DNA of 64,000 bases from Asaia krungthepensis NRIC 0535 (lineage in GTDB: Bacteria; Pseudomonadota; Alphaproteobacteria; Acetobacterales; Acetobacteraceae). Position numbers and translations under genes: made by a program. This document shows positions 1-64,000 of the stretch, piece after piece (positions within the stretch are counted from its first letter, which is position 1; every line of letters begins with the position of its first letter). The notes under the pieces are model-generated. The model was not told where the DNA came from, did no database searches, and was given only the letters and a program-made list of their open reading frames with translations. Location of the stretch: NCBI RefSeq assembly GCF_025995175.1, contig NZ_BAPV01000060.1:1-64000 (forward strand). The letters run 5' to 3'.

Positions 1-2961
1 TTCGGCGGCTCTGCGACACTCGACCCAAACGCTCTGATCAAGGGACAACCCAATGTCTACGGGTCTCTCTCGGGTGGCTTGGCCTCAGGCGGATTTATCG
101 TTGTCCGCATACAATCCGGCGGCTCGGTCTCCGGTGTCAGAACGAGCGCGCAGGGTGGGATCTATGTATCGAGCGGCGGCACGCTAACTGGCGCTACAGC
201 CCTCTCGGGGGGCACCATCTGGACCTATTCCGGCGGTACGAGTTTCAACACGCAGATCCAGGCTGGGGGCGATGGATCAGTTTATGCGGGCGGTACCGAG
301 ATCATTGTAAACGGCACCGGTTCAGGTTTCACGGCCAATGGGGCAGGCTTTGGCTCCGGTGGCGGCAACGCCGCCGGTAACGGCGCCATCCTGATCGGGA
401 GCGGCGGCACCGGCCTCAGCGAGACCGTCAATGGCGGCTACATGGCCGTGCAGGGCGCCGGCGCCGTCTCGCGCGATGCTGTCATCACGGGCGATGGCTG
501 GCAGGATATCGGCTATAACAACCGCACCGGTGCCGCAGGAGGCGGTGTCGCCTCCGGCACCATCCTGCGTAATGCCAAGCAGTTCATCAGCTCCGGGGGA
601 TCAGCCGCGGACACGGTAATTTCCGCGGGCGGTACGGAAGTCATCTCCACAGGGGGAAGAGCCAACAACACCGTCATTAATTCCGGGGGCTCCGTCTCCG
701 TCCTCGGCGGCGGTTACGCGCAGAACGCAACTGTAAGCTCCGGCGGTACCCTGACCGGTGCCAGTGGTGCCACCCTCGACGGCGGCACCATTTCTGGCGG
801 GGGGACGGCAACACTCGATCCGAATACGCTCATCACGAGCCAACCGACCGTGTATGGCACACTCAATGGAGGCTTGGTTTCAGGAAATCTAGCAGTTGCG
901 TTGATCAAATCTGGCGGCGTGGCGAATAATGTATCCGCCACTGCCAGCGGTGCCGTCTCCGTATCGAACGGAGGTTTAACAAGCGGGACTACCATACTCT
1001 CAGGCGGTACAATCGTAGTTTACTCCGGCGGCACGAGCATCAACACGCAGGTCAGAACCGGCGGGGTCGGGCAAGTATCACCGGGAGGTACTGAGACCAT
1101 CGTAAACGGCACCGGTTCGGGCATGACCGCATTTGGCTCGGGAATTGGCGATGGGTCCGGCGATAACCGAGGTGTTGGTGCCATTCTGATCGGCAGTGGT
1201 GGCACCGGCATCGGCGAGACTGTGAGTGGCGGCTACTTGGCCGTGCAGGGCACCGGCGCCGTTTCGCGCGATGCTGTCATCACAGCAAATGGCTGGCAGG
1301 ATATCGGCAACAACAATCGCACCGGTGCCGCAGGAGGCGGTGTTGCCTCCGGTACCATCCTGCGCAATGCCAAGCAGTTCGTCTGGTCCGGGGGTTCAGC
1401 CGCCAACACCGTTATTTCCGCAGGCGGCACTGAAACAGTTTTCGGGGGTGGTACAAGTCTCACCCCTGTGGTTAGCCTTGGTGGCCAGGTCGGCGTCAAC
1501 AGCGGCGGCACGTTGCAAGGAGGCAGCGTGCTTTCCGGAGGATCTGTTACGATCAATCAAGGAGGGAAGCTTACAGGTGCGTTGGACCTCTCTGCGGGCG
1601 CGAATGCGATGCTGGATGGGGGTGCCGGAGGCACAGTCAATCTTGCGGGTGACAGCTACACCAAACTGACCGTAACCGGCACGGGGAGCCCTTCGACGGT
1701 TCTTGCCGGGTTCAATGGCACAAAATCAGGTCAATCCGACCAGATCGTTCTGAGTGATATCAAGCATAGCGACATACTGAGTGTCAGTTATCCAGATGAT
1801 GACCACGTGACGCTGCACCTGAGAAGCGGGGGAACGTTCACAATGTCTATCCCGGGTGTCAAGAAGCAAGGCTACACCCTCAGTGATGGTCCCAACGGCT
1901 CGACGCTTTACGAGGTATGCTTCCTACCCGGGACGATGATTGAAACGCCCAATGGGCCGCGGGCAGTGGAAAAGCTGAGCACCGGGGACGAAATCTTGGT
2001 GTCTGTCGATGGAAAACGTTTTCCTGAAAAAATCGTCTTTATCGGCAAAGGGCATGTGGTCTGCGACGATGTACGCCTCATCGACGAAGCCGGCTATCCC
2101 GTGCGGGTCAAAGCGGGCGCGCTCGATCTGAATGTTCCTGCGAAGGATCTCCTAATCACGCCCGAACACTGCCTGTTCATTGACGGTGTCTTCATCCCGG
2201 TACGTATGCTTGTGAACGGGGTGAGCATTCTTTACGATCGCACTTTCGAGCAATACGACTACTATCATGTCGAAACAGAACGCCATTCGGTCATCATCGC
2301 TAACGGTGCCCTGACTGAGAGCTATCTCGATACCGGCAATCGCGAACGGTTCATTCTTGAGAACATCGCCGAGCGGAACAACGCTCTGCCGCGTAAAACC
2401 TGGGCCCGGGATGCTGCGGCTCCGTTAGCCACATCGAGCGAGTTCATTGAGGAAGTCTGGCACCGCCTCCGTGGGCACGCTGGTATCCGCATCCAAACTC
2501 GGCATGATCTAAGTTCCGAGGCGGGCATACATCTCATTACCAGGGACGGTCGGAGGCTGTGGCCGAGCCGACGTGACGAAGCACGCTATATCTTCGACGT
2601 TCCTCCGCAATACCGCGAGGTGTATATCGCCTCCGCGACAATGCGACCCAGTGACATTATAGGGCCGTTTGTTGACGACAGACGCGTCCTGGGCGTTCTG
2701 GTAGGTGCTATCGAGATCTATGATTACGACACGTATCGCATGCATGACGATCATTTGCGCATGCCAGATTTGCCTGGCTGGGGCGCCCTCGATCAGCCCT
2801 CGTTCAGATGGACGGTCGGCTCAGGGCTGCTGACGCTTGGAATATCGCAATCGCGCATTGATCGCATTGTGGCGGTCGAAATTGCCTCCTCGGTCGATTA
2901 CGAAATGACAGAGACAAGTCTGGCTTACACACAGCATTGCCTCTCATCTTTAAGGGCCTGA
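1..2961 (+). CDS. Partial AIDA-repeat secreted protein with C-terminal Hint domain
   Basis: The frame is open to the window edge, so the 5' end is missing; a TTG at 79 is only an internal codon. About 540 visible residues are strand-loop-strand repeats rich in SGG and GGT, as in AIDA-type autotransporter passengers. A Hint_2-type domain follows: the nucleophile-like Cys (CFLPGT) is at nt 1918-1920, the TxxH block (TPEH) ends with His at nt 2167-2169, and the C-terminal ANG motif lies near nt 2300, followed by ESYLDTGNR. The last 165 residues or so (nt 2450-2940) form a separate domain with VDDRRVLGV, LPGWGALD and RIVAVEI motifs. No beta-barrel translocator is visible, so this is not a classical autotransporter. 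By family, such proteins are surface or secreted adhesins, and Hint may self-cleave. The next two genes resemble its C-terminal parts. Family call is firm; function is inferred. Confidence 0.85.
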   Translation, partial: FGGSATLDPNALIKGQPNVYGSLSGGLASGGFIVVRIQSGGSVSGVRTSAQGGIYVSSGGTLTGATALSGGTIWTYSGGTSFNTQIQAGGDGSVYAGGTEIIVNGTGSGFTANGAGFGSGGGNAAGNGAILIGSGGTGLSETVNGGYMAVQGAGAVSRDAVITGDGWQDIGYNNRTGAAGGGVASGTILRNAKQFISSGGSAADTVISAGGTEVISTGGRANNTVINSGGSVSVLGGGYAQNATVSSGGTLTGASGATLDGGTISGGGTATLDPNTLITSQPTVYGTLNGGLVSGNLAVALIKSGGVANNVSATASGAVSVSNGGLTSGTTILSGGTIVVYSGGTSINTQVRTGGVGQVSPGGTETIVNGTGSGMTAFGSGIGDGSGDNRGVGAILIGSGGTGIGETVSGGYLAVQGTGAVSRDAVITANGWQDIGNNNRTGAAGGGVASGTILRNAKQFVWSGGSAANTVISAGGTETVFGGGTSLTPVVSLGGQVGVNSGGTLQGGSVLSGGSVTINQGGKLTGALDLSAGANAMLDGGAGGTVNLAGDSYTKLTVTGTGSPSTVLAGFNGTKSGQSDQIVLSDIKHSDILSVSYPDDDHVTLHLRSGGTFTMSIPGVKKQGYTLSDGPNGSTLYEVCFLPGTMIETPNGPRAVEKLSTGDEILVSVDGKRFPEKIVFIGKGHVVCDDVRLIDEAGYPVRVKAGALDLNVPAKDLLITPEHCLFIDGVFIPVRMLVNGVSILYDRTFEQYDYYHVETERHSVIIANGALTESYLDTGNRERFILENIAERNNALPRKTWARDAAAPLATSSEFIEEVWHRLRGHAGIRIQTRHDLSSEAGIHLITRDGRRLWPSRRDEARYIFDVPPQYREVYIASATMRPSDIIGPFVDDRRVLGVLVGAIEIYDYDTYRMHDDHLRMPDLPGWGALDQPSFRWTVGSGLLTLGISQSRIDRIVAVEIASSVDYEMTETSLAYTQHCLSSLRA
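13..1440 (+). repeat. Two long direct repeats (795-bp period) in the AIDA passenger
   Basis: The codons for ATLDPN occur at nt 13 and again at nt 808, and the following sequence matches at an offset of 795 bp (265 residues), with near identity around 448-600 and 1243-1395. Similarity fades after about 1440. This is an in-frame internal duplication, and the number of copies upstream of the window is unknown. The period is an exact multiple of three, as expected for expansion or contraction of a passenger without loss of frame. Confidence 0.85.
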
Positions 2962-2962
2962 A

Positions 2963-3460
2963 ATGATGATCATCGATGAAAATCTTGAGGCAATCAGAAG
3001 CATTTATCTCGATATTCTGGCAAGAACCCCACCCGTCGGCTCACGTCCAAAATTCAGCACGGACCCACAAGTCTACCTCGAGACAGACACCGGAAAGACA
3101 ATCAACCCAAGTAGATCAACATCGAAATACACCATATTTAGCATCGGACACGATGTAAAAAGGACTGCCATACTGAGATCCAGAACCTTCCGGCGCTATG
3201 AGACAGTTGGAGCCTATACGGATGACACCCGACTTCTCGGCGTAAAAATTGGGGAGATACTTCTTTTCGGCCCCAACAAAACCACGTCGGAAGATAAACA
3301 CCTCCGTTCGAAGTATCTTCCGGGTTGGCATCAGATAGACAGCCCGGCCAGCCGCTGGACCAATGGTGCTGCCTGCCTTTCCCTGAATGAAAGCTGCAAT
3401 CATTTCAGCCGAATTCTCGCCGTTGAAATCACAGAGACTGGCCAATACGCCATCGATTAG
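2963..3460 (+). CDS. Small protein homologous to the C-terminal domain of the upstream Hint protein
   Basis: This 165-residue protein starts one base after the TGA of the Hint gene (ATG at 2963; 2966 is an alternative), so it is probably cotranslated. It has no signal peptide or membrane segment. It aligns with the last 110 residues or so of the upstream protein: TDDTRLLGVKIGEI matches VDDRRVLGVLVGAI, LPGWHQID matches LPGWGALD, SRWT matches FRWT, and RILAVEI matches RIVAVEI. It therefore looks like a detached duplicate of that domain. Function is unknown. A partner, a modulator of the large protein, or a decaying duplicate are all possible. Its base composition is less GC-rich than the parent domain. 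I do not recognise a named family. Confidence 0.75.
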   Translation: MMIIDENLEAIRSIYLDILARTPPVGSRPKFSTDPQVYLETDTGKTINPSRSTSKYTIFSIGHDVKRTAILRSRTFRRYETVGAYTDDTRLLGVKIGEILLFGPNKTTSEDKHLRSKYLPGWHQIDSPASRWTNGAACLSLNESCNHFSRILAVEITETGQYAID

Positions 3461-3475
3461 AATGAAAAGAGAATA

Positions 3476-3904
3476 ATGCCGTTTGTCCTGAGTGATGTTC
3501 CGATGTCCCTTCTAAATGCAGAGGGACACAGCATCTTTGTGAGTGAACTCACGGTCGGCGCGCAGCTACTCTCGCTCCACGACCATAAAATCAGAAACGA
3601 TTTCGTCTCATGGGTCGGTGGGTATCGCGTCAAAGTCGATGAGTCTCTCCCCGACGTCTTGGCGGGATATCCAGTACGTATTCGCAAAAATGCGATCGCG
3701 GAACAGATACCGTGCGCCGATCTCCTGGTCACGGCCAGTCATGAGATCTTTATCGACAATCTTTTCATTCCGATAAGGCGTCTCGTGAACGGTGTGAGTA
3801 TCTATTTCGATACTGACTACACAAGCTATGTAGCCAGGTCATTTGCCTTACGTGAGACAATCATCGTCGTCGTAAACGGGATTGCCCTGAAAGCCAAATC
3901 CTAG
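3476..3904 (+). CDS. Stand-alone degenerate Hint-domain protein lacking the catalytic cysteine
   Basis: This 142-residue protein starts at an ATG 15 bp after the previous stop, behind an AAAGAGA stretch that could be a weak ribosome site. It aligns across almost its whole length with the Hint domain of the first gene: GYPVRIRKNAI matches GYPVRVKAGAL, DLLVTASHEIFID matches DLLITPEHCLFID, FIPIRRLVNGVSI matches FIPVRMLVNGVSI, and VVVNGIAL matches VIIANGAL. The position of the nucleophile Cys is a Leu (about residue 5) and the His before the last strand is lost, while the TxxH block is kept as TASH. Self-splicing or cleavage should therefore be impossible. It may be a non-catalytic partner of, or a relic from, the neighbouring Hint gene. 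Confidence 0.72.
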   Translation: MPFVLSDVPMSLLNAEGHSIFVSELTVGAQLLSLHDHKIRNDFVSWVGGYRVKVDESLPDVLAGYPVRIRKNAIAEQIPCADLLVTASHEIFIDNLFIPIRRLVNGVSIYFDTDYTSYVARSFALRETIIVVVNGIALKAKS

Positions 3905-4399
3905 CGTCGACCACTTCGGGGGTGCGGCTTGGCTGCCTTAATGCTAAGACCGCCTGCCCAGCCCGACTTATCTGTCCTTATAGATGTCGAGCAAATACGC
4001 GCGCCGGAATCCGCGCGCATATATCGGACACTCCGCCAACTCCCGCGACTTCACCCGCCCCTCTTTGCCGCGCGTTTTCTGACTATCGGGCATCAAATCG
4101 ATAAATCGGCAAAGGGCTGATAACTACAATGCCGTCAGAACTTCATATAATACCTGGAAGCAGCGCTTCGACGGTGGTGTGTATCGGCACCAAAAGCCAA
4201 GTCGATCAGATATATTGATCAAGTCATTCCAATTCCGCCTCTATCTCAAGACATCTCGTCACATTATCTTACACATCCACAGAATGTAGTGTTCAACATC
4301 CTCTATTTTTCTAGGTTGGCACATCGAGTTGCCGAGGAAGCGCATATCTGTGGTTGTTCGTACTGTGATAACGGTGCCTTATCGGCGGAAAAGCTCCTT
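3905..4399. other. Intergenic region without a supported gene
   Basis: About 495 bp between the Hint cluster and the lactonase gene. Two overlapping short frames near 3922-4120 look like chance ORFs, with no ribosome site and no family resemblance. The right half (about 4200-4290) is relatively AT-rich and is the likeliest place for the promoter of the downstream pair, but I cannot point to clear -35/-10 boxes. Confidence 0.5.
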
Positions 4400-5635
4400 A
4401 TGGTGGAAATACAAAAGTGCCCAGCTCATCCTGGGGCTCTGACAAGGCGCAAAGCCTTGTCTCTCGGCAATGCTGTAGTGGGCGCATCGCTTCTTGCCTC
4501 GCTCTCGCGCGCACACGCCGCGCCATCGGCAGACTCAGTGATCGCGCCCCCCAGCGTCGTGAGTTCCCCACCCCGGATCTGGGGGCCCGAGGCTCCGGTG
4601 GCGTTCACGCCCGACCCGGATATCCTGTTTTACGATCCCTCATTTTCGACGGTCATTCTCGATAATGCGCCGCTCGTTCAGGCCTGGAAGGGCAAGGCGC
4701 TTTGGCTTGAAGGGCCGGCATGGTCCAGCGACGGGCGGTTTCTCATCACCAGCGACGTGATGGGCAGCACCCAGTACCGCTACCTGCCTGAGGAACGCTG
4801 CATGACGGTGTTTCGCAAGGAGAGCTATCACTCCAACGGCAATACCTTCGACCGTGAGGGGCGTCTGATCACCTGTGAGCACGGCATGCGTCGCGTCATT
4901 CGCTGGGAGCATGATGGACGCTGCACGATCCTGGCCGAAAGCTTCGAGGGCAAGCGGTTAAATTCCCCCAATGATATCGTGGTGGATGCCCAGGGCGGCA
5001 TCTGGTTTACCGATCCGCCCTATGGCGACAGACTCTGGGAAGGACATCCCGATGCCCCCCAGGACGGCAAGCCGACCAAGGGCAATCTGACCTGGAATCT
5101 CGATCTGGAGGCGACCGAACAGCTTGGCGGTCAGGCGGGTCAGGAGACCCATGTGTTTCATCTTGATCCGGAAACCCGCAAGCTCAGTAGTGTACTCACA
5201 GGTGCTGAGCTTTCCGGACCAAACGGGCTCTGTTTCTCACCCGACCAGAAAACGCTCTATATCGTCTCGAGTGAGAAGGGCGCACGCCGTCCCAAGGGCG
5301 GCGGCTACCGCAATATCTATGCCTTCGACGTGCAAAATGCTGCCCTCTCGAACCAGCGTGTCTTTGCTGACATGACCCTTGCAGGTCAGAAACTGATGCC
5401 CGATGGCATCAAGGCCGACCGCATGGGCAATCTCTGGGTGGCGGCCAATGGCCCGCTCGGGCTGTGCGGCGTGTTCATCTATAACCCCGCAGGCAAGATG
5501 ATCGGGCGGCTGCGTCTGCCACGCAGTGTGTCCAACCTGACATTCGGGGGTACGCAGCGCGATCGCCTGTTCATGTGTGCGGAAAATACGATCTTCACAC
5601 TCGACGTCGCCACGCAGGGAGCTGGATTGTCATGA
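4400..5635 (+). CDS. Tat-exported SMP-30/gluconolactonase-family lactonase
   Basis: A protein of 411 residues of the SMP-30/gluconolactonase/LRE-like beta-propeller family, which hydrolyses sugar lactones or related esters. The frame is open from 4289, but the upstream part looks non-coding. ATG at 4400 gives a twin-arginine leader (TRRKALSLG, a hydrophobic stretch, then RAHA before the mature start near residue 40). Family motifs seen are LEGPAW, NSPNDIVVDAQGGIWFTDPPYG and PDGIKADRMGNLWVA, which carry the usual metal-binding Glu, Asn and Asp. A periplasmic location fits the sugar-oxidising life of acetic acid bacteria, where lactones arise outside the cytoplasm; the substrate is not known. 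The stop overlaps the next start in ATGA, so the two are translationally coupled. Confidence 0.85.
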   Translation: MVEIQKCPAHPGALTRRKALSLGNAVVGASLLASLSRAHAAPSADSVIAPPSVVSSPPRIWGPEAPVAFTPDPDILFYDPSFSTVILDNAPLVQAWKGKALWLEGPAWSSDGRFLITSDVMGSTQYRYLPEERCMTVFRKESYHSNGNTFDREGRLITCEHGMRRVIRWEHDGRCTILAESFEGKRLNSPNDIVVDAQGGIWFTDPPYGDRLWEGHPDAPQDGKPTKGNLTWNLDLEATEQLGGQAGQETHVFHLDPETRKLSSVLTGAELSGPNGLCFSPDQKTLYIVSSEKGARRPKGGGYRNIYAFDVQNAALSNQRVFADMTLAGQKLMPDGIKADRMGNLWVAANGPLGLCGVFIYNPAGKMIGRLRLPRSVSNLTFGGTQRDRLFMCAENTIFTLDVATQGAGLS

Positions 5636-6840
5636 CCTCTTTTTTCAAGACCCTTACCCTCTCGGCCTGCATCGCTGGCGCAGGGCTCGCTCCTTTCGGC
5701 TCGAGCCCAGCCGCTTACGCCGCGACCTCGGCCTCCCCGGAACAGCCCGCACTCGAGGTGGTCAAACGCTTCCCGTCCGATTTCAACATGATCGGCGTGG
5801 CTGTGTCCCGTTCAGGCCTCGTCTATGCCTCTGCCCCCGCCACCATGAAGCGCTACAGCGCCAGCGTGGTCCGCATCGACCCGAAAACCGGCGCGCTCGT
5901 ACCGTTTCCGGATGCCAACTGGAACCGGTTCGAGCCCAAGCCGGTCAATCGCGAACTCTGGGTTTCCGTTCCCGCACTTTGGGTGGACGATGAGAACCAT
6001 CTCTGGGTGCTGGATTCTTCCCTCCCCTCGGTGGACCAGAAAGCCCTGCCCCCCAAGCTCGCAGAGTTCGATGCCGAGACGGGAAGGCTGATTCAGATCT
6101 ATCATTTCGGTCCTGACATCACCCCTGAAGACTCCCTCAACGACGTACGTGTGGATACCCGCACGCGCACGGCCTACATCACCAATGAATGGGGACGTGG
6201 CGGGCTGGTAGTGATGGATCTCGACACCGGGGCCTATCGTCTGGTTCTGGCCAATACGCGCTCGGGCATCGCAGACCCGAAACAGCACCTTCATATCTAT
6301 GGCGAACTGGCGCGCAAAAAGGATGGCAGCCTGCCCGTCACGCAGGATGACGGGATTGCCCTCTCACCCGATCGTGCCTGGCTGTATTACCGCCCACTCA
6401 CCGATCATCATTACTGGCGCATCGCGACGGCCGATCTGCTCAACGCCCATCTGGGCGATGCCGATCTGGACAAGAAAGCACAATATCTCGGCCAGTCCGT
6501 CATGAGCGGCGGGATAGAAATGGATACCTGCAATCGGCTCTGGGTCGGCGATATCGAAAATCACGGGCTCTATGCCCTGACGCTGGCGGGAGACGAACCC
6601 AAGCTGCGCACCCGGAAAGTCTACGATAATCCCGCCGTGCTTGACTGGGCGGATGGGTTCGCGATTGCACAGGGCTGGCTTTATATCAGCGACTCCCGGC
6701 TCGATGAAATCGCGTTCCAGAATAGCCGCCCGCTTCAGGGGCCAACCACCATCTACCGTATGAAGCTGCCCCCCTGTCCGCCGACGACGGCACCCTCCTC
6801 GGCACCCGATGATACGGACACGGGCCATGCTAAGCGGTAA
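5632..6840 (+). CDS. Secreted Yellow/major royal jelly protein-family beta-propeller
   Basis: A protein of 402 residues with a Sec-type signal peptide (hydrophobic stretch ending AAYAATS near residue 30). The body reads as the Yellow/MRJP family: FPSDFNMIGVAVS, LWVLDSSLPS, LNDVRVDTRTRTAYITNEW, DGIALSPDRAWLYYRPLT, CNRLWVGDIENHGLY and a C-terminal WADGFAI. Bacterial members are a minority of this mainly insect family; some are annotated as dopachrome-tautomerase related, but no enzymatic activity can be assigned here. The start ATG overlaps the lactonase stop (5632-5635), so two periplasmic propellers are made together, suggesting a shared periplasmic substrate. Confident on family, open on function. 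Confidence 0.8.
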   Translation: MTSFFKTLTLSACIAGAGLAPFGSSPAAYAATSASPEQPALEVVKRFPSDFNMIGVAVSRSGLVYASAPATMKRYSASVVRIDPKTGALVPFPDANWNRFEPKPVNRELWVSVPALWVDDENHLWVLDSSLPSVDQKALPPKLAEFDAETGRLIQIYHFGPDITPEDSLNDVRVDTRTRTAYITNEWGRGGLVVMDLDTGAYRLVLANTRSGIADPKQHLHIYGELARKKDGSLPVTQDDGIALSPDRAWLYYRPLTDHHYWRIATADLLNAHLGDADLDKKAQYLGQSVMSGGIEMDTCNRLWVGDIENHGLYALTLAGDEPKLRTRKVYDNPAVLDWADGFAIAQGWLYISDSRLDEIAFQNSRPLQGPTTIYRMKLPPCPPTTAPSSAPDDTDTGHAKR

Positions 6841-6859
6841 TGAGCGTGTCGCATTGGTC

Positions 6860-7441
6860 ATGACCGGCATCAAGCCGCACAGCATGTCTCCCTTCGATAC
6901 GAGGGGGAAAACGACCATCCTCAGCCCATGTGCCCCTCCCTCGCTGCCACGCATGCTCTGGGCCGGGTTCGTGGGCGGGAATATCGCGAGTTTTGTGAAA
7001 TGGGGGACAGAAATGCCGCTTCCGCCCCGCACCCCAGACCGACCAAGCCCTCCTGCGGAAATGCTGCGGGATTTCGGCGTCTCGGTCGATCACCTCGTTT
7101 ACAGCTATTCAGGACATCTGGTGCAGGGTGGCGTGCTTCTGGTGCATCATTTGTTTTCGATCGTGTTCGCCCTGCTTTATTGCGTGCTCTGTCGGTTCTG
7201 CCCGCGCATCGCTCTCGCCCAGGGTCTGGCTTTCGGTCTCGTCGTCACGATCCTTTTTCACGGCGTCGTGCTTCCAATGGGGCAATGGGCACCGCCACTC
7301 TGGGCACTTCCGCCCGCGGAAATCATGTCCGAAACCCTGGGTCATCTTCTCTGGGCCTGGGTGATCGATCTGGTGCGACGAGAGATCATGGGAGCGTCGC
7401 TGCCGCGCGCCTCGGCAGAGGTCAGCTCCGGCACTCTCTGA
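6860..7441 (+). CDS. YagU-like (DUF1440) inner-membrane protein
   Basis: The core matches the E. coli YagU family: AGFVGGNIASFVKWGTEMPLPP near the start, then SGHLVQGGVLLVHHLFSIVFALLYCV, and SETLGHLLWAWVIDLVRRE at the end. About four hydrophobic segments are seen. YagU is an inner-membrane protein reported to contribute to acid resistance, which would suit an acid-producing host, but that role is inference here. The start is unsure: 6860 is chosen, with ATG codons at 6809, 6827, 6884 and 6953 as alternatives and no good ribosome site at any. It follows the Yellow-family gene closely and may share its transcript. Confidence 0.75.
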   Translation: MTGIKPHSMSPFDTRGKTTILSPCAPPSLPRMLWAGFVGGNIASFVKWGTEMPLPPRTPDRPSPPAEMLRDFGVSVDHLVYSYSGHLVQGGVLLVHHLFSIVFALLYCVLCRFCPRIALAQGLAFGLVVTILFHGVVLPMGQWAPPLWALPPAEIMSETLGHLLWAWVIDLVRREIMGASLPRASAEVSSGTL

Positions 7442-7589
7442 CGGTGGGACAAGCGCCGGAAAACAAGCGGAGTCGGCGATCGGGTACCGGCCCTTCGAAC
7501 AATTTCGCCGGCACCTTTGACGTATCCGGAATACCGCGCCGGTTTGACGTTTTCACCTGCAGCCTTCCTGAGTCCCTGCAGGCTGGCAT

Positions 7590-8474
7590 TCACCCCCTGA
7601 ACGAGGACGCGTAGGAGCCAGGGCTGGCGGGAAAAACGATGGTTTTTTTGCCACTAAGAAATACCCGTCGATGGGCATGGGCATGGATCGCCCGCGCGAG
7701 AACCTGACTCTCCACATCACGCCCCAATGCCACATAATCTTCCGGTGACTGATTATGCGAGACGCGGATGATGTCCTGCTCGATGATCGGGCCTTCATCG
7801 AGTTCGGCCGTCACATAATGGGCCGTGGCGCCAATCAGCTTCACACCGCGGGCATGGGCCTGATGATAGGGGTGCGCGCCCTTGAAGCTGGGCAGAAAGG
7901 AATGGTGGATATTGATGGTCCGCCCGGAAAGCTCCTGACACATCGCATCGGAAAGCACCTGCATATAACGTGCAAGCACGATCAGATCGGCTCCCGCTTC
8001 CTGGATGATCGCCAGCTGCTGCGCCTCGGCTTCCGCCTTGTTCTGCTTCGTGACCTTTATGTAGTGGAACGGAATATCATGGTTCACGACCAGCTTCTGG
8101 AAATCCAGATGGTTCGAGATCACCGCCACGATATTGATGGGTAGCGCCCCGATCCGCACGCGATAGAGCAGGTCGTTCAGGCAATGGCCGAAGCGCGATA
8201 CCATCACCACGACATTCAGCCTCTCGCTTTCGTCGTGGAACTGCGCCTGCATGCCATGGCGTTCCGCTACGGGCGCGAAATCGCGCCTCAGGGTTTCCAG
8301 CGTTGTCCCTGTTTCAGCAACGAAACTGGTTCGCATAAAAAAGCGGTCCGTCTCCTTGTCATCGAACTGGGCAGAGTCGCTGATATTGCAGCCCTTTTCG
8401 GCCAGATAACCAGAAATGGCCGCAACGATCCCGCGCCGTGCCTGACATGTCACCGTGACGCAATAACGGCTCAT
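7590..8474 (-). CDS. purU: Formyltetrahydrofolate deformylase
   Basis: A protein of 294 residues that hydrolyses 10-formyl-THF to formate and THF, balancing one-carbon units in the cytoplasm. An N-terminal ACT domain (YCVTVTCQARRGIVAAISGYLAEKGCNI) precedes a formyltransferase-like hydrolase domain with the signature INIHHSFLPSFKGAHPY, where the first His is catalytic, and ATAHYVTAELDEGPIIEQD with the catalytic Asp. The start at 8474 is preceded by an AGGAAGAGG ribosome site; a longer frame to 8540 lacks one and runs into the leader. The gene converges with the YagU-like gene and has an unusually long upstream region (8475-8720). Confidence 0.93.
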   Translation of the reverse strand: MSRYCVTVTCQARRGIVAAISGYLAEKGCNISDSAQFDDKETDRFFMRTSFVAETGTTLETLRRDFAPVAERHGMQAQFHDESERLNVVVMVSRFGHCLNDLLYRVRIGALPINIVAVISNHLDFQKLVVNHDIPFHYIKVTKQNKAEAEAQQLAIIQEAGADLIVLARYMQVLSDAMCQELSGRTINIHHSFLPSFKGAHPYHQAHARGVKLIGATAHYVTAELDEGPIIEQDIIRVSHNQSPEDYVALGRDVESQVLARAIHAHAHRRVFLSGKKTIVFPASPGSYASSFRG

Positions 8475-8720
8475 TCCCGACCTCTTCCTTCTATCTCTGG
8501 CCTGAACGGGACCGTAAGACAGTGCTACGCGCACTGGCATCGCACGATCCCAAGCCTGCGCTTAGCAATTCCGTCTTTTCCTGCATAGGACCGGGTCGTT
8601 GCAGGGATGAGCGCTTCGGCGCTGAGTCTGCCCTCTTTCCATGTGCATATCGCAATGTGAAAGACTTAAGGAACCCTTCCTGCCCGACAATATCTCGGGG
8701 GGTCTCCTCCCGCCCTGAGA
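8475..8720 (-). promoter_or_regulatory. Hairpin-rich leader of purU, possible RNA regulator
   Basis: The 246 bp between the acetyltransferase stop and purU hold several inverted repeats: AGCGC/GCGCT around a four-base loop (8610-8623), CCTGCA/TGCAGG (8580-8605) and CAGTGC/GCACTG (8520-8536). Read on the minus strand, the first hairpin gives GCGCCGAAGCGC and is followed by GCAGGAAAAGACGG, loosely reminiscent of glycine-riboswitch elements. I do not see the full conserved core, so this is a candidate structured leader, not a called riboswitch. Confidence 0.35.
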
Positions 8721-9146
8721 TCAGGTCCTGAGATCGAGCGCCATACGCTGATGTTCGATGGGCCCTTTGAAGAATATTTCCCCCATCGGGACCATGCCGA
8801 ATTTGCGGTAGAACCCGAGCGCGCTGCTTCTGGCATCGAGTTCCAGGCGCCCCACCCCTGCTTTCCGACAGATGGCGATGGCCTCGTGCATCATCTGCGC
8901 GCCGATCCCCTGTCCCTGCAGATCCGCCACAACAGCGAATTTGCGCAGCTGGACCAGACCGGGCCCGATAGGGCAGAGCGACAGACATCCGACAAGGCGA
9001 TCACCGTCAAAGGCACCGAGATGCGTCGCTTCCGGATCCTGTGGGACGCGGCATTCCTCTTCTGTCAGACCGGGCCAGAGCACCTCACGGCGCAGCGGGA
9101 GGCAGTCATCGGTAGCGATACGGGCGAGGCGAATGGCGGGACTCAT
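8721..9146 (-). CDS. GNAT-family N-acetyltransferase
   Basis: A protein of 141 residues with the GNAT acetyl-CoA fold. Motif A reads LRKFAVVADLQGQGIGAQMMHEA (the QGxGxG-type pyrophosphate loop) and the C-terminal part has LDARSSALGFYRKFGMVP, typical of motif B. It transfers an acetyl group to an unknown amine. ATG at 9146 is chosen because GAAGGA sits just upstream; this ribosome site overlaps the stop of the preceding membrane-protein gene, so the two are probably coupled. The frame upstream to 9227 overlaps that gene and is not used. Substrate unknown. Confidence 0.85.
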   Translation of the reverse strand: MSPAIRLARIATDDCLPLRREVLWPGLTEEECRVPQDPEATHLGAFDGDRLVGCLSLCPIGPGLVQLRKFAVVADLQGQGIGAQMMHEAIAICRKAGVGRLELDARSSALGFYRKFGMVPMGEIFFKGPIEHQRMALDLRT

Positions 9147-9156
9147 GGGCGTTCCT

Positions 9157-10254
9157 TCAAGCTGATTCGAGCGGAGGCGCATCACGGGAGGCTTCGTCCG
9201 TCTTGTCACGATGACCGAGACTCGCACTTCCGCAACTCAAGCAAAACCGGTTGAAAGCAAGGTTGCGCGTCTCGCAGCGACTGCAGTGTTCGAACAGTGT
9301 GAGCCCGCAATGAACGCAGTAATTGGTTTCAAGCCCATCGACCAGAATGATGGGCCTGTCACAATCCGGACAGATCTTGCGATCGATCTTGGCATAGGCC
9401 TGCTCCCGATCGACGCGCTGACGCCGCTCCTGTTCGGAATCTGCTTCGGCCACGCGACGCCGCGCCAGATAGCTTTGCATATTGCGGATGAGGACCACGC
9501 AGACCAGTACGGTCAGAAGCGCGCCCACGCCATAGCGCACATAGCCACCATAGCTTGGCAGATAGGGAACGAGCTCCACAAAGAATGCGTAGAGCGAGGC
9601 GAGAACAAAACCACGATAAAGCGGCCAGTACTGGCTGTGTCGTTTGCGCATGACCAGCCAGCTGGCCAGAAGCAGGAGTGGCAGGGTAAAGGCCAGCCTT
9701 ATGGCAAATACCCGGAGCTGCGCCCTGAAAACAGCGCGCTGGAACACGGGACGATACGCCTCGTCAACGGCCTCCAGATCACGGGCGAGCTGCGCCTTGC
9801 TGGCGTCGTAGATATGGCGGCGCTGATCGAGCGCCTCGATCCTGCGTGTGACCTCGTGTTCCGCCTGTTGCAGGCGCTCAAGCGCCGCCGTGCGCGTCAG
9901 GAGTTCCGTATCCTGACGGGGGTCGGTCGTCGCCTTGCGCGTTTCGAGCCAAGCCTGAAATCCCTCGCGTGCGTTGCGCGTGGCGCTCTGCGCAGCCTCT
10001 AATGCAACGTCGTTCAGCTGGCGCTCGGCAGCAATCGCCGCGCGCTCGTCACGGAGCGCTACCTGGCGTCGCGTCATCTCAACAGGATAGATCGGCTTGT
10101 ATGTGACATCACCTGCCTTGCGCGGCAGATCATTGATAACGAGGCCACCCAGCCCCACCAAAAACAGGGCGAAAACAACTGAGACGGCCCACATGGCCAG
10201 CGCGTAAAGACGCTCCGGCAGACGATTCCCTTTTTTCATTATTTTTCCGATCAT
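9157..10254 (-). CDS. Membrane protein with coiled coil and C-terminal double zinc ribbon
   Basis: A protein of about 365 residues with an N-terminal membrane segment (residues 15-40), a long charged, probably coiled-coil part (about 60-170, many Glu, Arg and Gln), three further hydrophobic segments (about 180-265), a basic stretch, and a cytoplasmic tail with CPDC and CVHC (first ribbon), then CSRC and CLSC (second ribbon). This is a common bacterial architecture of unknown role; the ribbons suggest protein or nucleic-acid contact at the membrane. ATG 10254 is used; GTG 10278 and ATG 10239 are alternatives. It lies 10 bp before the GNAT gene and is divergent from the ABC-F gene. Confidence 0.75.
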   Translation of the reverse strand: MIGKIMKKGNRLPERLYALAMWAVSVVFALFLVGLGGLVINDLPRKAGDVTYKPIYPVEMTRRQVALRDERAAIAAERQLNDVALEAAQSATRNAREGFQAWLETRKATTDPRQDTELLTRTAALERLQQAEHEVTRRIEALDQRRHIYDASKAQLARDLEAVDEAYRPVFQRAVFRAQLRVFAIRLAFTLPLLLLASWLVMRKRHSQYWPLYRGFVLASLYAFFVELVPYLPSYGGYVRYGVGALLTVLVCVVLIRNMQSYLARRRVAEADSEQERRQRVDREQAYAKIDRKICPDCDRPIILVDGLETNYCVHCGLTLFEHCSRCETRNLAFNRFCLSCGSASLGHRDKTDEASRDAPPLESA

Positions 10255-10403
10255 CGCGGCGTCCTGACTGGACCTCACAGACGAGGGAAGCGCGATCTGA
10301 CCGCGGCGTCAAATTGCAGCCGCGTGATCGCAATTGCTTATCGCGAGGCGAGGTCCTATCAACGCCCCCTCCCCCGTGATCCAGAAAGCGACCCAGAGGT
10401 TCC

Positions 10404-12026
10404 ATGATCCGCCTTGATTCGATCAGCAAGCAGAACGGCCAGCGCGTCATCTTTATTGAGACAAGCGCCGCCATTCAGAAGGGCGAGAAAATCGGACTCG
10501 TCGGCCCAAATGGCGCCGGCAAGACCACGCTGTTCAGGCTGATCACCAAGCAGGAGAGCCCTGATGAAGGTCAGGTTTTCCAGGATCGTGGCATCACCAT
10601 CGGGTTCTTCAGCCAGGATGTCGGTGAGATGGAGGGGCGCTCTGTCGTGGCAGAGGTCATGAATGGCGCGGGCGAAGTCGCCGAAATCGCCAGCGAACTG
10701 GCCCAGCTCGAGGCCGATCTGTGCGATCCCGACAAGATGGATCAGATGGAGACCATTCTCGAACGCTTTGGCGATGTGCAGGCGCGTTTCGAGGAACTCG
10801 GCGGTTACGGACTCGATAGCAAGGCACGCGAAGTGCTGCATGGTCTGGGCTTCTCGCAAGAAATGATGTCGGGCGATGTCGGCCTGCTCTCGGGCGGGTG
10901 GAAGATGCGCGTGGCTCTGGCCCGTATTCTGCTCATGCAACCCGATGTCATGCTGCTCGATGAGCCGAGCAACCATCTGGATCTGGAAAGTCTGATCTGG
11001 CTGGAGCAGTTCCTGAAAACCTATGATGGCGCCCTGCTCATGACGTCGCATGACCGCGCCTTCATGAACCGCGTGGTCAACAAAATCCTCGAGATCGATG
11101 GCGGCACGTTGACCGGTTTTTCGGGCGATTACGAATTCTACGAGCAGCAGCGCGCCCTTAACGAAAAGCAGCAACAGGCCCAGTTCGACCGCCAGCAGGC
11201 GATGCTGGCCAAGGAAATTGCGTTTATCGAGCGTTTCAAGGCGCGCGCTTCTCACGCCGCGCAGGTGCAAAGCCGGGTCAAGAAGCTCGACAAGATCGAT
11301 CGCGTGGAGCCGCCGCGCCGTCGTCAGACCCTCTCATTCGACTTTGCCCCGGCACCGCGCTCGGGGGATTCTGTGGCGCTGCTCAAGCAGGTGAGCAAGA
11401 GCTATGGCACGCGCACCATTTATGACGGGCTCGATCTCCAGATACGTCGTCAGGAGCGCTGCTGTATTCTGGGCATCAACGGTGCGGGTAAATCAACCTT
11501 GCTCAAACTCATTGCCGGCGTGAGCGAACCCGATTCAGGCAGCGTCACCATCGGCGCCAGCGTGAAGATGGGCTATTTTGCACAGCATGCCATGGATCTG
11601 CTCGATGGCAGTCGCACAATATTCGAGACGCTGGAGCATGAATTCCCCCTCGCTGCCCAAGGTTCGCTGCGCGCTCTGGCGGGTGGGTTCGGTTTTTCGG
11701 GTGACGATGTCGACAAATATGTCAGCGTACTGTCGGGTGGCGAGAAGGCGCGTCTGGTCATGGCACTCATGCTCTATAATCCGCCCAATTTCCTGGTACT
11801 CGACGAACCGACCAACCATCTGGATATTGACACCAAGGAAATGCTTATCCGCGCCTTGAGCGATTACGAAGGTACGATGCTTTTTGTCTCGCATGACCGC
11901 CATTTTCTCGGGGCGCTGTCCAACCGCGTGCTGGAAGTGACGCCCGAAGGGCTTCACCGTTATGAGGGTGGATATCACGAATACGTTGCCGCGACCGGTC
12001 AGGAGGCCCCCGGCCTGCATGTCTGA
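10404..12026 (+). CDS. ABC-F family ATP-binding protein (YbiT/Uup type)
   Basis: A soluble protein of 540 residues with two ATPase cassettes and no membrane domain, as in ABC-F translation factors. First cassette: Walker A GPNGAGKT at 34-41, signature LSGGW near 162, Walker B LLDEPSNHLD near 184. Second cassette: Walker A GINGAGKS at 357-364, signature LSGGE near 443, Walker B LVLDEPTNHLD near 464. Between them lies the charged linker (about 245-310) that reaches into the ribosomal E site in known members. The overall pattern is closest to YbiT. Role inferred from family: ribosome-associated ATPase easing stalled or difficult translation. Confidence 0.9.
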   Translation: MIRLDSISKQNGQRVIFIETSAAIQKGEKIGLVGPNGAGKTTLFRLITKQESPDEGQVFQDRGITIGFFSQDVGEMEGRSVVAEVMNGAGEVAEIASELAQLEADLCDPDKMDQMETILERFGDVQARFEELGGYGLDSKAREVLHGLGFSQEMMSGDVGLLSGGWKMRVALARILLMQPDVMLLDEPSNHLDLESLIWLEQFLKTYDGALLMTSHDRAFMNRVVNKILEIDGGTLTGFSGDYEFYEQQRALNEKQQQAQFDRQQAMLAKEIAFIERFKARASHAAQVQSRVKKLDKIDRVEPPRRRQTLSFDFAPAPRSGDSVALLKQVSKSYGTRTIYDGLDLQIRRQERCCILGINGAGKSTLLKLIAGVSEPDSGSVTIGASVKMGYFAQHAMDLLDGSRTIFETLEHEFPLAAQGSLRALAGGFGFSGDDVDKYVSVLSGGEKARLVMALMLYNPPNFLVLDEPTNHLDIDTKEMLIRALSDYEGTMLFVSHDRHFLGALSNRVLEVTPEGLHRYEGGYHEYVAATGQEAPGLHV

Positions 12027-12304
12027 GGCATTCACCTGGCCCAGTTGCATCAACGACACTTAATGGATGACGGGAAACGGATGCATGGGGCGCTGAACCG
12101 GCCGGGGTGCCAAGTCTCTGACGACGCGCTCCTGTCTCTAGCCGGGTATCTTCATCTGGTGTGCGCGCGCGTCGAACCGACATAGTCGAACGTTGGTTGA
12201 AGCACAGGCAGCCGGCGTTTCGGATCGCCTTGCGGGAAGGCAGGAAGACTTCGCGCAGGGTGTGAGATCAGCGCAAGGGCAGCAAAAGATTAGAGTCCGA
12301 GCTG

Positions 12305-12847
12305 TCAGGCTGCTGAACACTCGGACCTTTCACCCTCTCCCCCGAAGGGGAAGCGCTCGATAAGGGTCCAGGGGCCGCCCTCATAACGCCAGAGATTCAG
12401 GGCTGCGGCATTTGTCACAATGGGCTCGAAGCCCTCGGTGAGATCACGTAATAAGCGCCGCGCCCGGTCGGGCTCAACCTTGTTTTGCACTGTGAGATGC
12501 GGCCGCCATGCAGCGGCATCCTGCCGGGTGAGGACGTCACGCCCGACCAGGGACACGATCGACGCGCGCAAGGTGCTCAATCCCGCACTGTGGATACGGA
12601 ATGCGACGCCGCGCCCCAAAGAATACGGTGCATCGATCCTGACACCAGGGGCATCCATCCTCTGACGCAGACGAAGCTGTATTGCCTGCGAGACATCCGG
12701 CGGCAGAGCATGAAACAGGGTCACATGAGCCGGGACGATATTGCGCTCTGGCGGGAAGTATTGCGTGCGGAGGGCCTGGGCCCAGTCCTGATACGGCGCT
12801 TCGAACTCGAGAGTGAGAATCAGGGGCGCCATGGTGTCTGCCTGCAT
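12305..12847 (-). CDS. 2'-5' RNA ligase/phosphodiesterase-superfamily protein
   Basis: A protein of 180 residues of the 2H phosphoesterase superfamily, recognised by two HxT motifs: HVTLF near residue 41 and HLTVQ near 117, spaced as usual for the two catalytic His. Relatives act on 2',3'-cyclic phosphates or 2'-5' bonds in RNA; the physiological substrate is usually unknown. ATG at 12847 is preceded by GAGGTAGGA; an ATG five codons later is the alternative. It converges with the ABC-F gene, with 278 bp between the stops that hold nothing I can name. Confidence 0.82.
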   Translation of the reverse strand: MQADTMAPLILTLEFEAPYQDWAQALRTQYFPPERNIVPAHVTLFHALPPDVSQAIQLRLRQRMDAPGVRIDAPYSLGRGVAFRIHSAGLSTLRASIVSLVGRDVLTRQDAAAWRPHLTVQNKVEPDRARRLLRDLTEGFEPIVTNAAALNLWRYEGGPWTLIERFPFGGEGERSECSAA

Positions 12848-13255
12848 GGTCCTACCTCGTGCTGGAGATCGTGAAAGCTCATTGTCCCGGGAGGAATGGT
12901 CGTGACGATCAGCACCCGAATGATCGTCCTCTAACTCGGCAACGATGGTTCGGATCCCTCCTCGGCGCGGAGGACGTGTCTCGGAGGCTCGAGATTATCC
13001 CATGATGACTCTCGGCTCGGCGCTTCCCACCTTTCCTGTCTTGCAGATGCCTGAAGCGCGAAAACCGGACAGAAGCAAATCCGGCATCTCCACTATCTGG
13101 CGAGCCAGACCTGAGGCTTCCGACTGATGCGGGAACTGTGACCGGGCTGATGAAACGGCCGCCACCTCAAATTCTGTCCTCTCTGATCCCCCCCGGGCAC
13201 CGACGGGATTTGAGGCTGCTTTTCCCGCCTCGGAGGTACAGCGGTAAAACTCGCT
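12848..13255. other. Intergenic region without a supported gene
   Basis: About 400 bp between the RNA ligase-like gene (leaving leftward) and the stop of the TetR gene. One 60-codon frame (12945-13127) has no ribosome site or family features. The promoter of the RNA ligase-like gene should be at the left end. No hairpin or repeat stands out. Confidence 0.45.
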
Positions 13256-13930
13256 TCAGGGTCGCAGGCGAAGCAGTTCAGGCCGACGACGCAGAATGAG
13301 CCGGGTAATCCATGTCCGGTACGGCATGATCAGCGCCATGATCTGGTCGAAGCCCCAGTCCAGGCACGATTCGTCGGGATAACTCTCTCCGGTCTGCTGC
13401 ACCACGTAGCCGAGCCAGTACGTGGAAACGATGAAGATATTGGCCACTAACGGGGCAAGCTGAGCCTCGTCTATTGAGAGAATCCGTGCGCGCCTCAGTT
13501 CATCGATCAAGAGGGTGACCCGCGACGAGAGCGTTGCAGTCAGTTCAGCGACTGCCGGCTGAAGCGCGGGCTCGAGCCGGAAGAGAACATGCCCATCACG
13601 CATGAGCGCCCTGTATTTCCAGCTGAGCAAGCACCAGCCGCGCAACCTGTCGATGGCGCGTCGGAGCAACTCCCCCACTTCCCCGGGCGAGGTTGACGCT
13701 CCAGGCAGTAATGCCCCCTCAAAGAGGTCCTGGGCCTCGTGCTCGAAAGCCCTGAACAGAGCCTCGGCAATCTGGGCTTTGGTTTTGAAGTGATAGTAGA
13801 GATTGCCTTCATTGATCGAACAGCGTTCGGCGAGTTCACGCGTGGTCAGGCGATCGAATCCGGCCTCATTGGCGAGACGTCTCGCCTCCTCAAGAATTCG
13901 TGACTTTGTGGAAGAAATAGACGCCATCAT
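13256..13930 (-). CDS. TetR/AcrR-family transcriptional repressor
   Basis: A protein of 224 residues. The N-terminal helix-turn-helix is typical of TetR: ILEEARRLANEAGFDRLTTRELAERC, then EGNLYYHFKTKAQIAEALF (residues 12-60). The rest is an all-helical ligand-binding domain with LLRRAIDRLRGWCLLSWKYRALM and several Trp. Two ATGs in a row (13930, 13927) could start it. It is transcribed divergently from the P450 gene, and the 69 bp between them carry two copies of a TetR-type palindrome, so it most likely represses itself and the P450. The ligand is unknown. Confidence 0.92.
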   Translation of the reverse strand: MMASISSTKSRILEEARRLANEAGFDRLTTRELAERCSINEGNLYYHFKTKAQIAEALFRAFEHEAQDLFEGALLPGASTSPGEVGELLRRAIDRLRGWCLLSWKYRALMRDGHVLFRLEPALQPAVAELTATLSSRVTLLIDELRRARILSIDEAQLAPLVANIFIVSTYWLGYVVQQTGESYPDESCLDWGFDQIMALIMPYRTWITRLILRRRPELLRLRP

Positions 13931-13943
13931 CGCACTCGATTTC

Positions 13944-13959
13944 TAAGGTGTTCACCTTA
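13944..13959. promoter_or_regulatory. Operator 1: TAAGGT-N4-ACCTTA palindrome
   Basis: A perfect inverted repeat, TAAGGT, GTTC, ACCTTA, 14 bp upstream of the TetR start codon. The same half sites recur at operator 2, 23 bp further on. Length and symmetry fit a TetR dimer site. Confidence 0.75.
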
Positions 13960-13966
13960 TATAATC

Positions 13967-13982
13967 TAAGGTATAGACCTTA
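13967..13982. promoter_or_regulatory. Operator 2: TAAGGT-N4-ACCTTA palindrome
   Basis: A second perfect copy with spacer ATAG, extended by one pair on each side (CTAAGGT/ACCTTAG). It ends 17 bp before the P450 GTG and just before its GGAG ribosome site. The two operators are 23 bp apart, about two helical turns, which would place two dimers on one DNA face. Confidence 0.75.
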
Positions 13983-13999
13983 GATAGCGGAGCCCGCCC

Positions 14000-15361
14000 G
14001 TGTCGTCATCCCTGCGCCAGACCCTGTCCTCCCTGCCGTCGCAGATCAGGGCTGTGAGTGCCACTCTGCGCAATCCCATCGAGGCGCTCCCCCCATCCGT
14101 GTTCCACGACAGGATTGTCGAGCGTCATCTGGGGAGGCAGCATATCGTGTATGTCTGTGCACCAGACCTTGTGCGCGAGGCGCTGGTCACCCATTCAGCC
14201 GCCCTGGACAAGGGAGAGGGGCTGAGGCGAGCCATCGGCCCCGGACTTGGAAACGGGCTGCTCACCGCTGAAGGTGCAGACTGGAAATGGCAGAGGCAGG
14301 CCTTGGCCCCGGTTTTCCGCGCCAGCGGAACCGATGCCTTCCTGCCCGCCATGGTCCGGGCCACCGAACATTGTGTGGAGGAGCTTGCGCGACAGGGAGG
14401 TATCGTCGCCATCGAGCAGGCGATGATGCGTTTGACTGGGCGGATCATTATCGAGACCATGCTTTCCTCCCCCGACGCGGTGGATGCTGACGCGATGGCC
14501 GAGGGTCTCGGCGTGTTCCTCGAACAAACGCGCTGGAGCCTGCTTGGCGACCTCCTGGGGACTCCGGAATGGCTGCCTCATCCTGGCAAGGCAAAGGGCC
14601 TGGCCGCTGCCCGTGCCCTGAGGGCGCAGGCTCTTGCCCAGATACGTGCGCGTCGGGCCCTCAACGTTGACGATGGGCCGGATGATTTGCTGAACCGTCT
14701 CCTGACCGCGCGTGATCCCGATACCGGACGCGTGATGAGTGACGAGGAAATCATCGATAACCTGCTGACATTTCTGACTGCCGGTCATGAAACCACGGCG
14801 CTTGCGCTGGCCTGGACGTTTGATCGCCTTTCCCGTCACCCCGAAATCATGAGGGGGGTGCAGAGGGAACTGGACAGTATTCTGCCCGGAAAGGAGAGCG
14901 CACTCGATGCTTCGACTCTCAACCAGCTCGATCTGACCCGACGCGTCCTGCGTGAATCGATGCGCCTGACCCCTCCTGCACCGATCATCATCCGTGAAGT
15001 GCGTACTCCCTTCGAGCTTGAGGGTGTGTCGCTCGAGAAAGGCACTCGGCTCGTCGTGCCCATCTATGCCCTGCACCGCCATCGTCAGATATGGGAATCC
15101 CCAGAGATTTTCGATCCCGAGCGTTTCAGCCCGCGCGCAGGAGAGCGGCCTCAGGATGATCGATATGCCTATATGCCCTTCGGTGCTGGTCCACGCATTT
15201 GCATCGGTGCGCGCTTTGCCGAGACAGAGGCCCTGACCGTATTGGCTCTCATATTGCGTCGTCTGGTGTTGACCCCTGAACTGGCCGCGACCCCACCGGG
15301 CAAGATGGAAATCACACTTCGGCCAGCACGACCCCTGCTTATGTCGGTGACGTCACGGTGA
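14000..15361 (+). CDS. Cytochrome P450
   Basis: A haem monooxygenase of 453 residues without a membrane anchor. Visible landmarks: WxxxR in the C helix (WKWQRQ near 95), the I-helix oxygen motif AGHETT at 261-266, the K-helix ExxR as ESMR at 319-322, the PERF region (FDPERF near 371-376), and the haem loop FGAGPRICIG with ligand Cys near 401. GTG at 14000 is preceded by GGAG (13989-13992). No ferredoxin or reductase gene is next to it, so electrons must come from elsewhere. Control by the divergent TetR protein through the two operators is likely. Substrate unknown; fatty acids or xenobiotics are guesses. Confidence 0.95.
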   Translation: MSSSLRQTLSSLPSQIRAVSATLRNPIEALPPSVFHDRIVERHLGRQHIVYVCAPDLVREALVTHSAALDKGEGLRRAIGPGLGNGLLTAEGADWKWQRQALAPVFRASGTDAFLPAMVRATEHCVEELARQGGIVAIEQAMMRLTGRIIIETMLSSPDAVDADAMAEGLGVFLEQTRWSLLGDLLGTPEWLPHPGKAKGLAAARALRAQALAQIRARRALNVDDGPDDLLNRLLTARDPDTGRVMSDEEIIDNLLTFLTAGHETTALALAWTFDRLSRHPEIMRGVQRELDSILPGKESALDASTLNQLDLTRRVLRESMRLTPPAPIIIREVRTPFELEGVSLEKGTRLVVPIYALHRHRQIWESPEIFDPERFSPRAGERPQDDRYAYMPFGAGPRICIGARFAETEALTVLALILRRLVLTPELAATPPGKMEITLRPARPLLMSVTSR

Positions 15362-15640
15362 AAAACCGCGACACGCCTTGTTCTCTAGGTCCGCGGGAGG
15401 GCCTTCAATGTCACACCGACACCCACTTAGGCGCATGATGCGGCTCGCTTGGTTGCAACCGCCTTCCCTGCCGGAGTCCGAACTCCCCCAAGCGCGAACC
15501 TCACCGGTTACGCTCCAAAGACCTGATGACCGTCCAGTCTGGCTGCGGAATAACGCGGGGCCCGACACGAAGCCCGACGGCGTCCGCTCGTGCCCGAAGT
15601 CATCCACCGCGGAGCTATCCTGTAATGGATGACGCTGCGT

Positions 15641-16696
15641 TCAGACGGGCTCGAGAGAGCGCTCTTCGGCACACACCGATCCCACGAGGTTCGAATGTTC
15701 CAGTGTCACCCCATCAAGAGAGGGGGTCGGCATGTCGATAGCGGCCTGCATCTCAGGGAGGGTCTCAGGCTCGTGCGTTTTCAGTCCGGGATGAGCGCCT
15801 GAATCCGTCACTTCGGGCAGATCCTCCGGTGTCACCTGAGACTCAAATGGCAGGCAGATCATATTGTAGGAATAAAACCCTTGGTAAACATTGTCTGCCC
15901 GCTGCCGATGATTCCGGTCATTGAACAGAGTAGTGACATGCCACCATAGGCGGTAACCGCGCCGCCACAGATATTCGATCAAAGCTTGCGACTGCGCAGG
16001 TCGATCATTCTCGATATAGATCACCGGCCGACATGATGTGATGAGAGCGGCCGCCCCCCTGAGCACCTGCATCTCGAAGCCCTCGACATCGATCTTGATC
16101 AATCTGACCTGGCGCCCTGCCAGAACATCATCAAGACGCACACTGGGCACGATGACATCGCCAACGTTACCCTGCTCCCGCATTGATACCGAACCGAAAT
16201 TGCCGGGCTGTCTGTAATCCGGTGCGCCGAACGCCACCGATCCTGCCTGGGCAGAAACTGCGAATGGCCAGGCAATTGCGTTATCGATGCCATTCAATGC
16301 CAGATTGGCGCAGAGGTTCTGAAAAAGAAATGGCTGGGGCTCGAATGCAACAAGATCCCCTCCCACAGCGCGAGCAGCCTGGGCAAGAGCGACGGTCTGG
16401 CTCCCGATATTGGCGCCCACCTCTACGACAGTGCCCGGGTGGGTGATGTACTGCCTCGGCAAATCGAGTTCGTGCTCGCCATATTCGCCATATTGGATCA
16501 GAGCCTGCCCGATATAGGTATCGAAACGATTGGCAAGCATCGTGCCATAACGCGCCTCGACCAATGCGTAGGGGTTCGTTATTGCATTCACGACAATCTG
16601 CTCCCTCTCACGCGCCACCGGTAGGTGGCCTGCATTGCTTGTTTGCCATATAGAAGCAAAGGCTGCGGAGGATACAGAAAAATTAAATGTCATCAT
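15641..16696 (-). CDS. FkbM-family SAM-dependent methyltransferase
   Basis: A protein of 351 residues. The SAM site reads VVEVGANIGSQTVALAQ (near 90), followed by LVAFEPQPFLFQNLCANLALNG and the FkbM signature LIKIDVEGFEMQVLRGA (near 200), then PVIYIEN. FkbM proteins O-methylate sugars or small molecules, and in proteobacteria often surface glycans. The C-terminal 60 residues are an uncharacterised extension. The gene stands alone, behind an unusually AT-rich upstream segment, which suggests separate control or acquisition. Two ATGs are adjacent at the start (16696, 16693). Confidence 0.88.
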   Translation of the reverse strand: MMTFNFSVSSAAFASIWQTSNAGHLPVAREREQIVVNAITNPYALVEARYGTMLANRFDTYIGQALIQYGEYGEHELDLPRQYITHPGTVVEVGANIGSQTVALAQAARAVGGDLVAFEPQPFLFQNLCANLALNGIDNAIAWPFAVSAQAGSVAFGAPDYRQPGNFGSVSMREQGNVGDVIVPSVRLDDVLAGRQVRLIKIDVEGFEMQVLRGAAALITSCRPVIYIENDRPAQSQALIEYLWRRGYRLWWHVTTLFNDRNHRQRADNVYQGFYSYNMICLPFESQVTPEDLPEVTDSGAHPGLKTHEPETLPEMQAAIDMPTPSLDGVTLEHSNLVGSVCAEERSLEPV

Positions 16697-16883
16697 GTAT
16701 CATGACATTGTATTTCTCGGATATCGACCAATAAGTCAGAATTTCACTACAGTACCCAAATGCTGAATAACTGCACAATTAATTCTGATATTCATAGTTT
16801 TTGTTCAATTTTCATCGAATTTTTATTTATTTATATGAATAAATCGATATTCACCAATCTACAACGCCAAGTGAAACACGAAA
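16697..16883. promoter_or_regulatory. AT-rich upstream region of the FkbM gene
   Basis: About 185 bp that are strikingly AT-rich compared with the GC-rich neighbours. They hold an inverted repeat ATTTATT/AATAAAT (16825-16831 and 16838-16844, six-base loop). The promoter of the methyltransferase must lie here, reading leftwards. AT-rich tracts of this kind can bind nucleoid proteins; that is inference. Confidence 0.45.
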
Positions 16884-16917
16884 AAAGGGGATGCCATTCG
16901 GGAACGGCATCCCCTTT
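16884..16917 (-). terminator. Strong hairpin terminator after the UbiB-like gene
   Basis: A perfect 12-bp stem (AAAGGGGATGCC at 16884-16895 with GGCATCCCCTTT at 16906-16917) and a ten-base loop. On the minus strand it is followed by a run of six T, so it ends the pepF-ubiB transcript, whose last stop codon is 27 bp away. On the plus strand TTTGTT follows, so it may work weakly both ways. Confidence 0.88.
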
Positions 16918-16943
16918 GTTGTCATCTCCGTATGGCTCCCCCG

Positions 16944-18311
16944 TCAGAGCCCGTTGAGCGGAGGGGGTACGCGGGCTGCCTCAAGTGCCTGTTTCTGTCT
17001 CTGCGCGAGAGCGACCTCGTCAAAATCAGCAATGAGTTCCTGAAACAGCTTGTGCCAGTTGAGCTTCGCCTTCAGGCGCAAAAAGACACTCCCCAGCCCG
17101 ATAGCAGAGCGATCGACCAGCACGAATTCGCGCGAGGGGCGTACTCCACCAGTACGCTTGAGCCCCTCATACACACGCTCGGCGATGTCGCGCCCGAAAT
17201 TCGGATCGTCGCTTTCCTGAATGAAGCGTTCGCGATCATCCATCAGCGGTCCGTAAATGAAACGCGCCCATTCATTGAGCACGGCCGCCGTATCCCGGGA
17301 AATCCCCTTGAAGCCCCAGGCTTCATAGGCCGCAAAGGCCATCTCCTCGTTATTGTCACGCAGCGCATTAAACAGATCAATGATCCCCTTGATGAAATGC
17401 GCAGGGAAAATACGGATCGCCCCGAAGTCGAGCAGGTTCAGCCCCCAATCGGAGCGGATGGTAAAATTGCCCATATGCGGATCGCCATGGATAATGCCGT
17501 AACGATAGACGGGCGTGTACCATGCCTTGAAAAGCGCCGTTGCAATCGCATTGCGCTCTTCCTGACTGGGATTCGTGTCGAGGATTTTCTGAATACCGCG
17601 CCCCGATACCCATTCCATGGTCAGCAGGCGACGCGTCGAGAGCGCCTCGACCGGCAAAGGCACCGTCACCTCAGGGATATGCTCGAGCATCGCACGATAA
17701 AGGCGCATATGCGACGCCTCGCGCTCATAGTCCAACTCCTCGCGCAAGCGCTCCTCGAGCTCGCGCACCACCTCATCCTGCTTGATGGCGGGCAGAAATT
17801 GCTGAACCAGCCCGACGACGGCGCGAAACTGGCGCAGATCGGATTCCACCGCCGCATTCATATCCGGATATTGCAGCTTGCAGGCCACATCCTGACCATC
17901 TGACGTGACAGCGCGGTGCACCTGACCGAGGCTTGCTGCCGCCATGGCCTGATGGGAGAAGGAGCGGAACTGTCGCTCCCAGTTCACGCCCAACTCCGTC
18001 ACCATGCGGCGGCGCACAAAACTCCAGGCCATGGGCGGGGCATTGGCCTGAAGCTCCGCCAGCTGGTTGGCGTATTCCTCAGGCAGGGCGCCTGGGATGG
18101 TCGAGAGGATCTGCGCGCCCTTCATCAGCGGGCCCTTGAGCCCGCCCAATGCCGCGCGCAGGTCATTCGCGTGAATGGCCTGATTGGATTTGAATCCCAG
18201 CTTGTTGCCGATCACCCGTGTCGCGATACCGCCCACCGTGCCGGAGGCACGCGCCATACGCTTGATCTCGCCGAACAAGCCTGTCTGATCCAGATCCTTG
18301 GGGGTGCTCAT
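16944..18311 (-). CDS. ABC1/UbiB (ADCK) atypical kinase-like protein
   Basis: A protein of 455 residues of the ABC1/ADCK/UbiB family. It has the family KxGQ-type motif as KGAQ at 64-67, the Ala-rich nucleotide loop AAASLGQVHRA near 124-134, VACK with the nucleotide-contacting Lys near 145, the catalytic-loop motif HGDPHMGN at 275-282 and DFG at 295-297. Members support ubiquinone biosynthesis or lipid handling through ATPase or kinase activity; whether this is UbiB itself or a paralogue cannot be told, as no C-terminal membrane helices are obvious. It starts 3 bp after the oligoendopeptidase stop, so the two form one operon ended by the hairpin at 16884. Confidence 0.88.
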   Translation of the reverse strand: MSTPKDLDQTGLFGEIKRMARASGTVGGIATRVIGNKLGFKSNQAIHANDLRAALGGLKGPLMKGAQILSTIPGALPEEYANQLAELQANAPPMAWSFVRRRMVTELGVNWERQFRSFSHQAMAAASLGQVHRAVTSDGQDVACKLQYPDMNAAVESDLRQFRAVVGLVQQFLPAIKQDEVVRELEERLREELDYEREASHMRLYRAMLEHIPEVTVPLPVEALSTRRLLTMEWVSGRGIQKILDTNPSQEERNAIATALFKAWYTPVYRYGIIHGDPHMGNFTIRSDWGLNLLDFGAIRIFPAHFIKGIIDLFNALRDNNEEMAFAAYEAWGFKGISRDTAAVLNEWARFIYGPLMDDRERFIQESDDPNFGRDIAERVYEGLKRTGGVRPSREFVLVDRSAIGLGSVFLRLKAKLNWHKLFQELIADFDEVALAQRQKQALEAARVPPPLNGL

Positions 18312-18314
18312 CGG

Positions 18315-20126
18315 TTAAGCGCTCTCGTCCTGTTTTTCCTGAGCCTCGAGCTCATCGATGAAACCGCTGATCACGTCCAGCCCCTTGCGCCAGAAACCGG
18401 GATCGGTTGCATCGAGCCCGAAAGGCGCCAGCAGCTCGGCATGACGTTTGGTCCCACCAGCTTCCAGCATCGCGACATAACGATCCTGGAAGGCGCCTGT
18501 TCCCCCCTGCCCCTCGGTCGTGCCCTGATACACGCCATAGAGCGCATTCACGAGGCAATCGCCGAAGGCATAGGCATAGACATAGAACGGCGAGTGCACG
18601 AAATGCGGCACGTATGACCAGTAGCTGTCGTAATCGGGCGTGAACTCGAAGGCGGGGCCGAGACTGCGGGTCTGAACCTCGCGCCAGATCTCCCCAAGAC
18701 GCTCCGGAGAGAGCTCACCCTGCTTGCGCTCGTCATGCACCCGGACCTCGAACTGGTAAAAGGCAATCTGACGCACCACTGTGTTCAGCATGTCCTCCAC
18801 CTTGCCCGCCAGCATGCGCTGACGACGCTTCGGATCGGTCTCGGCATCGAGCAGGGCCTGGAAGGTCAGCATCTCACCAAACACCGAGGCCGTCTCGGCC
18901 AGTGTGAGCGGCGTGGAGGAGAGCAGATAACCCTGTTTTGCCGCAAGAAGCTGATGCGCCCCGTGCCCGAGCTCATGGGCGAGGGTCATCACGTCGCGCG
19001 TACGCCCATGATAATTGAGCAGCACATAGGGATGCGTATCCGGAGTGACCGGATGCGCGAATGCCCCGGATGATTTTCCCGGCACCGGCGGGACATCGAT
19101 CCACGCATTTTCCATGAACTGCCCGACCAGCTCACCCAGACGCGGATCGAAGCGCTCATAGGCGTCGCGCACGATGGTCTTGGCCTCATCCCAGGGAATC
19201 AGCCTGTCCTCGTCACCGGGAAGAGGCGCGTTGCGATCCCAGTGCTGCAGCTTCTCAAGACCAAGCCAGCCCGCCTTGAGGCTGTAATAGCGATGCGCCA
19301 GACGGGCGTAATCTGCGTCGACGGCCGAGACGAGGGCCTCGACCACCTCGTCTTCCACCATATTCGCGCGGTTACGGCTCGATGTCGGACGTGGAAAGCC
19401 CCGCAGCCCGTCCTCGATCGCCTTGTCCTTCGCGAGCGTATTGGTGATCAGAACCAGAAGACGCTGATTAGCGCCGAGAACATTGCTGACCTCTGCCGCC
19501 GCAATGCGACGCTTTTCCCTGTCCGGGCTGGACATCTGGTTGAGCGCGTCGCCCAGCGGGCGCTCTTCTCCCTCCAGTGTAACGGTCAGCGAGGCCATGG
19601 TCTCGTCGAATAATCTGTTCCAGGAGGCGCGACCCGTCACCGATTTTTCGACCAGAACCTGCTCGACGGCGTCAGACAACTGGTAGGGCCGCCACACGCG
19701 CAAATCGCGCAGGAACGGGGCCCAGCGGGCCAGATCGGGCTGTTCGAGCAGTGCCGCAAGATGAGCCTCATCCAGACGATTCAACTCAAGCGTGAAAAAG
19801 AGCAGATGCGACGAGATGGCGGTCAGCCGCTCGGTCATTCCCTGCGAGAAACGCCCGGTTTCAGGATCGCTCGTATGGGCGGCGAAGCTCAGCTGGGCAA
19901 AGGCCCCGAGGCGCCCCATGCGCTGATCGATACGCTCGTAATCGACAATGGCTGCCGCCAGCTTTGACGCGCCGGCCTGGTCAAGGTGGTTCTTCCAGCG
20001 CTCGGCGAAATCGCGCGCCTCAGCCTCGCACGAGGCCAGATCGCGCGCGATGGCAGGATCGGACAGCCCCGCATAGAGGTCAGACAGATCCCAGCGGGGC
20101 AAGGAGGCGCTATCGGCTTGGGCCAT
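18315..20126 (-). CDS. pepF: Oligoendopeptidase F (M3 family metallopeptidase)
   Basis: A cytoplasmic zinc oligopeptidase of 603 residues. The zinc site is HELGH at 384-388 (TLAHELGHGAHQLLA) with the third ligand in the following ETASVFGEML stretch. The length and the GLRGFPRPTSSRN motif near 240 match the PepF/M3 family (about 600). The frame is open to 20198, but ATG 20126 is preceded by AAGGA and gives the usual family N-terminus (LPRWDLSDLYAGLSDP). Role: breakdown of short peptides. It is the first gene of an operon with the UbiB-like gene. Confidence 0.92.
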   Translation of the reverse strand: MAQADSASLPRWDLSDLYAGLSDPAIARDLASCEAEARDFAERWKNHLDQAGASKLAAAIVDYERIDQRMGRLGAFAQLSFAAHTSDPETGRFSQGMTERLTAISSHLLFFTLELNRLDEAHLAALLEQPDLARWAPFLRDLRVWRPYQLSDAVEQVLVEKSVTGRASWNRLFDETMASLTVTLEGEERPLGDALNQMSSPDREKRRIAAAEVSNVLGANQRLLVLITNTLAKDKAIEDGLRGFPRPTSSRNRANMVEDEVVEALVSAVDADYARLAHRYYSLKAGWLGLEKLQHWDRNAPLPGDEDRLIPWDEAKTIVRDAYERFDPRLGELVGQFMENAWIDVPPVPGKSSGAFAHPVTPDTHPYVLLNYHGRTRDVMTLAHELGHGAHQLLAAKQGYLLSSTPLTLAETASVFGEMLTFQALLDAETDPKRRQRMLAGKVEDMLNTVVRQIAFYQFEVRVHDERKQGELSPERLGEIWREVQTRSLGPAFEFTPDYDSYWSYVPHFVHSPFYVYAYAFGDCLVNALYGVYQGTTEGQGGTGAFQDRYVAMLEAGGTKRHAELLAPFGLDATDPGFWRKGLDVISGFIDELEAQEKQDESA

Positions 20127-20249
20127 GAATTCGGGTCCTTGAAAATCTCGTGCCGTTCGATCTGGGGTCTTCCCGACCGATTGGCCAGTGGGCCTCACCC
20201 CGGCTTGATGGGGAAAAGCACATCTTGAATCGCGCCTGAGGCGCGAAAC

Positions 20250-21698
20250 TCAGCGAAAAGCGGGCTCGTCGAAACCGCGCAGCTTGCGCGAATGCAGGCT
20301 GTCCACCCCGCGCTCACGCAGAAGCCGCATGGTCTCGATACCGACCATCAGATGCTGGCTTACGCGCTCACGATAGAACGCATTGGCCATGCCGCGCAGC
20401 TTGAGTTCGCCATGGAGCGGCTTGTCTGAAACGCAGAGCAGCGTGCCATAGGGCACACGGAAGCGAAAACCGTTCGCCGCAATCGTCGCGGATTCCATGT
20501 CGACGGCGATCGACCGGCTCATGTTGATCTGGGTGAACAAGGCGCGCAGCCGCAACTCCCAGTTGCGATTATCGGTGGTCAGTACCGTCCCCGTACGCAG
20601 CCGCGTCTTGATGTCGCGCTCATCCAGCCCGGTCACGCGCTCCATGGCTTCCTGCAGCGCCACCTGAACCTCGGCAATGGGCGGCACGGGCACCCAGGTC
20701 GGCAGATCGTCATCGAGCACATGATCGTCACGCACATAGCCATGGGCGAGCACATAATCGCCCAGAAGCTGGGTACGGCGCAGCCCGGCACAATGCCCGA
20801 CCATCAGCCAGCAATGTGGGCGAAGCACAGCAAGATGATCGGTGATCGTCTTCGCATTGGAGGGCCCGACCCCAATATTGATCAGAGTGATCCCATCCCC
20901 ATCGGGGCGACAAAGATGATAGGCGGGCATTTGGGGCAGCGAGGCCGCTGGCTGACCCGATTGCCCGTCCTTGGTGTAGATCGCATCCCCCGGCTCGACA
21001 AAGGCGCTGTACTCGCCCCCGGTATCGACCTGGGCACGCGCATAGTCGCGAAACCCGTCCACATAACGCTGATAATTGGTCAGCAGGATGAAGCGCTGAA
21101 AATGGCGTGGAGCCGTACCGGTATAATGGTGCAGCCGTGCGAGCGAATAATCCGTGCGCTCGGCTGTGAAGAGCGCCAATGCCCGAGGTGCATTCGGGTC
21201 GGGGATGATCTCGCAATTGGCGATGGTATCATCCGTCATATGCAGGTCCGGCAGGGCATAGTTATCCTGCAGAAGCCTAAGGTCCGCCTCGGTCAGACCG
21301 GTCACCGCTTCTTCCATCACATAAGGAAGCGGCATGGGTCGTTGCGACAGGCCGACATAGACCGGCTGCTTGTAGCACTCGATCAGGTTCTCGATCTGGG
21401 CGCGCCAATAGCTGCGGAACAATGCCGGGCGGGTGAGCGTGGTGCCATAGAACCCCGGTTCGAGCAGAACGCCGAAACGCGGTTTGACATCGGCGGGAAT
21501 GGTGCCACGCGCCAGAGGGAAAGCAAGATAGGGATAAAAGGATTCAGCGGGTTGGCGCGCAGCAAAGGCATCCCGAAGACGGGTCACCCCCTCTTCATAG
21601 AGCGCCTCGATACGGTTCAGTGCAGCTTCAGGATCATGAAAGGGGGTAAAGCCGCTCCCGACCCGATCGAAAAGCGTGTCCTGTTCTGCTGCGCTCAT
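20250..21698 (-). CDS. amn: AMP nucleosidase
   Basis: A protein of 482 residues that cleaves AMP to adenine and ribose 5-phosphate, part of adenylate balance. The N-terminal regulatory domain holds RPMPLPYVMEE and DTGGEYSAFVEPG. The catalytic part is of the PNP/UDP phosphorylase type, with ITLINIGVGPSNAKTITDHLAVLRP, WLMVGHCAGLR and the late IAVDMESATIAANG, where the Glu contacts ribose. ATG 21698 is chosen because AGGTGG lies just upstream; a GTG at 21743 is possible but lacks a site. It is divergent from the small gene at 21790. Confidence 0.93.
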   Translation of the reverse strand: MSAAEQDTLFDRVGSGFTPFHDPEAALNRIEALYEEGVTRLRDAFAARQPAESFYPYLAFPLARGTIPADVKPRFGVLLEPGFYGTTLTRPALFRSYWRAQIENLIECYKQPVYVGLSQRPMPLPYVMEEAVTGLTEADLRLLQDNYALPDLHMTDDTIANCEIIPDPNAPRALALFTAERTDYSLARLHHYTGTAPRHFQRFILLTNYQRYVDGFRDYARAQVDTGGEYSAFVEPGDAIYTKDGQSGQPAASLPQMPAYHLCRPDGDGITLINIGVGPSNAKTITDHLAVLRPHCWLMVGHCAGLRRTQLLGDYVLAHGYVRDDHVLDDDLPTWVPVPPIAEVQVALQEAMERVTGLDERDIKTRLRTGTVLTTDNRNWELRLRALFTQINMSRSIAVDMESATIAANGFRFRVPYGTLLCVSDKPLHGELKLRGMANAFYRERVSQHLMVGIETMRLLRERGVDSLHSRKLRGFDEPAFR

Positions 21699-21789
21699 CT
21701 TCCACCTGTGGCTTCGTGTTTTCGACAGGCTAGCCTGTTGCACAAGGGAGCGATAGACGCAGAAAAAGTTACGTTATAACATACCATAT

Positions 21790-22137
21790 ATGACGCATCT
21801 CCAGCTCTGCTCCCCGCCAGCCGATAATGATGGCACCTGCCGCAAGGCCCTCTGGCGCCGCCACGAAGGCGATTCCTGGGCCGCCTTCGATGCCCTGCCC
21901 AAAGCCATACGCCAGCGTCTGGCCGAGCATGTCTATGATGCCTGGTCCGTTAACGCGCTCATTCTGTGGAAGCATTACAAAAAGGTGCATGGCGCGACCG
22001 AGCGCGCCGAACGCGCGATGATCCGCTATCTGGATTACTGCGAACGCCTCGAACAGAGTGCTTTCGTGGCGCAAAATGGCCCACTGCCCCATCAACAGGC
22101 TGGCGCGACGCCGCTACGCTACGATTCCAGTCGCTGA
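21790..22137 (+). CDS. Small DUF6525-like protein
   Basis: A protein of 115 residues with no signal or membrane segment. The core, SWAAFDALPKAIRQRLAEHVYDAWSVNALILWKHY followed by a helical stretch, resembles the alphaproteobacterial DUF6525 family as I remember it; this should be confirmed by profile search. No clear ribosome site precedes ATG 21790; the upstream AT-rich stretch shared with amn probably holds divergent promoters. Function unknown. Confidence 0.6.
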   Translation: MTHLQLCSPPADNDGTCRKALWRRHEGDSWAAFDALPKAIRQRLAEHVYDAWSVNALILWKHYKKVHGATERAERAMIRYLDYCERLEQSAFVAQNGPLPHQQAGATPLRYDSSR

Positions 22138-22579
22138 AGACCAGCCTTGCCCGATTTGTGGATTGAACATGCCGGGACCCGCGCCTGAACAACTCATGCC
22201 CTGCAAGCCGATGTCACAACAAGCCAGTGCCGCAAAAGGATCTTCGGCTTCTTGTCGCGTTTTTCACGACCGATAGCGGATAAATGACAGCGTGTGGGTC
22301 AGGCTCACTGTTTTGTCACGCCACGCAATGACTCCTTCAGGCATAGTGGTGAGACATCATGAATTACGAAAAACAACAATCGGCTGTGCCAAACAGTTTT
22401 TTTCTTTGCCGCTTTACCTGTCCGGTGCGTCAGATACATGCCGATATTATGGGAGGGCCGCCTGGTGACGGTTTGTCGTTCTGACGCCTCCTGATCCCAC
22501 TGCAGGGCTTGAACGGCCTCCCCTGCTTGGCGCCCCCTATATCGCGCATCACCCGCTCTGGAGGCGCGCGCTCTACGCC
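22138..22579. other. Intergenic region and probable 5' extension of the MFS gene
   Basis: The left part (22138-22468) shows no supported gene and should hold the efflux operon promoter. The right part (22469-22579) is open in the frame of the downstream MFS gene and reads as protein (PPLLGAPYIAHHPLWRRALYA), yet has no ATG, GTG or TTG in that frame. An ATG at 22449 in another frame runs to a stop at 22482-22484. Confidence 0.55.
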
Positions 22580-24049
22580 ATGATGGGCGTCTTCATGCCG
22601 ATTGTCGCCTCGGCGCAGAACGGATTGCTGACGGGCAATATCGGCAGCGCCGCCGGTGAGGCTGGCCTGACCACAGCCGAGGCCGAATGGCTGATTGCCG
22701 CGTTTGTCGGGGCCGCAGCTTTCGCCAATCTCGTCGTCATCAAGGGGCGTCAGCAATTCGGTATCATGTTCTTTCTGACCACCCTGCTTGGCGTGAACGT
22801 GCTGACGGGATTGCTTCTGATCCTGTTCCCGTCTTTCACCACCCTGACCATCAACAGGGTCAGCAATGGGCTCATGGTCTCCACCAATGTGGCAGGGGGC
22901 GTTTATTATCTCATCCAGGCCTTGCCCAAATCGCATCGCGTGCTGGCTATCGCGATTGCGATTGCCTGCCTTCAGATGGCCAATCCGATCGCGGCCCTGT
23001 TCCCCGTAGAGATGCTGACGCGCGGGAGCAATCATGGCTTTGCCTGTCTGGCCACCGCCATGGGGGCCCTTCAGCTTATCCTGGTTCTGCTGCTTCCCCT
23101 GCCACGCACCAATATGGGGCGTGTTTTCGAAGGGCTCGATGCCCTCTCGGCCGTGTTGCTGTGCGGCGTCTCGGTCTGTCTTGCCTCGTTCCTGACTTTG
23201 GGCAAGACCATGTGGTGGACCGACACCCCCTGGATTGGCTGGCTCCTGATCGGCACAATCGGTTTTGCCGCGGCGGCCTTCGCGTTCGAGAGTTGCCGCA
23301 CACGTCCCCTGTTGCAGATCAGCTGGCTCAGCACCGGCACGATCCTGCGTTTTGCCATCGTTGCGATTGTCGAGCGACTGCTTCTTTCCGAGCAGACCAC
23401 CGGTGCGACGGGTCTGCTTTCACAGGCGGGTCTGCTTAACGACCAGTACCACACGCTTTATCTGTTCGTGATCCTGGGCATGGTCACAGGCACGACCGTC
23501 ATGGGCCTGACCCTTTCTGCCAGAGCCATTCCCTTCCAATGCGTCGCCGCACTCCTCGCTATTGCTTTCGCGTCATGGATGGATGCCGGCAGCAACGCCC
23601 TGACGCGTCCCGTTGACATGTATTTCTCCCAGGCTCTGCTTGGCTTTGGTACCACATTGTTTGTCGGGCCCGCCCTGCTCTATGGCGTCATTCTGGTCCT
23701 CAAATCGGACACCAGCCATTTTATCTCAACCATCTACGTATTCGCCATCACCCAAAGTGTTGGCAGCGTGACGGGCGCTGCGCTGCTGGGTAGCCTCCAA
23801 TATTACTACGAGCGCTATGCGATGGTCGGTTTTGCGTCACGCCTTTCCGACACGGCTTCGTCCTCGCTTGCTGCCTCGAAGCTGGGGCTTTCATCGCTTT
23901 CGAGCACGCTGAACTCCCAGGCCAGTGTGATGGGATATCTCAATCTCTTCGGCTTCGTGAGCGTGTTCGCGCTCGCCGCGGCGGGGCTGATCCTGGGTAT
24001 CCTTCTGTGCAAACACCTCATTGATCTCACGAACAGACGCTTCTCATGA
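22580..24049 (+). CDS. MFS efflux transporter (EmrB/DHA2-like)
   Basis: An integral membrane protein of at least 489 residues with about 14 hydrophobic segments, as in DHA2-type drug/H+ antiporters. Visible family-like stretches are AEAEWLIAAFVGAAAFANLVVIKGRQQFG and LPKSHRVLAIAIAIACLQMANPIAALFPVEML. It should pump substrates across the inner membrane into the channel formed with the next two products. The start is doubtful: ATG 22580 is the first in-frame ATG, but in-frame sequence back to 22469 looks like the missing N-terminal cytoplasmic segment. The gene overlaps hlyD-like ATG 24046 by four bases (ATGA). Confidence 0.85.
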   Translation: MMGVFMPIVASAQNGLLTGNIGSAAGEAGLTTAEAEWLIAAFVGAAAFANLVVIKGRQQFGIMFFLTTLLGVNVLTGLLLILFPSFTTLTINRVSNGLMVSTNVAGGVYYLIQALPKSHRVLAIAIAIACLQMANPIAALFPVEMLTRGSNHGFACLATAMGALQLILVLLLPLPRTNMGRVFEGLDALSAVLLCGVSVCLASFLTLGKTMWWTDTPWIGWLLIGTIGFAAAAFAFESCRTRPLLQISWLSTGTILRFAIVAIVERLLLSEQTTGATGLLSQAGLLNDQYHTLYLFVILGMVTGTTVMGLTLSARAIPFQCVAALLAIAFASWMDAGSNALTRPVDMYFSQALLGFGTTLFVGPALLYGVILVLKSDTSHFISTIYVFAITQSVGSVTGAALLGSLQYYYERYAMVGFASRLSDTASSSLAASKLGLSSLSSTLNSQASVMGYLNLFGFVSVFALAAAGLILGILLCKHLIDLTNRRFS

Positions 24050-25239
24050 CAGACCAGCCCCCCTCCTCCTCAAGCCACGCTGCGGCGTCCTCAGCTGTGC
24101 CCCAAAACAGTGCTCCGCCTCCGGTCTGGCACCCGCCACGGCGCACGCTGCCTGTCCTTGCGCTTGTGGCCCTTCTGACCGTGATCGTGATCGCCTGCGT
24201 TCTGGCCGCCTTTGATCTCACGCCTTTCGGGGCGGACGGAGTGAGCACAGATGATGCTTATCTGCAGGGTCATGTGACCATCGTGGCCCCCGAAGTTCCG
24301 GGCTATATCGAAGGGGTTTATGTCACCGATTATGTACCCGTGCATAAGGGCCAGCTTCTGGTCCAGATCGATCAGAGCACCTATCTGGCGCGCGTGGCCC
24401 AGGCAGAGGCCGATCTCGGCAGCCGTCAGGCCGCCCTGATCAATAACAGGCAGAACCAGGCATCGGCTCGCGCAAAGCTTGACCAGCGCCAGGCAGCCCT
24501 TCTGACAGCGCGCGCCCATCTGACGCATAGCAGCGCCGATCATCGTCGCCAGGCCGCACTCGTGGGCGATCAGAGTGTCTCGCAGAAGGAATATGACGCG
24601 GGGCTGGACAGCTTCCATTCTGACGAGGCTTCGCTGCGCCAGGCCCAGGCTGATGTGCGCGCGGCAGAGGCGGATGTGAAATCAGCCGATGTGCAGGAAG
24701 ATGTCCTGAGCGCCGATGTCCGCCAGGCCCAGGCCGTACTCGACTCTGCACGTATCGATCTGAACCGCACCCATATACGCGCCGCAAGTGACGGGGTCAT
24801 CGGCCGCACGGGGGGCACGCATATCGGTGCCTATGTCGGTGCGGGAACGGCTCTCTTCTCGCTGGTGCCGAACGAGCGATGGGTGGTGGCAGAGTACAAG
24901 GAAGCCCAGACCGGCAATATCCGCGTGGGACAGGCGGCGTCGTTCACGGTAGACGGGCTGAACGGCCAGAAATTCACGGGCCATGTGTTTCGCATCGCCC
25001 CGGCGACCGGCTCGGAGTTCGCCCTGGTGAAGCCCGATAACGCAACGGGCAACTTCGTGAAGATCCCACAGCGTATCGGCATCTATATCGCGATCGACCC
25101 CAACCAGCCCAATGCCGAGAGACTGGCTCCAGGCATGTCGGTGGAATCCTATGTCGCAACGCCTGGAACAAGCACTGCGGCTGCGCCCCCCGCAACCAAT
25201 CCGCAAGCTCAACCCGTGGCGAAGGATGGTGCCTCGTGA
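24046..25239 (+). CDS. HlyD/EmrA-family membrane fusion protein
   Basis: A periplasmic adaptor of 397 residues. It has a Pro/Ser-rich cytoplasmic N-terminus, one membrane anchor (about 33-57), a biotinyl-lipoyl-like half motif (STDDAYLQGHVTIVAPEVPGYIEGVYV), a long alpha-hairpin rich in Ala, Gln and Asp (about 110-230), the second lipoyl half (IRAASDGVIGRTGGTHIGAYV) and the beta-barrel part. The C-terminus is low complexity (Ala, Pro, Thr). It links the MFS pump to the outer-membrane channel. The start overlaps the MFS stop and the stop overlaps the next GTG, so all three are coupled. Confidence 0.92.
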   Translation: MTDQPPSSSSHAAASSAVPQNSAPPPVWHPPRRTLPVLALVALLTVIVIACVLAAFDLTPFGADGVSTDDAYLQGHVTIVAPEVPGYIEGVYVTDYVPVHKGQLLVQIDQSTYLARVAQAEADLGSRQAALINNRQNQASARAKLDQRQAALLTARAHLTHSSADHRRQAALVGDQSVSQKEYDAGLDSFHSDEASLRQAQADVRAAEADVKSADVQEDVLSADVRQAQAVLDSARIDLNRTHIRAASDGVIGRTGGTHIGAYVGAGTALFSLVPNERWVVAEYKEAQTGNIRVGQAASFTVDGLNGQKFTGHVFRIAPATGSEFALVKPDNATGNFVKIPQRIGIYIAIDPNQPNAERLAPGMSVESYVATPGTSTAAAPPATNPQAQPVAKDGAS

Positions 25240-26666
25240 GCCGCCTTCGCCTTACCGGTCTGATGGCGGGGCTGGCTGCCCTGCCCTTGCTGCTCGATGG
25301 GTGTCAGAAGGGGGATTTCATCCTGCCTCAAGGCTCCGGTGTCACCGCACCGGCCTCGTGGCGCGCCGACAGCACGTTGCAAAATGTCGAGGGGCTCGAC
25401 CCGCAATGGTGGGCCCAGTTCGGCGACCCGGTTCTGGTGACTCTGGTCACACAGGCTCTGATCGCCAACCCGGACCTGGCTCTGGCATCGGAGCGCGTAC
25501 TCCAGGCACGTGCGCAGCTGCGTCTCGCCCTGAGCGCCCAGCTGCCGCATATTGACGGTCAGGGGCTTGGTATCGGCAACGGGCATCTCATCGGCCAGAA
25601 TTTCAACACCTATATCATGGGCGGCGGCCTCACCTTCGATGTGGATCTGTTCGGCAAGCTACGCGAACAGACGCGCGCAGCACGTGCCCAGACGCTGGCG
25701 AGCGAAGCCGATCGTGAAACGGTCAGACTGGCATTGATAGGCGATACGGTACGCGCCTATGTGGCGTTGCAGGCCTCGCGCAGCGCGCTCTCCATCCTTG
25801 AACGCACACTCAGCGTGCGCACCGCCGAACAGGCGCGTATGAGCCATCAGCTCAAGGCGGGTTATGAAAAAACCAGCTCGCTCGATCTCGCCAATGCCCA
25901 GGTCAGCGATGCGGAGGCCCAGATCGCCTCGACCCGTCTGCAGATCGCCCAGCAGGAAGACGCCCTGAGCGTGTTGCTGGGGGATATTCCGGGCGATCAG
26001 ATCAGGACCATGACCGCAGGACTGCCGCTCGAGGCGCTGCGTATGCCCCCTGTCGTGGCGCCCATCCCGGCGCGGATACTCTCGAACCGGCCAGATCTGG
26101 TTTCGGCAGCCGATCAGGTCATCGCAGCCGATCACTCGCTCAAATCCGCACGCGCTGCCTTCCTGCCCGATATCACGCTCAATCCCGGAATCGGCACCGC
26201 AGGGGGGGATTCGCCTATCTCCGGTACGGTCTGGGCGCTCGGTGGCAGTGTGCTTGCGCCGATTTTCGAAGGCGGGGCCCTGCGTGCGAAGGAAAAAATT
26301 GCGGTTTCGCAGCGTAACCAGGCCGCATGGACCTATCGCAAGACCGCTATACAGGCCTTTCGCGAAGTGCAGGATGCCCTCTCGGGGACGACCCATCTGG
26401 CGGCCCAGGAGGTCAGCCTGTGCAACAGCTTTGCCTCACGCCGCCATACGCTCGAGGATGCCCGCAAGGAACTCAGTACCGGCTATGTCAATTATTTCGA
26501 TGTCGCCGATGCCGAGACGGCGTCGCTCTCGGCAGAATTGCAGACAGTGCAGATCCGGGCCTCGCGTCTGGCCGAGCTGGCCACGTTATATCAGGCGGTA
26601 GGCGGGGGCTGGAGCCCGCCGGACAACCAGAAGCCCGCCACCCACCCGCCGGTCAGAAAGGGCTGA
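25236..26666 (+). CDS. NodT-family outer-membrane efflux lipoprotein
   Basis: A TolC-like channel of 476 residues. The signal peptide ends in a lipobox (LLLDGC, Cys at about 23), so it is lipidated. Two outer-membrane efflux repeats are seen: the first around QWWAQFGDPVLVTLVTQALIANPDLALASERV, the second around ILSNRPDLVSAADQVIAADHSLKSARAAFLPDI, as in the NodT/OprM family. GTG at 25236 overlaps the adaptor stop in GTGA. It completes the tripartite pump. A hairpin at 26675 follows the stop. Confidence 0.92.
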   Translation: MSRLRLTGLMAGLAALPLLLDGCQKGDFILPQGSGVTAPASWRADSTLQNVEGLDPQWWAQFGDPVLVTLVTQALIANPDLALASERVLQARAQLRLALSAQLPHIDGQGLGIGNGHLIGQNFNTYIMGGGLTFDVDLFGKLREQTRAARAQTLASEADRETVRLALIGDTVRAYVALQASRSALSILERTLSVRTAEQARMSHQLKAGYEKTSSLDLANAQVSDAEAQIASTRLQIAQQEDALSVLLGDIPGDQIRTMTAGLPLEALRMPPVVAPIPARILSNRPDLVSAADQVIAADHSLKSARAAFLPDITLNPGIGTAGGDSPISGTVWALGGSVLAPIFEGGALRAKEKIAVSQRNQAAWTYRKTAIQAFREVQDALSGTTHLAAQEVSLCNSFASRRHTLEDARKELSTGYVNYFDVADAETASLSAELQTVQIRASRLAELATLYQAVGGGWSPPDNQKPATHPPVRKG

Positions 26667-26674
26667 ATGTTAAA

Positions 26675-26701
26675 CGCCCGCCTGCCATAAGGAGGCGGGC
26701 G
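26675..26701. terminator. Hairpin between convergent nodT-like and pbpC genes
   Basis: A perfect 9-bp GC-rich stem, CGCCCGCCT (26675-26683) and AGGCGGGCG (26693-26701), with a nine-base loop, lies between the two stop codons. Only a short T run (TTT) follows on the minus strand and none on the plus strand, so termination strength is uncertain. It may serve both operons. Confidence 0.6.
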
Positions 26702-26708
26702 AAATGCC

Positions 26709-28799
26709 CTATCGAACACGTATATCCACCGCGCTTCCCGCTCCCGTAGCATCGACCAGCGCGATATGGACGAAACCCGGTCCATCGGGTTTCCATGACG
26801 GGGTGATCCCGACCGGCGTGTCGAGCGGCACGCCATTGATCAGCCATCGATAGGGCTCGACGCCCCCCGTGGCGACCAGACCGAGCGGTGTTGCGCTTCC
26901 GTCATCGGCGAAACTTTCGACAATGCCCCCATTGGCAGGCTGCACGATCTGGGGGCCCATGCGCCCCTCGAGCTTCTGCAAGGCAGGAGACAGCCGCGCG
27001 GGCACGAAGGCGCTATCCACCGCGGTTTCGCCCTCCTCGGGAAGGATATCGAACACGCGCATCAGGACCGGTGCGCTGGTAGTGAGGCCGGTAATACCCG
27101 GTACCGCCGTGCCATCGGGCCGCCCTCCCCACACCACGGCCACCCAGTCCCCTCGAAGCCCTGCTGCCCATGCATCGCGCTGGCCATAAGAGGTGCCGGT
27201 CTTGAAAGCCACACGCAGGCCTCCAGTGTCGGCCCGCCCTCTGGGCAAGGGTGTGCCACTCAGGATCGAGAGGATCTGACGGTTCGCGCGCGCTCCGATC
27301 AAGGGGATGCCGGGACGCGGCTCCACGGGCCAGTCGAGCGTGAGGGGGCGCGATACCCCCCCATTGGCAAAGGCGGTATAGAGCCGCGCGAGATCGAGTG
27401 GCCTTATGCCGACACCCCCGAGGGCCAGGGCAAGGCTGGGCGAAGTGTTCGCGGGGAGTTTCAGCACGATCCCCGCCGCGTCCAGTGTCCCGGCGAAATA
27501 TCCTGCCCCGATCATGTCCAGCGCACGGACGGCAGGCAGGTTATAGGAGCGCTGGAGCGCCGTACGCACCGTCGTGGTCCCATGAAAGATGCGGTCGTAA
27601 TTACGGGGCGCATAAAAGCCAAAACGCGTGGCGCGATCCTGAATGAGCGTATCGGGCGCGAGCAGACCGAGCTGAAATGCCATCCCGTAAATGGCCGGTT
27701 TGAGCGCCGAGCCCGGTGAGCGCCAGGAGGTGATCATATCGCCCGCGCAGCCTGCACATCCATTCCCTGCGTGACCCTGCCACGCGGCGATGCTGCCATC
27801 GCGCCGGACCACCAGCGCAGCCCAGGTGCCGCCCGCAGGCGGGGGCGTTTCACGCAGGATCTCGGCCAGCCCGGTCTGGAGGCGACGATCCAGCGATGAC
27901 CTGTAAACGCCACGCTGGCCCTCACGCCATTGCCATGTCAGAGCTCCAGGCGCCTCATGAACGATGCGTTCTACATGGAGGGCATAGGGCATGGCCCCCC
28001 GTCGCGACCAGCCGGTATCGGAAACAGCGTCCAAGAGCCGTGACACAGCCGCGCGTGCAGCCTCAGGATGGCGGTCGGGCCGCAAGGCGTGGGGATGGCG
28101 CGCCATGGCGATCAGCAGCGCCGATTCCTCCTCACTCAGATGCAGGGGTTCATGACCGAACCAGAGCAGGGAAGCGGCCCTTATTCCCTCGATATTCCGG
28201 CTTTCGGGCGCGAGCGTCAGATAGAGATCGAGAACCCCTTTGCGTCCATAGCGCCACTCGAGCTGCAAAGCGCGCGCCATGTCCTGCATCTTGCCCCGCA
28301 CGCTGTGACGGTGCGGTTCCAGCAGACGCGCGGTCTGCATGGCCAGGGTCGATCCCCCGGAGACGACATGGCCACGCGTCACGAGTTGGAAGAAGGCGCG
28401 CGCCAGTGCGGGAGCGTCAATCCCCGGATGCTGCCAGAAACGGCGGTCCTCAATGCGCAGGAGCAGGGCAAGATAGCGCGGGTCCGTATTCGCGCGTTCG
28501 GTGGCAAATCGCCAGGCACCGTCGATGCTCACGCGGCCATCGATAATCTCGCCCCGCCGATCCTGCAGAAGCAGGGCCTGTTGCCGGGCGCGCTGCATGT
28601 CGGGCGGAAAAAGGCGATCCGCCCCCCACAGCCCGCATCCGGCCACCAGAGGGACCGCCAGAGCGCCCAGCAGAAACCCCATTCGCCGCTTCAGCGGCCT
28701 GTATTGCCGCCACAGCGTGCGTACGGAACGAACCCGACCCATTCTCGCTCCCGCATTCCCCCCAGCGCGCATCCCCTTCTCCGGCGTGGTCATCGTCAC
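26709..28799 (-). CDS. pbpC: Penicillin-binding protein 1C (peptidoglycan glycosyltransferase/transpeptidase)
   Basis: A class A-type murein synthase of 696 residues. It has a short cytoplasmic tail, one membrane anchor (about 40-60), a glycosyltransferase domain with the catalytic Glu in EDRRFWQHPG (117) and GGSTLAMQ (148-155), then a transpeptidase domain with the SxxK motif in SPGSALKP (Ser364, Lys367), SYN (418-420) and KTGT (533-536). The last 110 residues match the usual C-terminal extension of PBP1C. GTG at 28799 has GAGG at a good distance; ATG 28793 is the alternative. It lies 6 bp after the macroglobulin gene, a known conserved pairing. Confidence 0.94.
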   Translation of the reverse strand: MTMTTPEKGMRAGGNAGARMGRVRSVRTLWRQYRPLKRRMGFLLGALAVPLVAGCGLWGADRLFPPDMQRARQQALLLQDRRGEIIDGRVSIDGAWRFATERANTDPRYLALLLRIEDRRFWQHPGIDAPALARAFFQLVTRGHVVSGGSTLAMQTARLLEPHRHSVRGKMQDMARALQLEWRYGRKGVLDLYLTLAPESRNIEGIRAASLLWFGHEPLHLSEEESALLIAMARHPHALRPDRHPEAARAAVSRLLDAVSDTGWSRRGAMPYALHVERIVHEAPGALTWQWREGQRGVYRSSLDRRLQTGLAEILRETPPPAGGTWAALVVRRDGSIAAWQGHAGNGCAGCAGDMITSWRSPGSALKPAIYGMAFQLGLLAPDTLIQDRATRFGFYAPRNYDRIFHGTTTVRTALQRSYNLPAVRALDMIGAGYFAGTLDAAGIVLKLPANTSPSLALALGGVGIRPLDLARLYTAFANGGVSRPLTLDWPVEPRPGIPLIGARANRQILSILSGTPLPRGRADTGGLRVAFKTGTSYGQRDAWAAGLRGDWVAVVWGGRPDGTAVPGITGLTTSAPVLMRVFDILPEEGETAVDSAFVPARLSPALQKLEGRMGPQIVQPANGGIVESFADDGSATPLGLVATGGVEPYRWLINGVPLDTPVGITPSWKPDGPGFVHIALVDATGAGSAVDIRVR

Positions 28800-28805
28800 G
28801 CGGCC

Positions 28806-31800
28806 TCAGCGAGGCGCAATGACGATCCGACCGGCCGCCGAGCTTCCCATGACGCCAGGATTGAAGCGATCCCGGACCAGTGTTTCGGGCCGCAGAAACT
28901 GCCCCGGCGTCACCGCACGCACGATATAAGCGAGCCGGAACGCGCTGGAGCCAAGCTGATCGCTCCCGCTCGGGCGGTAATTTCCCCCGGCGAGGTCGAA
29001 CGCGGCCACATAGCGGTCATCGCGCAACGCGACATGAGTCGTTCTCGTCGTTTCGCCCAGGAATGCCGGCCCGGCATCAGGTCGGCGCGTCTCGGATTCC
29101 TCATCGTCATGGCTCTGTCCCTTCACTGCCGATTCGATTTCCCAACCGGCGGGAAGCAGATCGGTGAGAATGCAGTGATGCGCGTTGCGGTCTTGCGCCT
29201 CTCCCTGGATCACCACGAGGAAGCGATCATTCTGTCGCCCCTTGGCGGGATCATAGACCGTGCCATCCAGGTTCAGGGTCGAGACATGCATGGTGAAGCC
29301 GGATACCACCGCAGCAGGCACTTCTTTCGGGGTACCGGAGAGCGTGACCGTCAGCCAGAGCGGTGTCGTGCCGGTATTGGTCAGGCGATAACCGTCCAGC
29401 TCTCCCGGTGCGGGCATGAAGGAAGCGGGCATCGCGATCGGACGCGGAAGCTCCTTGCCATTGACCGCAATACCGCGCGTCGGGTCCGGGCGGTCCATGG
29501 CGCGTGCGGCCTCCAGCAGAGCCGTGATGGTCTGTTGTGACATCCAGTCCAGAGGCACGTCGAGCATGGCGAAGCGGTCAGCCAGTTTCTGGGCCATCCC
29601 GTTATTGCCGCTCTCAGCCGCCAGGGAGACCAGGCCGCCAAGATCGCGCAGATACGTCCAGTAGCCGAGATCGAACAGGGTCGGACGCCCCGAGCGAACG
29701 GGACCAAGGGCATTGACCGCCATGCCGAACAGCATGTTGCTCATCGGGCGTTCATTGCCGAGTGCCAGACCGCCGGCCAGATGACCCAGAGCCAGGGAAT
29801 TGGCGAAGGTCGCGCTGGCCGCGTTATCTCCCCAGAAGATGCGGGTTGCCCCGTCCGACAGCCGCGTGGTCGCCCGATCGCCCAAAGCCCTGAGGGCTGG
29901 AATATCGAGTCTGCCTGCGCGGGCCAACAGATAGAGCGCATAAGCGCGTGTCTCGGGCGTGACGGCTGCTTCGGTCCCGCGTGCAAAGCGATCTTCATCG
30001 CCCGGTGACTGAACCTGGGAGGTTTCAAGCCAGTCCAGCGCATGGTCGAGCGCATGAGCCGGAACCTTGTAGCCCGCCTCGCGCGCATGGATGAGGAAGT
30101 CGACGACGTAGAGCTGCTCCCATGGAAAGAGCGCGCCGTCATTCAGTCGCCATGACCCGAACCGTCCACCAGCGTCTTCCCGGTCGATCAGCATATCGAT
30201 GGCGGTCCGGATACGCTTGTCGGCCCCTTCAGGAACGACGAGACGGGCAATCTGCTCATGCCCCTTGAGCGCCAGCAGACCGCGCGCCGACGCGGCAAGG
30301 CTCAGACTATCGGCCCCCATGCCCGACTCAAGCGTCTGAAGCAGGCCTATCGTGTCAATGCCCTTCACTCCGGAATAGCCCAGCGTGACGGCGGAGCTTC
30401 CGGGTTCAAACGCGTCGAGCAGACTGGCCGAGGCCTGATAGCTCTCACCCGGCGCCTGGCTCTGGAGGCTGGAGCGGGTGACGGGCAGATGGCCGGGGCG
30501 TATCTGGATGTCCCAGCTGCGCTCGAGCATCACGCGTCCCTTCGGATCCTGCAGCTTTGCCATCAGATGGGCGATACCCGCCTCCTGCGCCTGAAGCGGG
30601 ATGCGGAACGACTGACGCGCGCCTCTCGCCAGCTCAGCCTCGACGTGGGTCTGACCTGTCAAACGCACGGGACCGCTCGCTGAGAGCGTGACGCTGTAAC
30701 GGCCAGCCGCCCCTTCCGTATTCACGAGCGAGACGAGGCTCTCCGTCACGTCATGCGGCGCGAGAAAGCGCGGCAGGGTCAGATCGGCGAAGACGGGGTC
30801 ACGCACGAGCATATCGGATTCCGATGTACCAAGCGCATCGTCGGACCATGCGGTAACCATCACATGGAGCGTCCCCTCGAAATCGGGTACAGCCAGAGGC
30901 ACGACGGCCTTGCCGTCATCGCCAACGCTGACCTCTCCCGAGAAGAGCGAAACGACGCGGGTAGAGGTGACGGCAAGGCCTGCCCCACCGTCATCGCCCT
31001 CATCGCCCCCTTCGCGGATCTCTCCGCCCTGACCGATCGGGGTCATCAGATGCGCATAGCTGTCCTTGACCTCGAGCGCGAAGGCATGGCGGCCATAGAC
31101 CAGATCGAACACATCGGGCAGCTTCCAGCGCGTCAGGGCCAGAATGCCCTGATCCACGGCCGAGACCACCAGATGCACGTGTTTGGCCCCTCTGACCGTT
31201 ATCGGAAGATTTGTCGCGACCCGGGGACGGACAACGGACGGCGCAGCCACGTCAAGTTGCAGGCGATGCGCCGACTGATCGATCCCGATATAGCCAAGCC
31301 CCACCGCGCGAGAGGGTTCGTGAGGGCGCGACGGGGTATCGAGCGGCCTGAAGGCCGTGACCAGAACATAGGCCCCACCCGGCCATTTCGCGCTGGCAGT
31401 GACAGGGATATCCAGTCCGTCCTTGGGCAGGGTGACCGTCTGCACGCTTTCGATACGATCGGTCGCGATGAGAATCTGGGCTTTCCCGGCGAAGGGTGCC
31501 TGCACATGAACGACGGTCTTGCCGCCGATGGGCAGCACCTTGTCCCGGATCGACAGGCTGAGGCGGTCAGGGGCATTGGGCTTTTCAGCCGCGTCGGACC
31601 ACCAGCCCGTGGTGAAACGCTGTGAACTGGCCGCGTTGCTTTGGGGGTCGGCAATCACCATGCGATAGCGCCCGCTATCGAGATCGGTCGCGAAATGCGC
31701 GCGCCCCTGAGCATCAGTGACAAAGTCGCCCGATTTCACCGGTTCGTCGATCACATGGCGCACGAAGTGCCAGCCCCCGCCATTCATGATCCAGTCATAG

Positions 31801-33806
31801 GTCTCGTTTTCGCGCACGAGAGTCCATTTGAGCGTATGAGCGGCCAGGGGGCGATTATCCGGCCCGACGAGGAGCGCATCGACCGGCACGGATTGGGGCG
31901 CGCTCTCGCCACTCGACGGCGGTGGCGTCACACGCACCCCGATGAGAGGCCTGTTGCGCCTGATCGGCAGGGTCAAGGTCTTGCTGACAGCGCGGCCAGC
32001 CGGATCAAACAGGCTGACGCGAAGCTCTGCCTTGAGCGGCAGGCTGAGCCCCTGCGGCAATTCCGGGGCGATCGTCAGACGGGCGTGACCGGACTCATCG
32101 GTCTGGGGTACTTCAACATTCTCCTGATCAGGGCTGAATTCCTGAGTCTGCAGCCCGAAAGCATATCCTTGCGCACCGGGTACAGGAGCCTCATCGCGCA
32201 TGATACGCGTGAACGCCTCCCCCCTCAGATGCGCGGCTGGCGCGCCGTAGAGATAACGCCCAGTCAGGGTGACATCCAGCGGCTCACCCTCGGTGATTGC
32301 AGGATGCTCGGGCGTGGCATCTACGGCAATCGTCTGCGGCACGAAATCCTGCACAAGGAGGGTGGCGCGTCCGATCGGGGCGGAGGTCGGATCGACCAGG
32401 GCCTCGATCGTCCAGCTCCCGGCCGCTGCGCCAGGAGAAAGTGGCAGCGCCACCACGAAGCCGCCATCGGCCTGCGGCCTGAGCAGGTCCGTTCTGGCAC
32501 GAACCCCGTCGGGTCGGCGCAGGACAAGCGTCAGGGGCAGATCAGGCAGCGCCTTGCCCGTCGAATCACGCAGAAGGAGTGTAGCATTGACCGTCTCACC
32601 GGGGCGGTAGATGCCACGATCGGTGACAATGACGGCCTGTTGCGGTCCCGGCGCAGGGTGACCCTCGGCACCGCGATCGGAAAAATCGAACCATGCCTGG
32701 TTCAGCGAGGTCATCGAGTAATCACCATCCGGCCCGGTCGCGATGAGCGATACCGCCTGATCGGCGCCCTTGCCCTTGAGCAGTCCGGGCGCGAATGTGA
32801 CCAGCCCCTCGCTATCGCTCACCGCCTGCCCCAGATCATCCCCGCCCTGAGCGACAAGGCGAATGGCGACGCCCTTCATGGGCTGGGCCGTGGAGAGGGC
32901 ACGGGCATAGACATGCAGCCCGTCAGCGCCACGATAGGTCGTGAGCGCCATATCGCTCACATTCACCCAATGCGCCGCAATCGATTGCTCCTCACGCGGG
33001 TCATACCCCTCATTGCCGGTGCGCACTCTGGGCAAAGGAGCGGCAATAGCGCTCTCGGCCCGGGGCGTACGCGCATTCTCGGCGGTGACGAGGTAAAGCC
33101 CGGGCTTCTGGCCCTGGATCACGCGCGCGATGGGGAAGGCCGTTACCGCGGTTGCGTTGCGCCCGCCCGGCGTATCGAGCGTACCGGACCAGACCTGACT
33201 CAAACGCTTCTCGCGCAACGCATTGAACTCGTAGCCGTCCAGCGCGGTCGCGCCCATATCGATACGCGGATAGCTGCCGTCGCCGCTCATGCTCTGGCTG
33301 GCATTGGGCGATACGCGCCAGACACTGACCCGCACCTGTCCCATATTGACCGTCTGGACATCCAGCCCGGCTACACTCCGGCGTGGCAGAATGAAGCCTT
33401 CACCGGCTAGGCTCAAACTAGGTGTCCGGTCCCCGGTAGACATGCCGACAGAAATCGGCGCGTCGAGCGTATTGCCACGCGCATCATGGACACCGGTCGT
33501 GAGTGTGACCTTGTAGCGTGTCGCCCAGGCCAGCCCGCCGAGGCAGAGATCGCGATTGCGTATGGCGATATCGGGGCGAATGGCCGGAGCGATCTGGACA
33601 TGATCGGCGTAATGCGGTCCAGCCTGACTATCGAGCGGGGCGGCGAAGCGCAGGCAGAATTCGGGGGTCTTGCCGCCAGTATTCAGCAGACTGCGCTGGA
33701 ACTGCATCGTTCCGGCCTGGGCCGCCCCGGTAAGAAGCACAACCGAGGCCGCGGAAAATGCCAGAAGGCTCTCGCCCCACCAGATGCTGTGAACTCGCCG
33801 CGCCAT
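28806..33806 (-). CDS. Bacterial alpha-2-macroglobulin without thioester motif
   Basis: A periplasmic protein of 1666 residues, the usual size for bacterial alpha-2-macroglobulins, which trap attacking proteases and protect the murein layer. A Sec signal peptide ends at AQAG (about residue 32) with no lipobox Cys. Repeated beta-sandwich (MG) domains include VIVTDRGIYRPGETVNATLLLRD near 390; the helical thioester domain begins near 1150. The thioester CxEQ motif is absent: the expected place reads LESGMGADSL, and the only Cys residues are three elsewhere (FCL, LCL, HCI). It would thus be of the non-thioester type. It precedes pbpC in one operon. The gene is complete. Confidence 0.92.
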   Translation of the reverse strand: MARRVHSIWWGESLLAFSAASVVLLTGAAQAGTMQFQRSLLNTGGKTPEFCLRFAAPLDSQAGPHYADHVQIAPAIRPDIAIRNRDLCLGGLAWATRYKVTLTTGVHDARGNTLDAPISVGMSTGDRTPSLSLAGEGFILPRRSVAGLDVQTVNMGQVRVSVWRVSPNASQSMSGDGSYPRIDMGATALDGYEFNALREKRLSQVWSGTLDTPGGRNATAVTAFPIARVIQGQKPGLYLVTAENARTPRAESAIAAPLPRVRTGNEGYDPREEQSIAAHWVNVSDMALTTYRGADGLHVYARALSTAQPMKGVAIRLVAQGGDDLGQAVSDSEGLVTFAPGLLKGKGADQAVSLIATGPDGDYSMTSLNQAWFDFSDRGAEGHPAPGPQQAVIVTDRGIYRPGETVNATLLLRDSTGKALPDLPLTLVLRRPDGVRARTDLLRPQADGGFVVALPLSPGAAAGSWTIEALVDPTSAPIGRATLLVQDFVPQTIAVDATPEHPAITEGEPLDVTLTGRYLYGAPAAHLRGEAFTRIMRDEAPVPGAQGYAFGLQTQEFSPDQENVEVPQTDESGHARLTIAPELPQGLSLPLKAELRVSLFDPAGRAVSKTLTLPIRRNRPLIGVRVTPPPSSGESAPQSVPVDALLVGPDNRPLAAHTLKWTLVRENETYDWIMNGGGWHFVRHVIDEPVKSGDFVTDAQGRAHFATDLDSGRYRMVIADPQSNAASSQRFTTGWWSDAAEKPNAPDRLSLSIRDKVLPIGGKTVVHVQAPFAGKAQILIATDRIESVQTVTLPKDGLDIPVTASAKWPGGAYVLVTAFRPLDTPSRPHEPSRAVGLGYIGIDQSAHRLQLDVAAPSVVRPRVATNLPITVRGAKHVHLVVSAVDQGILALTRWKLPDVFDLVYGRHAFALEVKDSYAHLMTPIGQGGEIREGGDEGDDGGAGLAVTSTRVVSLFSGEVSVGDDGKAVVPLAVPDFEGTLHVMVTAWSDDALGTSESDMLVRDPVFADLTLPRFLAPHDVTESLVSLVNTEGAAGRYSVTLSASGPVRLTGQTHVEAELARGARQSFRIPLQAQEAGIAHLMAKLQDPKGRVMLERSWDIQIRPGHLPVTRSSLQSQAPGESYQASASLLDAFEPGSSAVTLGYSGVKGIDTIGLLQTLESGMGADSLSLAASARGLLALKGHEQIARLVVPEGADKRIRTAIDMLIDREDAGGRFGSWRLNDGALFPWEQLYVVDFLIHAREAGYKVPAHALDHALDWLETSQVQSPGDEDRFARGTEAAVTPETRAYALYLLARAGRLDIPALRALGDRATTRLSDGATRIFWGDNAASATFANSLALGHLAGGLALGNERPMSNMLFGMAVNALGPVRSGRPTLFDLGYWTYLRDLGGLVSLAAESGNNGMAQKLADRFAMLDVPLDWMSQQTITALLEAARAMDRPDPTRGIAVNGKELPRPIAMPASFMPAPGELDGYRLTNTGTTPLWLTVTLSGTPKEVPAAVVSGFTMHVSTLNLDGTVYDPAKGRQNDRFLVVIQGEAQDRNAHHCILTDLLPAGWEIESAVKGQSHDDEESETRRPDAGPAFLGETTRTTHVALRDDRYVAAFDLAGGNYRPSGSDQLGSSAFRLAYIVRAVTPGQFLRPETLVRDRFNPGVMGSSAAGRIVIAPR

Positions 33807-33982
33807 GTTTTCTGCCCCGCCGGTTGGAAACGAGACTCCGTGATGAGCCGAGGAGAAGCGGAAAACAAGTATCGATCACTCAATCTTCATGGATCGATAT
33901 TTGAGACTAGTGTTCCGGGGCGCCCTTTATCAGCATTATGCCTGGTGTTTCCGGTCAATACGCATGTCTATGCCATATTGTG

Positions 33983-34897
33983 TCAATGTCGGCGGCGCGC
34001 TCCATAAGCCAGTGCCTCGCTCACCAGATCGAGCGGTCGAAGATCCAGAGACGACTCTCCCGTGTCGATCAACTGTGCAAAATGGCGATAAACCCCTGCA
34101 TATTCCCGACTCTCCTCCAGAGGAATCACGTGCTCTCCCCGGCTCAGATGCGCCCCCCCCTTGGCGAGACAGAGCGTATCGCCCTCAGGCAGGCTCCAGC
34201 GGATCTCCCAGATCTCACTCGCCGGGTCGTGCCGCCAGTCGAAACTCGCCGTGATCGGACAGGCCGTTCTGCCCCCGGTCAGGCTCAGTTCCGCGCGTGC
34301 CGGGGCTTGCTGATCACCATAGAAATCCAGGCGCGCCTCCTGAAAAACCACCGGCTCCGCGTTGGTTACGGTCAGGATCGACAGGGCATTGATCCCGGCA
34401 TCGAAAACACCCAGAGCGCCAGGACGCCACAGCCAGTCCGCACCAGGATGCCATTTATCAGCATTTTCCTTCCATGTAATCGCAATCGAAACGGGGTCGA
34501 TATCGCTCAGCAGGGACCGTATACGGGGGATGGCCGAGGCATAGACCGAGTGCCAGGCCGCAAAAATCGTCACCCCTTCGGAACGGGCCAGATCGCGCAG
34601 CGCCTGGGCCTGGGAGCGGGTCAATGTCGGCGGCTTTTCAAGCAGCACATGCCAACCCGCCTCGATGGCTTCCCTAGCGAGCATGTAGCGCCTGTCTGGC
34701 GGGGTGCAGATCGCCACGGCATCAACCGCAATCCCGCTTTCCATGAGTGCCGCAATGCTCTCGAACACGGGAACCGACAGGTCGACCGGCACGGGTGAGA
34801 CCGCAGCGACAAGGTCGAAAGACGGGCTCTGTTTCAGGGCGGGAAGATGCTCATGACGGGCAATATGCCCGACACCGATAACTGCAATACGGATCAT
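33983..34897 (-). CDS. D-galactose 1-dehydrogenase-like Gfo/Idh/MocA oxidoreductase
   Basis: A protein of 304 residues with an N-terminal Rossmann fold (RIAVIGVGHIARHEHLPAL, NAD(P) loop), the family motif HVLLEKPPTLT near 105 and a C-terminal domain with FAAWHSVYASAI, ITWKENADKWHPGADWLWRPG and LGVFDAGINALSIL. This closely resembles the NAD-dependent galactose/arabinose 1-dehydrogenases of pseudomonads that make the lactone. ATG 34897 has AGGAG upstream; it overlaps the transporter stop (ATGA). The long frame extending to 35179 overlaps the transporter and is rejected. Confidence 0.85.
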   Translation of the reverse strand: MIRIAVIGVGHIARHEHLPALKQSPSFDLVAAVSPVPVDLSVPVFESIAALMESGIAVDAVAICTPPDRRYMLAREAIEAGWHVLLEKPPTLTRSQAQALRDLARSEGVTIFAAWHSVYASAIPRIRSLLSDIDPVSIAITWKENADKWHPGADWLWRPGALGVFDAGINALSILTVTNAEPVVFQEARLDFYGDQQAPARAELSLTGGRTACPITASFDWRHDPASEIWEIRWSLPEGDTLCLAKGGAHLSRGEHVIPLEESREYAGVYRHFAQLIDTGESSLDLRPLDLVSEALAYGARRRH

Positions 34898-36195
34898 GGA
34901 CGCGGCTCCTGCAGAACGGGGGACCGGGTGCCGGGCACGGAGCCCCAGCGCGCATAAAAGACAAGATAGAGATAGCACGCAAAAGGCAGAAGATAGGACA
35001 GGGAAAGTCCGATGCGATCCGCGAGGACTCCCTGGAAAATCGCTGCCGCCCCACCTGCAATCGCCATGATCAGCCAGCCTGCCCCCTGCTCCGTCTGGGG
35101 ACCAAGTTCGGCGATGCCAAGGGAGAAAATCGTGGGGAACATGATGGAATGGCACAGTCCGGTCAGGATGAGCGCCCACATGGCCACCGGGCCGGATGAG
35201 GCGATCACCACGAGAATAAGCAGCGCCCCGGCGAGGCTGACGAGCCCAAGCAACAGGTGCGGGCTGACCCGACGCATCAGCGCGGCGCCAAGGAAACGCC
35301 CTGCCATCGCCCCGCCCCAGAAGAAAGCCACGTAATGCGCGGCCTCGGCGTGGCTCATATTGCCGATCTGCTTCTGGGAGATGAAATTGACCAATGTGCT
35401 GCCAATACCAATCTCACAGATCATGTAAAGGAAGATGGCAGGTACGCCCCAGAACAGGTTGCGATGCCGCCATACGCTCCCCGATGCGGCCCTGCCCGCA
35501 TCGCCATGTTCCAAAGCCGCGTGGCGTCCCGGGTCGATAGCCGGCAGGGGAAAACGCCAGACGATAACGGCCATGATAAGCAGGACAATCGCGATCAGCC
35601 CGTAGGGAAGCTGGACCATCTGGGCGTCCTGCACCCGTTGGGTCAGGGAGGCGGCGGCATCGCCCGCGGCATTGTCCTCATGGGAGCGCGCGAAGATCAG
35701 CACGCCACCGAAAAGGGGGGCCAGGGTGGTTCCGAGCGAATTGAACGCCTGAACCATGGTGAGGCGGCTGGAGGCGGAAGCCTCGTCACCAATGACCACG
35801 ACATAGGGGTTGGCCGCGACCTGCAACAGGGTGATGGCCGCTGCGAGAAGAAACAGCGCGACGAGGAAAAACCCGTAGGAGAAGAAGGCACTGGCAGGGA
35901 TGAAAAGCAGACAGGACACCGCCATGCCGACAAGACCGAGGATGACGGCTCCCTTGTAGCCCAGCGCCGAAACGAGACGCGAGGCCGGGAGGGAAATGAC
36001 CAGATAGCCAAGGTAGAAACAGAACTGCACCAGCAGCGAGGCGGTGTAATTTAGCGAGAAGGCCGCCTTGAGATGGGGCACCAGAATATCATTGAGGACG
36101 GTCGCAAAGCCCCACATGAAGAACACGCTGGCAAGCAGGGCAAGAGCCGCGACGGAAGACGTCGCCGCTCCGGGTTTTCGGACGGAAGAAAGCAT
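34894..36195 (-). CDS. FucP/GluP-family sugar/H+ symporter (MFS)
   Basis: A protein of 433 residues with 12 hydrophobic segments. It opens with the family pattern FFMWGFATVLNDILVPHLKAAFSLNYTASLLVQFCFYLGYLVISLPA and has QVAANPYV near 135, typical of FucP and GluP/GalP-type symporters for fucose, glucose or galactose. ATG 36195 has AGGGG upstream. The next gene, a galactose dehydrogenase-like enzyme, overlaps its stop, so uptake and first oxidation of galactose (or arabinose) are probably coupled. A palindrome at 36263 may be the operator. Confidence 0.9.
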   Translation of the reverse strand: MLSSVRKPGAATSSVAALALLASVFFMWGFATVLNDILVPHLKAAFSLNYTASLLVQFCFYLGYLVISLPASRLVSALGYKGAVILGLVGMAVSCLLFIPASAFFSYGFFLVALFLLAAAITLLQVAANPYVVVIGDEASASSRLTMVQAFNSLGTTLAPLFGGVLIFARSHEDNAAGDAAASLTQRVQDAQMVQLPYGLIAIVLLIMAVIVWRFPLPAIDPGRHAALEHGDAGRAASGSVWRHRNLFWGVPAIFLYMICEIGIGSTLVNFISQKQIGNMSHAEAAHYVAFFWGGAMAGRFLGAALMRRVSPHLLLGLVSLAGALLILVVIASSGPVAMWALILTGLCHSIMFPTIFSLGIAELGPQTEQGAGWLIMAIAGGAAAIFQGVLADRIGLSLSYLLPFACYLYLVFYARWGSVPGTRSPVLQEPRP

Positions 36196-37271
36196 GGGCA
36201 CCCCTGGGATACGGGAATTCCGGCCAAATGGCCGAAGGCATGACGCCGACCCTAGCGGATGAATTTTATGCAATAAAATAGTTAATGCGGCGTCATATAT
36301 TCCAATTTGATTATGTGAAGCGTCGGGGGATAGGGGGGCATCTGCCAACCCGCTCATATCGCACGGGCCTCTGGCTCGCGCGCAGTCGAGACGCCGGTCG
36401 TGACCAGCACGAGTTCCAGCCGTTACCCTGACACGCATGTCACCTTGTTAATTTCCTGGGATAGGCTACTTGGAACTGGCCGATTGGCCTCTCTCTTCCC
36501 AGGCCTTGCCTGCCTCATCCCGACTGGCAAACACGCGCCTGATACGTGCAGTGCGCTTCGACTTTCTTGCTGAGGCGCGCTCAGGGGACCGCGGGACGGC
36601 CGATGTCCTGAAACATAGAGGGGCTTGAGGGAACATTCCTTGTGGCTTTCGAGGCTGCCGAACACCAGGACTGATGGGTGATAGTGACAGCGCACTTCGA
36701 GCGGCAGCCCAGCTTAATATATTTAAGACAGCAGAGAAATATGGGCAGGTTCCACAGGTCATGGATACGGATATTTTTCTGGTCCGTAATCTGCGCTCGC
36801 GGCTATGCGCTGAATTGGTACCAGCAGATAAATCCGCTTCGATGGGTGAGCACAAGATCGGGCCTGCGGAACTCAACGATCCGCGGTAGAGATTCAAGCA
36901 CAGCGAATTAGCGATCCGACCTGACAAACCGCATCAAAGATCTCCCAGGATCGCAAGTCTGCTCGAACTCGGCCCCTGTCGCCGAGATCATTATCAGGTA
37001 CTCGCTCAGCGCGTGAACCACATGTCTCCATGTATGTCCCTCACGTAACACTGATAACATTAAGTTGATACCAAGGATTGAGCAATAAGAGCGAGTCGAC
37101 ACTGTTCTGATACCGGAATATAGACATAAAAAAACATCAAATAGAATAGAGACACCCGCGTGATGTGAGGATATCTCGTGTGATACTAAAGTTAACCGCC
37201 AGGCTCCGGATCTGGCTCTCGGCCGCCTCTGTGCGACCCAGCGAGATAAGCTGAGGGGAAGCTGATCGATC
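36196..37271. other. Gene-poor region, mostly unexplained
   Basis: About 1.08 kb without a gene I can support. Apart from the palindrome near 36263, several frames exist on both strands (for example 36466-36927 minus and 36674-36889 plus), but none has family features or a ribosome site. Composition drifts to lower GC towards the right. This begins the accessory stretch that runs to 40278 and may contain decayed genes. Confidence 0.5.
36263..36279. promoter_or_regulatory. AT-rich palindrome upstream of the sugar transporter
   Basis: ATTTTAT, GCA, ATAAAAT: a 17-bp inverted repeat with a 3-bp centre, 68 bp upstream of the transporter start. Position and symmetry fit an operator for a dimeric sugar-responsive regulator, but no regulator gene is adjacent. 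Confidence 0.4.
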
Positions 37272-38690
37272 GTGCAAACGCTGAAATATGATGGCGTAGA
37301 CCTTGTGGTCCATTTTGCTCCCAATGGTGGCGACCTTGTTTGCATTACTTTCCCACCACTCGGCTACACGAATGAAGCAAAGACCAGTTTTTTTGCCCAA
37401 AAGCCGCTGGCGAAGTCAGGTATTTCTGCCATCGGAATAATGTCCAAACGTGATCACTGGCTTTACACCGAGGACCCCACTGAAGAAATAAGAGTAATGG
37501 CTCTCGTAGCCGAGCTCGCTGCGCAATATACGAATGTTGTAATCTTGGCTGCTTCTATGGGGGCCCACGCGGCGCTTCGTTATGCGTCCAGGTTGAAAGC
37601 TCAGGCGATTCTGGCGCTTGCTCCAAAATGGTCTCTCGATCCCGCCGTTTTTCCCTCGGTACCGGAGCGCTACGTGCTCGAGAATTTTCGACCATGGATG
37701 CGGGGAATGAAGATAGACAAAGAGGGCACAGCAAATGTTGCCCGCATCTATCTAGCCTATGATCCTCAAGATGAGACGGACTCTGCGCACGCTTGCAAGA
37801 TAATGTCCGAGTTATCGAACATTATACCGATCCCATTCTTCTACGTAGGACATTATCTCCCCCCTGTTATCTCTGGTTCAACAAACATTGGCGCTATTGT
37901 TAGAGGCCTGGCGGAATTAACCCCGCCAAATTTTGTTTCGATGGTGCAACGAATTCGCCGACAACATCCCAACATGATGCGCGGAATTATAATTGAACAT
38001 GGCGCACGCAGGCACCCACACTTATGCCTAGCGCTCATGAGAAAACTAGAGGCGGGCAAACCAGGAATCGATGGACGCAAAATATCCCGCGATCCGGTGG
38101 TACTGGCCCGCCTCCTGTTCTCACTCAGATCAGATCACGAGGCGACCAGCGATTGCTTGAGACTACTCGACACCAGGGACTGCCCCCCTTCCTTTTATTC
38201 AATACGAAGAGGTGATCCGTCCGATCCAGGAGTTTTCAACCTACTTACCTTTCATGGTCAGACGGTATACCTCGACCTGCTCAGTGAACGTGTGTTCGGC
38301 GGCCATCCGACACATGCCAACGCTAACTCGTTAAGGCTATGTATAGATTCGAGAGACGTTGAGCTAAATCCCTTCGTGGAGTTTCACGGTGAACGATATT
38401 ACCTGAAAGCCGCAGGAGCCGAGATGAAGCTGTGCGTCGAGTCAGATCGAAGTGCGAGACTTGTCGAGTCGCTGAGCGGGATGTGGTCCCACCTGCGTTT
38501 CAGTGCTTCCAGGACAGAACGTGCTTACCTTCTGGCGACAGATCACGGGTTTGCAAGCTTCCTTCCTGGAGGATGCATGGAGTACTCTGATCGTGACATG
38601 CAATGGGAGGCGCTAATTCTCGTCCCTGCGATTGATGGAGCGAAGACCCTACTCAACCTGAGCGAGAGAACTGCAAGCGCAATTTCATAG
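37272..38690 (+). CDS. Orphan protein with alpha/beta-hydrolase-like N-terminus and unknown C-terminal domain
   Basis: A protein of 472 residues with no signal peptide. The first 210 residues or so look like an alpha/beta hydrolase: after an early LVCITFPPLGY strand comes VVILAASMGAHAALRY, with the presumed nucleophile Ser in AxSxG form, then ILALAPKWSLD and later YDPQDETDSAHA and FFYVGHYLPP, which may bear the acid and His. The last 170 residues (FYSIRRGDPSDPG, LLTFHGQTVYLD, NPFVEFHGERYYL, GMWSHLRFS) are beta-rich and may be a beta-trefoil-like fold. GTG at 37272 has AGGGGAAG upstream. GC content looks lower than its neighbours, and the gene stands alone near an IS relic, so transfer is likely. 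Function unknown. Confidence 0.6.
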   Translation: MQTLKYDGVDLVVHFAPNGGDLVCITFPPLGYTNEAKTSFFAQKPLAKSGISAIGIMSKRDHWLYTEDPTEEIRVMALVAELAAQYTNVVILAASMGAHAALRYASRLKAQAILALAPKWSLDPAVFPSVPERYVLENFRPWMRGMKIDKEGTANVARIYLAYDPQDETDSAHACKIMSELSNIIPIPFFYVGHYLPPVISGSTNIGAIVRGLAELTPPNFVSMVQRIRRQHPNMMRGIIIEHGARRHPHLCLALMRKLEAGKPGIDGRKISRDPVVLARLLFSLRSDHEATSDCLRLLDTRDCPPSFYSIRRGDPSDPGVFNLLTFHGQTVYLDLLSERVFGGHPTHANANSLRLCIDSRDVELNPFVEFHGERYYLKAAGAEMKLCVESDRSARLVESLSGMWSHLRFSASRTERAYLLATDHGFASFLPGGCMEYSDRDMQWEALILVPAIDGAKTLLNLSERTASAIS

Positions 38691-38789
38691 CATCGTTGAT
38701 GTCGCGAGGCAGCATCTCAAAATTCTACGCATTGATACTCATGGGCGTAGCCTGAGCACATTTACCTCGTGAGTGTTTATGAGCCTCTT

Positions 38790-39639
38790 CTAGGTCGCGT
38801 TGCCAAAAGGGGTATTTAGAGAAGCTCCATTCTGATTCAAGGCTGCTTTTTATGGGGCAGCCATGGATTGCGTAGACCTATCGGACGCAGAGTGGGACGT
38901 GATTGGGTCGCTATTGCCGCCTGAGCGAGGCGGGCGCGGCCTGCAGGCGACAACCGCCGCTTCCTGAACGGCATGCTCTATGTATTGCGCGCAGGCTGTC
39001 CCTGGCGCGACATACATGACCGCTACGGCAAGTAGAACTCGGTCTATGTCCGCTTTCGCCGCTGGGCCGAGCAGGGCGTATGGGACGCAATGCTGCAAAC
39101 CCTGGTCGATCTGGGCCTCACCGATGACTGGCAGCACATGATCGATAGCACCAGCATTCGCGGCCACGTCTCGGCTGCGGGCGGAAAAGGGAGGCTCGTG
39201 CGAACGCTCCTGGTCGATCACGCGGCGGTTTTACAAGCAAGATCCACGCCCGGGCAGACAATCAGGGACGCCCTCTTGGTTTCATCCTGACTGGTGGTGA
39301 AGCATCGGACTACACTGGCGCCGAGCCGCTCATGGCGATCCCGGCCGCTACGCCGAGGGCATTGCTGGCAGACAAAGGATACGATGGTGACGGTTCCGCC
39401 AATGCCTGCTGATGCGGGGCATCCTACCGATCATCCCGCCACGCTCGAACCGTAAAGCGCCAGAGCATCCCGACTATCGCCGCTATCAGGACTGAAACCG
39501 CATCGAACTTATGTTTGGTAAGCTCAAGCAGCGACGCCGGAGCGCCACCCGCTGCGACAAGAGCATCCTGTCTTTCGATAGCTTCCTCAATCTTGCAGCC
39601 GCCAGGCTATGGCTCCGGTCTTTTGTCAACGCGGCCTAG
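38790..39639 (+). mobile_element. Decayed IS5-family insertion sequence with terminal inverted repeats
   Basis: The element is about 840 bp plus flanks, a normal size for the IS427/IS1031-type branch of IS5. Ends match as inverted repeats: GTCGCGTTGCCAAAA at 38794-38808 and TTTTGTCAACGCGGC at 39621-39635 (13 of 15 positions agree). Both are flanked by CTAG (38790-38793 and 39636-39639), consistent with a target-site duplication. The transposase inside is broken, so it is not autonomous. Confidence 0.75.
38863..39639 (+). pseudogene. Broken IS5-family transposase
   Basis: Translation in shifting frames gives a recognisable transposase: LSDAEWDVIGSLLPPE at the start, FLNGMLYVLRAGCPWRDIHDRYGK, then VYVRFRRWAEQGVWDAMLQTL, MIDSTSIRGH with the first catalytic Asp, LLADKGYDGD with the second, and a final NRIELMFGKLKQ with the Glu. 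Damage includes a frameshift near 38940, an in-frame TAG near 39034, another shift near 39190 and stops near 39410 and 39495. The TAG at the end lies within the flanking CTAG. Clearly inactive. Confidence 0.88.
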
Positions 39640-40278
39640 CATCAGGGTACTCGATAAATCTTGGCCCATATGGCCGAATATCCGAGCAAAAAGCTCCCTC
39701 TGATGACGAATTCGCCAGCACCTGAAGTTCATGCGCGAGCACGCGCAACTTAGGTTCGACAACTCCCACCATAATCATCGCGTTCGCTTCCTTCGACACG
39801 AATGCGGCAAACGGCGGCAGTTCCTATCGCGGCATCTAAGTCTCTTATCAGTCGTTGATTACTGAAGGACGCATATACCCCCGAACAACAAGAAACTATA
39901 CTGGTAAGCTTTTGTATATACTAAACAAATATTGATCGTTTTATTCGACACTGAATCACTCGCAAAAGTTGTGCCACCTGAATCTGCGTCAGGATGTCCG
40001 CGCCATTCTTCTCGGTATCATGTGGAGCCCTCTCCCGAGGCCGTTAACTGAAGCTGTCGCGTTAGATCTGAACACTGCGAATACTGGAGTTTGTAATCGG
40101 CCACTCATCGTAGACAGCGCCGCGGCACAACGTCGTTTCACTCATGGGAAAAACGTGCAACCGATCAGAATCCGTATAGTTTGCGGTTTCGCAACGCCGC
40201 GCAGACGGACGCGTTTAAGAATACTCTGTCTCCCAACGCGCCCTTACGAAGGCCTGTCGGAGACAGAGATTTTTGGTT
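39640..40278. other. Intergenic region between IS relic and gltB stop
   Basis: About 640 bp with no supported gene. A 118-codon frame (39969-40325 plus) overlaps the end of gltB and shows no family features. The segment around 39840-39960 is AT-rich. It could contain remains of the same accessory region as the IS. Confidence 0.45.
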
Positions 40279-43200
40279 CTAGGCCGATAGGGCCTGGTTC
40301 GTGCCTGGCAGCTCGTACCCAATGATACGGGCGTAATCCCGTGGCACAACCTGCCAGAACTGCGACAGGACACGGTCCCAACGATGGAGCAGCTCGGCAG
40401 CATGGGCGCTGCCCGTCTCATCCGCATGACGCTGAACGAGTCCGCGCAGGGTTTCCTCCCATTCGCTTCCCGCTTCGACACGTCCCCACAACACGGTATC
40501 GGGATTTACACGACGCTCGAAAGCCCCCTCACGATCGAGCACGAAGGCCATGCCCCCCGTGAACCCGGCTCCGAAATTATCGCCGATATGCCCAAGGATC
40601 ACGACCGTGCCGCCGGTCATGTACTCGCAGCCATTCGAGCCACAGCCCTCCACCACAGCGGTCGCTCCCGAGTTGCGCACTGCAAAGCGCTCACCCGCCT
40701 GCCCGGCCGCGAAAAGCGACCCCGCGGTCGCGCCATACAGCACGGTATTGCCGATGATCGCATTGTCGTCGGACCGCCACGGCGCGGTGGGTGAAGGACG
40801 AACGACAATCGTGCCACCCGACAGACCCTTGCCCACATAGTCATTGGCATCGCCAACCACGTCGAGCTTGAGGCCCTGCACGGCGAACGCCCCGAGCGAC
40901 TGACCGGCTGAACCACGCAGACGCAGGGTCAGATGCCCCTCGGGCAGGGTTTTCATGCCGAATTTGCGTGTGATCAGCGATGAAACGCGCGTGCCGATAG
41001 CGCGATGCGTGTTCTGCACCGTGTAGTGCAGATGCAGCTTCTCGCGATGATCGAAAAGCGGCGTCGCATCGGCGATAACCTGAGCGTCGAGCGTCTCCGG
41101 CACCTCGTTGCGCCCCTCACGGGTGCAATAGCGCGCATCCGGCCCCGGATCGGCCTGAACCAGCAACGAGTTCAGATCCAGATCGTCCAGATAATCCGCA
41201 CCGCGCGAGACCTGACGCAGAAGATCCGTGCGACCGATGATTTCTTCGACGCTCTTGAAGCCAAGCTCGGCCAGAATGTTGCGCACGTCCTCGGCGATGA
41301 AGGAGAAGAGGTTGATCACCTTCTCGGGTGTGCCCTCGAACTTGGCGCGCAGCGCCTCATCCTGAACGCACACGCCCACCGGGCAGGTATTGGAATGGCA
41401 CTGGCGCACCATGATGCAGCCCATGGCCACAAGGGCCGCTGTGCCGATGCCGAACTCCTCGGCGCCCAGCATGGCCGCCATCACCACGTCGCGCCCGGTC
41501 TTGAGACCGCCATCGGTACGCAGGGTCACGCGATGGCGCAGACGGTTGAGTGTCAGCACCTGATTGGCCTCGGTGAGCCCCATCTCCCAGGGAAGACCCG
41601 CATATTTGATGGAAGATTGCGGGCTCGCCCCCGTGCCACCGCAATGGCCCGAGATCATGATCGCATCTGCCTTCGCCTTGGCCACGCCAGCGGCAATGGT
41701 GCCGATGCCGGTACGGGCCACGAGCTTGACCGTGACAGTCGCCTCCGGATTGATCTGCTTCAGGTCATAGATGAGCTGAGCCAGATCCTCGATGGAATAA
41801 ATGTCATGATGCGGCGGCGGCGAAATGAGCGTCACGCCAGGTGTGGCATGGCGCAGCTTGCCGATGAGTTCCGTCACCTTGAAACCGGGCAGCTGCCCGC
41901 CCTCACCCGGCTTGGCACCCTGGGCGACCTTGATCTCGATCTCGCTGCAATTATTCAGATATTCCGCCGTGACGCCAAAGCGCCCCGAGGCCACCTGCTT
42001 GATTTTCGAGCTCGCATTGTCGCCATTCTCGCGCGGTGTGAAGCGCGACGCGTCCTCACCACCCTCCCCCGAATCCGACTTCGCGCCGATACGGTTCATG
42101 GCAATCGCGAGGGTCTCATGCGCTTCGGGACTCAGCGCACCGAGAGAGATGCCCGGTGCCACGAGACGACGGCGAATGGCGGTGATGCTTTCGACGTCTT
42201 CCACGGGAATCGGCTCGCGCACCCGGCGGAAATCGAGCAGATCGCGCAGAGCGGTCGGCGGCTGACGACGCACGGCATCGGCGTAACGCTTGAACAGCGA
42301 GAAGCTGTCAGTCGAGACGGCCGTCTGAAGCATATGGATGAGCTGGCCACTGAAGGCGTGGACTTCACCCTTGCGACGCAGCTTGTAGAGGCCGCCAATC
42401 GGCAGGGCATCCACACCGCCCGCATAGGCCGTTTCGTGCGCCTTGAGCGCATTACGGGCCAGACCCGGCAACCCAATGCCGGAGATGCGCGACGGCATGC
42501 CGGGGAAGAACTCGGCCACGAGCGCGCGCGACAGGCCGATGGCCTCGAAATTATAGCCCCCGCGATAGGCTGAAACGATGGAGATGCCGGATTTCGACAT
42601 GATCTTGAGCAGACCCTTGTCGAGCGCCTTGCGATAACGCTCCACCGCCTCACGCAGTGACAGCTCGCCGAACAGGCCACGCTGCAAGCGGTCCGCGATG
42701 CATTCCTGCGCCAGATAGGGATTGACCGTGGTGGCCCCCACACCCACCGTCACCGCCATACCGTGCACATCCATCACATCGGAGGAGCGGACATTGAGCG
42801 AGGTGAAGGTACGCAGGGACTGACGCACAAGATGGATATGCACAGCGGCGGTCGCGAGGATCATCGGGATCGCGACGCGCTCTTCGCTCTGTCCCTCGTC
42901 GGAGAGGAAGAGATGGGTACAACCGCCCCGCACGTAATCCTCGGCCTCGTGGCGGATACGCGCGATGGCATCGCGCAGCCCGGCCTCGCCATCGGCAGCG
43001 CGGAAGGTGCAATCCACCGTCGCGCCATCCTTGCCGCAGAAATTGCGTAGCGCCTCGAACTCACCCGTGGTGAGGACAGGGCTCGGCAGTTGCAGCAGGT
43101 CGCATTGCTCGGGGGACTGATCCAGGATGTTGCCCAGATTACCGAGACGCGTGACGAGGCTCATCACGTTCATTTCGCGCAGGGAATCGATAGGCGGGTT

Positions 43201-44799
43201 CGTGACCTGGCTGAAGCCCTGACGGAAGTAATGGGCAAGCCCGCGATAGGTGCTCGAGAGAACCTGAAGCGGTGTATCGTCGCCCATCGAGCCGATGGCC
43301 TCTGCAGAGGTCTCGACCATGGGATGAAGGATGGTCTCCATCTCCTCATGGGTCAGGCTCATGGCCAGCTGGCGACGACGCAGCTGGTCGGGCGTAAACA
43401 GCACGGGCTCCGCGACATCCGAGCGCACGACCGAACCGATATTGCGGATATTCTTCGTCCAGGAGGCAAAATCCTGACGCTCGGCCAGAAGATCGAGCAG
43501 TTCCTGCGGCGCGTAGAGCTTGGCCTCCTGCAGGTCCAGACCCAGCGTCTCACCCGGCCCGAGGCGCCCCTTCATGCGGGTATTGGCGTCCTGCACGCGC
43601 ACCATGCCGGCTTCGGACCCCACGATGAGCAGATCGTCCTGCGTGATGGTGTAGCGCAGCGGGCGCAGACCGGCGCGGTCGAGCCCGGCTACAACCCAGC
43701 GTCCATCGGTCGCACAGATGGCGGCCGGGCCGTCCCAGGGCTCCATCACGGCATTGCAATAAGAGAACAGCGCCCGATGCTTGTCGGTCATGGCCGCATT
43801 GCCACCGGCGCTTGCGGGCACCATCAACGTCTTGGCCATGGGGGCATCGCGCCCGGCATGGGTGAGCAGTTCGAACACGTTGTCGAACATCGCGGTATCG
43901 GAGCCCGCCGCCTGCACGACAGGCTTGAGATCGCCCATATAGGGGTCGAGCTCGGCATTCGCGAGACGCGTCTCGTGGCTGCGCATCCAGTTCACGTTAC
44001 CCGAAAGCGTGTTGATCTCGCCATTATGCGCCAGACGGCGGAAAGGCTGGGCCAGCTTCCACGTCGGGAAGGTGTTGGTCGAGTAGCGCTGATGATAGAT
44101 CGCAAAGCGTGAGACGAAACGCTCATCCAGCAGATCGGGATAGAAATCGGTCAGGTTCTCGGCGAGGAACATGCCCTTGTAGATGAGCGAACGACACGAC
44201 AGCGAACATACGTAGAGATCGACCTGCGCGGCGGCGGCGGACTTCTCGATACGGCGGCGGATCACGTAGAGATCGCGCTCGAATTCGGCCTCGGAGCGGT
44301 TCAGGCGGTTACGCACCATGATCTGCTCGATCTCGGGACGTGTCGCATTGGCCTTTTCACCAATACAGGCGGTGTCGATCGGCACCTGACGCCAGCCATA
44401 GATGCCATAGCCGAAATCAAGGATCTCGCTCTCGATGATCGCGCGCCCTGCTTCCTGCGCAGCCAGATCGGTCTTGGGCAGGAAGATCATGCCAACGGCA
44501 ATACGACCCTCGATATGGTCGTCACCCGCGCTGTGGATCGCCTCGGCGAAGAAATCCTGCGGGATCTCGACATGGATACCGGCACCGTCGCCGGTCTTGC
44601 CATCGGCATCGACCGCACCACGATGCCAGAGCGCCTTGAGCGCCGCAATACCGGCCAGAACCACGTCACGACGGCGCTTGCCGTCCAGCGCGGCCACCAG
44701 CCCGACGCCGCAGGCATCACGCTCCATGGTCGGGTCATAAAGGCCTTCGAGGGCGCGGACATTGTCCTGATAGGACTGGATGAAGCTCTTCTCGGTCAT
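40279..44799 (-). CDS. gltB: Glutamate synthase (NADPH) large subunit
   Basis: A protein of 1506 residues, full length for the alpha subunit, which makes two glutamates from glutamine and 2-oxoglutarate. The class II amidotransferase nucleophile is Cys30 (ERDACGVGLVA; the N-terminus may be trimmed). The FMN-binding synthase domain has AKADAIMISGHCGGTGASP, and the iron-sulfur ligands follow in CIMVRQCHSNTCPVGVC. The C-terminal beta-helix domain shows GGTIVVRPSP and NTVLYGATAGSLFAAGQAGERFAVRNSG. It starts 5 bp after the gltD stop, forming a gltD-gltB operon. Confidence 0.97.
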   Translation of the reverse strand: MTEKSFIQSYQDNVRALEGLYDPTMERDACGVGLVAALDGKRRRDVVLAGIAALKALWHRGAVDADGKTGDGAGIHVEIPQDFFAEAIHSAGDDHIEGRIAVGMIFLPKTDLAAQEAGRAIIESEILDFGYGIYGWRQVPIDTACIGEKANATRPEIEQIMVRNRLNRSEAEFERDLYVIRRRIEKSAAAAQVDLYVCSLSCRSLIYKGMFLAENLTDFYPDLLDERFVSRFAIYHQRYSTNTFPTWKLAQPFRRLAHNGEINTLSGNVNWMRSHETRLANAELDPYMGDLKPVVQAAGSDTAMFDNVFELLTHAGRDAPMAKTLMVPASAGGNAAMTDKHRALFSYCNAVMEPWDGPAAICATDGRWVVAGLDRAGLRPLRYTITQDDLLIVGSEAGMVRVQDANTRMKGRLGPGETLGLDLQEAKLYAPQELLDLLAERQDFASWTKNIRNIGSVVRSDVAEPVLFTPDQLRRRQLAMSLTHEEMETILHPMVETSAEAIGSMGDDTPLQVLSSTYRGLAHYFRQGFSQVTNPPIDSLREMNVMSLVTRLGNLGNILDQSPEQCDLLQLPSPVLTTGEFEALRNFCGKDGATVDCTFRAADGEAGLRDAIARIRHEAEDYVRGGCTHLFLSDEGQSEERVAIPMILATAAVHIHLVRQSLRTFTSLNVRSSDVMDVHGMAVTVGVGATTVNPYLAQECIADRLQRGLFGELSLREAVERYRKALDKGLLKIMSKSGISIVSAYRGGYNFEAIGLSRALVAEFFPGMPSRISGIGLPGLARNALKAHETAYAGGVDALPIGGLYKLRRKGEVHAFSGQLIHMLQTAVSTDSFSLFKRYADAVRRQPPTALRDLLDFRRVREPIPVEDVESITAIRRRLVAPGISLGALSPEAHETLAIAMNRIGAKSDSGEGGEDASRFTPRENGDNASSKIKQVASGRFGVTAEYLNNCSEIEIKVAQGAKPGEGGQLPGFKVTELIGKLRHATPGVTLISPPPHHDIYSIEDLAQLIYDLKQINPEATVTVKLVARTGIGTIAAGVAKAKADAIMISGHCGGTGASPQSSIKYAGLPWEMGLTEANQVLTLNRLRHRVTLRTDGGLKTGRDVVMAAMLGAEEFGIGTAALVAMGCIMVRQCHSNTCPVGVCVQDEALRAKFEGTPEKVINLFSFIAEDVRNILAELGFKSVEEIIGRTDLLRQVSRGADYLDDLDLNSLLVQADPGPDARYCTREGRNEVPETLDAQVIADATPLFDHREKLHLHYTVQNTHRAIGTRVSSLITRKFGMKTLPEGHLTLRLRGSAGQSLGAFAVQGLKLDVVGDANDYVGKGLSGGTIVVRPSPTAPWRSDDNAIIGNTVLYGATAGSLFAAGQAGERFAVRNSGATAVVEGCGSNGCEYMTGGTVVILGHIGDNFGAGFTGGMAFVLDREGAFERRVNPDTVLWGRVEAGSEWEETLRGLVQRHADETGSAHAAELLHRWDRVLSQFWQVVPRDYARIIGYELPGTNQALSA

Positions 44800-44804
44800 G
44801 GCCC

Positions 44805-46265
44805 TTACTCCGCCGCCACTGCCTGTGCGGCATGGTCTGATGTCATGCTCTCTGCGCCAGAGAGGAATTGATGCATTTCAGCCGCAGCCTCGCGACCGTC
44901 GCGAATGGCCCAGACCACGAGCGAGGCCCCGCGCACGATATCACCGCCCGCAAAGACGCCCGGCACACTGGTCTCGAAGCGCCCCGGCGTGACCTTGAGG
45001 GTGCCCCATTTGGTTACCGCCAGTTCAGGCGCATTCCAGTCGCCCGGCAGATCCTCGGGGTCGAAACCCAGCGCCTTGATCACAAGATCGGCCTCGATCA
45101 CAAAGCTGCTCTCGGGCACGGCCTCGACCGACTGGCGGCCGGAGGCATCGGGCAGGCTCAGACGCATCTTGTGGGCGCGCACGCCGCTGACGCTGCCATC
45201 GCCCAGAAAAGCTTCCGGGCCAGCGAGCCAGGCGAAATTGACGCCTTCTTCCTCAGCGTTTTTCACTTCCTGAACCGATCCCGGCATGTTGGCGCGGTCA
45301 CGGCGGTACAGGCAGGTCACTTTCTCGGCGCCCTGACGGATGGAGGTGCGTACGCAGTCCATGGCCGTGTCGCCGCCACCGATCACAACCACATGCTTGC
45401 CCCTGGCATGGAGCACGGCGTCATCGCCCGGCGTTTCGCGATAGCCACGGCGATTGGACGCCGTGAGGAAATCGAGCGCCTGAACCACACCGCCGAGCCC
45501 ACTGCCCGGCACGGAAACCTCGCGCGAGCGATAAACGCCAGTCCCGAGGAAGACCGCATCGTGCTTTTCACGCAGCGCCTCGAAAGAAAGCCCACCCTCG
45601 CCTTCCCCGATGGGGGTCGAGAGATGGAAGACGATACCCTGAGCTTCGAGCAGTTCATGCCGACGCGCCAGCACGTGCTTCTCGAGCTTGAAGCTCGGGA
45701 TGCCATAAACCATCAGACCGCCAACACGGTCGTGACGATCATAGACATGCACCTGATAGCCCAGTGCGCGCAGCCATTCCGCAGCGGCGAGCCCGGCTGG
45801 CCCAGCTCCGACGACGCCCACGCTCTGCGCGCGCTCGCGGGAGGGCATGCGTGGCTTGACCCAGCCCTGATCAAACGCCGTCTCGGTGATGAATTTCTCG
45901 ACCGCACCGATGGTGACGCTCTCGAAATCCTTCTGGATGACGCAATTACCCTCACACAGGCGGTCCTGCGGACAGATGCGCCCGCAGATCTCGGGGAAGG
46001 TGTTGGTGGCGGAGGAGAGGCGATAGGCCTCCTCAAGACGGTTTTCCGCCGTCAGTTTCAGCCAGTCGGGAATGTTGTTGCCCAGCGGGCAATGAACCGA
46101 ACAGAAGGGCACGCCGCATTGCGAACAACGGCTGGCCTGACGCTCGGCATGATCCACGGCAAAAGCGCGGTAGATCTCGCCGAAATCGTCGCGGCGCTCC
46201 GAGGCCGCACGCTTTTCAGGCATTTCCTGCGGCAATGACACAAATTGCAGCATCCGTTCGGCCAC
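44805..46265 (-). CDS. gltD: Glutamate synthase (NADPH) small subunit
   Basis: The beta subunit, about 486 residues, passes electrons from NADPH through FAD and Fe-S clusters to GltB. N-terminal cluster ligands are CSQCGVPFCSVHCPLGN and CGRICPQDRLCEGNC; then the FAD site GVVGAGPAGLAAAEWLRALGYQVHVYD and the NADPH site VVIGGGDTAMDCVRTSIRQGA, and the C-terminal VFAGGDIVRGASLVVWAI. GTG at 46265 is favoured because GGGGAGAA lies eight bases before it; ATG 46253 is the alternative, and the frame further upstream (to 46343) has no support. It is the first gene of the operon. Confidence 0.95.
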   Translation of the reverse strand: MAERMLQFVSLPQEMPEKRAASERRDDFGEIYRAFAVDHAERQASRCSQCGVPFCSVHCPLGNNIPDWLKLTAENRLEEAYRLSSATNTFPEICGRICPQDRLCEGNCVIQKDFESVTIGAVEKFITETAFDQGWVKPRMPSRERAQSVGVVGAGPAGLAAAEWLRALGYQVHVYDRHDRVGGLMVYGIPSFKLEKHVLARRHELLEAQGIVFHLSTPIGEGEGGLSFEALREKHDAVFLGTGVYRSREVSVPGSGLGGVVQALDFLTASNRRGYRETPGDDAVLHARGKHVVVIGGGDTAMDCVRTSIRQGAEKVTCLYRRDRANMPGSVQEVKNAEEEGVNFAWLAGPEAFLGDGSVSGVRAHKMRLSLPDASGRQSVEAVPESSFVIEADLVIKALGFDPEDLPGDWNAPELAVTKWGTLKVTPGRFETSVPGVFAGGDIVRGASLVVWAIRDGREAAAEMHQFLSGAESMTSDHAAQAVAAE

Positions 46266-46423
46266 GACACGTTCTCCCCATGGGCAAGCAGACGCCGCGG
46301 GCGCCGCTTTCAAAACATGACGGACAGGTACGGCAGGCGGCACACGGGCATAAGTCAGAATTACTGACCTATAACCCGCTTAATCCGCATTTATCCGATA
46401 AAATATGCGTTTCGTGGCGGGAT

Positions 46424-46444
46424 AAAGGACCGATACGGTCCTTT
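46424..46444 (-). terminator. Hairpin at the stop codon of the NAD-binding protein gene
   Basis: AAAGGACCG (46424-46432) and CGGTCCTTT (46436-46444) form a perfect 9-bp stem with a three-base loop and overlap the end of the gene. No T run follows on the minus strand, so it may stabilise the transcript end rather than terminate. Confidence 0.4.
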
Positions 46445-47373
46445 CATTTGAGAATAGTTCGCAACACGCTGATTTTTCTCAGATATTCCGGTGCTCGATC
46501 ATACAGGCTTTGCGGCACGACTCCGAGTGTTTCAAGCGACCCTGTCGCTGATGTCACGATATTGTCTTCGGAGAGCATGGCGAGCTGGTCACGCGTCAGC
46601 AATTTCCCGGGGAGACGCTCGAAAAGCATTGCCTGGATTTCCGCCAGCCCGTTCGGCACCGGCAGCAGGCGGGGCGTACGTCCAACGGTCTGCGCCACAA
46701 ACTGCATGATCTCTTCCATGGTGATCTGCTGCGGTCCACCCAGTTCGTAGATACCCATGTGTTCTTCCGTAAGGCAAAGGGAGGCAGCGCGCGCCACGTC
46801 CTCTACATAGACGGGTTGCAGCTTGGTTTGCGGATAATAGACCGGCAGTGCCGGGAGGCATTTCGCCATGAGGGCAAACAGCGTCAGGAAGCTGTCACCA
46901 GGACCAAACACGACACTAGGCCGCAAAAGCGCTGCATTCGGAAAAGCCTCCGTGACACGACGCTCCCCCTCCGCCTTGCTACGCCCATAGCGTGATGGCG
47001 CATCGGGTGCAGCACCAATCGCCGAAACATGGACGAAACGCGACAGTTTTGCCTCGCTTGCTCGCCGCGCGACATTTTCAGCGGCTTCGACATTCATGCG
47101 CTCAAATGTCGTGTGCCCTTTTTCGGTCAGGATCGACACCAGATTGATGGCCGCATCGGCGCCCCGCAGCGCGGCGCGCACGGACTCCTTCTCTGTCACG
47201 GAGGCGTAAACCGGCATGATACTGCCCTGCCCCGGCTTCGTCGCCAGCGCCGCGGCTTTCTGCGGTGCGCGTGAGGCCACGCGCACGTCATATCCAACAT
47301 CGGCAAGCTGGCGCACGAGCGCCCGACCGATAAATCCGTTGCCCCCGAAAACGGTGATGATCGAACGGTCCAT
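46444..47373 (-). CDS. NAD(P)-binding SDR-like protein (NDUFA9/complex I 39-kDa family)
   Basis: A protein of 309 residues with an N-terminal Rossmann motif (ITVFGGNGFIGRALVRQLADVGYDVRVASR) and the atypical-SDR pattern of complex I accessory subunit NDUFA9: ADAAINLVSILTEKGHTTFERMNVEAAENVARRA, FVHVSAIGAAPDAPSRYGRSKAEGE, LRPSVVFGPGDSFLTLFA, and VYVEDVARA. In alphaproteobacteria such proteins are often annotated as complex I NDUFA9 subunit family; their role is not settled. ATG 47373 has GAGGAA upstream. It is encoded apart from gltD, 178 bp away. Confidence 0.85.
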   Translation of the reverse strand: MDRSIITVFGGNGFIGRALVRQLADVGYDVRVASRAPQKAAALATKPGQGSIMPVYASVTEKESVRAALRGADAAINLVSILTEKGHTTFERMNVEAAENVARRASEAKLSRFVHVSAIGAAPDAPSRYGRSKAEGERRVTEAFPNAALLRPSVVFGPGDSFLTLFALMAKCLPALPVYYPQTKLQPVYVEDVARAASLCLTEEHMGIYELGGPQQITMEEIMQFVAQTVGRTPRLLPVPNGLAEIQAMLFERLPGKLLTRDQLAMLSEDNIVTSATGSLETLGVVPQSLYDRAPEYLRKISVLRTILK

Positions 47374-47488
47374 GGAAAAAATTCCTCTTTTTCTCAAAGG
47401 GGGTGTTGACGCTCCCCGCATCCACCGGTAAACGCCACCTCACCGAACGGGATGCCGGAAAAAAAACGGCGCCCCGGACAGCCTCTGA

Positions 47489-47575
47489 GCCCAGATGGCG
47501 GAATTGGTAGACGCGCAGGTTTCAGGTACCTGTGTCCGCAAGGACGTGGAAGTTCGAGTCTTCTTCTGGGCACCA
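47489..47575 (+). tRNA. tRNA-Leu (anticodon CAG)
   Basis: Acceptor stem GCCCAGA (47489-47495) pairs with TCTGGGC, followed by A and an encoded CCA (47573-47575). The D-loop region reads GGCGGAATTGGTAGACGC, typical of leucine tRNAs. The anticodon stem CAGGT/ACCTG encloses the loop TTCAGGT, so the anticodon is CAG. The long variable arm (GTGTCCGCAAGGACGT) is of class II type, and the T arm is AGTTCGAGTC. A rho-independent terminator follows. Confidence 0.96.
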
Positions 47576-47582
47576 TACGAAA

Positions 47583-47622
47583 AACGGAAAAGCCGACGAG
47601 AAATCGTCGGCTTCCGTTTTTT
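47583..47622 (+). terminator. Rho-independent terminator after tRNA-Leu
   Basis: Stem AGCCGACGA (47591-47599) with TCGTCGGCT (47604-47612), closed by a GAAA tetraloop-like turn, extended by outer ACGGAA/TTCCGT pairing, and followed by TTTTTT (47617-47622). Classic form. Confidence 0.9.
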
Positions 47623-47644
47623 CTAGCCCCAGGGTTTTTCTGAC

Positions 47645-48292
47645 ATGGCCGCAGCGAGCGCTTCGATCCATCTCCATGATGGCGATCTCCCCGACGATTT
47701 CGATCTGGGTCCGGTGGTCGCGGTCGATACAGAAGCCATGGGTCTCAACCCCCATCGTGACCGCCTGTGCCTCGTGCAGCTTTCTGCAGGCGACGGTGAA
47801 GCCCACCTCGTCCAGATTCGCCCCAAATCACTTGGCGGACGCTATGAGGACTGCCCGAATCTCAAGACCCTCCTGGCCGATGACAGCGTGACCAAGCTCA
47901 TGCATTTCGCCCGTTTCGATGTCGCCCTGCTTCAGCATGCGCTCGGCATCACGGTCGCTCCCGTCATCTGCACCAAGATCGCCGCGCGTCTGGTCCGCAC
48001 CTTCACCGACCGTCATGGTCTGGCCCATCTGTGCCGGGAGCTTCTGGGTGTCGATCTGGCGAAGCAGCAGCAGACGTCTGACTGGGGCTCCCAGATCCTG
48101 ACCCCTGAACAATTGAGCTATGCGGCCTCAGACGTCCTGCACCTTCACGCGCTCTGGGCCAAGCTCGAGGCATTGCTGATCCGTGAAGGGCGTCGCGAAC
48201 TCGCCCAGGCATGCTACGACTTCCTGCCCGCGCGTGGCCGTCTGGACATTCTCGGCTATGAAGAGCCCGATATCTTCTCGCATCGCGCCTGA
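47645..48292 (+). CDS. RNase D-like 3'-5' exonuclease (DEDDy)
   Basis: A protein of 215 residues comprising only the exonuclease domain. The catalytic set is visible: DTE in VVAVDTEAMGL (Asp, Glu), HFARFDVALLQ with the second Asp, and SYAASDVLHL with Tyr and the last Asp (DEDDy). Full-length RNase D has about 370 residues with HRDC domains; these are missing, as in the short ribonuclease D-like proteins common in alphaproteobacteria. It probably trims tRNA or other small RNA 3' ends, and its place right after tRNA-Leu is suggestive but may be chance. Weak ribosome site (AGGG). Confidence 0.88.
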   Translation: MAAASASIHLHDGDLPDDFDLGPVVAVDTEAMGLNPHRDRLCLVQLSAGDGEAHLVQIRPKSLGGRYEDCPNLKTLLADDSVTKLMHFARFDVALLQHALGITVAPVICTKIAARLVRTFTDRHGLAHLCRELLGVDLAKQQQTSDWGSQILTPEQLSYAASDVLHLHALWAKLEALLIREGRRELAQACYDFLPARGRLDILGYEEPDIFSHRA

Positions 48293-48413
48293 GTCCGATA
48301 GACCTGCTTTAACGGGTCAACGCCTGTTTTCTCAACCGGAATAGCGGCTGGAAAGACCCGGCTTCCCATGGCAGGGTGATTGACGTCAGGCCTGCAAAGC
48401 GGGAAGAGAGCGC

Positions 48414-49448
48414 ATGACCGAGCTTCCCCACCAAGGTGCCGATAATGTGATCCTGCCAAAGGCAGTGCATCGCTCAGCGCTGGACAGCGCACAGGCTACC
48501 CTTACTTCCGAGGCCACCGGCCTTGCCGCTCTGCAGGAGGCGCTTGCCACGCCCGGGTCGATGGGAAGCGCCTTTACAGAGGCCGTCGCCCTTATCGAGG
48601 CCACGACGGGACGCGTGGTTGTGTCCGGTATCGGCAAGTCCGGTCACATCGGGCGCAAGATCCAGGCCACCCTCGCCTCGACCGGGACCTCGGCGATCTT
48701 CGTCCACCCCGCAGAAGCAGCACACGGCGATCTCGGCATGATCGAATCCCGCGATGTCATGCTTCTCCTCTCGCAATCGGGCGAAACCAGCGAACTTGCC
48801 GCACTGCTTGAACATGCTGCCCGCCATGCCCTTCCGGTTATTGGCATCACGGCATCGCGCAGTTCCACCTTGGCGCGCGCAAGCAGCGTGGTTCTGTGCC
48901 TGCCACGCGCGAGCGAGGCATGCCCCATGGGGTTGGCCCCCACCACCAGCACAATCATGCAGCTTGCGCTCGGCGACGCCCTGGCGATCGCCCTGCTTGA
49001 ACGTCGAGGCTTCACGGCCAATGATTTCAGCGCTTTCCATCCGGGCGGGTCTCTTGGCGCACTTCTCAGACCGGTGCGCCGCCTGATGCATGAGGGCGCG
49101 GCCATGCCTCTGGGGACGGCTGACATGAGTTTGTCGAACGTGATCATCGAAATGACGCGCAAGGCCTTCGGCTGTATCGGCATCGTCGATGAATCGGGCG
49201 TGCTGGTGGGGCTGGTCAGCGACGGAGACCTGCGCCCCGCCTTGAACCGGGATCTGAACATGACCCGTGCGGGCGAGATCATGAACCGCGCACCCATCAC
49301 CACCCATGGCGACGTCCTCGCTCAGGAGGTCATCCACCTCATGACCGCCGGACGAAAGGCCATCAGCAGTCTTTTCGTACTGGACGAGACAAGAAGGCCG
49401 ATCGGGATTATCCATCTTCATGATCTGTTGAGGACGGGAATCGCATGA
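48414..49448 (+). CDS. kdsD: Arabinose-5-phosphate isomerase (KpsF/GutQ)
   Basis: A protein of 344 residues that converts ribulose 5-phosphate to arabinose 5-phosphate, the first step to Kdo for lipopolysaccharide. The N-terminal SIS domain shows VVVSGIGKSGHIGRKIQATLASTGT, then HGDLGMIESRDVMLLLSQSGET and the late GLAPTTSTIMQLALGDALA; two CBS domains fill 210-344. It is followed by lptC with an ATGA overlap, starting a lipid A/LPS operon. Confidence 0.95.
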   Translation: MTELPHQGADNVILPKAVHRSALDSAQATLTSEATGLAALQEALATPGSMGSAFTEAVALIEATTGRVVVSGIGKSGHIGRKIQATLASTGTSAIFVHPAEAAHGDLGMIESRDVMLLLSQSGETSELAALLEHAARHALPVIGITASRSSTLARASSVVLCLPRASEACPMGLAPTTSTIMQLALGDALAIALLERRGFTANDFSAFHPGGSLGALLRPVRRLMHEGAAMPLGTADMSLSNVIIEMTRKAFGCIGIVDESGVLVGLVSDGDLRPALNRDLNMTRAGEIMNRAPITTHGDVLAQEVIHLMTAGRKAISSLFVLDETRRPIGIIHLHDLLRTGIA

Positions 49449-50227
49449 CCGCGCCCAATACCCCCGACGCGGGTTCCTCGGATGATCGCAAGCGCCCGCA
49501 GCGCGATGATTTCTCACGCGATGCCGCCGCTCTGGCCGCTTTGCGCGAGGCCATGCGCGACCAGGGCCAGTCACGCCAGCGCAATATCCCGACCTCGTCC
49601 GACCTCGCTTCGCGCCGACGCCTGCTGGACACAGCCAAATGGGCGCTCCCTCTTCTGGCCGCGCTGCTTCTCGGATCGATTGCCGTCTGGCCGGAAATCG
49701 CTCGCTGGCTCAGCGCCAATCGCGCAGTGATGCAGGAAATGTCCCGCATGAAGGTGGAGAGTGGGAATCTCGAGGGGGCGATCTATCGCGGCCTCGATGC
49801 CCATAACCGGCCTTACATGATCACCGCGCGCATCGCCCATCAGAACGGACCCGACCGGGTGGATCTGGTCGATCCTGTGGCCGATACCCATATGGCCGGT
49901 GGAGGCTGGGCAGAGATCAAGGCAGATACGGGCGTCTACATGCAGCATGAGCAGACACTCAATCTGACCGGGCATGTCGTTCTATACCGCGATGACGGCA
50001 CGCTGCTGAACGGCCTGACCGCCGATATCGATCTGCATCGCAGCGTGATTGCCTCGAATGACTGGGTCCATGCGGAAGGGCCATTTGGCATCCTCGACGC
50101 GCAAGGCTATTTTATCGACCAGCACGCCAATCTGCTGCAATTTGTCGGGCCCCAGCGGGTCATTCGCAATGATGACCGCCAGGATGCCATGCCGTCTCTC
50201 ACTTCACCTGCACACAAGGCCCCATGA
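49445..50227 (+). CDS. lptC: LPS export protein LptC
   Basis: A protein of 260 residues with a cytoplasmic charged N-terminus, one membrane anchor (about 62-85) and a periplasmic beta-jellyroll of the LptC type (VESGNLEGAIYRGLDAHNRPYMITA, then DTGVYMQHEQTLNLTGHVVLYRDDGTLL). LptC receives LPS from LptBFG and hands it to LptA. Sequence conservation in this family is low; the position between kdsD and lptA with overlapping starts and stops makes the call firm. The N-terminal cytoplasmic tail is longer than in E. coli. Confidence 0.9.
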   Translation: MTAPNTPDAGSSDDRKRPQRDDFSRDAAALAALREAMRDQGQSRQRNIPTSSDLASRRRLLDTAKWALPLLAALLLGSIAVWPEIARWLSANRAVMQEMSRMKVESGNLEGAIYRGLDAHNRPYMITARIAHQNGPDRVDLVDPVADTHMAGGGWAEIKADTGVYMQHEQTLNLTGHVVLYRDDGTLLNGLTADIDLHRSVIASNDWVHAEGPFGILDAQGYFIDQHANLLQFVGPQRVIRNDDRQDAMPSLTSPAHKAP

Positions 50228-51198
50228 TGCGCCGCCTCCTTCCTGCCCTGACCCTCGGCACCTTGCTGACGGGCTTGCCGGTTCCCGGCGCTTCGATTAC
50301 CGGCCTTGGGGTACCGTCGGCCCGCGCCCAGGCGATCGACATGTCGCACGGGGAGCAGGTCAATATCAGCTCCGCCGGCCCCCAGACCTATGATCACGAC
50401 GCCCAGACGGTCACGTTTGTTGATCAGGCGCGCGCCATACGCGGGGATGTGACGATCGATGCCGACCAGCTGATCGGTTTTCTGCGCAAGAAGGCCCCGG
50501 ATCCGAATGCCCCGAAGCCTGCTGAGGACCAGGGCGCCGACAAGAAACCCGGTGACGATGGTGCCATGGGGGGATCGATGGAGCTCTACCGCATGGAGGC
50601 AATCGGTCACGTGCATATCTATACCAGCACAGATCAGGCCTGGGGGGACAAGGCGCTCTACGATATCGACCAAGCCGTTCTGGTCATGACGGGCAAGGCA
50701 CTCAAGCTCACCACCCCTCAGGACGTCATGACAGCGCGTGACGTCATGGAGTATCACGCCAATACCCGCATGTCGGTCGGGCGCGGTGACGCCACCGTGA
50801 CCACCAATGATGGTAAACGAATCAAGGCCGATGTGCTCGTGGCCTTCAGCAAGCCCGACTCCGCCCAGACGAATACTCCCCAGTCTCCTGCCCCAGGCGG
50901 TGATGGCACTGCACGGTCGTCCAAGCTCGATCGTGCCTATGCATGGGGCCATGTGATGCTGCGCACACCGAACGAGACTGCCACCGGCGACCGGGGCGTG
51001 TATGTGTTCGACACCCAGATGGCCCGCCTGATCGGCCATGTGCACGTGACCAGCGGTCAGAACCAGAATAACGGGGCCTCTGCCATCGTGAACATGAAAA
51101 CCGGGGTGGCTATCATGAACCCGGCCCCAGGCCAGCGTGTCGAGGGACTCGTCATCCCCAACGAGGCTGCGAGCAGCAAGCCCGGAACGATGCAATGA
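50224..51198 (+). CDS. lptA: LPS transport periplasmic protein LptA
   Basis: A protein of 324 residues with a signal peptide ending ARAQA (about 36). The OstA/LptA beta-jellyroll is seen in [42 protein letters not shown] and [39 protein letters not shown]. It is longer than E. coli LptA (185) because of charged Pro- and Asp-rich inserts (about 90-120 and 215-240) and a C-terminal tail. It bridges LPS across the periplasm. The start overlaps lptC by four bases. Confidence 0.9.
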
Positions 51199-51241
51199 CG
51201 GGTGCAGAAGGAACGCTTGTGACAGCGCCGGTGGAACGGGG

Positions 51242-52033
51242 ATGAACGATACCGTGACGAACAATGAGGAAACCGTCGTCCTGCGTACGCTCAGGGACGA
51301 TCCGATGACCAGCACAGGGCTTATCGCCCATGGTATCGGCAAGAGCTACAAGAAGCGTCAGGTCGTGCGCGATGTATCGATCCAGGTTCAGCGTGGCGAG
51401 GCCGTTGGGCTGCTCGGCCCGAACGGCGCTGGCAAGACGACAAGCTTCTACATGATCGTGGGGCTGGTCCAGCCGGATACCGGCACGATTACCCTCGATG
51501 GTGCCGACATCACGCAATTGCCCATGTATCGCCGCGCCCGCCTCGGGATCGGCTATCTGCCGCAGGAAGCCAGCATTTTTCGTGGGCTGAATGTCGAGCA
51601 GAATATCCTCGCAGCTCTGGAAGTGGTCGAGCCCGATTATGACCGCCGCCAGACCATGCTCGATGGGCTGCTGGCCGAGTTCGGTATCTCTCATCTGCGC
51701 CATTCGCCCTCGCTCGCCCTGTCAGGCGGCGAGCGACGTCGCCTCGAGATCGCTCGTGCGCTGGCGAGCCAGCCGAATTACATCCTGCTCGATGAGCCTC
51801 TGGCGGGCATCGACCCGATTGCCGTAGGCGAAATCCGCGATCTTGTCTCGCATCTCAAGGATCGCGGTATCGGTGTGCTGATTACCGACCATAACGTTCG
51901 CGAAACCCTTGAGGTCATCGACCGGGCCTATATCATGCATTCCGGTCAGGTGCTGATGGAAGGCATCCCCGAGGAGATCGTTGCCAATGAGGACGTGCGC
52001 CGCGTCTATCTGGGAGAAAACTTCTCCCTCTGA
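51242..52033 (+). CDS. lptB: LPS export ABC transporter ATPase LptB
   Basis: A protein of 263 residues energising LPS extraction with LptFG. Walker [10 protein letters not shown], the Q-loop in [18 protein letters not shown], signature LSGGERRR, Walker [13 protein letters not shown], and the H-loop in [11 protein letters not shown] are intact. The N-terminal 27 residues exceed the usual LptB; ATG 51305 ([10 protein letters not shown]) may be the true start. It follows lptA by 43 bp. Confidence 0.95.
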
Positions 52034-52039
52034 TCGCTG

Positions 52040-53503
52040 ATGGCGCGGCTCACTCTTCAGCCGCGCCAGACGACCGGGCTCGTCATGACGGCCGAGCTGC
52101 AACAGGCTATCGGCCTGCTTCAGCTCTCCAATCAGGAACTCCTCACCGAACTCACCCTGGCGGCGGAGGCCAATCCGCTTCTGATCGTCTCAGCCCCCGG
52201 CGCGGACGAGCCCGGCTATGAGGAGCGTCCCTGCACCGCCCTGGATGAACGCTCCGTCGACCTGCCACCCGATCTGGACCCCGATACTGCCCCACCCGAT
52301 TTGTCGCGCTGGGAGGACGATCCCCTTCTGCGTCACGGTGCCCTCGATAGCGAAGACCGCACCGGGCTGGAGCCGAGGGCCGCAGAGCCCTCGGTGCTCG
52401 ATCATATTCTGGCGCAGATCCGGCGTTGTTTCCCCTTTCCTCGGGAACAGGCCATCGCCCTCGCTCTTCTTGATGCGCTCGATGAGAATGGCCGTCTCGA
52501 CACCCCGCCGCAGACTCTCGCGGCAGAGCTGGGCTGCACGCCGGGGGAAATCGAGGCGATGAGGGAGCAGATGCTCCTCTTCGACCCGCCCGGATGCTTT
52601 GCACTCACTCTTGCCGAGTGTCTCGCAGCACAGTTTCGTGCGGAAAACCGATACGATCCCTCGGTGGCATGTCTGCTCAATCACCTCGACTGGCTTGCGC
52701 GTGGCGAGCATGAGAGGCTGCGCAAGGCCTGCGGTCTGGACGAGAATGACTATGCCGATCTTCTCAGGGAGTTACGGACCCTGGATCCGCGCCCCGGCGC
52801 TGCGCTTGCGCAAGCCCGGCTGGATGCAGCGATTCATGATCCCGATTCATTCCACGAGGCCGCTCCCGATCTGATCATCGCTCTGGAGGACCATAACCCC
52901 GTCATTTCCCTCAACCCTGCGACATGGCCGCGTCTGGAAATTGACGACGCCCTGTATCGCAAGCTGCTGCGCGGTCGGGAGACTGATCACGAATACGCCA
53001 GGGAGAAGCAGGGAGAGGCCAGAACGCTGCTTCGCGCCGTCGAGCAGCGGGCACGCTCTCTGCTTCTGATCTGTGAGGCCGTTGCCCGACATCAATTTCA
53101 TTTTCTGATCGAGGGCATCACAGCCCTGCGTCCCCTCACACTGGCACAGATCGCCAGTGCGACGGGGCTGCATGAGAGCACAGTCAGTCGCGTCACCGCG
53201 ACCCGCCTGGTCGAAACGCCCCATGGTGTCCTGCCATTGCGGCGGTTTTTCTCGACGGCTCTCGGGGAAGAAGCGGAAGAAACCAGCGCAGACGCCATCA
53301 AGGCCCGCATCCGACAGATCCTCAACGCAGAGAACCCGGACGCCATCCTGTCGGATGATGCGGTGACAGCGACGTTGCAGGCGGACGGGATTGCGATACA
53401 GCGACGAACCGTCGCCAAGTACCGTGAAGCTCTTGGGATTGCAGGCTCGGCGCAGCGACGGCGCGATTACAGGATGAAAGCCACCCTCGCAGCGCGGGGA
53501 TGA
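52040..53503 (+). CDS. rpoN: RNA polymerase sigma-54 factor
   Basis: A protein of 487 residues. Region I is Gln/Leu-rich (LTLQPRQTTGLVMTAELQQAIGLLQLSNQELLTEL), region II is acidic (about 55-115), the core-binding part follows, and the C-terminus has the helix-turn-helix (LTLAQIASATGLHESTVSRVTATR) and the RpoN box (RRTVAKYREALGI) that reads the -24 promoter element. It lies 6 bp after lptB, the conserved proteobacterial order. The gene is complete. Hpf and ptsN, often next in line, are absent; the Rid gene converges instead. Confidence 0.95.
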   Translation: MARLTLQPRQTTGLVMTAELQQAIGLLQLSNQELLTELTLAAEANPLLIVSAPGADEPGYEERPCTALDERSVDLPPDLDPDTAPPDLSRWEDDPLLRHGALDSEDRTGLEPRAAEPSVLDHILAQIRRCFPFPREQAIALALLDALDENGRLDTPPQTLAAELGCTPGEIEAMREQMLLFDPPGCFALTLAECLAAQFRAENRYDPSVACLLNHLDWLARGEHERLRKACGLDENDYADLLRELRTLDPRPGAALAQARLDAAIHDPDSFHEAAPDLIIALEDHNPVISLNPATWPRLEIDDALYRKLLRGRETDHEYAREKQGEARTLLRAVEQRARSLLLICEAVARHQFHFLIEGITALRPLTLAQIASATGLHESTVSRVTATRLVETPHGVLPLRRFFSTALGEEAEETSADAIKARIRQILNAENPDAILSDDAVTATLQADGIAIQRRTVAKYREALGIAGSAQRRRDYRMKATLAARG

Positions 53504-53542
53504 TCGATCCCCCCTGCTTGACGGCCCGACGCCTGCAGGGAT

Positions 53543-53905
53543 TCAGAGCGCAGCGACAGCGGTGATCTCAACCAGCCATGCGGAATTGACGAGGCGCGCC
53601 TCGACGGTGGCGCGAGCAGGCTTGTGGTTGTGATCCAGCCAGGCATCCCAGGCGCGATTCATCCCGTCGATTTCGGTGATATCGGTCAGGAATATCTGCA
53701 CCGAGAGCAGACGGGTCTTGTCTGTACCGGCTTCCGCCAGAAGCACATCGATCTGGCGCAAGATATCGGCGGTCTGGCCCTCAGTATCGAGCGACGAGTC
53801 GTCGGCAACCTGACCCGCCAGATAGAGCGTATTGCCATGCCGCACAGCGCCGCTCAGACGGTTCTCTTCCGCAAAACGCTGGATATCGACGGAACGGTGG
53901 TTCAT
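53543..53905 (-). CDS. Rid (YjgF/YER057c/UK114)-family protein
   Basis: A protein of 120 residues of the Rid family, whose archetype RidA hydrolyses reactive enamines/imines to ketoacids. It shows GNTLYLAGQVADD, TADILRQIDVLLAEAGTDKTRLLSVQIFLTDI and the end RATVEARLVNSAWLVEITAVAAL with the Arg of the active site in place. It is the third gene behind hsp20 and the DUF1150 gene (1 bp gap). Which Rid subgroup and substrate is open. Confidence 0.9.
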   Translation of the reverse strand: MNHRSVDIQRFAEENRLSGAVRHGNTLYLAGQVADDSSLDTEGQTADILRQIDVLLAEAGTDKTRLLSVQIFLTDITEIDGMNRAWDAWLDHNHKPARATVEARLVNSAWLVEITAVAAL

Positions 53906-53906
53906 C

Positions 53907-54161
53907 TCAATGCACCCAGGCCGGAATCATTTCATGGTCAACGATAGCCTCGAAAGCACTCGATCTGTCTTCGGCCAGCGCCATCGGTGTTCCATCGGCC
54001 GCGTGGATGGCAAAAGCGGCTTCGCCCTCATAGACCACGGGCTTCACGTAAGCCACGCGGCTCATGCCGAACTCCTTCAGATCTTCATGCGTCATGCGAC
54101 GCAGATCGGACGGGAGCGCTTGGGGGCTTGCCGCTTCTTCATTGCGCACGGTTTTGGTCAT
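53907..54161 (-). CDS. DUF1150 family protein
   Basis: A protein of 84 residues typical of alphaproteobacterial DUF1150: LRRMTHEDLKEFGMSRVAYVKPVVYEGEAAFAIHAADGTPMALAEDRSSAFEAI. The family is regularly found directly after a small heat-shock protein gene, as here (85 bp downstream). Function unknown; a stress role is inferred from context. ATG 54161 chosen; a GTG at 54176 is possible. Confidence 0.85.
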   Translation of the reverse strand: MTKTVRNEEAASPQALPSDLRRMTHEDLKEFGMSRVAYVKPVVYEGEAAFAIHAADGTPMALAEDRSSAFEAIVDHEMIPAWVH

Positions 54162-54246
54162 ACTGCTTACTTTCACTCAGATCGAAACAGGCAAGCTACC
54201 CGATGGAACCCAGATGCCTGGGACTTCAGGGCTGTCTGTTCCAGTA

Positions 54247-54744
54247 TCACTCGTCGTCGAGATCGCGAATGGCGCGGCTTCGGCGTGGTTTGGGCATCTC
54301 GATATGGGTAGCCCGCGTCACAGGATGCTCCCGCCGACCGGCACTGATCTCTATCCGCTTGACCCTCACCTCCGGCTGCGGACGGAACAGGTCGATATGG
54401 AGCAATCCGTTATCGAGCCATGCTTCGCCGACCTCGATATTCTCTGCCAGCACAAAGGCTTTCTGGAACTGACGCGCCGCAATACCGCGATGCAGGAAAA
54501 CCCGGCCCTGACTGTCATCGGTCTGACGCCCACGGATCACGAGCTGATTATCTTCCTGGGTAATATGAAGATCGTCCATCACGAAGCCTGCGACCGCCAG
54601 AGTGATTCGCAGGGTGGTCTGATTGAGCTGCTCGATATTATAGGGGGGATAGCCGTCAGACGCGGTTTTGGAGGCGCGTTCGAGCATCTGCTCGAGATGG
54701 TCGAAACCGAGGAACATGGGTGACGTAAACAGACGGCCTGACAT
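54247..54744 (-). CDS. Small heat-shock protein (Hsp20/alpha-crystallin)
   Basis: A holdase chaperone of 165 residues. The N-terminus FDHLEQMLERASKTASDGYPPYNIEQ is of the IbpA/HspA class, followed by the alpha-crystallin domain (LRITLAVAGFVMDDLHITQEDNQLVIRGRQ, then FLHRGIAARQFQKAFVLAENIEV and GLLHIDLFRPQPE). A basic C-terminal tail ends in RDLDDE. ATG 54744 has GGAGGAGG upstream. A heat-shock promoter is expected, but I could not find a convincing sigma-32-type box. Confidence 0.92.
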   Translation of the reverse strand: MSGRLFTSPMFLGFDHLEQMLERASKTASDGYPPYNIEQLNQTTLRITLAVAGFVMDDLHITQEDNQLVIRGRQTDDSQGRVFLHRGIAARQFQKAFVLAENIEVGEAWLDNGLLHIDLFRPQPEVRVKRIEISAGRREHPVTRATHIEMPKPRRSRAIRDLDDE

Positions 54745-54931
54745 GCAGCCTCCTCCATGAGCGAGACATAAGAGAGATCGAGCCCGAATACGGCGCAAGA
54801 TCACTTTCCCGATATGGGCATATTTGGCGCGCGCTGCAAGCGCAGCCACGTGCACAAACCCATGAAGTTTCGCAGGGTTAGCCCCTTTAGAACTGGTTTT
54901 CTGGAGGCCGACTCGTTACATCCGCAGCATC

Positions 54932-55477
54932 ATGACAGCCCTCTCCTTCCTCACGGACATCGAGTCCATCGCCCCGACACCGATCCTGGTCGCCCCCCAG
55001 CCTGTCTTGCGTGCGATCGCGCGTGAAGTCACGGCAGATGACATGGCGCTGGTGAAGTCCCACCTGCCCGGCATGTTTTCCGCCATGTACAAGGCGCCGG
55101 GCATCGGGCTTGCCGCTCCGCAGATCGGACTCGGGCTGCGTTTTGCGCTGGTCGACGTATCCGATGAAGGCGAGCGCAACCCGATGGTGCTGATCAATCC
55201 AGAAATCATCGAAGAAACCGAACAGCTTGCGGCGCGCGAGGAAGGCTGCCTTTCCCTGCCCAACCAATATGCTGAGGTCATCCGCCCGGTCGGCGTGCGC
55301 ATGCGCTACCGCACGCTCGAAGGGGCCATCGAGGAAATGGAGGCAGACGATCTTCTGGCAACCTGCCTGCAGCATGAGATCGATCATCTGGACGGCATTC
55401 TCTTTGTCGATCACCTGTCCAAGCTCAAGCGCAACATGATCATGCGCCGCCTCGCCAAGGAACAGAAAGGGCGCTGA
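54932..55477 (+). CDS. def: Peptide deformylase
   Basis: A metalloenzyme of 181 residues removing the N-formyl group from new proteins. All three motifs are present: GIGLAAPQIG, EGCLSLP with the metal-binding Cys, and HEIDHLDG with the HExxH zinc/iron site. Followed after 4 bp by fmt and then truA, a common order. It is divergent from hsp20. Confidence 0.96.
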   Translation: MTALSFLTDIESIAPTPILVAPQPVLRAIAREVTADDMALVKSHLPGMFSAMYKAPGIGLAAPQIGLGLRFALVDVSDEGERNPMVLINPEIIEETEQLAAREEGCLSLPNQYAEVIRPVGVRMRYRTLEGAIEEMEADDLLATCLQHEIDHLDGILFVDHLSKLKRNMIMRRLAKEQKGR

Positions 55478-55481
55478 TACC

Positions 55482-56396
55482 ATGCGCGTGGTCTTCATGG
55501 GGACGCCGGACTTCTCTGTGCCGGTCTTTGAGGCACTCCGGGCCGATGGGCACGACATCGTGGCTGTCTACACCCAGCCACCGCGCCCGGCCGGGCGCGG
55601 CAAGGCTCTGCGCGCCTCTCCGGTCCAGAATGCCGCAGAACGTGCGGGCATCGCCGTGCGCTCTCCCACGCGCATCAGAAACAACGAGGAAGAGCTGGCC
55701 TTTTTCGAAGCGCTCGGGGCCGACATCGCCATCGTCGTCGCCTATGGGCTCATCCTGCCTCAACGCATGCTCGACGCCCCCAAGAAAGGCTGCCTGAACA
55801 TTCATGCCAGCCTGCTGCCGCGCTGGCGGGGAGCCTCCCCCATTCAGTCCGCCCTGCTCGCGGGCGATGCGCGCAGCGGTGTGGCGATCATGCAGATGGA
55901 TGCCGGCCTCGATACGGGTGACGTACTGGCTGAAGCCGCCGTCGATCTCGGTCCCGATGAGACCGCCGCCACCCTCCATGATCGTCTCTCCTATCTCGGC
56001 GCGGAGCTGCTGATCGAGACCCTGCGCCGACCGTTCCTCCCGACGCCCCAGCCGAGTGAGGGCGTGACCTATGCCGAGCGCCTGACACGCGAGAGCGGGC
56101 GCATCGACTGGTCCAAACCGGCAGTAATCATCGACCGTCAGATACGCGGGCTCACGCCCTGGCCTGGGGCCTTCACCACGCAGGATGGCGTGGTGCTCAA
56201 GATCGGCCAGGCACGCCTCGTTTCTGCCACGTCCCCGCTCCCGCCGGGAACGGTGCTCGATGACGCCCTGACAATTGCCTGCGGCGAGGGGGCATTGCAA
56301 ATCCTGACCCTGCAGCGCCCGGGCAAGGCGATGATGAAGGCCACGGATTATCTGCGTGGCACGCCCGTGACCAGAGGATCGATCCTTGGTTCATGA
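55482..56396 (+). CDS. fmt: Methionyl-tRNA formyltransferase
   Basis: A protein of 304 residues that formylates initiator Met-tRNA using 10-formyl-THF. Motifs are RVVFMGTPDFSVPVF at the start, CLNIHASLLPRWRGASPIQ (catalytic Asn-His) and MDAGLDTGDVL with the catalytic Asp; a C-terminal tRNA-binding domain follows from about 205. Ribosome site and start fit ATG 55482. The end overlaps truA by 11 bp. Confidence 0.96.
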   Translation: MRVVFMGTPDFSVPVFEALRADGHDIVAVYTQPPRPAGRGKALRASPVQNAAERAGIAVRSPTRIRNNEEELAFFEALGADIAIVVAYGLILPQRMLDAPKKGCLNIHASLLPRWRGASPIQSALLAGDARSGVAIMQMDAGLDTGDVLAEAAVDLGPDETAATLHDRLSYLGAELLIETLRRPFLPTPQPSEGVTYAERLTRESGRIDWSKPAVIIDRQIRGLTPWPGAFTTQDGVVLKIGQARLVSATSPLPPGTVLDDALTIACGEGALQILTLQRPGKAMMKATDYLRGTPVTRGSILGS

Positions 56397-57177
56397 CGGC
56401 CCCGCCCCGGGCTATCGCCGCTGGGCGCTGAAGATCGAATATGACGGGACCGGTCTGGTGGGCTGGCAAAGACAGGATAACGGCCTCTCCGTTCAGCAAC
56501 TCCTGGAAGAGGCCGCCTCGAAACTCGCTGGCGATGCGCCTGTCATGAGCGCCACCGCGGGGCGCACCGATGCGGGGGTTCATGCCTCGGCCATGGTGGT
56601 TCAGCTCGACCTGCCCGAACAGGACAGGCTCGACGCCCGACAGATCAGGGACGGGATCAGCTTCCACCTCAAGCCACATCGTGTCGCCGTGCTTGAGGCC
56701 GCCGCTGCGCCACAGGGCTGGCACGCCCGGTTCTCGGCGATCTGGCGCCGCTATCGCTACACCATCCTGAACCGGCCGACACGCCCGGTGCTGGATGCCG
56801 ATCATGTCTGGCATGTGAGGCGACCGCTCGACGCCAAGCTCATGAGTGAGGCAGGACAGAGCCTGCTGGGCCGCCATGATTTTTCGTCTTTCCGTGCGGC
56901 GTCCTGTCAGGCAAGCAGCCCCATCCGCACGTTGGATGTTCTGGACGTGACGCGACAAGGGCTACATTTGCATATCGATGTGCAGGCGCGGTCGTTCCTG
57001 CATCATCAGGTGCGCAATCTTGCAGGCTCGCTCCAGATGATCGGCAGCGGTCAATGGCCTGTGAGCAAGCTGCGTCAGGTCCTCGAGGCTCGCGACCGAA
57101 GACAGGCCGGACCGACAGCCCCGTCAGAGGGGCTCTGCCTTGTCGCGGTTGGCTATGAGAGCGATCCCTTCGCCTGA
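56386..57177 (+). CDS. truA: tRNA pseudouridine(38-40) synthase
   Basis: A protein of 263 residues that modifies the anticodon stem-loop of tRNAs. It shows LKIEYDGTGLVGWQRQ, the catalytic Asp in AGRTDAGVHASAMVVQ, and the C-terminal RSFLHHQVRNLAGSLQMIGSGQW. The only start in frame near the expected N-terminus is TTG 56386, with GAGGA seven bases before it; ATG 56393 is in another frame. It therefore overlaps fmt by 11 bp and uses a rare start. Confidence 0.94.
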   Translation: MVHDGPAPGYRRWALKIEYDGTGLVGWQRQDNGLSVQQLLEEAASKLAGDAPVMSATAGRTDAGVHASAMVVQLDLPEQDRLDARQIRDGISFHLKPHRVAVLEAAAAPQGWHARFSAIWRRYRYTILNRPTRPVLDADHVWHVRRPLDAKLMSEAGQSLLGRHDFSSFRAASCQASSPIRTLDVLDVTRQGLHLHIDVQARSFLHHQVRNLAGSLQMIGSGQWPVSKLRQVLEARDRRQAGPTAPSEGLCLVAVGYESDPFA

Positions 57178-57224
57178 TCCGGCCTGCTATCCAGCCAATG
57201 CTGGCGCAGGCGGGAAATGTACCC

Positions 57225-57854
57225 TCAAGGCTTGGGCAACGGTCCCATGATTTCCTTCAACGCGTTGTAATGGGGCGGAAGAAGTGCTGCGATCAGATAC
57301 AGCGCCGCGACAGCCCCGTTGATAAGCACCACCAGAAGGGCGGCCTTGCCTCCGGAAATATTGAGACCGGCGCGGGCGACGAACCAGGCCAGCCAGAGCT
57401 CGTAAAGCTCGACGCCGATCATCACCCCGGCCAACGCCGGTCGCGATGTCGCCATGCCTGGCATCAGAAGCTGCATGACGCAGATCACAATCAGCGACAG
57501 GACCATGGGCAGCCAGCTGCTCCAGAGCAGGGCTGTGGCATAGCGCGGCCATAGTGCCTCGCGTGACCAGAAGCGCGCCGCATACTGGGAGACGACAAGC
57601 CGGGTCAGAAGCGCCGAAACCAGGATGAGAACCTTGGTAATCTCGGTGGAATTATAGCCCTGGACGAAGGTGGACAGCGCCAGCACGATGAAAAGCGCAG
57701 CGCTGGGAGCAATTGCAGCCAGCAATGCTTCCGGCGTGTTGCGAAAAGCCGCGATACCGAGCTTGTCGCCGCGTCCAAGCTGCATCACCCCGCGGATGAT
57801 ACGCGTGGCAGATGAAGCCGGAGTGTCGGGCTGATTAGCGGAGCCAGGTGTCAC
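57225..57854 (-). CDS. Predicted multi-pass membrane protein (YIP1-like)
   Basis: A protein of 209 residues with five hydrophobic segments (about 43-64, 72-90, 105-130, 140-160, 172-195). It resembles YIP1-type or DUF-class membrane proteins of alphaproteobacteria, but no signature is certain. GTG at 57854 overlaps the dapE stop in GTGA, so it is coupled to the dapD-dapE operon. Function unknown. The next gene, truA, converges. Confidence 0.65.
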   Translation of the reverse strand: MTPGSANQPDTPASSATRIIRGVMQLGRGDKLGIAAFRNTPEALLAAIAPSAALFIVLALSTFVQGYNSTEITKVLILVSALLTRLVVSQYAARFWSREALWPRYATALLWSSWLPMVLSLIVICVMQLLMPGMATSRPALAGVMIGVELYELWLAWFVARAGLNISGGKAALLVVLINGAVAALYLIAALLPPHYNALKEIMGPLPKP

Positions 57855-58981
57855 AGTCCGAATGCCTCGAGATAATCACGATAGATAAGGGTCAATGCCC
57901 GCAGATCGGCAATGGCCACACATTCATCCGCCTTGTGCATGGTGGCGCCCACAAGACCGAACTCGGCTACGGGACAATAAGAGGCGATGAAACGGGCATC
58001 GGAGGTGCCGCCGCCGGTATCGAGCCTCGGCATGCGCCCCGTGTGGCGCGAAATGACCGCCGAGAGTGCACTCACAGCTTGGCCGGGCTCTGTCAGGAAT
58101 GCCTCTCCGCTGATGCTCGCCTCGACACGCGCATCGGGTGCATGGTCTGCGACGCAGCCGCGTATCCATGCCACGAGGTCCTCGCCGCGATGCTCGGTAT
58201 TAAAGCGGATATTGAGCAGCGCGATCGCTTGGCTCGGGATCACATTTGTGGCCGTGTTCCCCACATCAACACTCACTACCTGAAGCGATGACGGTGCGAA
58301 ATGGTCGTTACCCTCATCCAGCACACGCATGGTCAGTGCACTCAGGATCGGCAGAAGGCGGTGGATCGGATTATCGGCCAGGTGCGGATAAGCCACATGG
58401 CCCTGAACGCCATCGACCGTAATCAGGGCGTTCAGGCTGCCGCGTCGGCCGATCTTGATCACCTCGCCCAAGGCATCGGGGTTGGTCGGCTCGCCCAGAA
58501 GGCAGAAATCGGGGATCTGCCCCCTCTCCTGCATCCATGGCAGGACAACCTTCGTTCCGTGCTGTGCAGGGCCTTCCTCATCCCCCGTGATCAGAAGGCT
58601 GACCGAACCCTTGAGGGGCCGCTCGGCCTGCAGGGCGGAGACCGCCGCGATGAAGGCGGCAATGCCACCCTTCATATCGGCGATACCACGCCCGTAGAGC
58701 ATTCCCTCTGCGCGCTGGGCGCCGAACGGATCATGCACCCAGCCCGGACCGGGGGGAACGACATCGGTATGACCGGCGAAACACAGATGCGGTCCGCCCT
58801 CGCCCATCCGGGCAAACAGATTGGGCGTCTCGGCACCTGCAGGGCCGGAGTCCACCCGATCAACGGTGAAACCGAGCCCCACCAGGGTGCGGGTCAGGAG
58901 TTCCATGGCCCCGTCATCGGCCGGTGTGACGGAGCGACAGGCGATGAGCTGCTCCGCCAGGGAAACGACGTCGATCGTCAC
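57851..58981 (-). CDS. dapE: Succinyl-diaminopimelate desuccinylase
   Basis: A dinuclear zinc peptidase-like enzyme of 376 residues in the lysine/DAP pathway. Metal and catalytic motifs: CFAGHTDVVPPG (His, Asp), RGIADMKGG (bridging Asp), ITGDEEGPA (Glu-Glu), LGEPTN, and the C-terminal GATMHKADE (His). It starts with GTG 58981, two bases after the dapD stop. It forms an operon with dapD and the membrane protein gene. Confidence 0.96.
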   Translation of the reverse strand: MTIDVVSLAEQLIACRSVTPADDGAMELLTRTLVGLGFTVDRVDSGPAGAETPNLFARMGEGGPHLCFAGHTDVVPPGPGWVHDPFGAQRAEGMLYGRGIADMKGGIAAFIAAVSALQAERPLKGSVSLLITGDEEGPAQHGTKVVLPWMQERGQIPDFCLLGEPTNPDALGEVIKIGRRGSLNALITVDGVQGHVAYPHLADNPIHRLLPILSALTMRVLDEGNDHFAPSSLQVVSVDVGNTATNVIPSQAIALLNIRFNTEHRGEDLVAWIRGCVADHAPDARVEASISGEAFLTEPGQAVSALSAVISRHTGRMPRLDTGGGTSDARFIASYCPVAEFGLVGATMHKADECVAIADLRALTLIYRDYLEAFGL

Positions 58982-58983
58982 GA

Positions 58984-59814
<831 letters not shown>

Positions 59815-60026
59815 TATCAGCCATCCTTTAACAGGGTTACTCAGGTGAGCGGACCATGCTCAGGACGCTCCCGGAAGTCAACGAATCTTCCTGAAACGAT
59901 CCGTTAAGGAGTAATTAAATACCACGGCCTATAGTCTCGGCCATCCGCCATCGGGCTATGACCGGTGCAGGCACATTCCCAGCCGCGACGGCGGGGAAGA
60001 GCCATTTCTGCCTTTCGGGATCGACC

Positions 60027-61040
60027 ATGATGGACGTTTCTTTTTCCGGCCTCATGCGCTCAGTCTCATCCCATCTGCCGCCACTCGGACGCGCGAGATG
60101 GACCGCCCGGAGGGAGGCCGGATTCATGGCGGGCCTGCTCGAGACACTGAGGTCATCTATTTCCGTCTCTGACGGGCTGAAACTCGCCTTCGAGCAGTTC
60201 TGCCGGGAAACACGTCCGGAGCGTGCGCTCATCATGAGTTCAGGTCCTCTGGTCATCCCGCAACCAACCGAGGCGCAACTGCATATCCTGCATGCATGGC
60301 CGTCGCATCAGCCCGGGCGCGATCCGCGCTCACGTGAGGAACGGACGGCGACGACTCTCTGTCTCCGGGCCATTGCCGAAATTCGCCATCAGGGGGAGAT
60401 CGGGCTGATCATCTATTTCCGCCGCAGTTTTCCGAAACGCGCTGCCGCTGCGTGCCGTCGGGTTCTGGAAACACTTGTCCAGACTGCAGCAGCAATGATT
60501 GAGGTCGATCACCGCTATAGGGCGCTTCTACGTGCCCTTCCTTTCGATCCCCTCACCCATCTGCCAGTCTGGAGCCTTTTCCGCGAGAAAGTCGATAGGC
60601 GTTTCGCTAGGCTCGATCACGAGCAGCTTCCCGCTACCCTGATGCTTGTCTGCTTTTCAGGTCTGCTGCATACGACGAGCGACATCGTCGAAGCCGAGGA
60701 GGCTGTGGAGCAGATTGCTCATGTGCGCGATGCGATCAGCTTTCTTCAGCGAGCCATACGCCCGACCGATCTGATCGGGCAACTCGACAGGGAGAGCTAT
60801 GTTCTGTGGCTCGATGGCGGCGACCGCTTTGCCTCAGTCGAACGCGCCGAGCAGATCTGTCGCCGCAAATATCTGTGCTCAGCCGGGGCCAACCCGCTCG
60901 TATCCGTGAAGATCGGACTTGTGACCCGGGAACCCGGATCGACCGACTCACTCGATGTGTTCTTCGAGAGAGCGAGGCTCGCCCTCTCGATTGCACAGGA
61001 AGAAAACGTGGACTGGTATTTCGCCCACGAAAGCGCCTGA
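60027..61040 (+). CDS. Protein with degenerate GGDEF domain
   Basis: A soluble protein of 337 residues. The C-terminal half aligns with diguanylate cyclases: DPLTHLPVWSLFREKVDRRFARL at the start and RPTDLIGQLDRESYVLWL where GGDEF should be (the signature reads LDRES). The N-terminal part (about 20-165) may be a GAF-like sensor. Synthesis of c-di-GMP is not expected; it could be a receptor or regulatory remnant. The start is uncertain: ATG 60027 is used, with 59958 as an alternative; no clear ribosome site. It converges with argB, whose stop is immediately adjacent (61041), within the palindrome GCCTGATCAGGC. Confidence 0.75.
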   Translation: MMDVSFSGLMRSVSSHLPPLGRARWTARREAGFMAGLLETLRSSISVSDGLKLAFEQFCRETRPERALIMSSGPLVIPQPTEAQLHILHAWPSHQPGRDPRSREERTATTLCLRAIAEIRHQGEIGLIIYFRRSFPKRAAAACRRVLETLVQTAAAMIEVDHRYRALLRALPFDPLTHLPVWSLFREKVDRRFARLDHEQLPATLMLVCFSGLLHTTSDIVEAEEAVEQIAHVRDAISFLQRAIRPTDLIGQLDRESYVLWLDGGDRFASVERAEQICRRKYLCSAGANPLVSVKIGLVTREPGSTDSLDVFFERARLALSIAQEENVDWYFAHESA

Positions 61041-61964
61041 TCAGGCAGCGCGGATCAACGTGCCTGATCCCTTATGGGTGAAAAGCTCGAGCAGACACGC
61101 ATGAGGGACACGTCCATCGAGGATGACAGCGGCGCTGGCGCCTGCCTTCACAGCCGCCAGGCATGTCTCGACCTTGGGAATCATGCCCCCTGAAATCGAC
61201 CCATCGGCAATGCGACGACGTGCCTCGTCGGCGGTGAGCTCCGGAATGAGCTTGCCATTTTCATCCAGCACACCCGCAACATCGGTCAGCATCAACAGAC
61301 GCGAGGCATTGACGCTGCCCGCAATTGCCCCTGCAGCTGTGTCGGCGTTGATGTTGTACGTCTCTCCCTTGTCCCCCACGCCCACGGGCGCAATGACGGG
61401 AATGAGGCCGGAGCCGAGAAGCGAGAACAGGACCCGTGGGTCGATTTTGACGGGTTCGCCAACGAAGCCGAGATCCTGAGGCTCATCAGTGCCTGAGCGC
61501 GCATCCCGGCTGACATGCATCAGTTTGCGTGCCTGAAGCAGCCCGCCATCCTTGCCTGAAATCCCGACCGCAAGCGCCCCGGCCCGATTGATCAGATCGG
61601 CCACCTGCTTGTTGACGCTCCCGGAGAGCACCATTTCGATCACTTCAATCGCGGCCTGATCCGTCACGCGCAGCCCATCGACGAAGCGCGATTCGATGTT
61701 CAGGCGCTTGAGCATGGCGCTGATCTGGGGACCGCCACCGTGGACGACGATGGGATTGATCCCCACCAGCTTCAGCAGAGCGATGTCACGACCGAAGGCG
61801 CTGGACAGATGATCCTTGCCCATGGCGTTACCGCCATATTTTACGACAATCGTATCCCCGGCGTAGCGACGCAGGAACGGCAGGGCGCTGGCGAGAAGAG
61901 CCGCCTGCTGCTGTCCCTCGTCATTCATGTCCGGCAGCGTCAGTTCAGAAAGATCCTTTGTCAT
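61041..61964 (-). CDS. argB: Acetylglutamate kinase
   Basis: An enzyme of 307 residues for the second step of arginine biosynthesis. Motifs: VVKYGGNAMG, IVVHGGGPQIS, RVTDQAAIEVIEMVLSG, and the late DVAGVLDENGKLIPELTADEA and GGMIPKVETCLAAVKAGA. The N-terminal helical extension (about 1-35) is the sort found in hexameric, arginine-inhibited forms. The start overlaps the engB stop by ATGA. Confidence 0.96.
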   Translation of the reverse strand: MTKDLSELTLPDMNDEGQQQAALLASALPFLRRYAGDTIVVKYGGNAMGKDHLSSAFGRDIALLKLVGINPIVVHGGGPQISAMLKRLNIESRFVDGLRVTDQAAIEVIEMVLSGSVNKQVADLINRAGALAVGISGKDGGLLQARKLMHVSRDARSGTDEPQDLGFVGEPVKIDPRVLFSLLGSGLIPVIAPVGVGDKGETYNINADTAAGAIAGSVNASRLLMLTDVAGVLDENGKLIPELTADEARRRIADGSISGGMIPKVETCLAAVKAGASAAVILDGRVPHACLLELFTHKGSGTLIRAA

Positions 61965-62638
61965 CCCTGCATCCCCTCGGGTGCCGCACCGGCGATCAGC
62001 CGGGCGATTTCCGCACGCAATGTCTCGATGCCCAGCCCTGTCTCACTGCTGGTTGTGGCGATATGCGGATAAGCAGCAGCGTGCTTCGACAAAACGGCCT
62101 CTACCTCGGCAATCTTGGCCTTGAGCTTGTTCGGGCCCATTGAGTCCGCCTTGGTGAGTACGACCTGAAACAGGACGGCGGCGCGGTCCAGCATCACCAT
62201 CACATCGCGATCAGCCTGCTTCAGCTCGATACGGGAGTCGAGAAGGAGGAAAACCCGCGCAAGCGTGGGGCGACCGCGGAGATAGGCAAACATCATCGTC
62301 TGCCATTCTTCCTTGACCGATTTTGCCGCCTTCGCAAAGCCGTAACCGGGCATGTCGACCAGAGCGAGGCGACCGCCAAGATTGAAGAAGTTGAGCTGCT
62401 TGGTGCGTCCCGGCTCCGAGGAAGCGCGAGCCAGCCTGTTGCGCCCGGTAAGCGCGTTGATCAGGCTCGACTTGCCGACATTGGAGCGACCGGCAAAAGC
62501 CACCTCGGGACCCGCAAGGGGAGGCAACTGGTCGAGCTTCTGCGCGCCGAAGAAAAACTCGCATTCCGACGCGAAGAGCAGGCGTCCCTCCTCGACCTGC
62601 TCCTCAGTGAAAACTGTCGGATCTTCTTTCTGGCTCAC
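61961..62638 (-). CDS. engB: Ribosome biogenesis GTPase EngB (YsxC/YihA)
   Basis: A GTPase of 225 residues required for large-subunit assembly. G1 is GRSNVGKSSL, G3 is VDMPGYGFA, G4 is TKAD, and the Tyr-rich FFGAQKLDQLP leader precedes them. GTG 62638 overlaps the yidC stop in GTGA. It lies between yidC and argB in a coupled trio. Confidence 0.95.
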   Translation of the reverse strand: MSQKEDPTVFTEEQVEEGRLLFASECEFFFGAQKLDQLPPLAGPEVAFAGRSNVGKSSLINALTGRNRLARASSEPGRTKQLNFFNLGGRLALVDMPGYGFAKAAKSVKEEWQTMMFAYLRGRPTLARVFLLLDSRIELKQADRDVMVMLDRAAVLFQVVLTKADSMGPNKLKAKIAEVEAVLSKHAAAYPHIATTSSETGLGIETLRAEIARLIAGAAPEGMQG

Positions 62639-64000
62639 GACTTGCTGACGGCCTTTCCGCCCTTTTTCTGGCCACGATCAATCTGCATCTGGATCAGCTT
62701 CTGCTGGCCATAGCTGAGGATGTTGTTCCAGGTGTAATAGATGACGATACCCGCCGACAGACGGCCTAGAAAGACCGTGTAGATGATCGGCATGAACTGC
62801 ATGATCTTCTGCTGGGCAGGGTCCATGCTGACCATGCTCTGACGTTGCATCAGCCAGATGGTGATACCGAACAGGATCGGCCATACACCCACATGCAACA
62901 TTTCAGGCATGAAGCCAGTGCTGAAGGGCAGAAGACCGAACAGGTTGAAGATGGTGGTCGGATCGGGCGCGGAGAGATCGCGGATCCAGCCATAGAAGGG
63001 CGCATGACGCATCTCGATGGTGATATTCAGCACCTTGTACAGACAGAACGCGACAGGCGCCTGAACCAGCAGCGGCAGACATCCACCGGCCGGGTTCACA
63101 CCCTCTTCCTTGTAAAGCGCCATGATCTGCTGGTTCTGAGCCAACTGATCGCCCTTGTTATGCTCGCGAATGGACTGGATGCGCGGCGCAAGCGTGCGCA
63201 TGCGGGCCATGGACGCAAACGACTTCGTCGCCAGCGGATACAGGATCAGCTTGATGATCAGCGTCATGATCAGCAGCGCGATACCGAAATTGCCGACATG
63301 GCTGTAGAGCCAGTGCAGCACATGGAACATCGGGCGCGTCAGGAACGCGAACCATCCGAAATCCACGGCCTTGTAGAAATAGGGAATATGAAGGTCGTCC
63401 GTGTACTGGTCGAGGAGGTTGACCTCCTTCGCGCCGGCAAAGACCATGCTCGTTGTCGCGACGCTGGAGCCCGGTGCGATCTGGATCGGCTGGCTTGCCA
63501 GCGTGTCGACGATATACGACCCTTCCTTGGCATTCGGCACGAAACGATAGCGCACCGTCACCCCGGCCTTCTGATCGGGAATCACGGCGGTCAGCCAGTA
63601 TTTATCGGTAATACCGGCCCAGCCGCCCACGCCGTCAGCCGACCATGCGGTGTTGTCCGGCTTGGCCGCACCCTTGCGCATGGTCTTGTAGGATTCCTCG
63701 TCCAGTCGGTCATTCATGACCGAAAGCGGGCCCTCCTGAACGATCATACCGCCGGTTTCGACAGGCTTGTAATCGCGCTCGACACGCTGGAACGGCGTCA
63801 GCGCTACAGGCGCTCCAGCCTTGTTCTCGACGCTCTGGGTGATGGCGAACAGGTAGCGGCGGTCGAGCTTGATCTCGATCCGGAAGAGAAGGCCCTGTCC
63901 ATTGTCCCACTGCATGGAAACCGGATGATCGGGCGCAAGCGTCTTGTCGTCGCTCGACCAGTCCGTGTTGGCATCGGGCAGCCTGAGGGTCGAGCCTGCA
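62635..64000 (-). CDS. yidC: Membrane protein insertase YidC (5' end beyond the window)
   Basis: At least 454 residues are seen; the frame remains open past 63915 to the window edge, so the N-terminal anchor is missing. The periplasmic beta-domain (ADGVGGWAGITDKYWLTAVIPDQKAG) precedes five membrane segments with the insertase core: FGIALLIMTLIIKLILYPLATKSFASMARMR, then KEEGVNPAGGCLPLLVQAPVAFCLYKVLN, and the end SAGIVIYYTWNNILSYGQQKLI. It inserts proteins into the inner membrane. It is followed by engB and argB. Confidence 0.96.
   Translation of the reverse strand, partial: AGSTLRLPDANTDWSSDDKTLAPDHPVSMQWDNGQGLLFRIEIKLDRRYLFAITQSVENKAGAPVALTPFQRVERDYKPVETGGMIVQEGPLSVMNDRLDEESYKTMRKGAAKPDNTAWSADGVGGWAGITDKYWLTAVIPDQKAGVTVRYRFVPNAKEGSYIVDTLASQPIQIAPGSSVATTSMVFAGAKEVNLLDQYTDDLHIPYFYKAVDFGWFAFLTRPMFHVLHWLYSHVGNFGIALLIMTLIIKLILYPLATKSFASMARMRTLAPRIQSIREHNKGDQLAQNQQIMALYKEEGVNPAGGCLPLLVQAPVAFCLYKVLNITIEMRHAPFYGWIRDLSAPDPTTIFNLFGLLPFSTGFMPEMLHVGVWPILFGITIWLMQRQSMVSMDPAQQKIMQFMPIIYTVFLGRLSAGIVIYYTWNNILSYGQQKLIQMQIDRGQKKGGKAVSKS

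Follow-up and report, generated by a model that had tools for sequence, protein, structure and literature searches.

A stand-alone, degenerate Hint domain downstream of an adhesin-like gene in Asaia krungthepensis NRIC 0535, probably a remnant of an older Hint adhesin gene

The window, a 64,000-nucleotide stretch of Asaia krungthepensis NRIC 0535 contig NZ_BAPV01000060.1, opens with a cluster of three genes, the last of which (gene 3) encodes a stand-alone, degenerate Hint domain of 142 amino acids. Gene 3 lies at 3476..3904 on the forward strand, with an ATG at 3476 and a stop codon ending at 3904. We consider it a degenerate Hint_2 domain, probably what remains, as a coding sequence, of an earlier Hint adhesin gene. 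The observations behind this reading are homology, a predicted fold, loss of catalytic residues, the absence of orthologs from the samples searched, and an island that faces an empty site in related genomes; we infer that gene 3 has no selected role.

By sequence and predicted fold, gene 3 is a Hint domain, and the alignment to this domain proposed in the initial annotation holds. The protein matched the Pfam family Hint_2 (PF13403) at E 4.6e-11 (43.7 bits vs. a gathering threshold of 28.4) over profile positions 16–139 of 147. BLASTP aligned it without gaps to the Hint domain of the big adhesin-like protein of the cluster (41/128 identical, E 5e-21). An AlphaFold2 model based on 56 relatives adopted a Hint fold (pLDDT 89, pTM 0.81), a confidence that is aided by the alignment of relatives and counts as support, not proof. 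Foldseek gave 23 matches at E ≤0.001, of which the best was a ciliate BIL domain; the others included inteins, a bacterial BIL domain and Hedgehog (named matches: BIL domains 6tmm and 2lwy, Hedgehog 1at0). BIL domains and the Hedgehog Hog domain are nucleophile-bearing autoprocessing domains within larger proteins, so gene 3 resembles them in fold but differs in this respect. With the Hint_2 adhesin-like proteins of acetic acid bacteria it shares the core, the TxxH motif, length, predicted fold, genome and island, whereas it stands alone and has no Cys1, no repeats and no C-terminal domain, and has lost the block-F His and the tail.

The nucleophile Cys1 is indeed missing, but the Leu reported at its position was not recovered. 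Ser6 (codon 3491..3493, forward strand) occupies this position according to BLASTP, three MAFFT alignments and the strand register of two AlphaFold models, in which most gene 3 strands equal those of the big protein shifted by +1; one smaller MAFFT alignment gave Phe3. The same column contains Cys in 121/123 other Hint rows, with one Ala, one gap and no Ser. The block-B TxxH is retained as T86-A-S-H89 (3731..3742, forward strand), its T being present in 121/123 other rows and its H in all 123. In agreement with the initial annotation, which had found the later His lacking, the block-F His residues (123/123 and 122/123 other rows) are replaced by Ser and Thr. Block A has changed at its mostly-G, T, G, E and D positions and retains one V and one G. 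The Asp of GD is absent from gene 3 in the alignment with 123 other Hint rows, and alignment column 169, which is Glu in 123/123 of them, is Lys in gene 3, with the remainder of the ESYLDTGNR tail absent. The sole Cys of the protein is Cys81, and block F contains none. Five residues precede Ser6, and the polypeptide has neither a passenger before the Hint domain nor a C-domain behind it.

These losses are unevenly spread. Gene 3 keeps 27 of 59 conserved columns (conservation threshold, ≥80% of 119 reference rows); the reference rows themselves keep a minimum share of 0.63 and a median of 0.95. The core keeps 24/29 and the catalytic edges 3/30 (Fisher p 1e-8), with the line between core and edge drawn once the pattern was known and 8 of the 30 edge columns belonging to the absent tail. 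The retention of TxxH and of the core, as initially described, is borne out. Among other low rows, L114 also keeps 27 columns but is cut by the locus edge, and the Ala1 row L019:2966 keeps 39. Conservation in gene 3 falls sharply outside approximately residues 44–118, and no restored homology in another frame was seen by eye at the ends of the gene.

Judged by its residues, gene 3 is most likely catalytically inactive. It would be unable to autoprocess because Cys1 is Ser, block A is mostly changed, the block-F His and tail are gone, and passenger and C-domain are both lacking. If translated, its product would be a small, presumably cytoplasmic protein with a Hint scaffold and no autoprocessing. 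The absence of Cys1 need not in itself mean inactivity, as class 2 and class 3 inteins have no N-terminal Cys/Ser; a class 3 intein, however, needs a Trp-Cys-Thr (WCT) motif with its Cys in block F (both points from PMC7664689). As gene 3 lacks a Cys in block F, a class 3 intein was rejected. Other Hint-like groups are treated in section 12 of PMC2362128. A narrow literature search covering few subscription journals found no report of Hint_2 proteins of acetic acid bacteria that stand alone or are inactive.

The first gene of the cluster is the 3′ part of a big adhesin-like gene (1..2961, forward strand), as the contig start falls inside it. Its product carries AIDA / strand-loop-strand repeats (Pfam PF16168, AIDA-type) and, behind them, a Hint_2 domain (PF13403, E 1.2e-34; aa 639–778, 1915..2334, forward strand) in which Cys1, TxxH and the block-F His are all present, followed by a C-terminal domain (2401..2958, forward strand). 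The 5′ part of the gene is on contig C58 (L044:9425 to the end), the last 62 bases of which are all identical to the first 62 of the window. This 5′ part also matched TIGR04415 (O_hepto_targRPT, a strand-loop-strand repeat family) with 33.9 bits vs. a cut-off of 30. The island contains a fourth small ORF, an orphan of 166 aa (L044:8858-9358), which precedes the big gene on the adjoining contig. It had no match in 8 other genomes of the genus, and a two-sequence comparison gave weak similarity to the N-terminal region of the big protein (E 7e-5).

The domain behind Hint_2 had no match in Pfam or NCBIfam. It is approximately 180 aa long, is conserved behind Hint_2 in acetic acid bacteria (window:2401-2958, L049-L128), and carries the motifs GPFVDDRR, GW and RWT. 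An AlphaFold model of the Hint and C-domain together reached pLDDT 92.7. Compared with solved structures, all 10 matches of this model with E ≤0.001 were BIL domains and inteins that fit the Hint half, and no convincing PDB match covering the C-domain was found among the 50 of 877 matches listed. When the Hint-C profile was searched against the sequences of solved structures, two chains were returned, both Hint-fold. The position of the C-domain behind Hint presumably resembles the acceptor-/sterol-recognition region of Hedgehog proteins.

Gene 2 (2963..3460, forward strand) encodes a stand-alone C-domain of 165 aa and starts 1 base past the stop codon of the big gene. It shares 47/136 residues with the big protein's C-terminal domain (E 6e-22) and keeps 29/50 conserved columns, with losses mostly N-terminal. 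Its TAG stop codon (3458..3460, forward strand) lies within one continuous reading frame, five codons ahead of the gene 3 ATG, giving spacings of 1 and then 15 bases in the cluster; for two genes to share one frame, the chance expectation is 1 in 3. The initial annotation had described the C-terminal half of the big protein as represented again in two small genes. This stands as far as homology goes, but the two small genes run C-domain first and Hint second, opposite to the big protein, and they did not arise by recent copying of that protein's own half. This follows from the longest exact word shared with the Hint-C stretch of the big gene, 10 bp (blastn found no significant match, best E 0.14), and from the nearest tree rows of gene 3, which lie elsewhere. 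Overall identity between gene 3 and its paralogs is approximately 22–37%, at which synonymous sites must be saturated. The gene 3 end branch was the longest of 123 Hint rows (4.91 vs. a median of 0.25). Neither gene 2 nor gene 3 had a supported placement in the trees, which were computed without the edge row L114 (Hint) and without four rows from broken genes (C-domain). Both small genes have lost residues at the Hint/C-domain junction. PADLOC gave no defence-system match for three small proteins.

The big gene and both small genes are part of an island of 7.06 kb (L044:7949 to window 4506), which stands in place of 534 bases in the nearest congener, G008, where the flanks are 94.8 and 94.7% identical. 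The left edge falls at L044:7948/7949 and the right edge at 4506..4507 of the window (forward strand). Both flanks lie close together in five further congeners, and no Hint match occurred at the island site in the 6 congeners compared, G008 included; these are 6 of 8, as G001 and G006 showed no close copy of the right-hand gene. In 500-base steps, island GC was 0.40–0.57 outside the repeats and 0.60–0.64 inside them, vs. 0.56–0.65 in the surroundings. The left flank holds what we take to be glycerol-utilisation-like genes and the right flank what appears to be an SMP-30/gluconolactonase-type gene. For the latter (window:4289-5635), congener DNA homology begins at 4507 (G008) or at 4541-4547 (five others). 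Given this late start, the island edge lies inside the 5′ part of the gene, the start of which differs from that of its relatives.

The initial annotation had singled out the three-gene cluster as a candidate undescribed system and had named lack of conservation as a sign of a pseudogene. The same gene order was not found in other genomes of the genus, family and order samples or in 112 loci, and conservation was lacking as far as these samples reach. Gene 3 had no ortholog among the genomes sampled from the genus (9), the family (299) and the order (395), and gene 2 had none among the 299 family or 395 order genomes (own genome included each time). Family and order samples were evenly drawn from larger groups and overlap, with at most 9–13 candidates scored per genome; the genus was searched with gene 3 at E 1e-25 and 1e-3. 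The 9 genus genomes contained 148 Hint matches at E 0.001, and the shortest open frame besides that of gene 3 (147 aa) was 292 aa. Strict matches to gene 3 occurred in 12/299 family genomes (1e-23) and 2/395 order genomes (1e-26), own included, and outside the own genome were only long-frame proteins of at least 372 aa. Gene 2 was alone in the 299 family genomes at 1e-25 and matched in 14/395 order genomes at 1e-24, where all others were frames of at least 503 aa. Searches of GTDB contigs and viral contigs gave no relative of gene 3, and a search of plasmid DNA gave none of gene 2 and gene 3 together. In plasmid protein searches, gene 3 matched 57 records and gene 2 matched 49, with the best place per record below 60% identity; among the matches listed (30 each), the annotation read Hint domain-containing protein or outer membrane protein.

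Single-domain ORFs are rare and mostly visible remnants. Scanning GTDB for the C-domain motif GPFVDDRR gave 395 confirmed places, and the best 80 of these, together with own-genome and other loci, make up the 112 loci; the 80 could miss Hint-only genes far from such a C-domain. Both Hint and C-domain were present in 121 ORFs and a single domain in nine: gene 2, gene 3, four frameshift pieces (L019:6810, L090 twice, L097:7703), the lone C-domains L025 and L075, and L114, an ORF cut by the locus edge. Gene 3 is the only Hint-only ORF in the 112 loci without a neighbouring frameshift or locus edge to explain it.

Gene 2 and gene 3 are best read together as what is left of Hint adhesin genes once arranged in tandem. 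The island may earlier have held such genes in tandem, as three other places in the own genome still do: paired Hint genes occur at L011, L012 and L019 (the last with one frameshifted), and also in some named loci, e.g., L082, L086 and L105. Within an array, each unit would close with its C-domain, and the next unit would follow. Deletions that removed the Hint of one unit and the C-domain of the next would leave a C-domain, a stop codon and a Hint. Gene 2 would then be the surviving 3′ end of one unit, and gene 3 the surviving Hint of its neighbour. Such a scenario would account for the reversed order, for how tightly the genes are spaced, and for breaks on either side that fall at the Hint/C-domain junction. 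The initial annotation had left open a regulator or decoy of Hint processing, a split arrangement and a decaying duplicate. The last fits best when modified to a degenerate remnant, whereas a split intein is unlikely, since gene 3 spans the core and both Hint edges and the big protein owns a complete Hint. As a remnant, gene 3 would illustrate the turnover of Hint adhesin genes in the islands and tandem arrays of acetic acid bacteria.

The state of the reading frame and of the core counts against a remnant. The gene 3 ORF is intact, with a start codon, a weak Shine-Dalgarno-like stretch (by eye) and a coding-type GC by codon position (0.56/0.36/0.59). In a neutral simulation from the Hint of the big protein, the gene 3 loss share (54% over 53 conserved positions in the span) was reached stop-free in only 369/20000 runs; this simulation is crude, allows substitutions only and no indels, and ignores a possible partial divergence of gene 3 while within an active protein. 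In addition, much of the core survives and the fold is modelled with confidence, whereas even decay, core included, would be expected of a plain remnant.

The same features would suit a selected pseudo-enzyme, an alternative that we regard as unlikely. Here, the gene 2 C-domain and the inactive gene 3 Hint would bind the Hint-C half of the big protein in trans and compete for the Hint/C-domain interface, thereby slowing or timing autoprocessing ahead of export. Operon-like spacing, intact ORFs, a core retained while the catalytic edges were lost, and the stop-free frame despite high divergence are all in its favor. The small genes and their order are not conserved in the samples searched, though, and in the 112 loci no other Hint+C-domain gene adjoins a stand-alone Hint, frameshift pieces apart. 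In addition, a competitor should retain the Hint/C-domain junction residues, which both small genes have lost. A selected role as an inactive partner of Hint processing is possible but unsupported. More specifically, it is improbable that two single-domain proteins, one of them a dead Hint, recreate the Hint/C-domain unit in trans, are translated together with the adhesin and gate the time or place of its self-cleavage. To our knowledge, there is no example of a pseudo-Hint regulator, and, if selected, an inactive Hint acting as a partner would be a use of the fold for which no precedent is known to us.

The sharp drop in conservation outside approximately residues 44–118 could also arise in a mosaic gene, in which illegitimate recombination joined a Hint core to unrelated ends. 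This appears distinctly improbable, as the match of 128 residues is ungapped and the predicted end strands keep the family register. A Hint that is still reactive through Ser6 as its nucleophile, with T86 and H89, in cis or in trans, is very unlikely. Ser6 does occupy the Cys1 position, and inteins are known to accept Ser1 in place of Cys1 (PMC7664689); against this, Ser occurs there in none of the 123 other Hint rows, gene 3 has lost the GD Asp, the two block-F His and the ESYLDTG tail, and only five residues precede Ser6. Silent cassettes recombining into the big gene are scarcely credible and were rejected: like the tpsC and mafB-CT cassettes of Neisseria (PMC4524018), the small genes are displaced 3′ modules behind a large repeat or Hint gene, here one whose product combines repeats, Hint and C-terminal domain, but they lack DNA identity with the expressed gene for recombination (10 bp the longest word; blastn best E 0.14), are degenerate and reversed in order, and represent a family-conserved domain rather than a variable toxin domain.

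Other Hint loci of the own genome also contain altered copies. The adhesin at L019:2966-4537 has Ala for Cys1 and HGGH for TxxH and adjoins a copy at 5668-7193 with a frameshifted C-domain, and L025:1567-2031 is a lone C-domain ORF of 155 aa, stop to stop, which is probably a remnant. One own-genome Hint locus was 86.9% identical over 4148 bases to Asaia sp. W19 (L107). Three TibC/Aah-type heptosyltransferases of the own genome scored above the curated cut-off (L129, L130, L131), and two of the three genes lie approximately 3 kb from a Hint adhesin pair on contig C61. On a Neokomagataea plasmid (L046), a heptosyltransferase gene adjoins a Hint adhesin. These neighbourhoods suggest O-heptosylated Hint adhesins. 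Small plasmids of Acetobacter and Commensalibacter (3.9 to 11 kb; L045, L047, L048) carry Hint adhesin genes as well, and one 11-kb plasmid has three.
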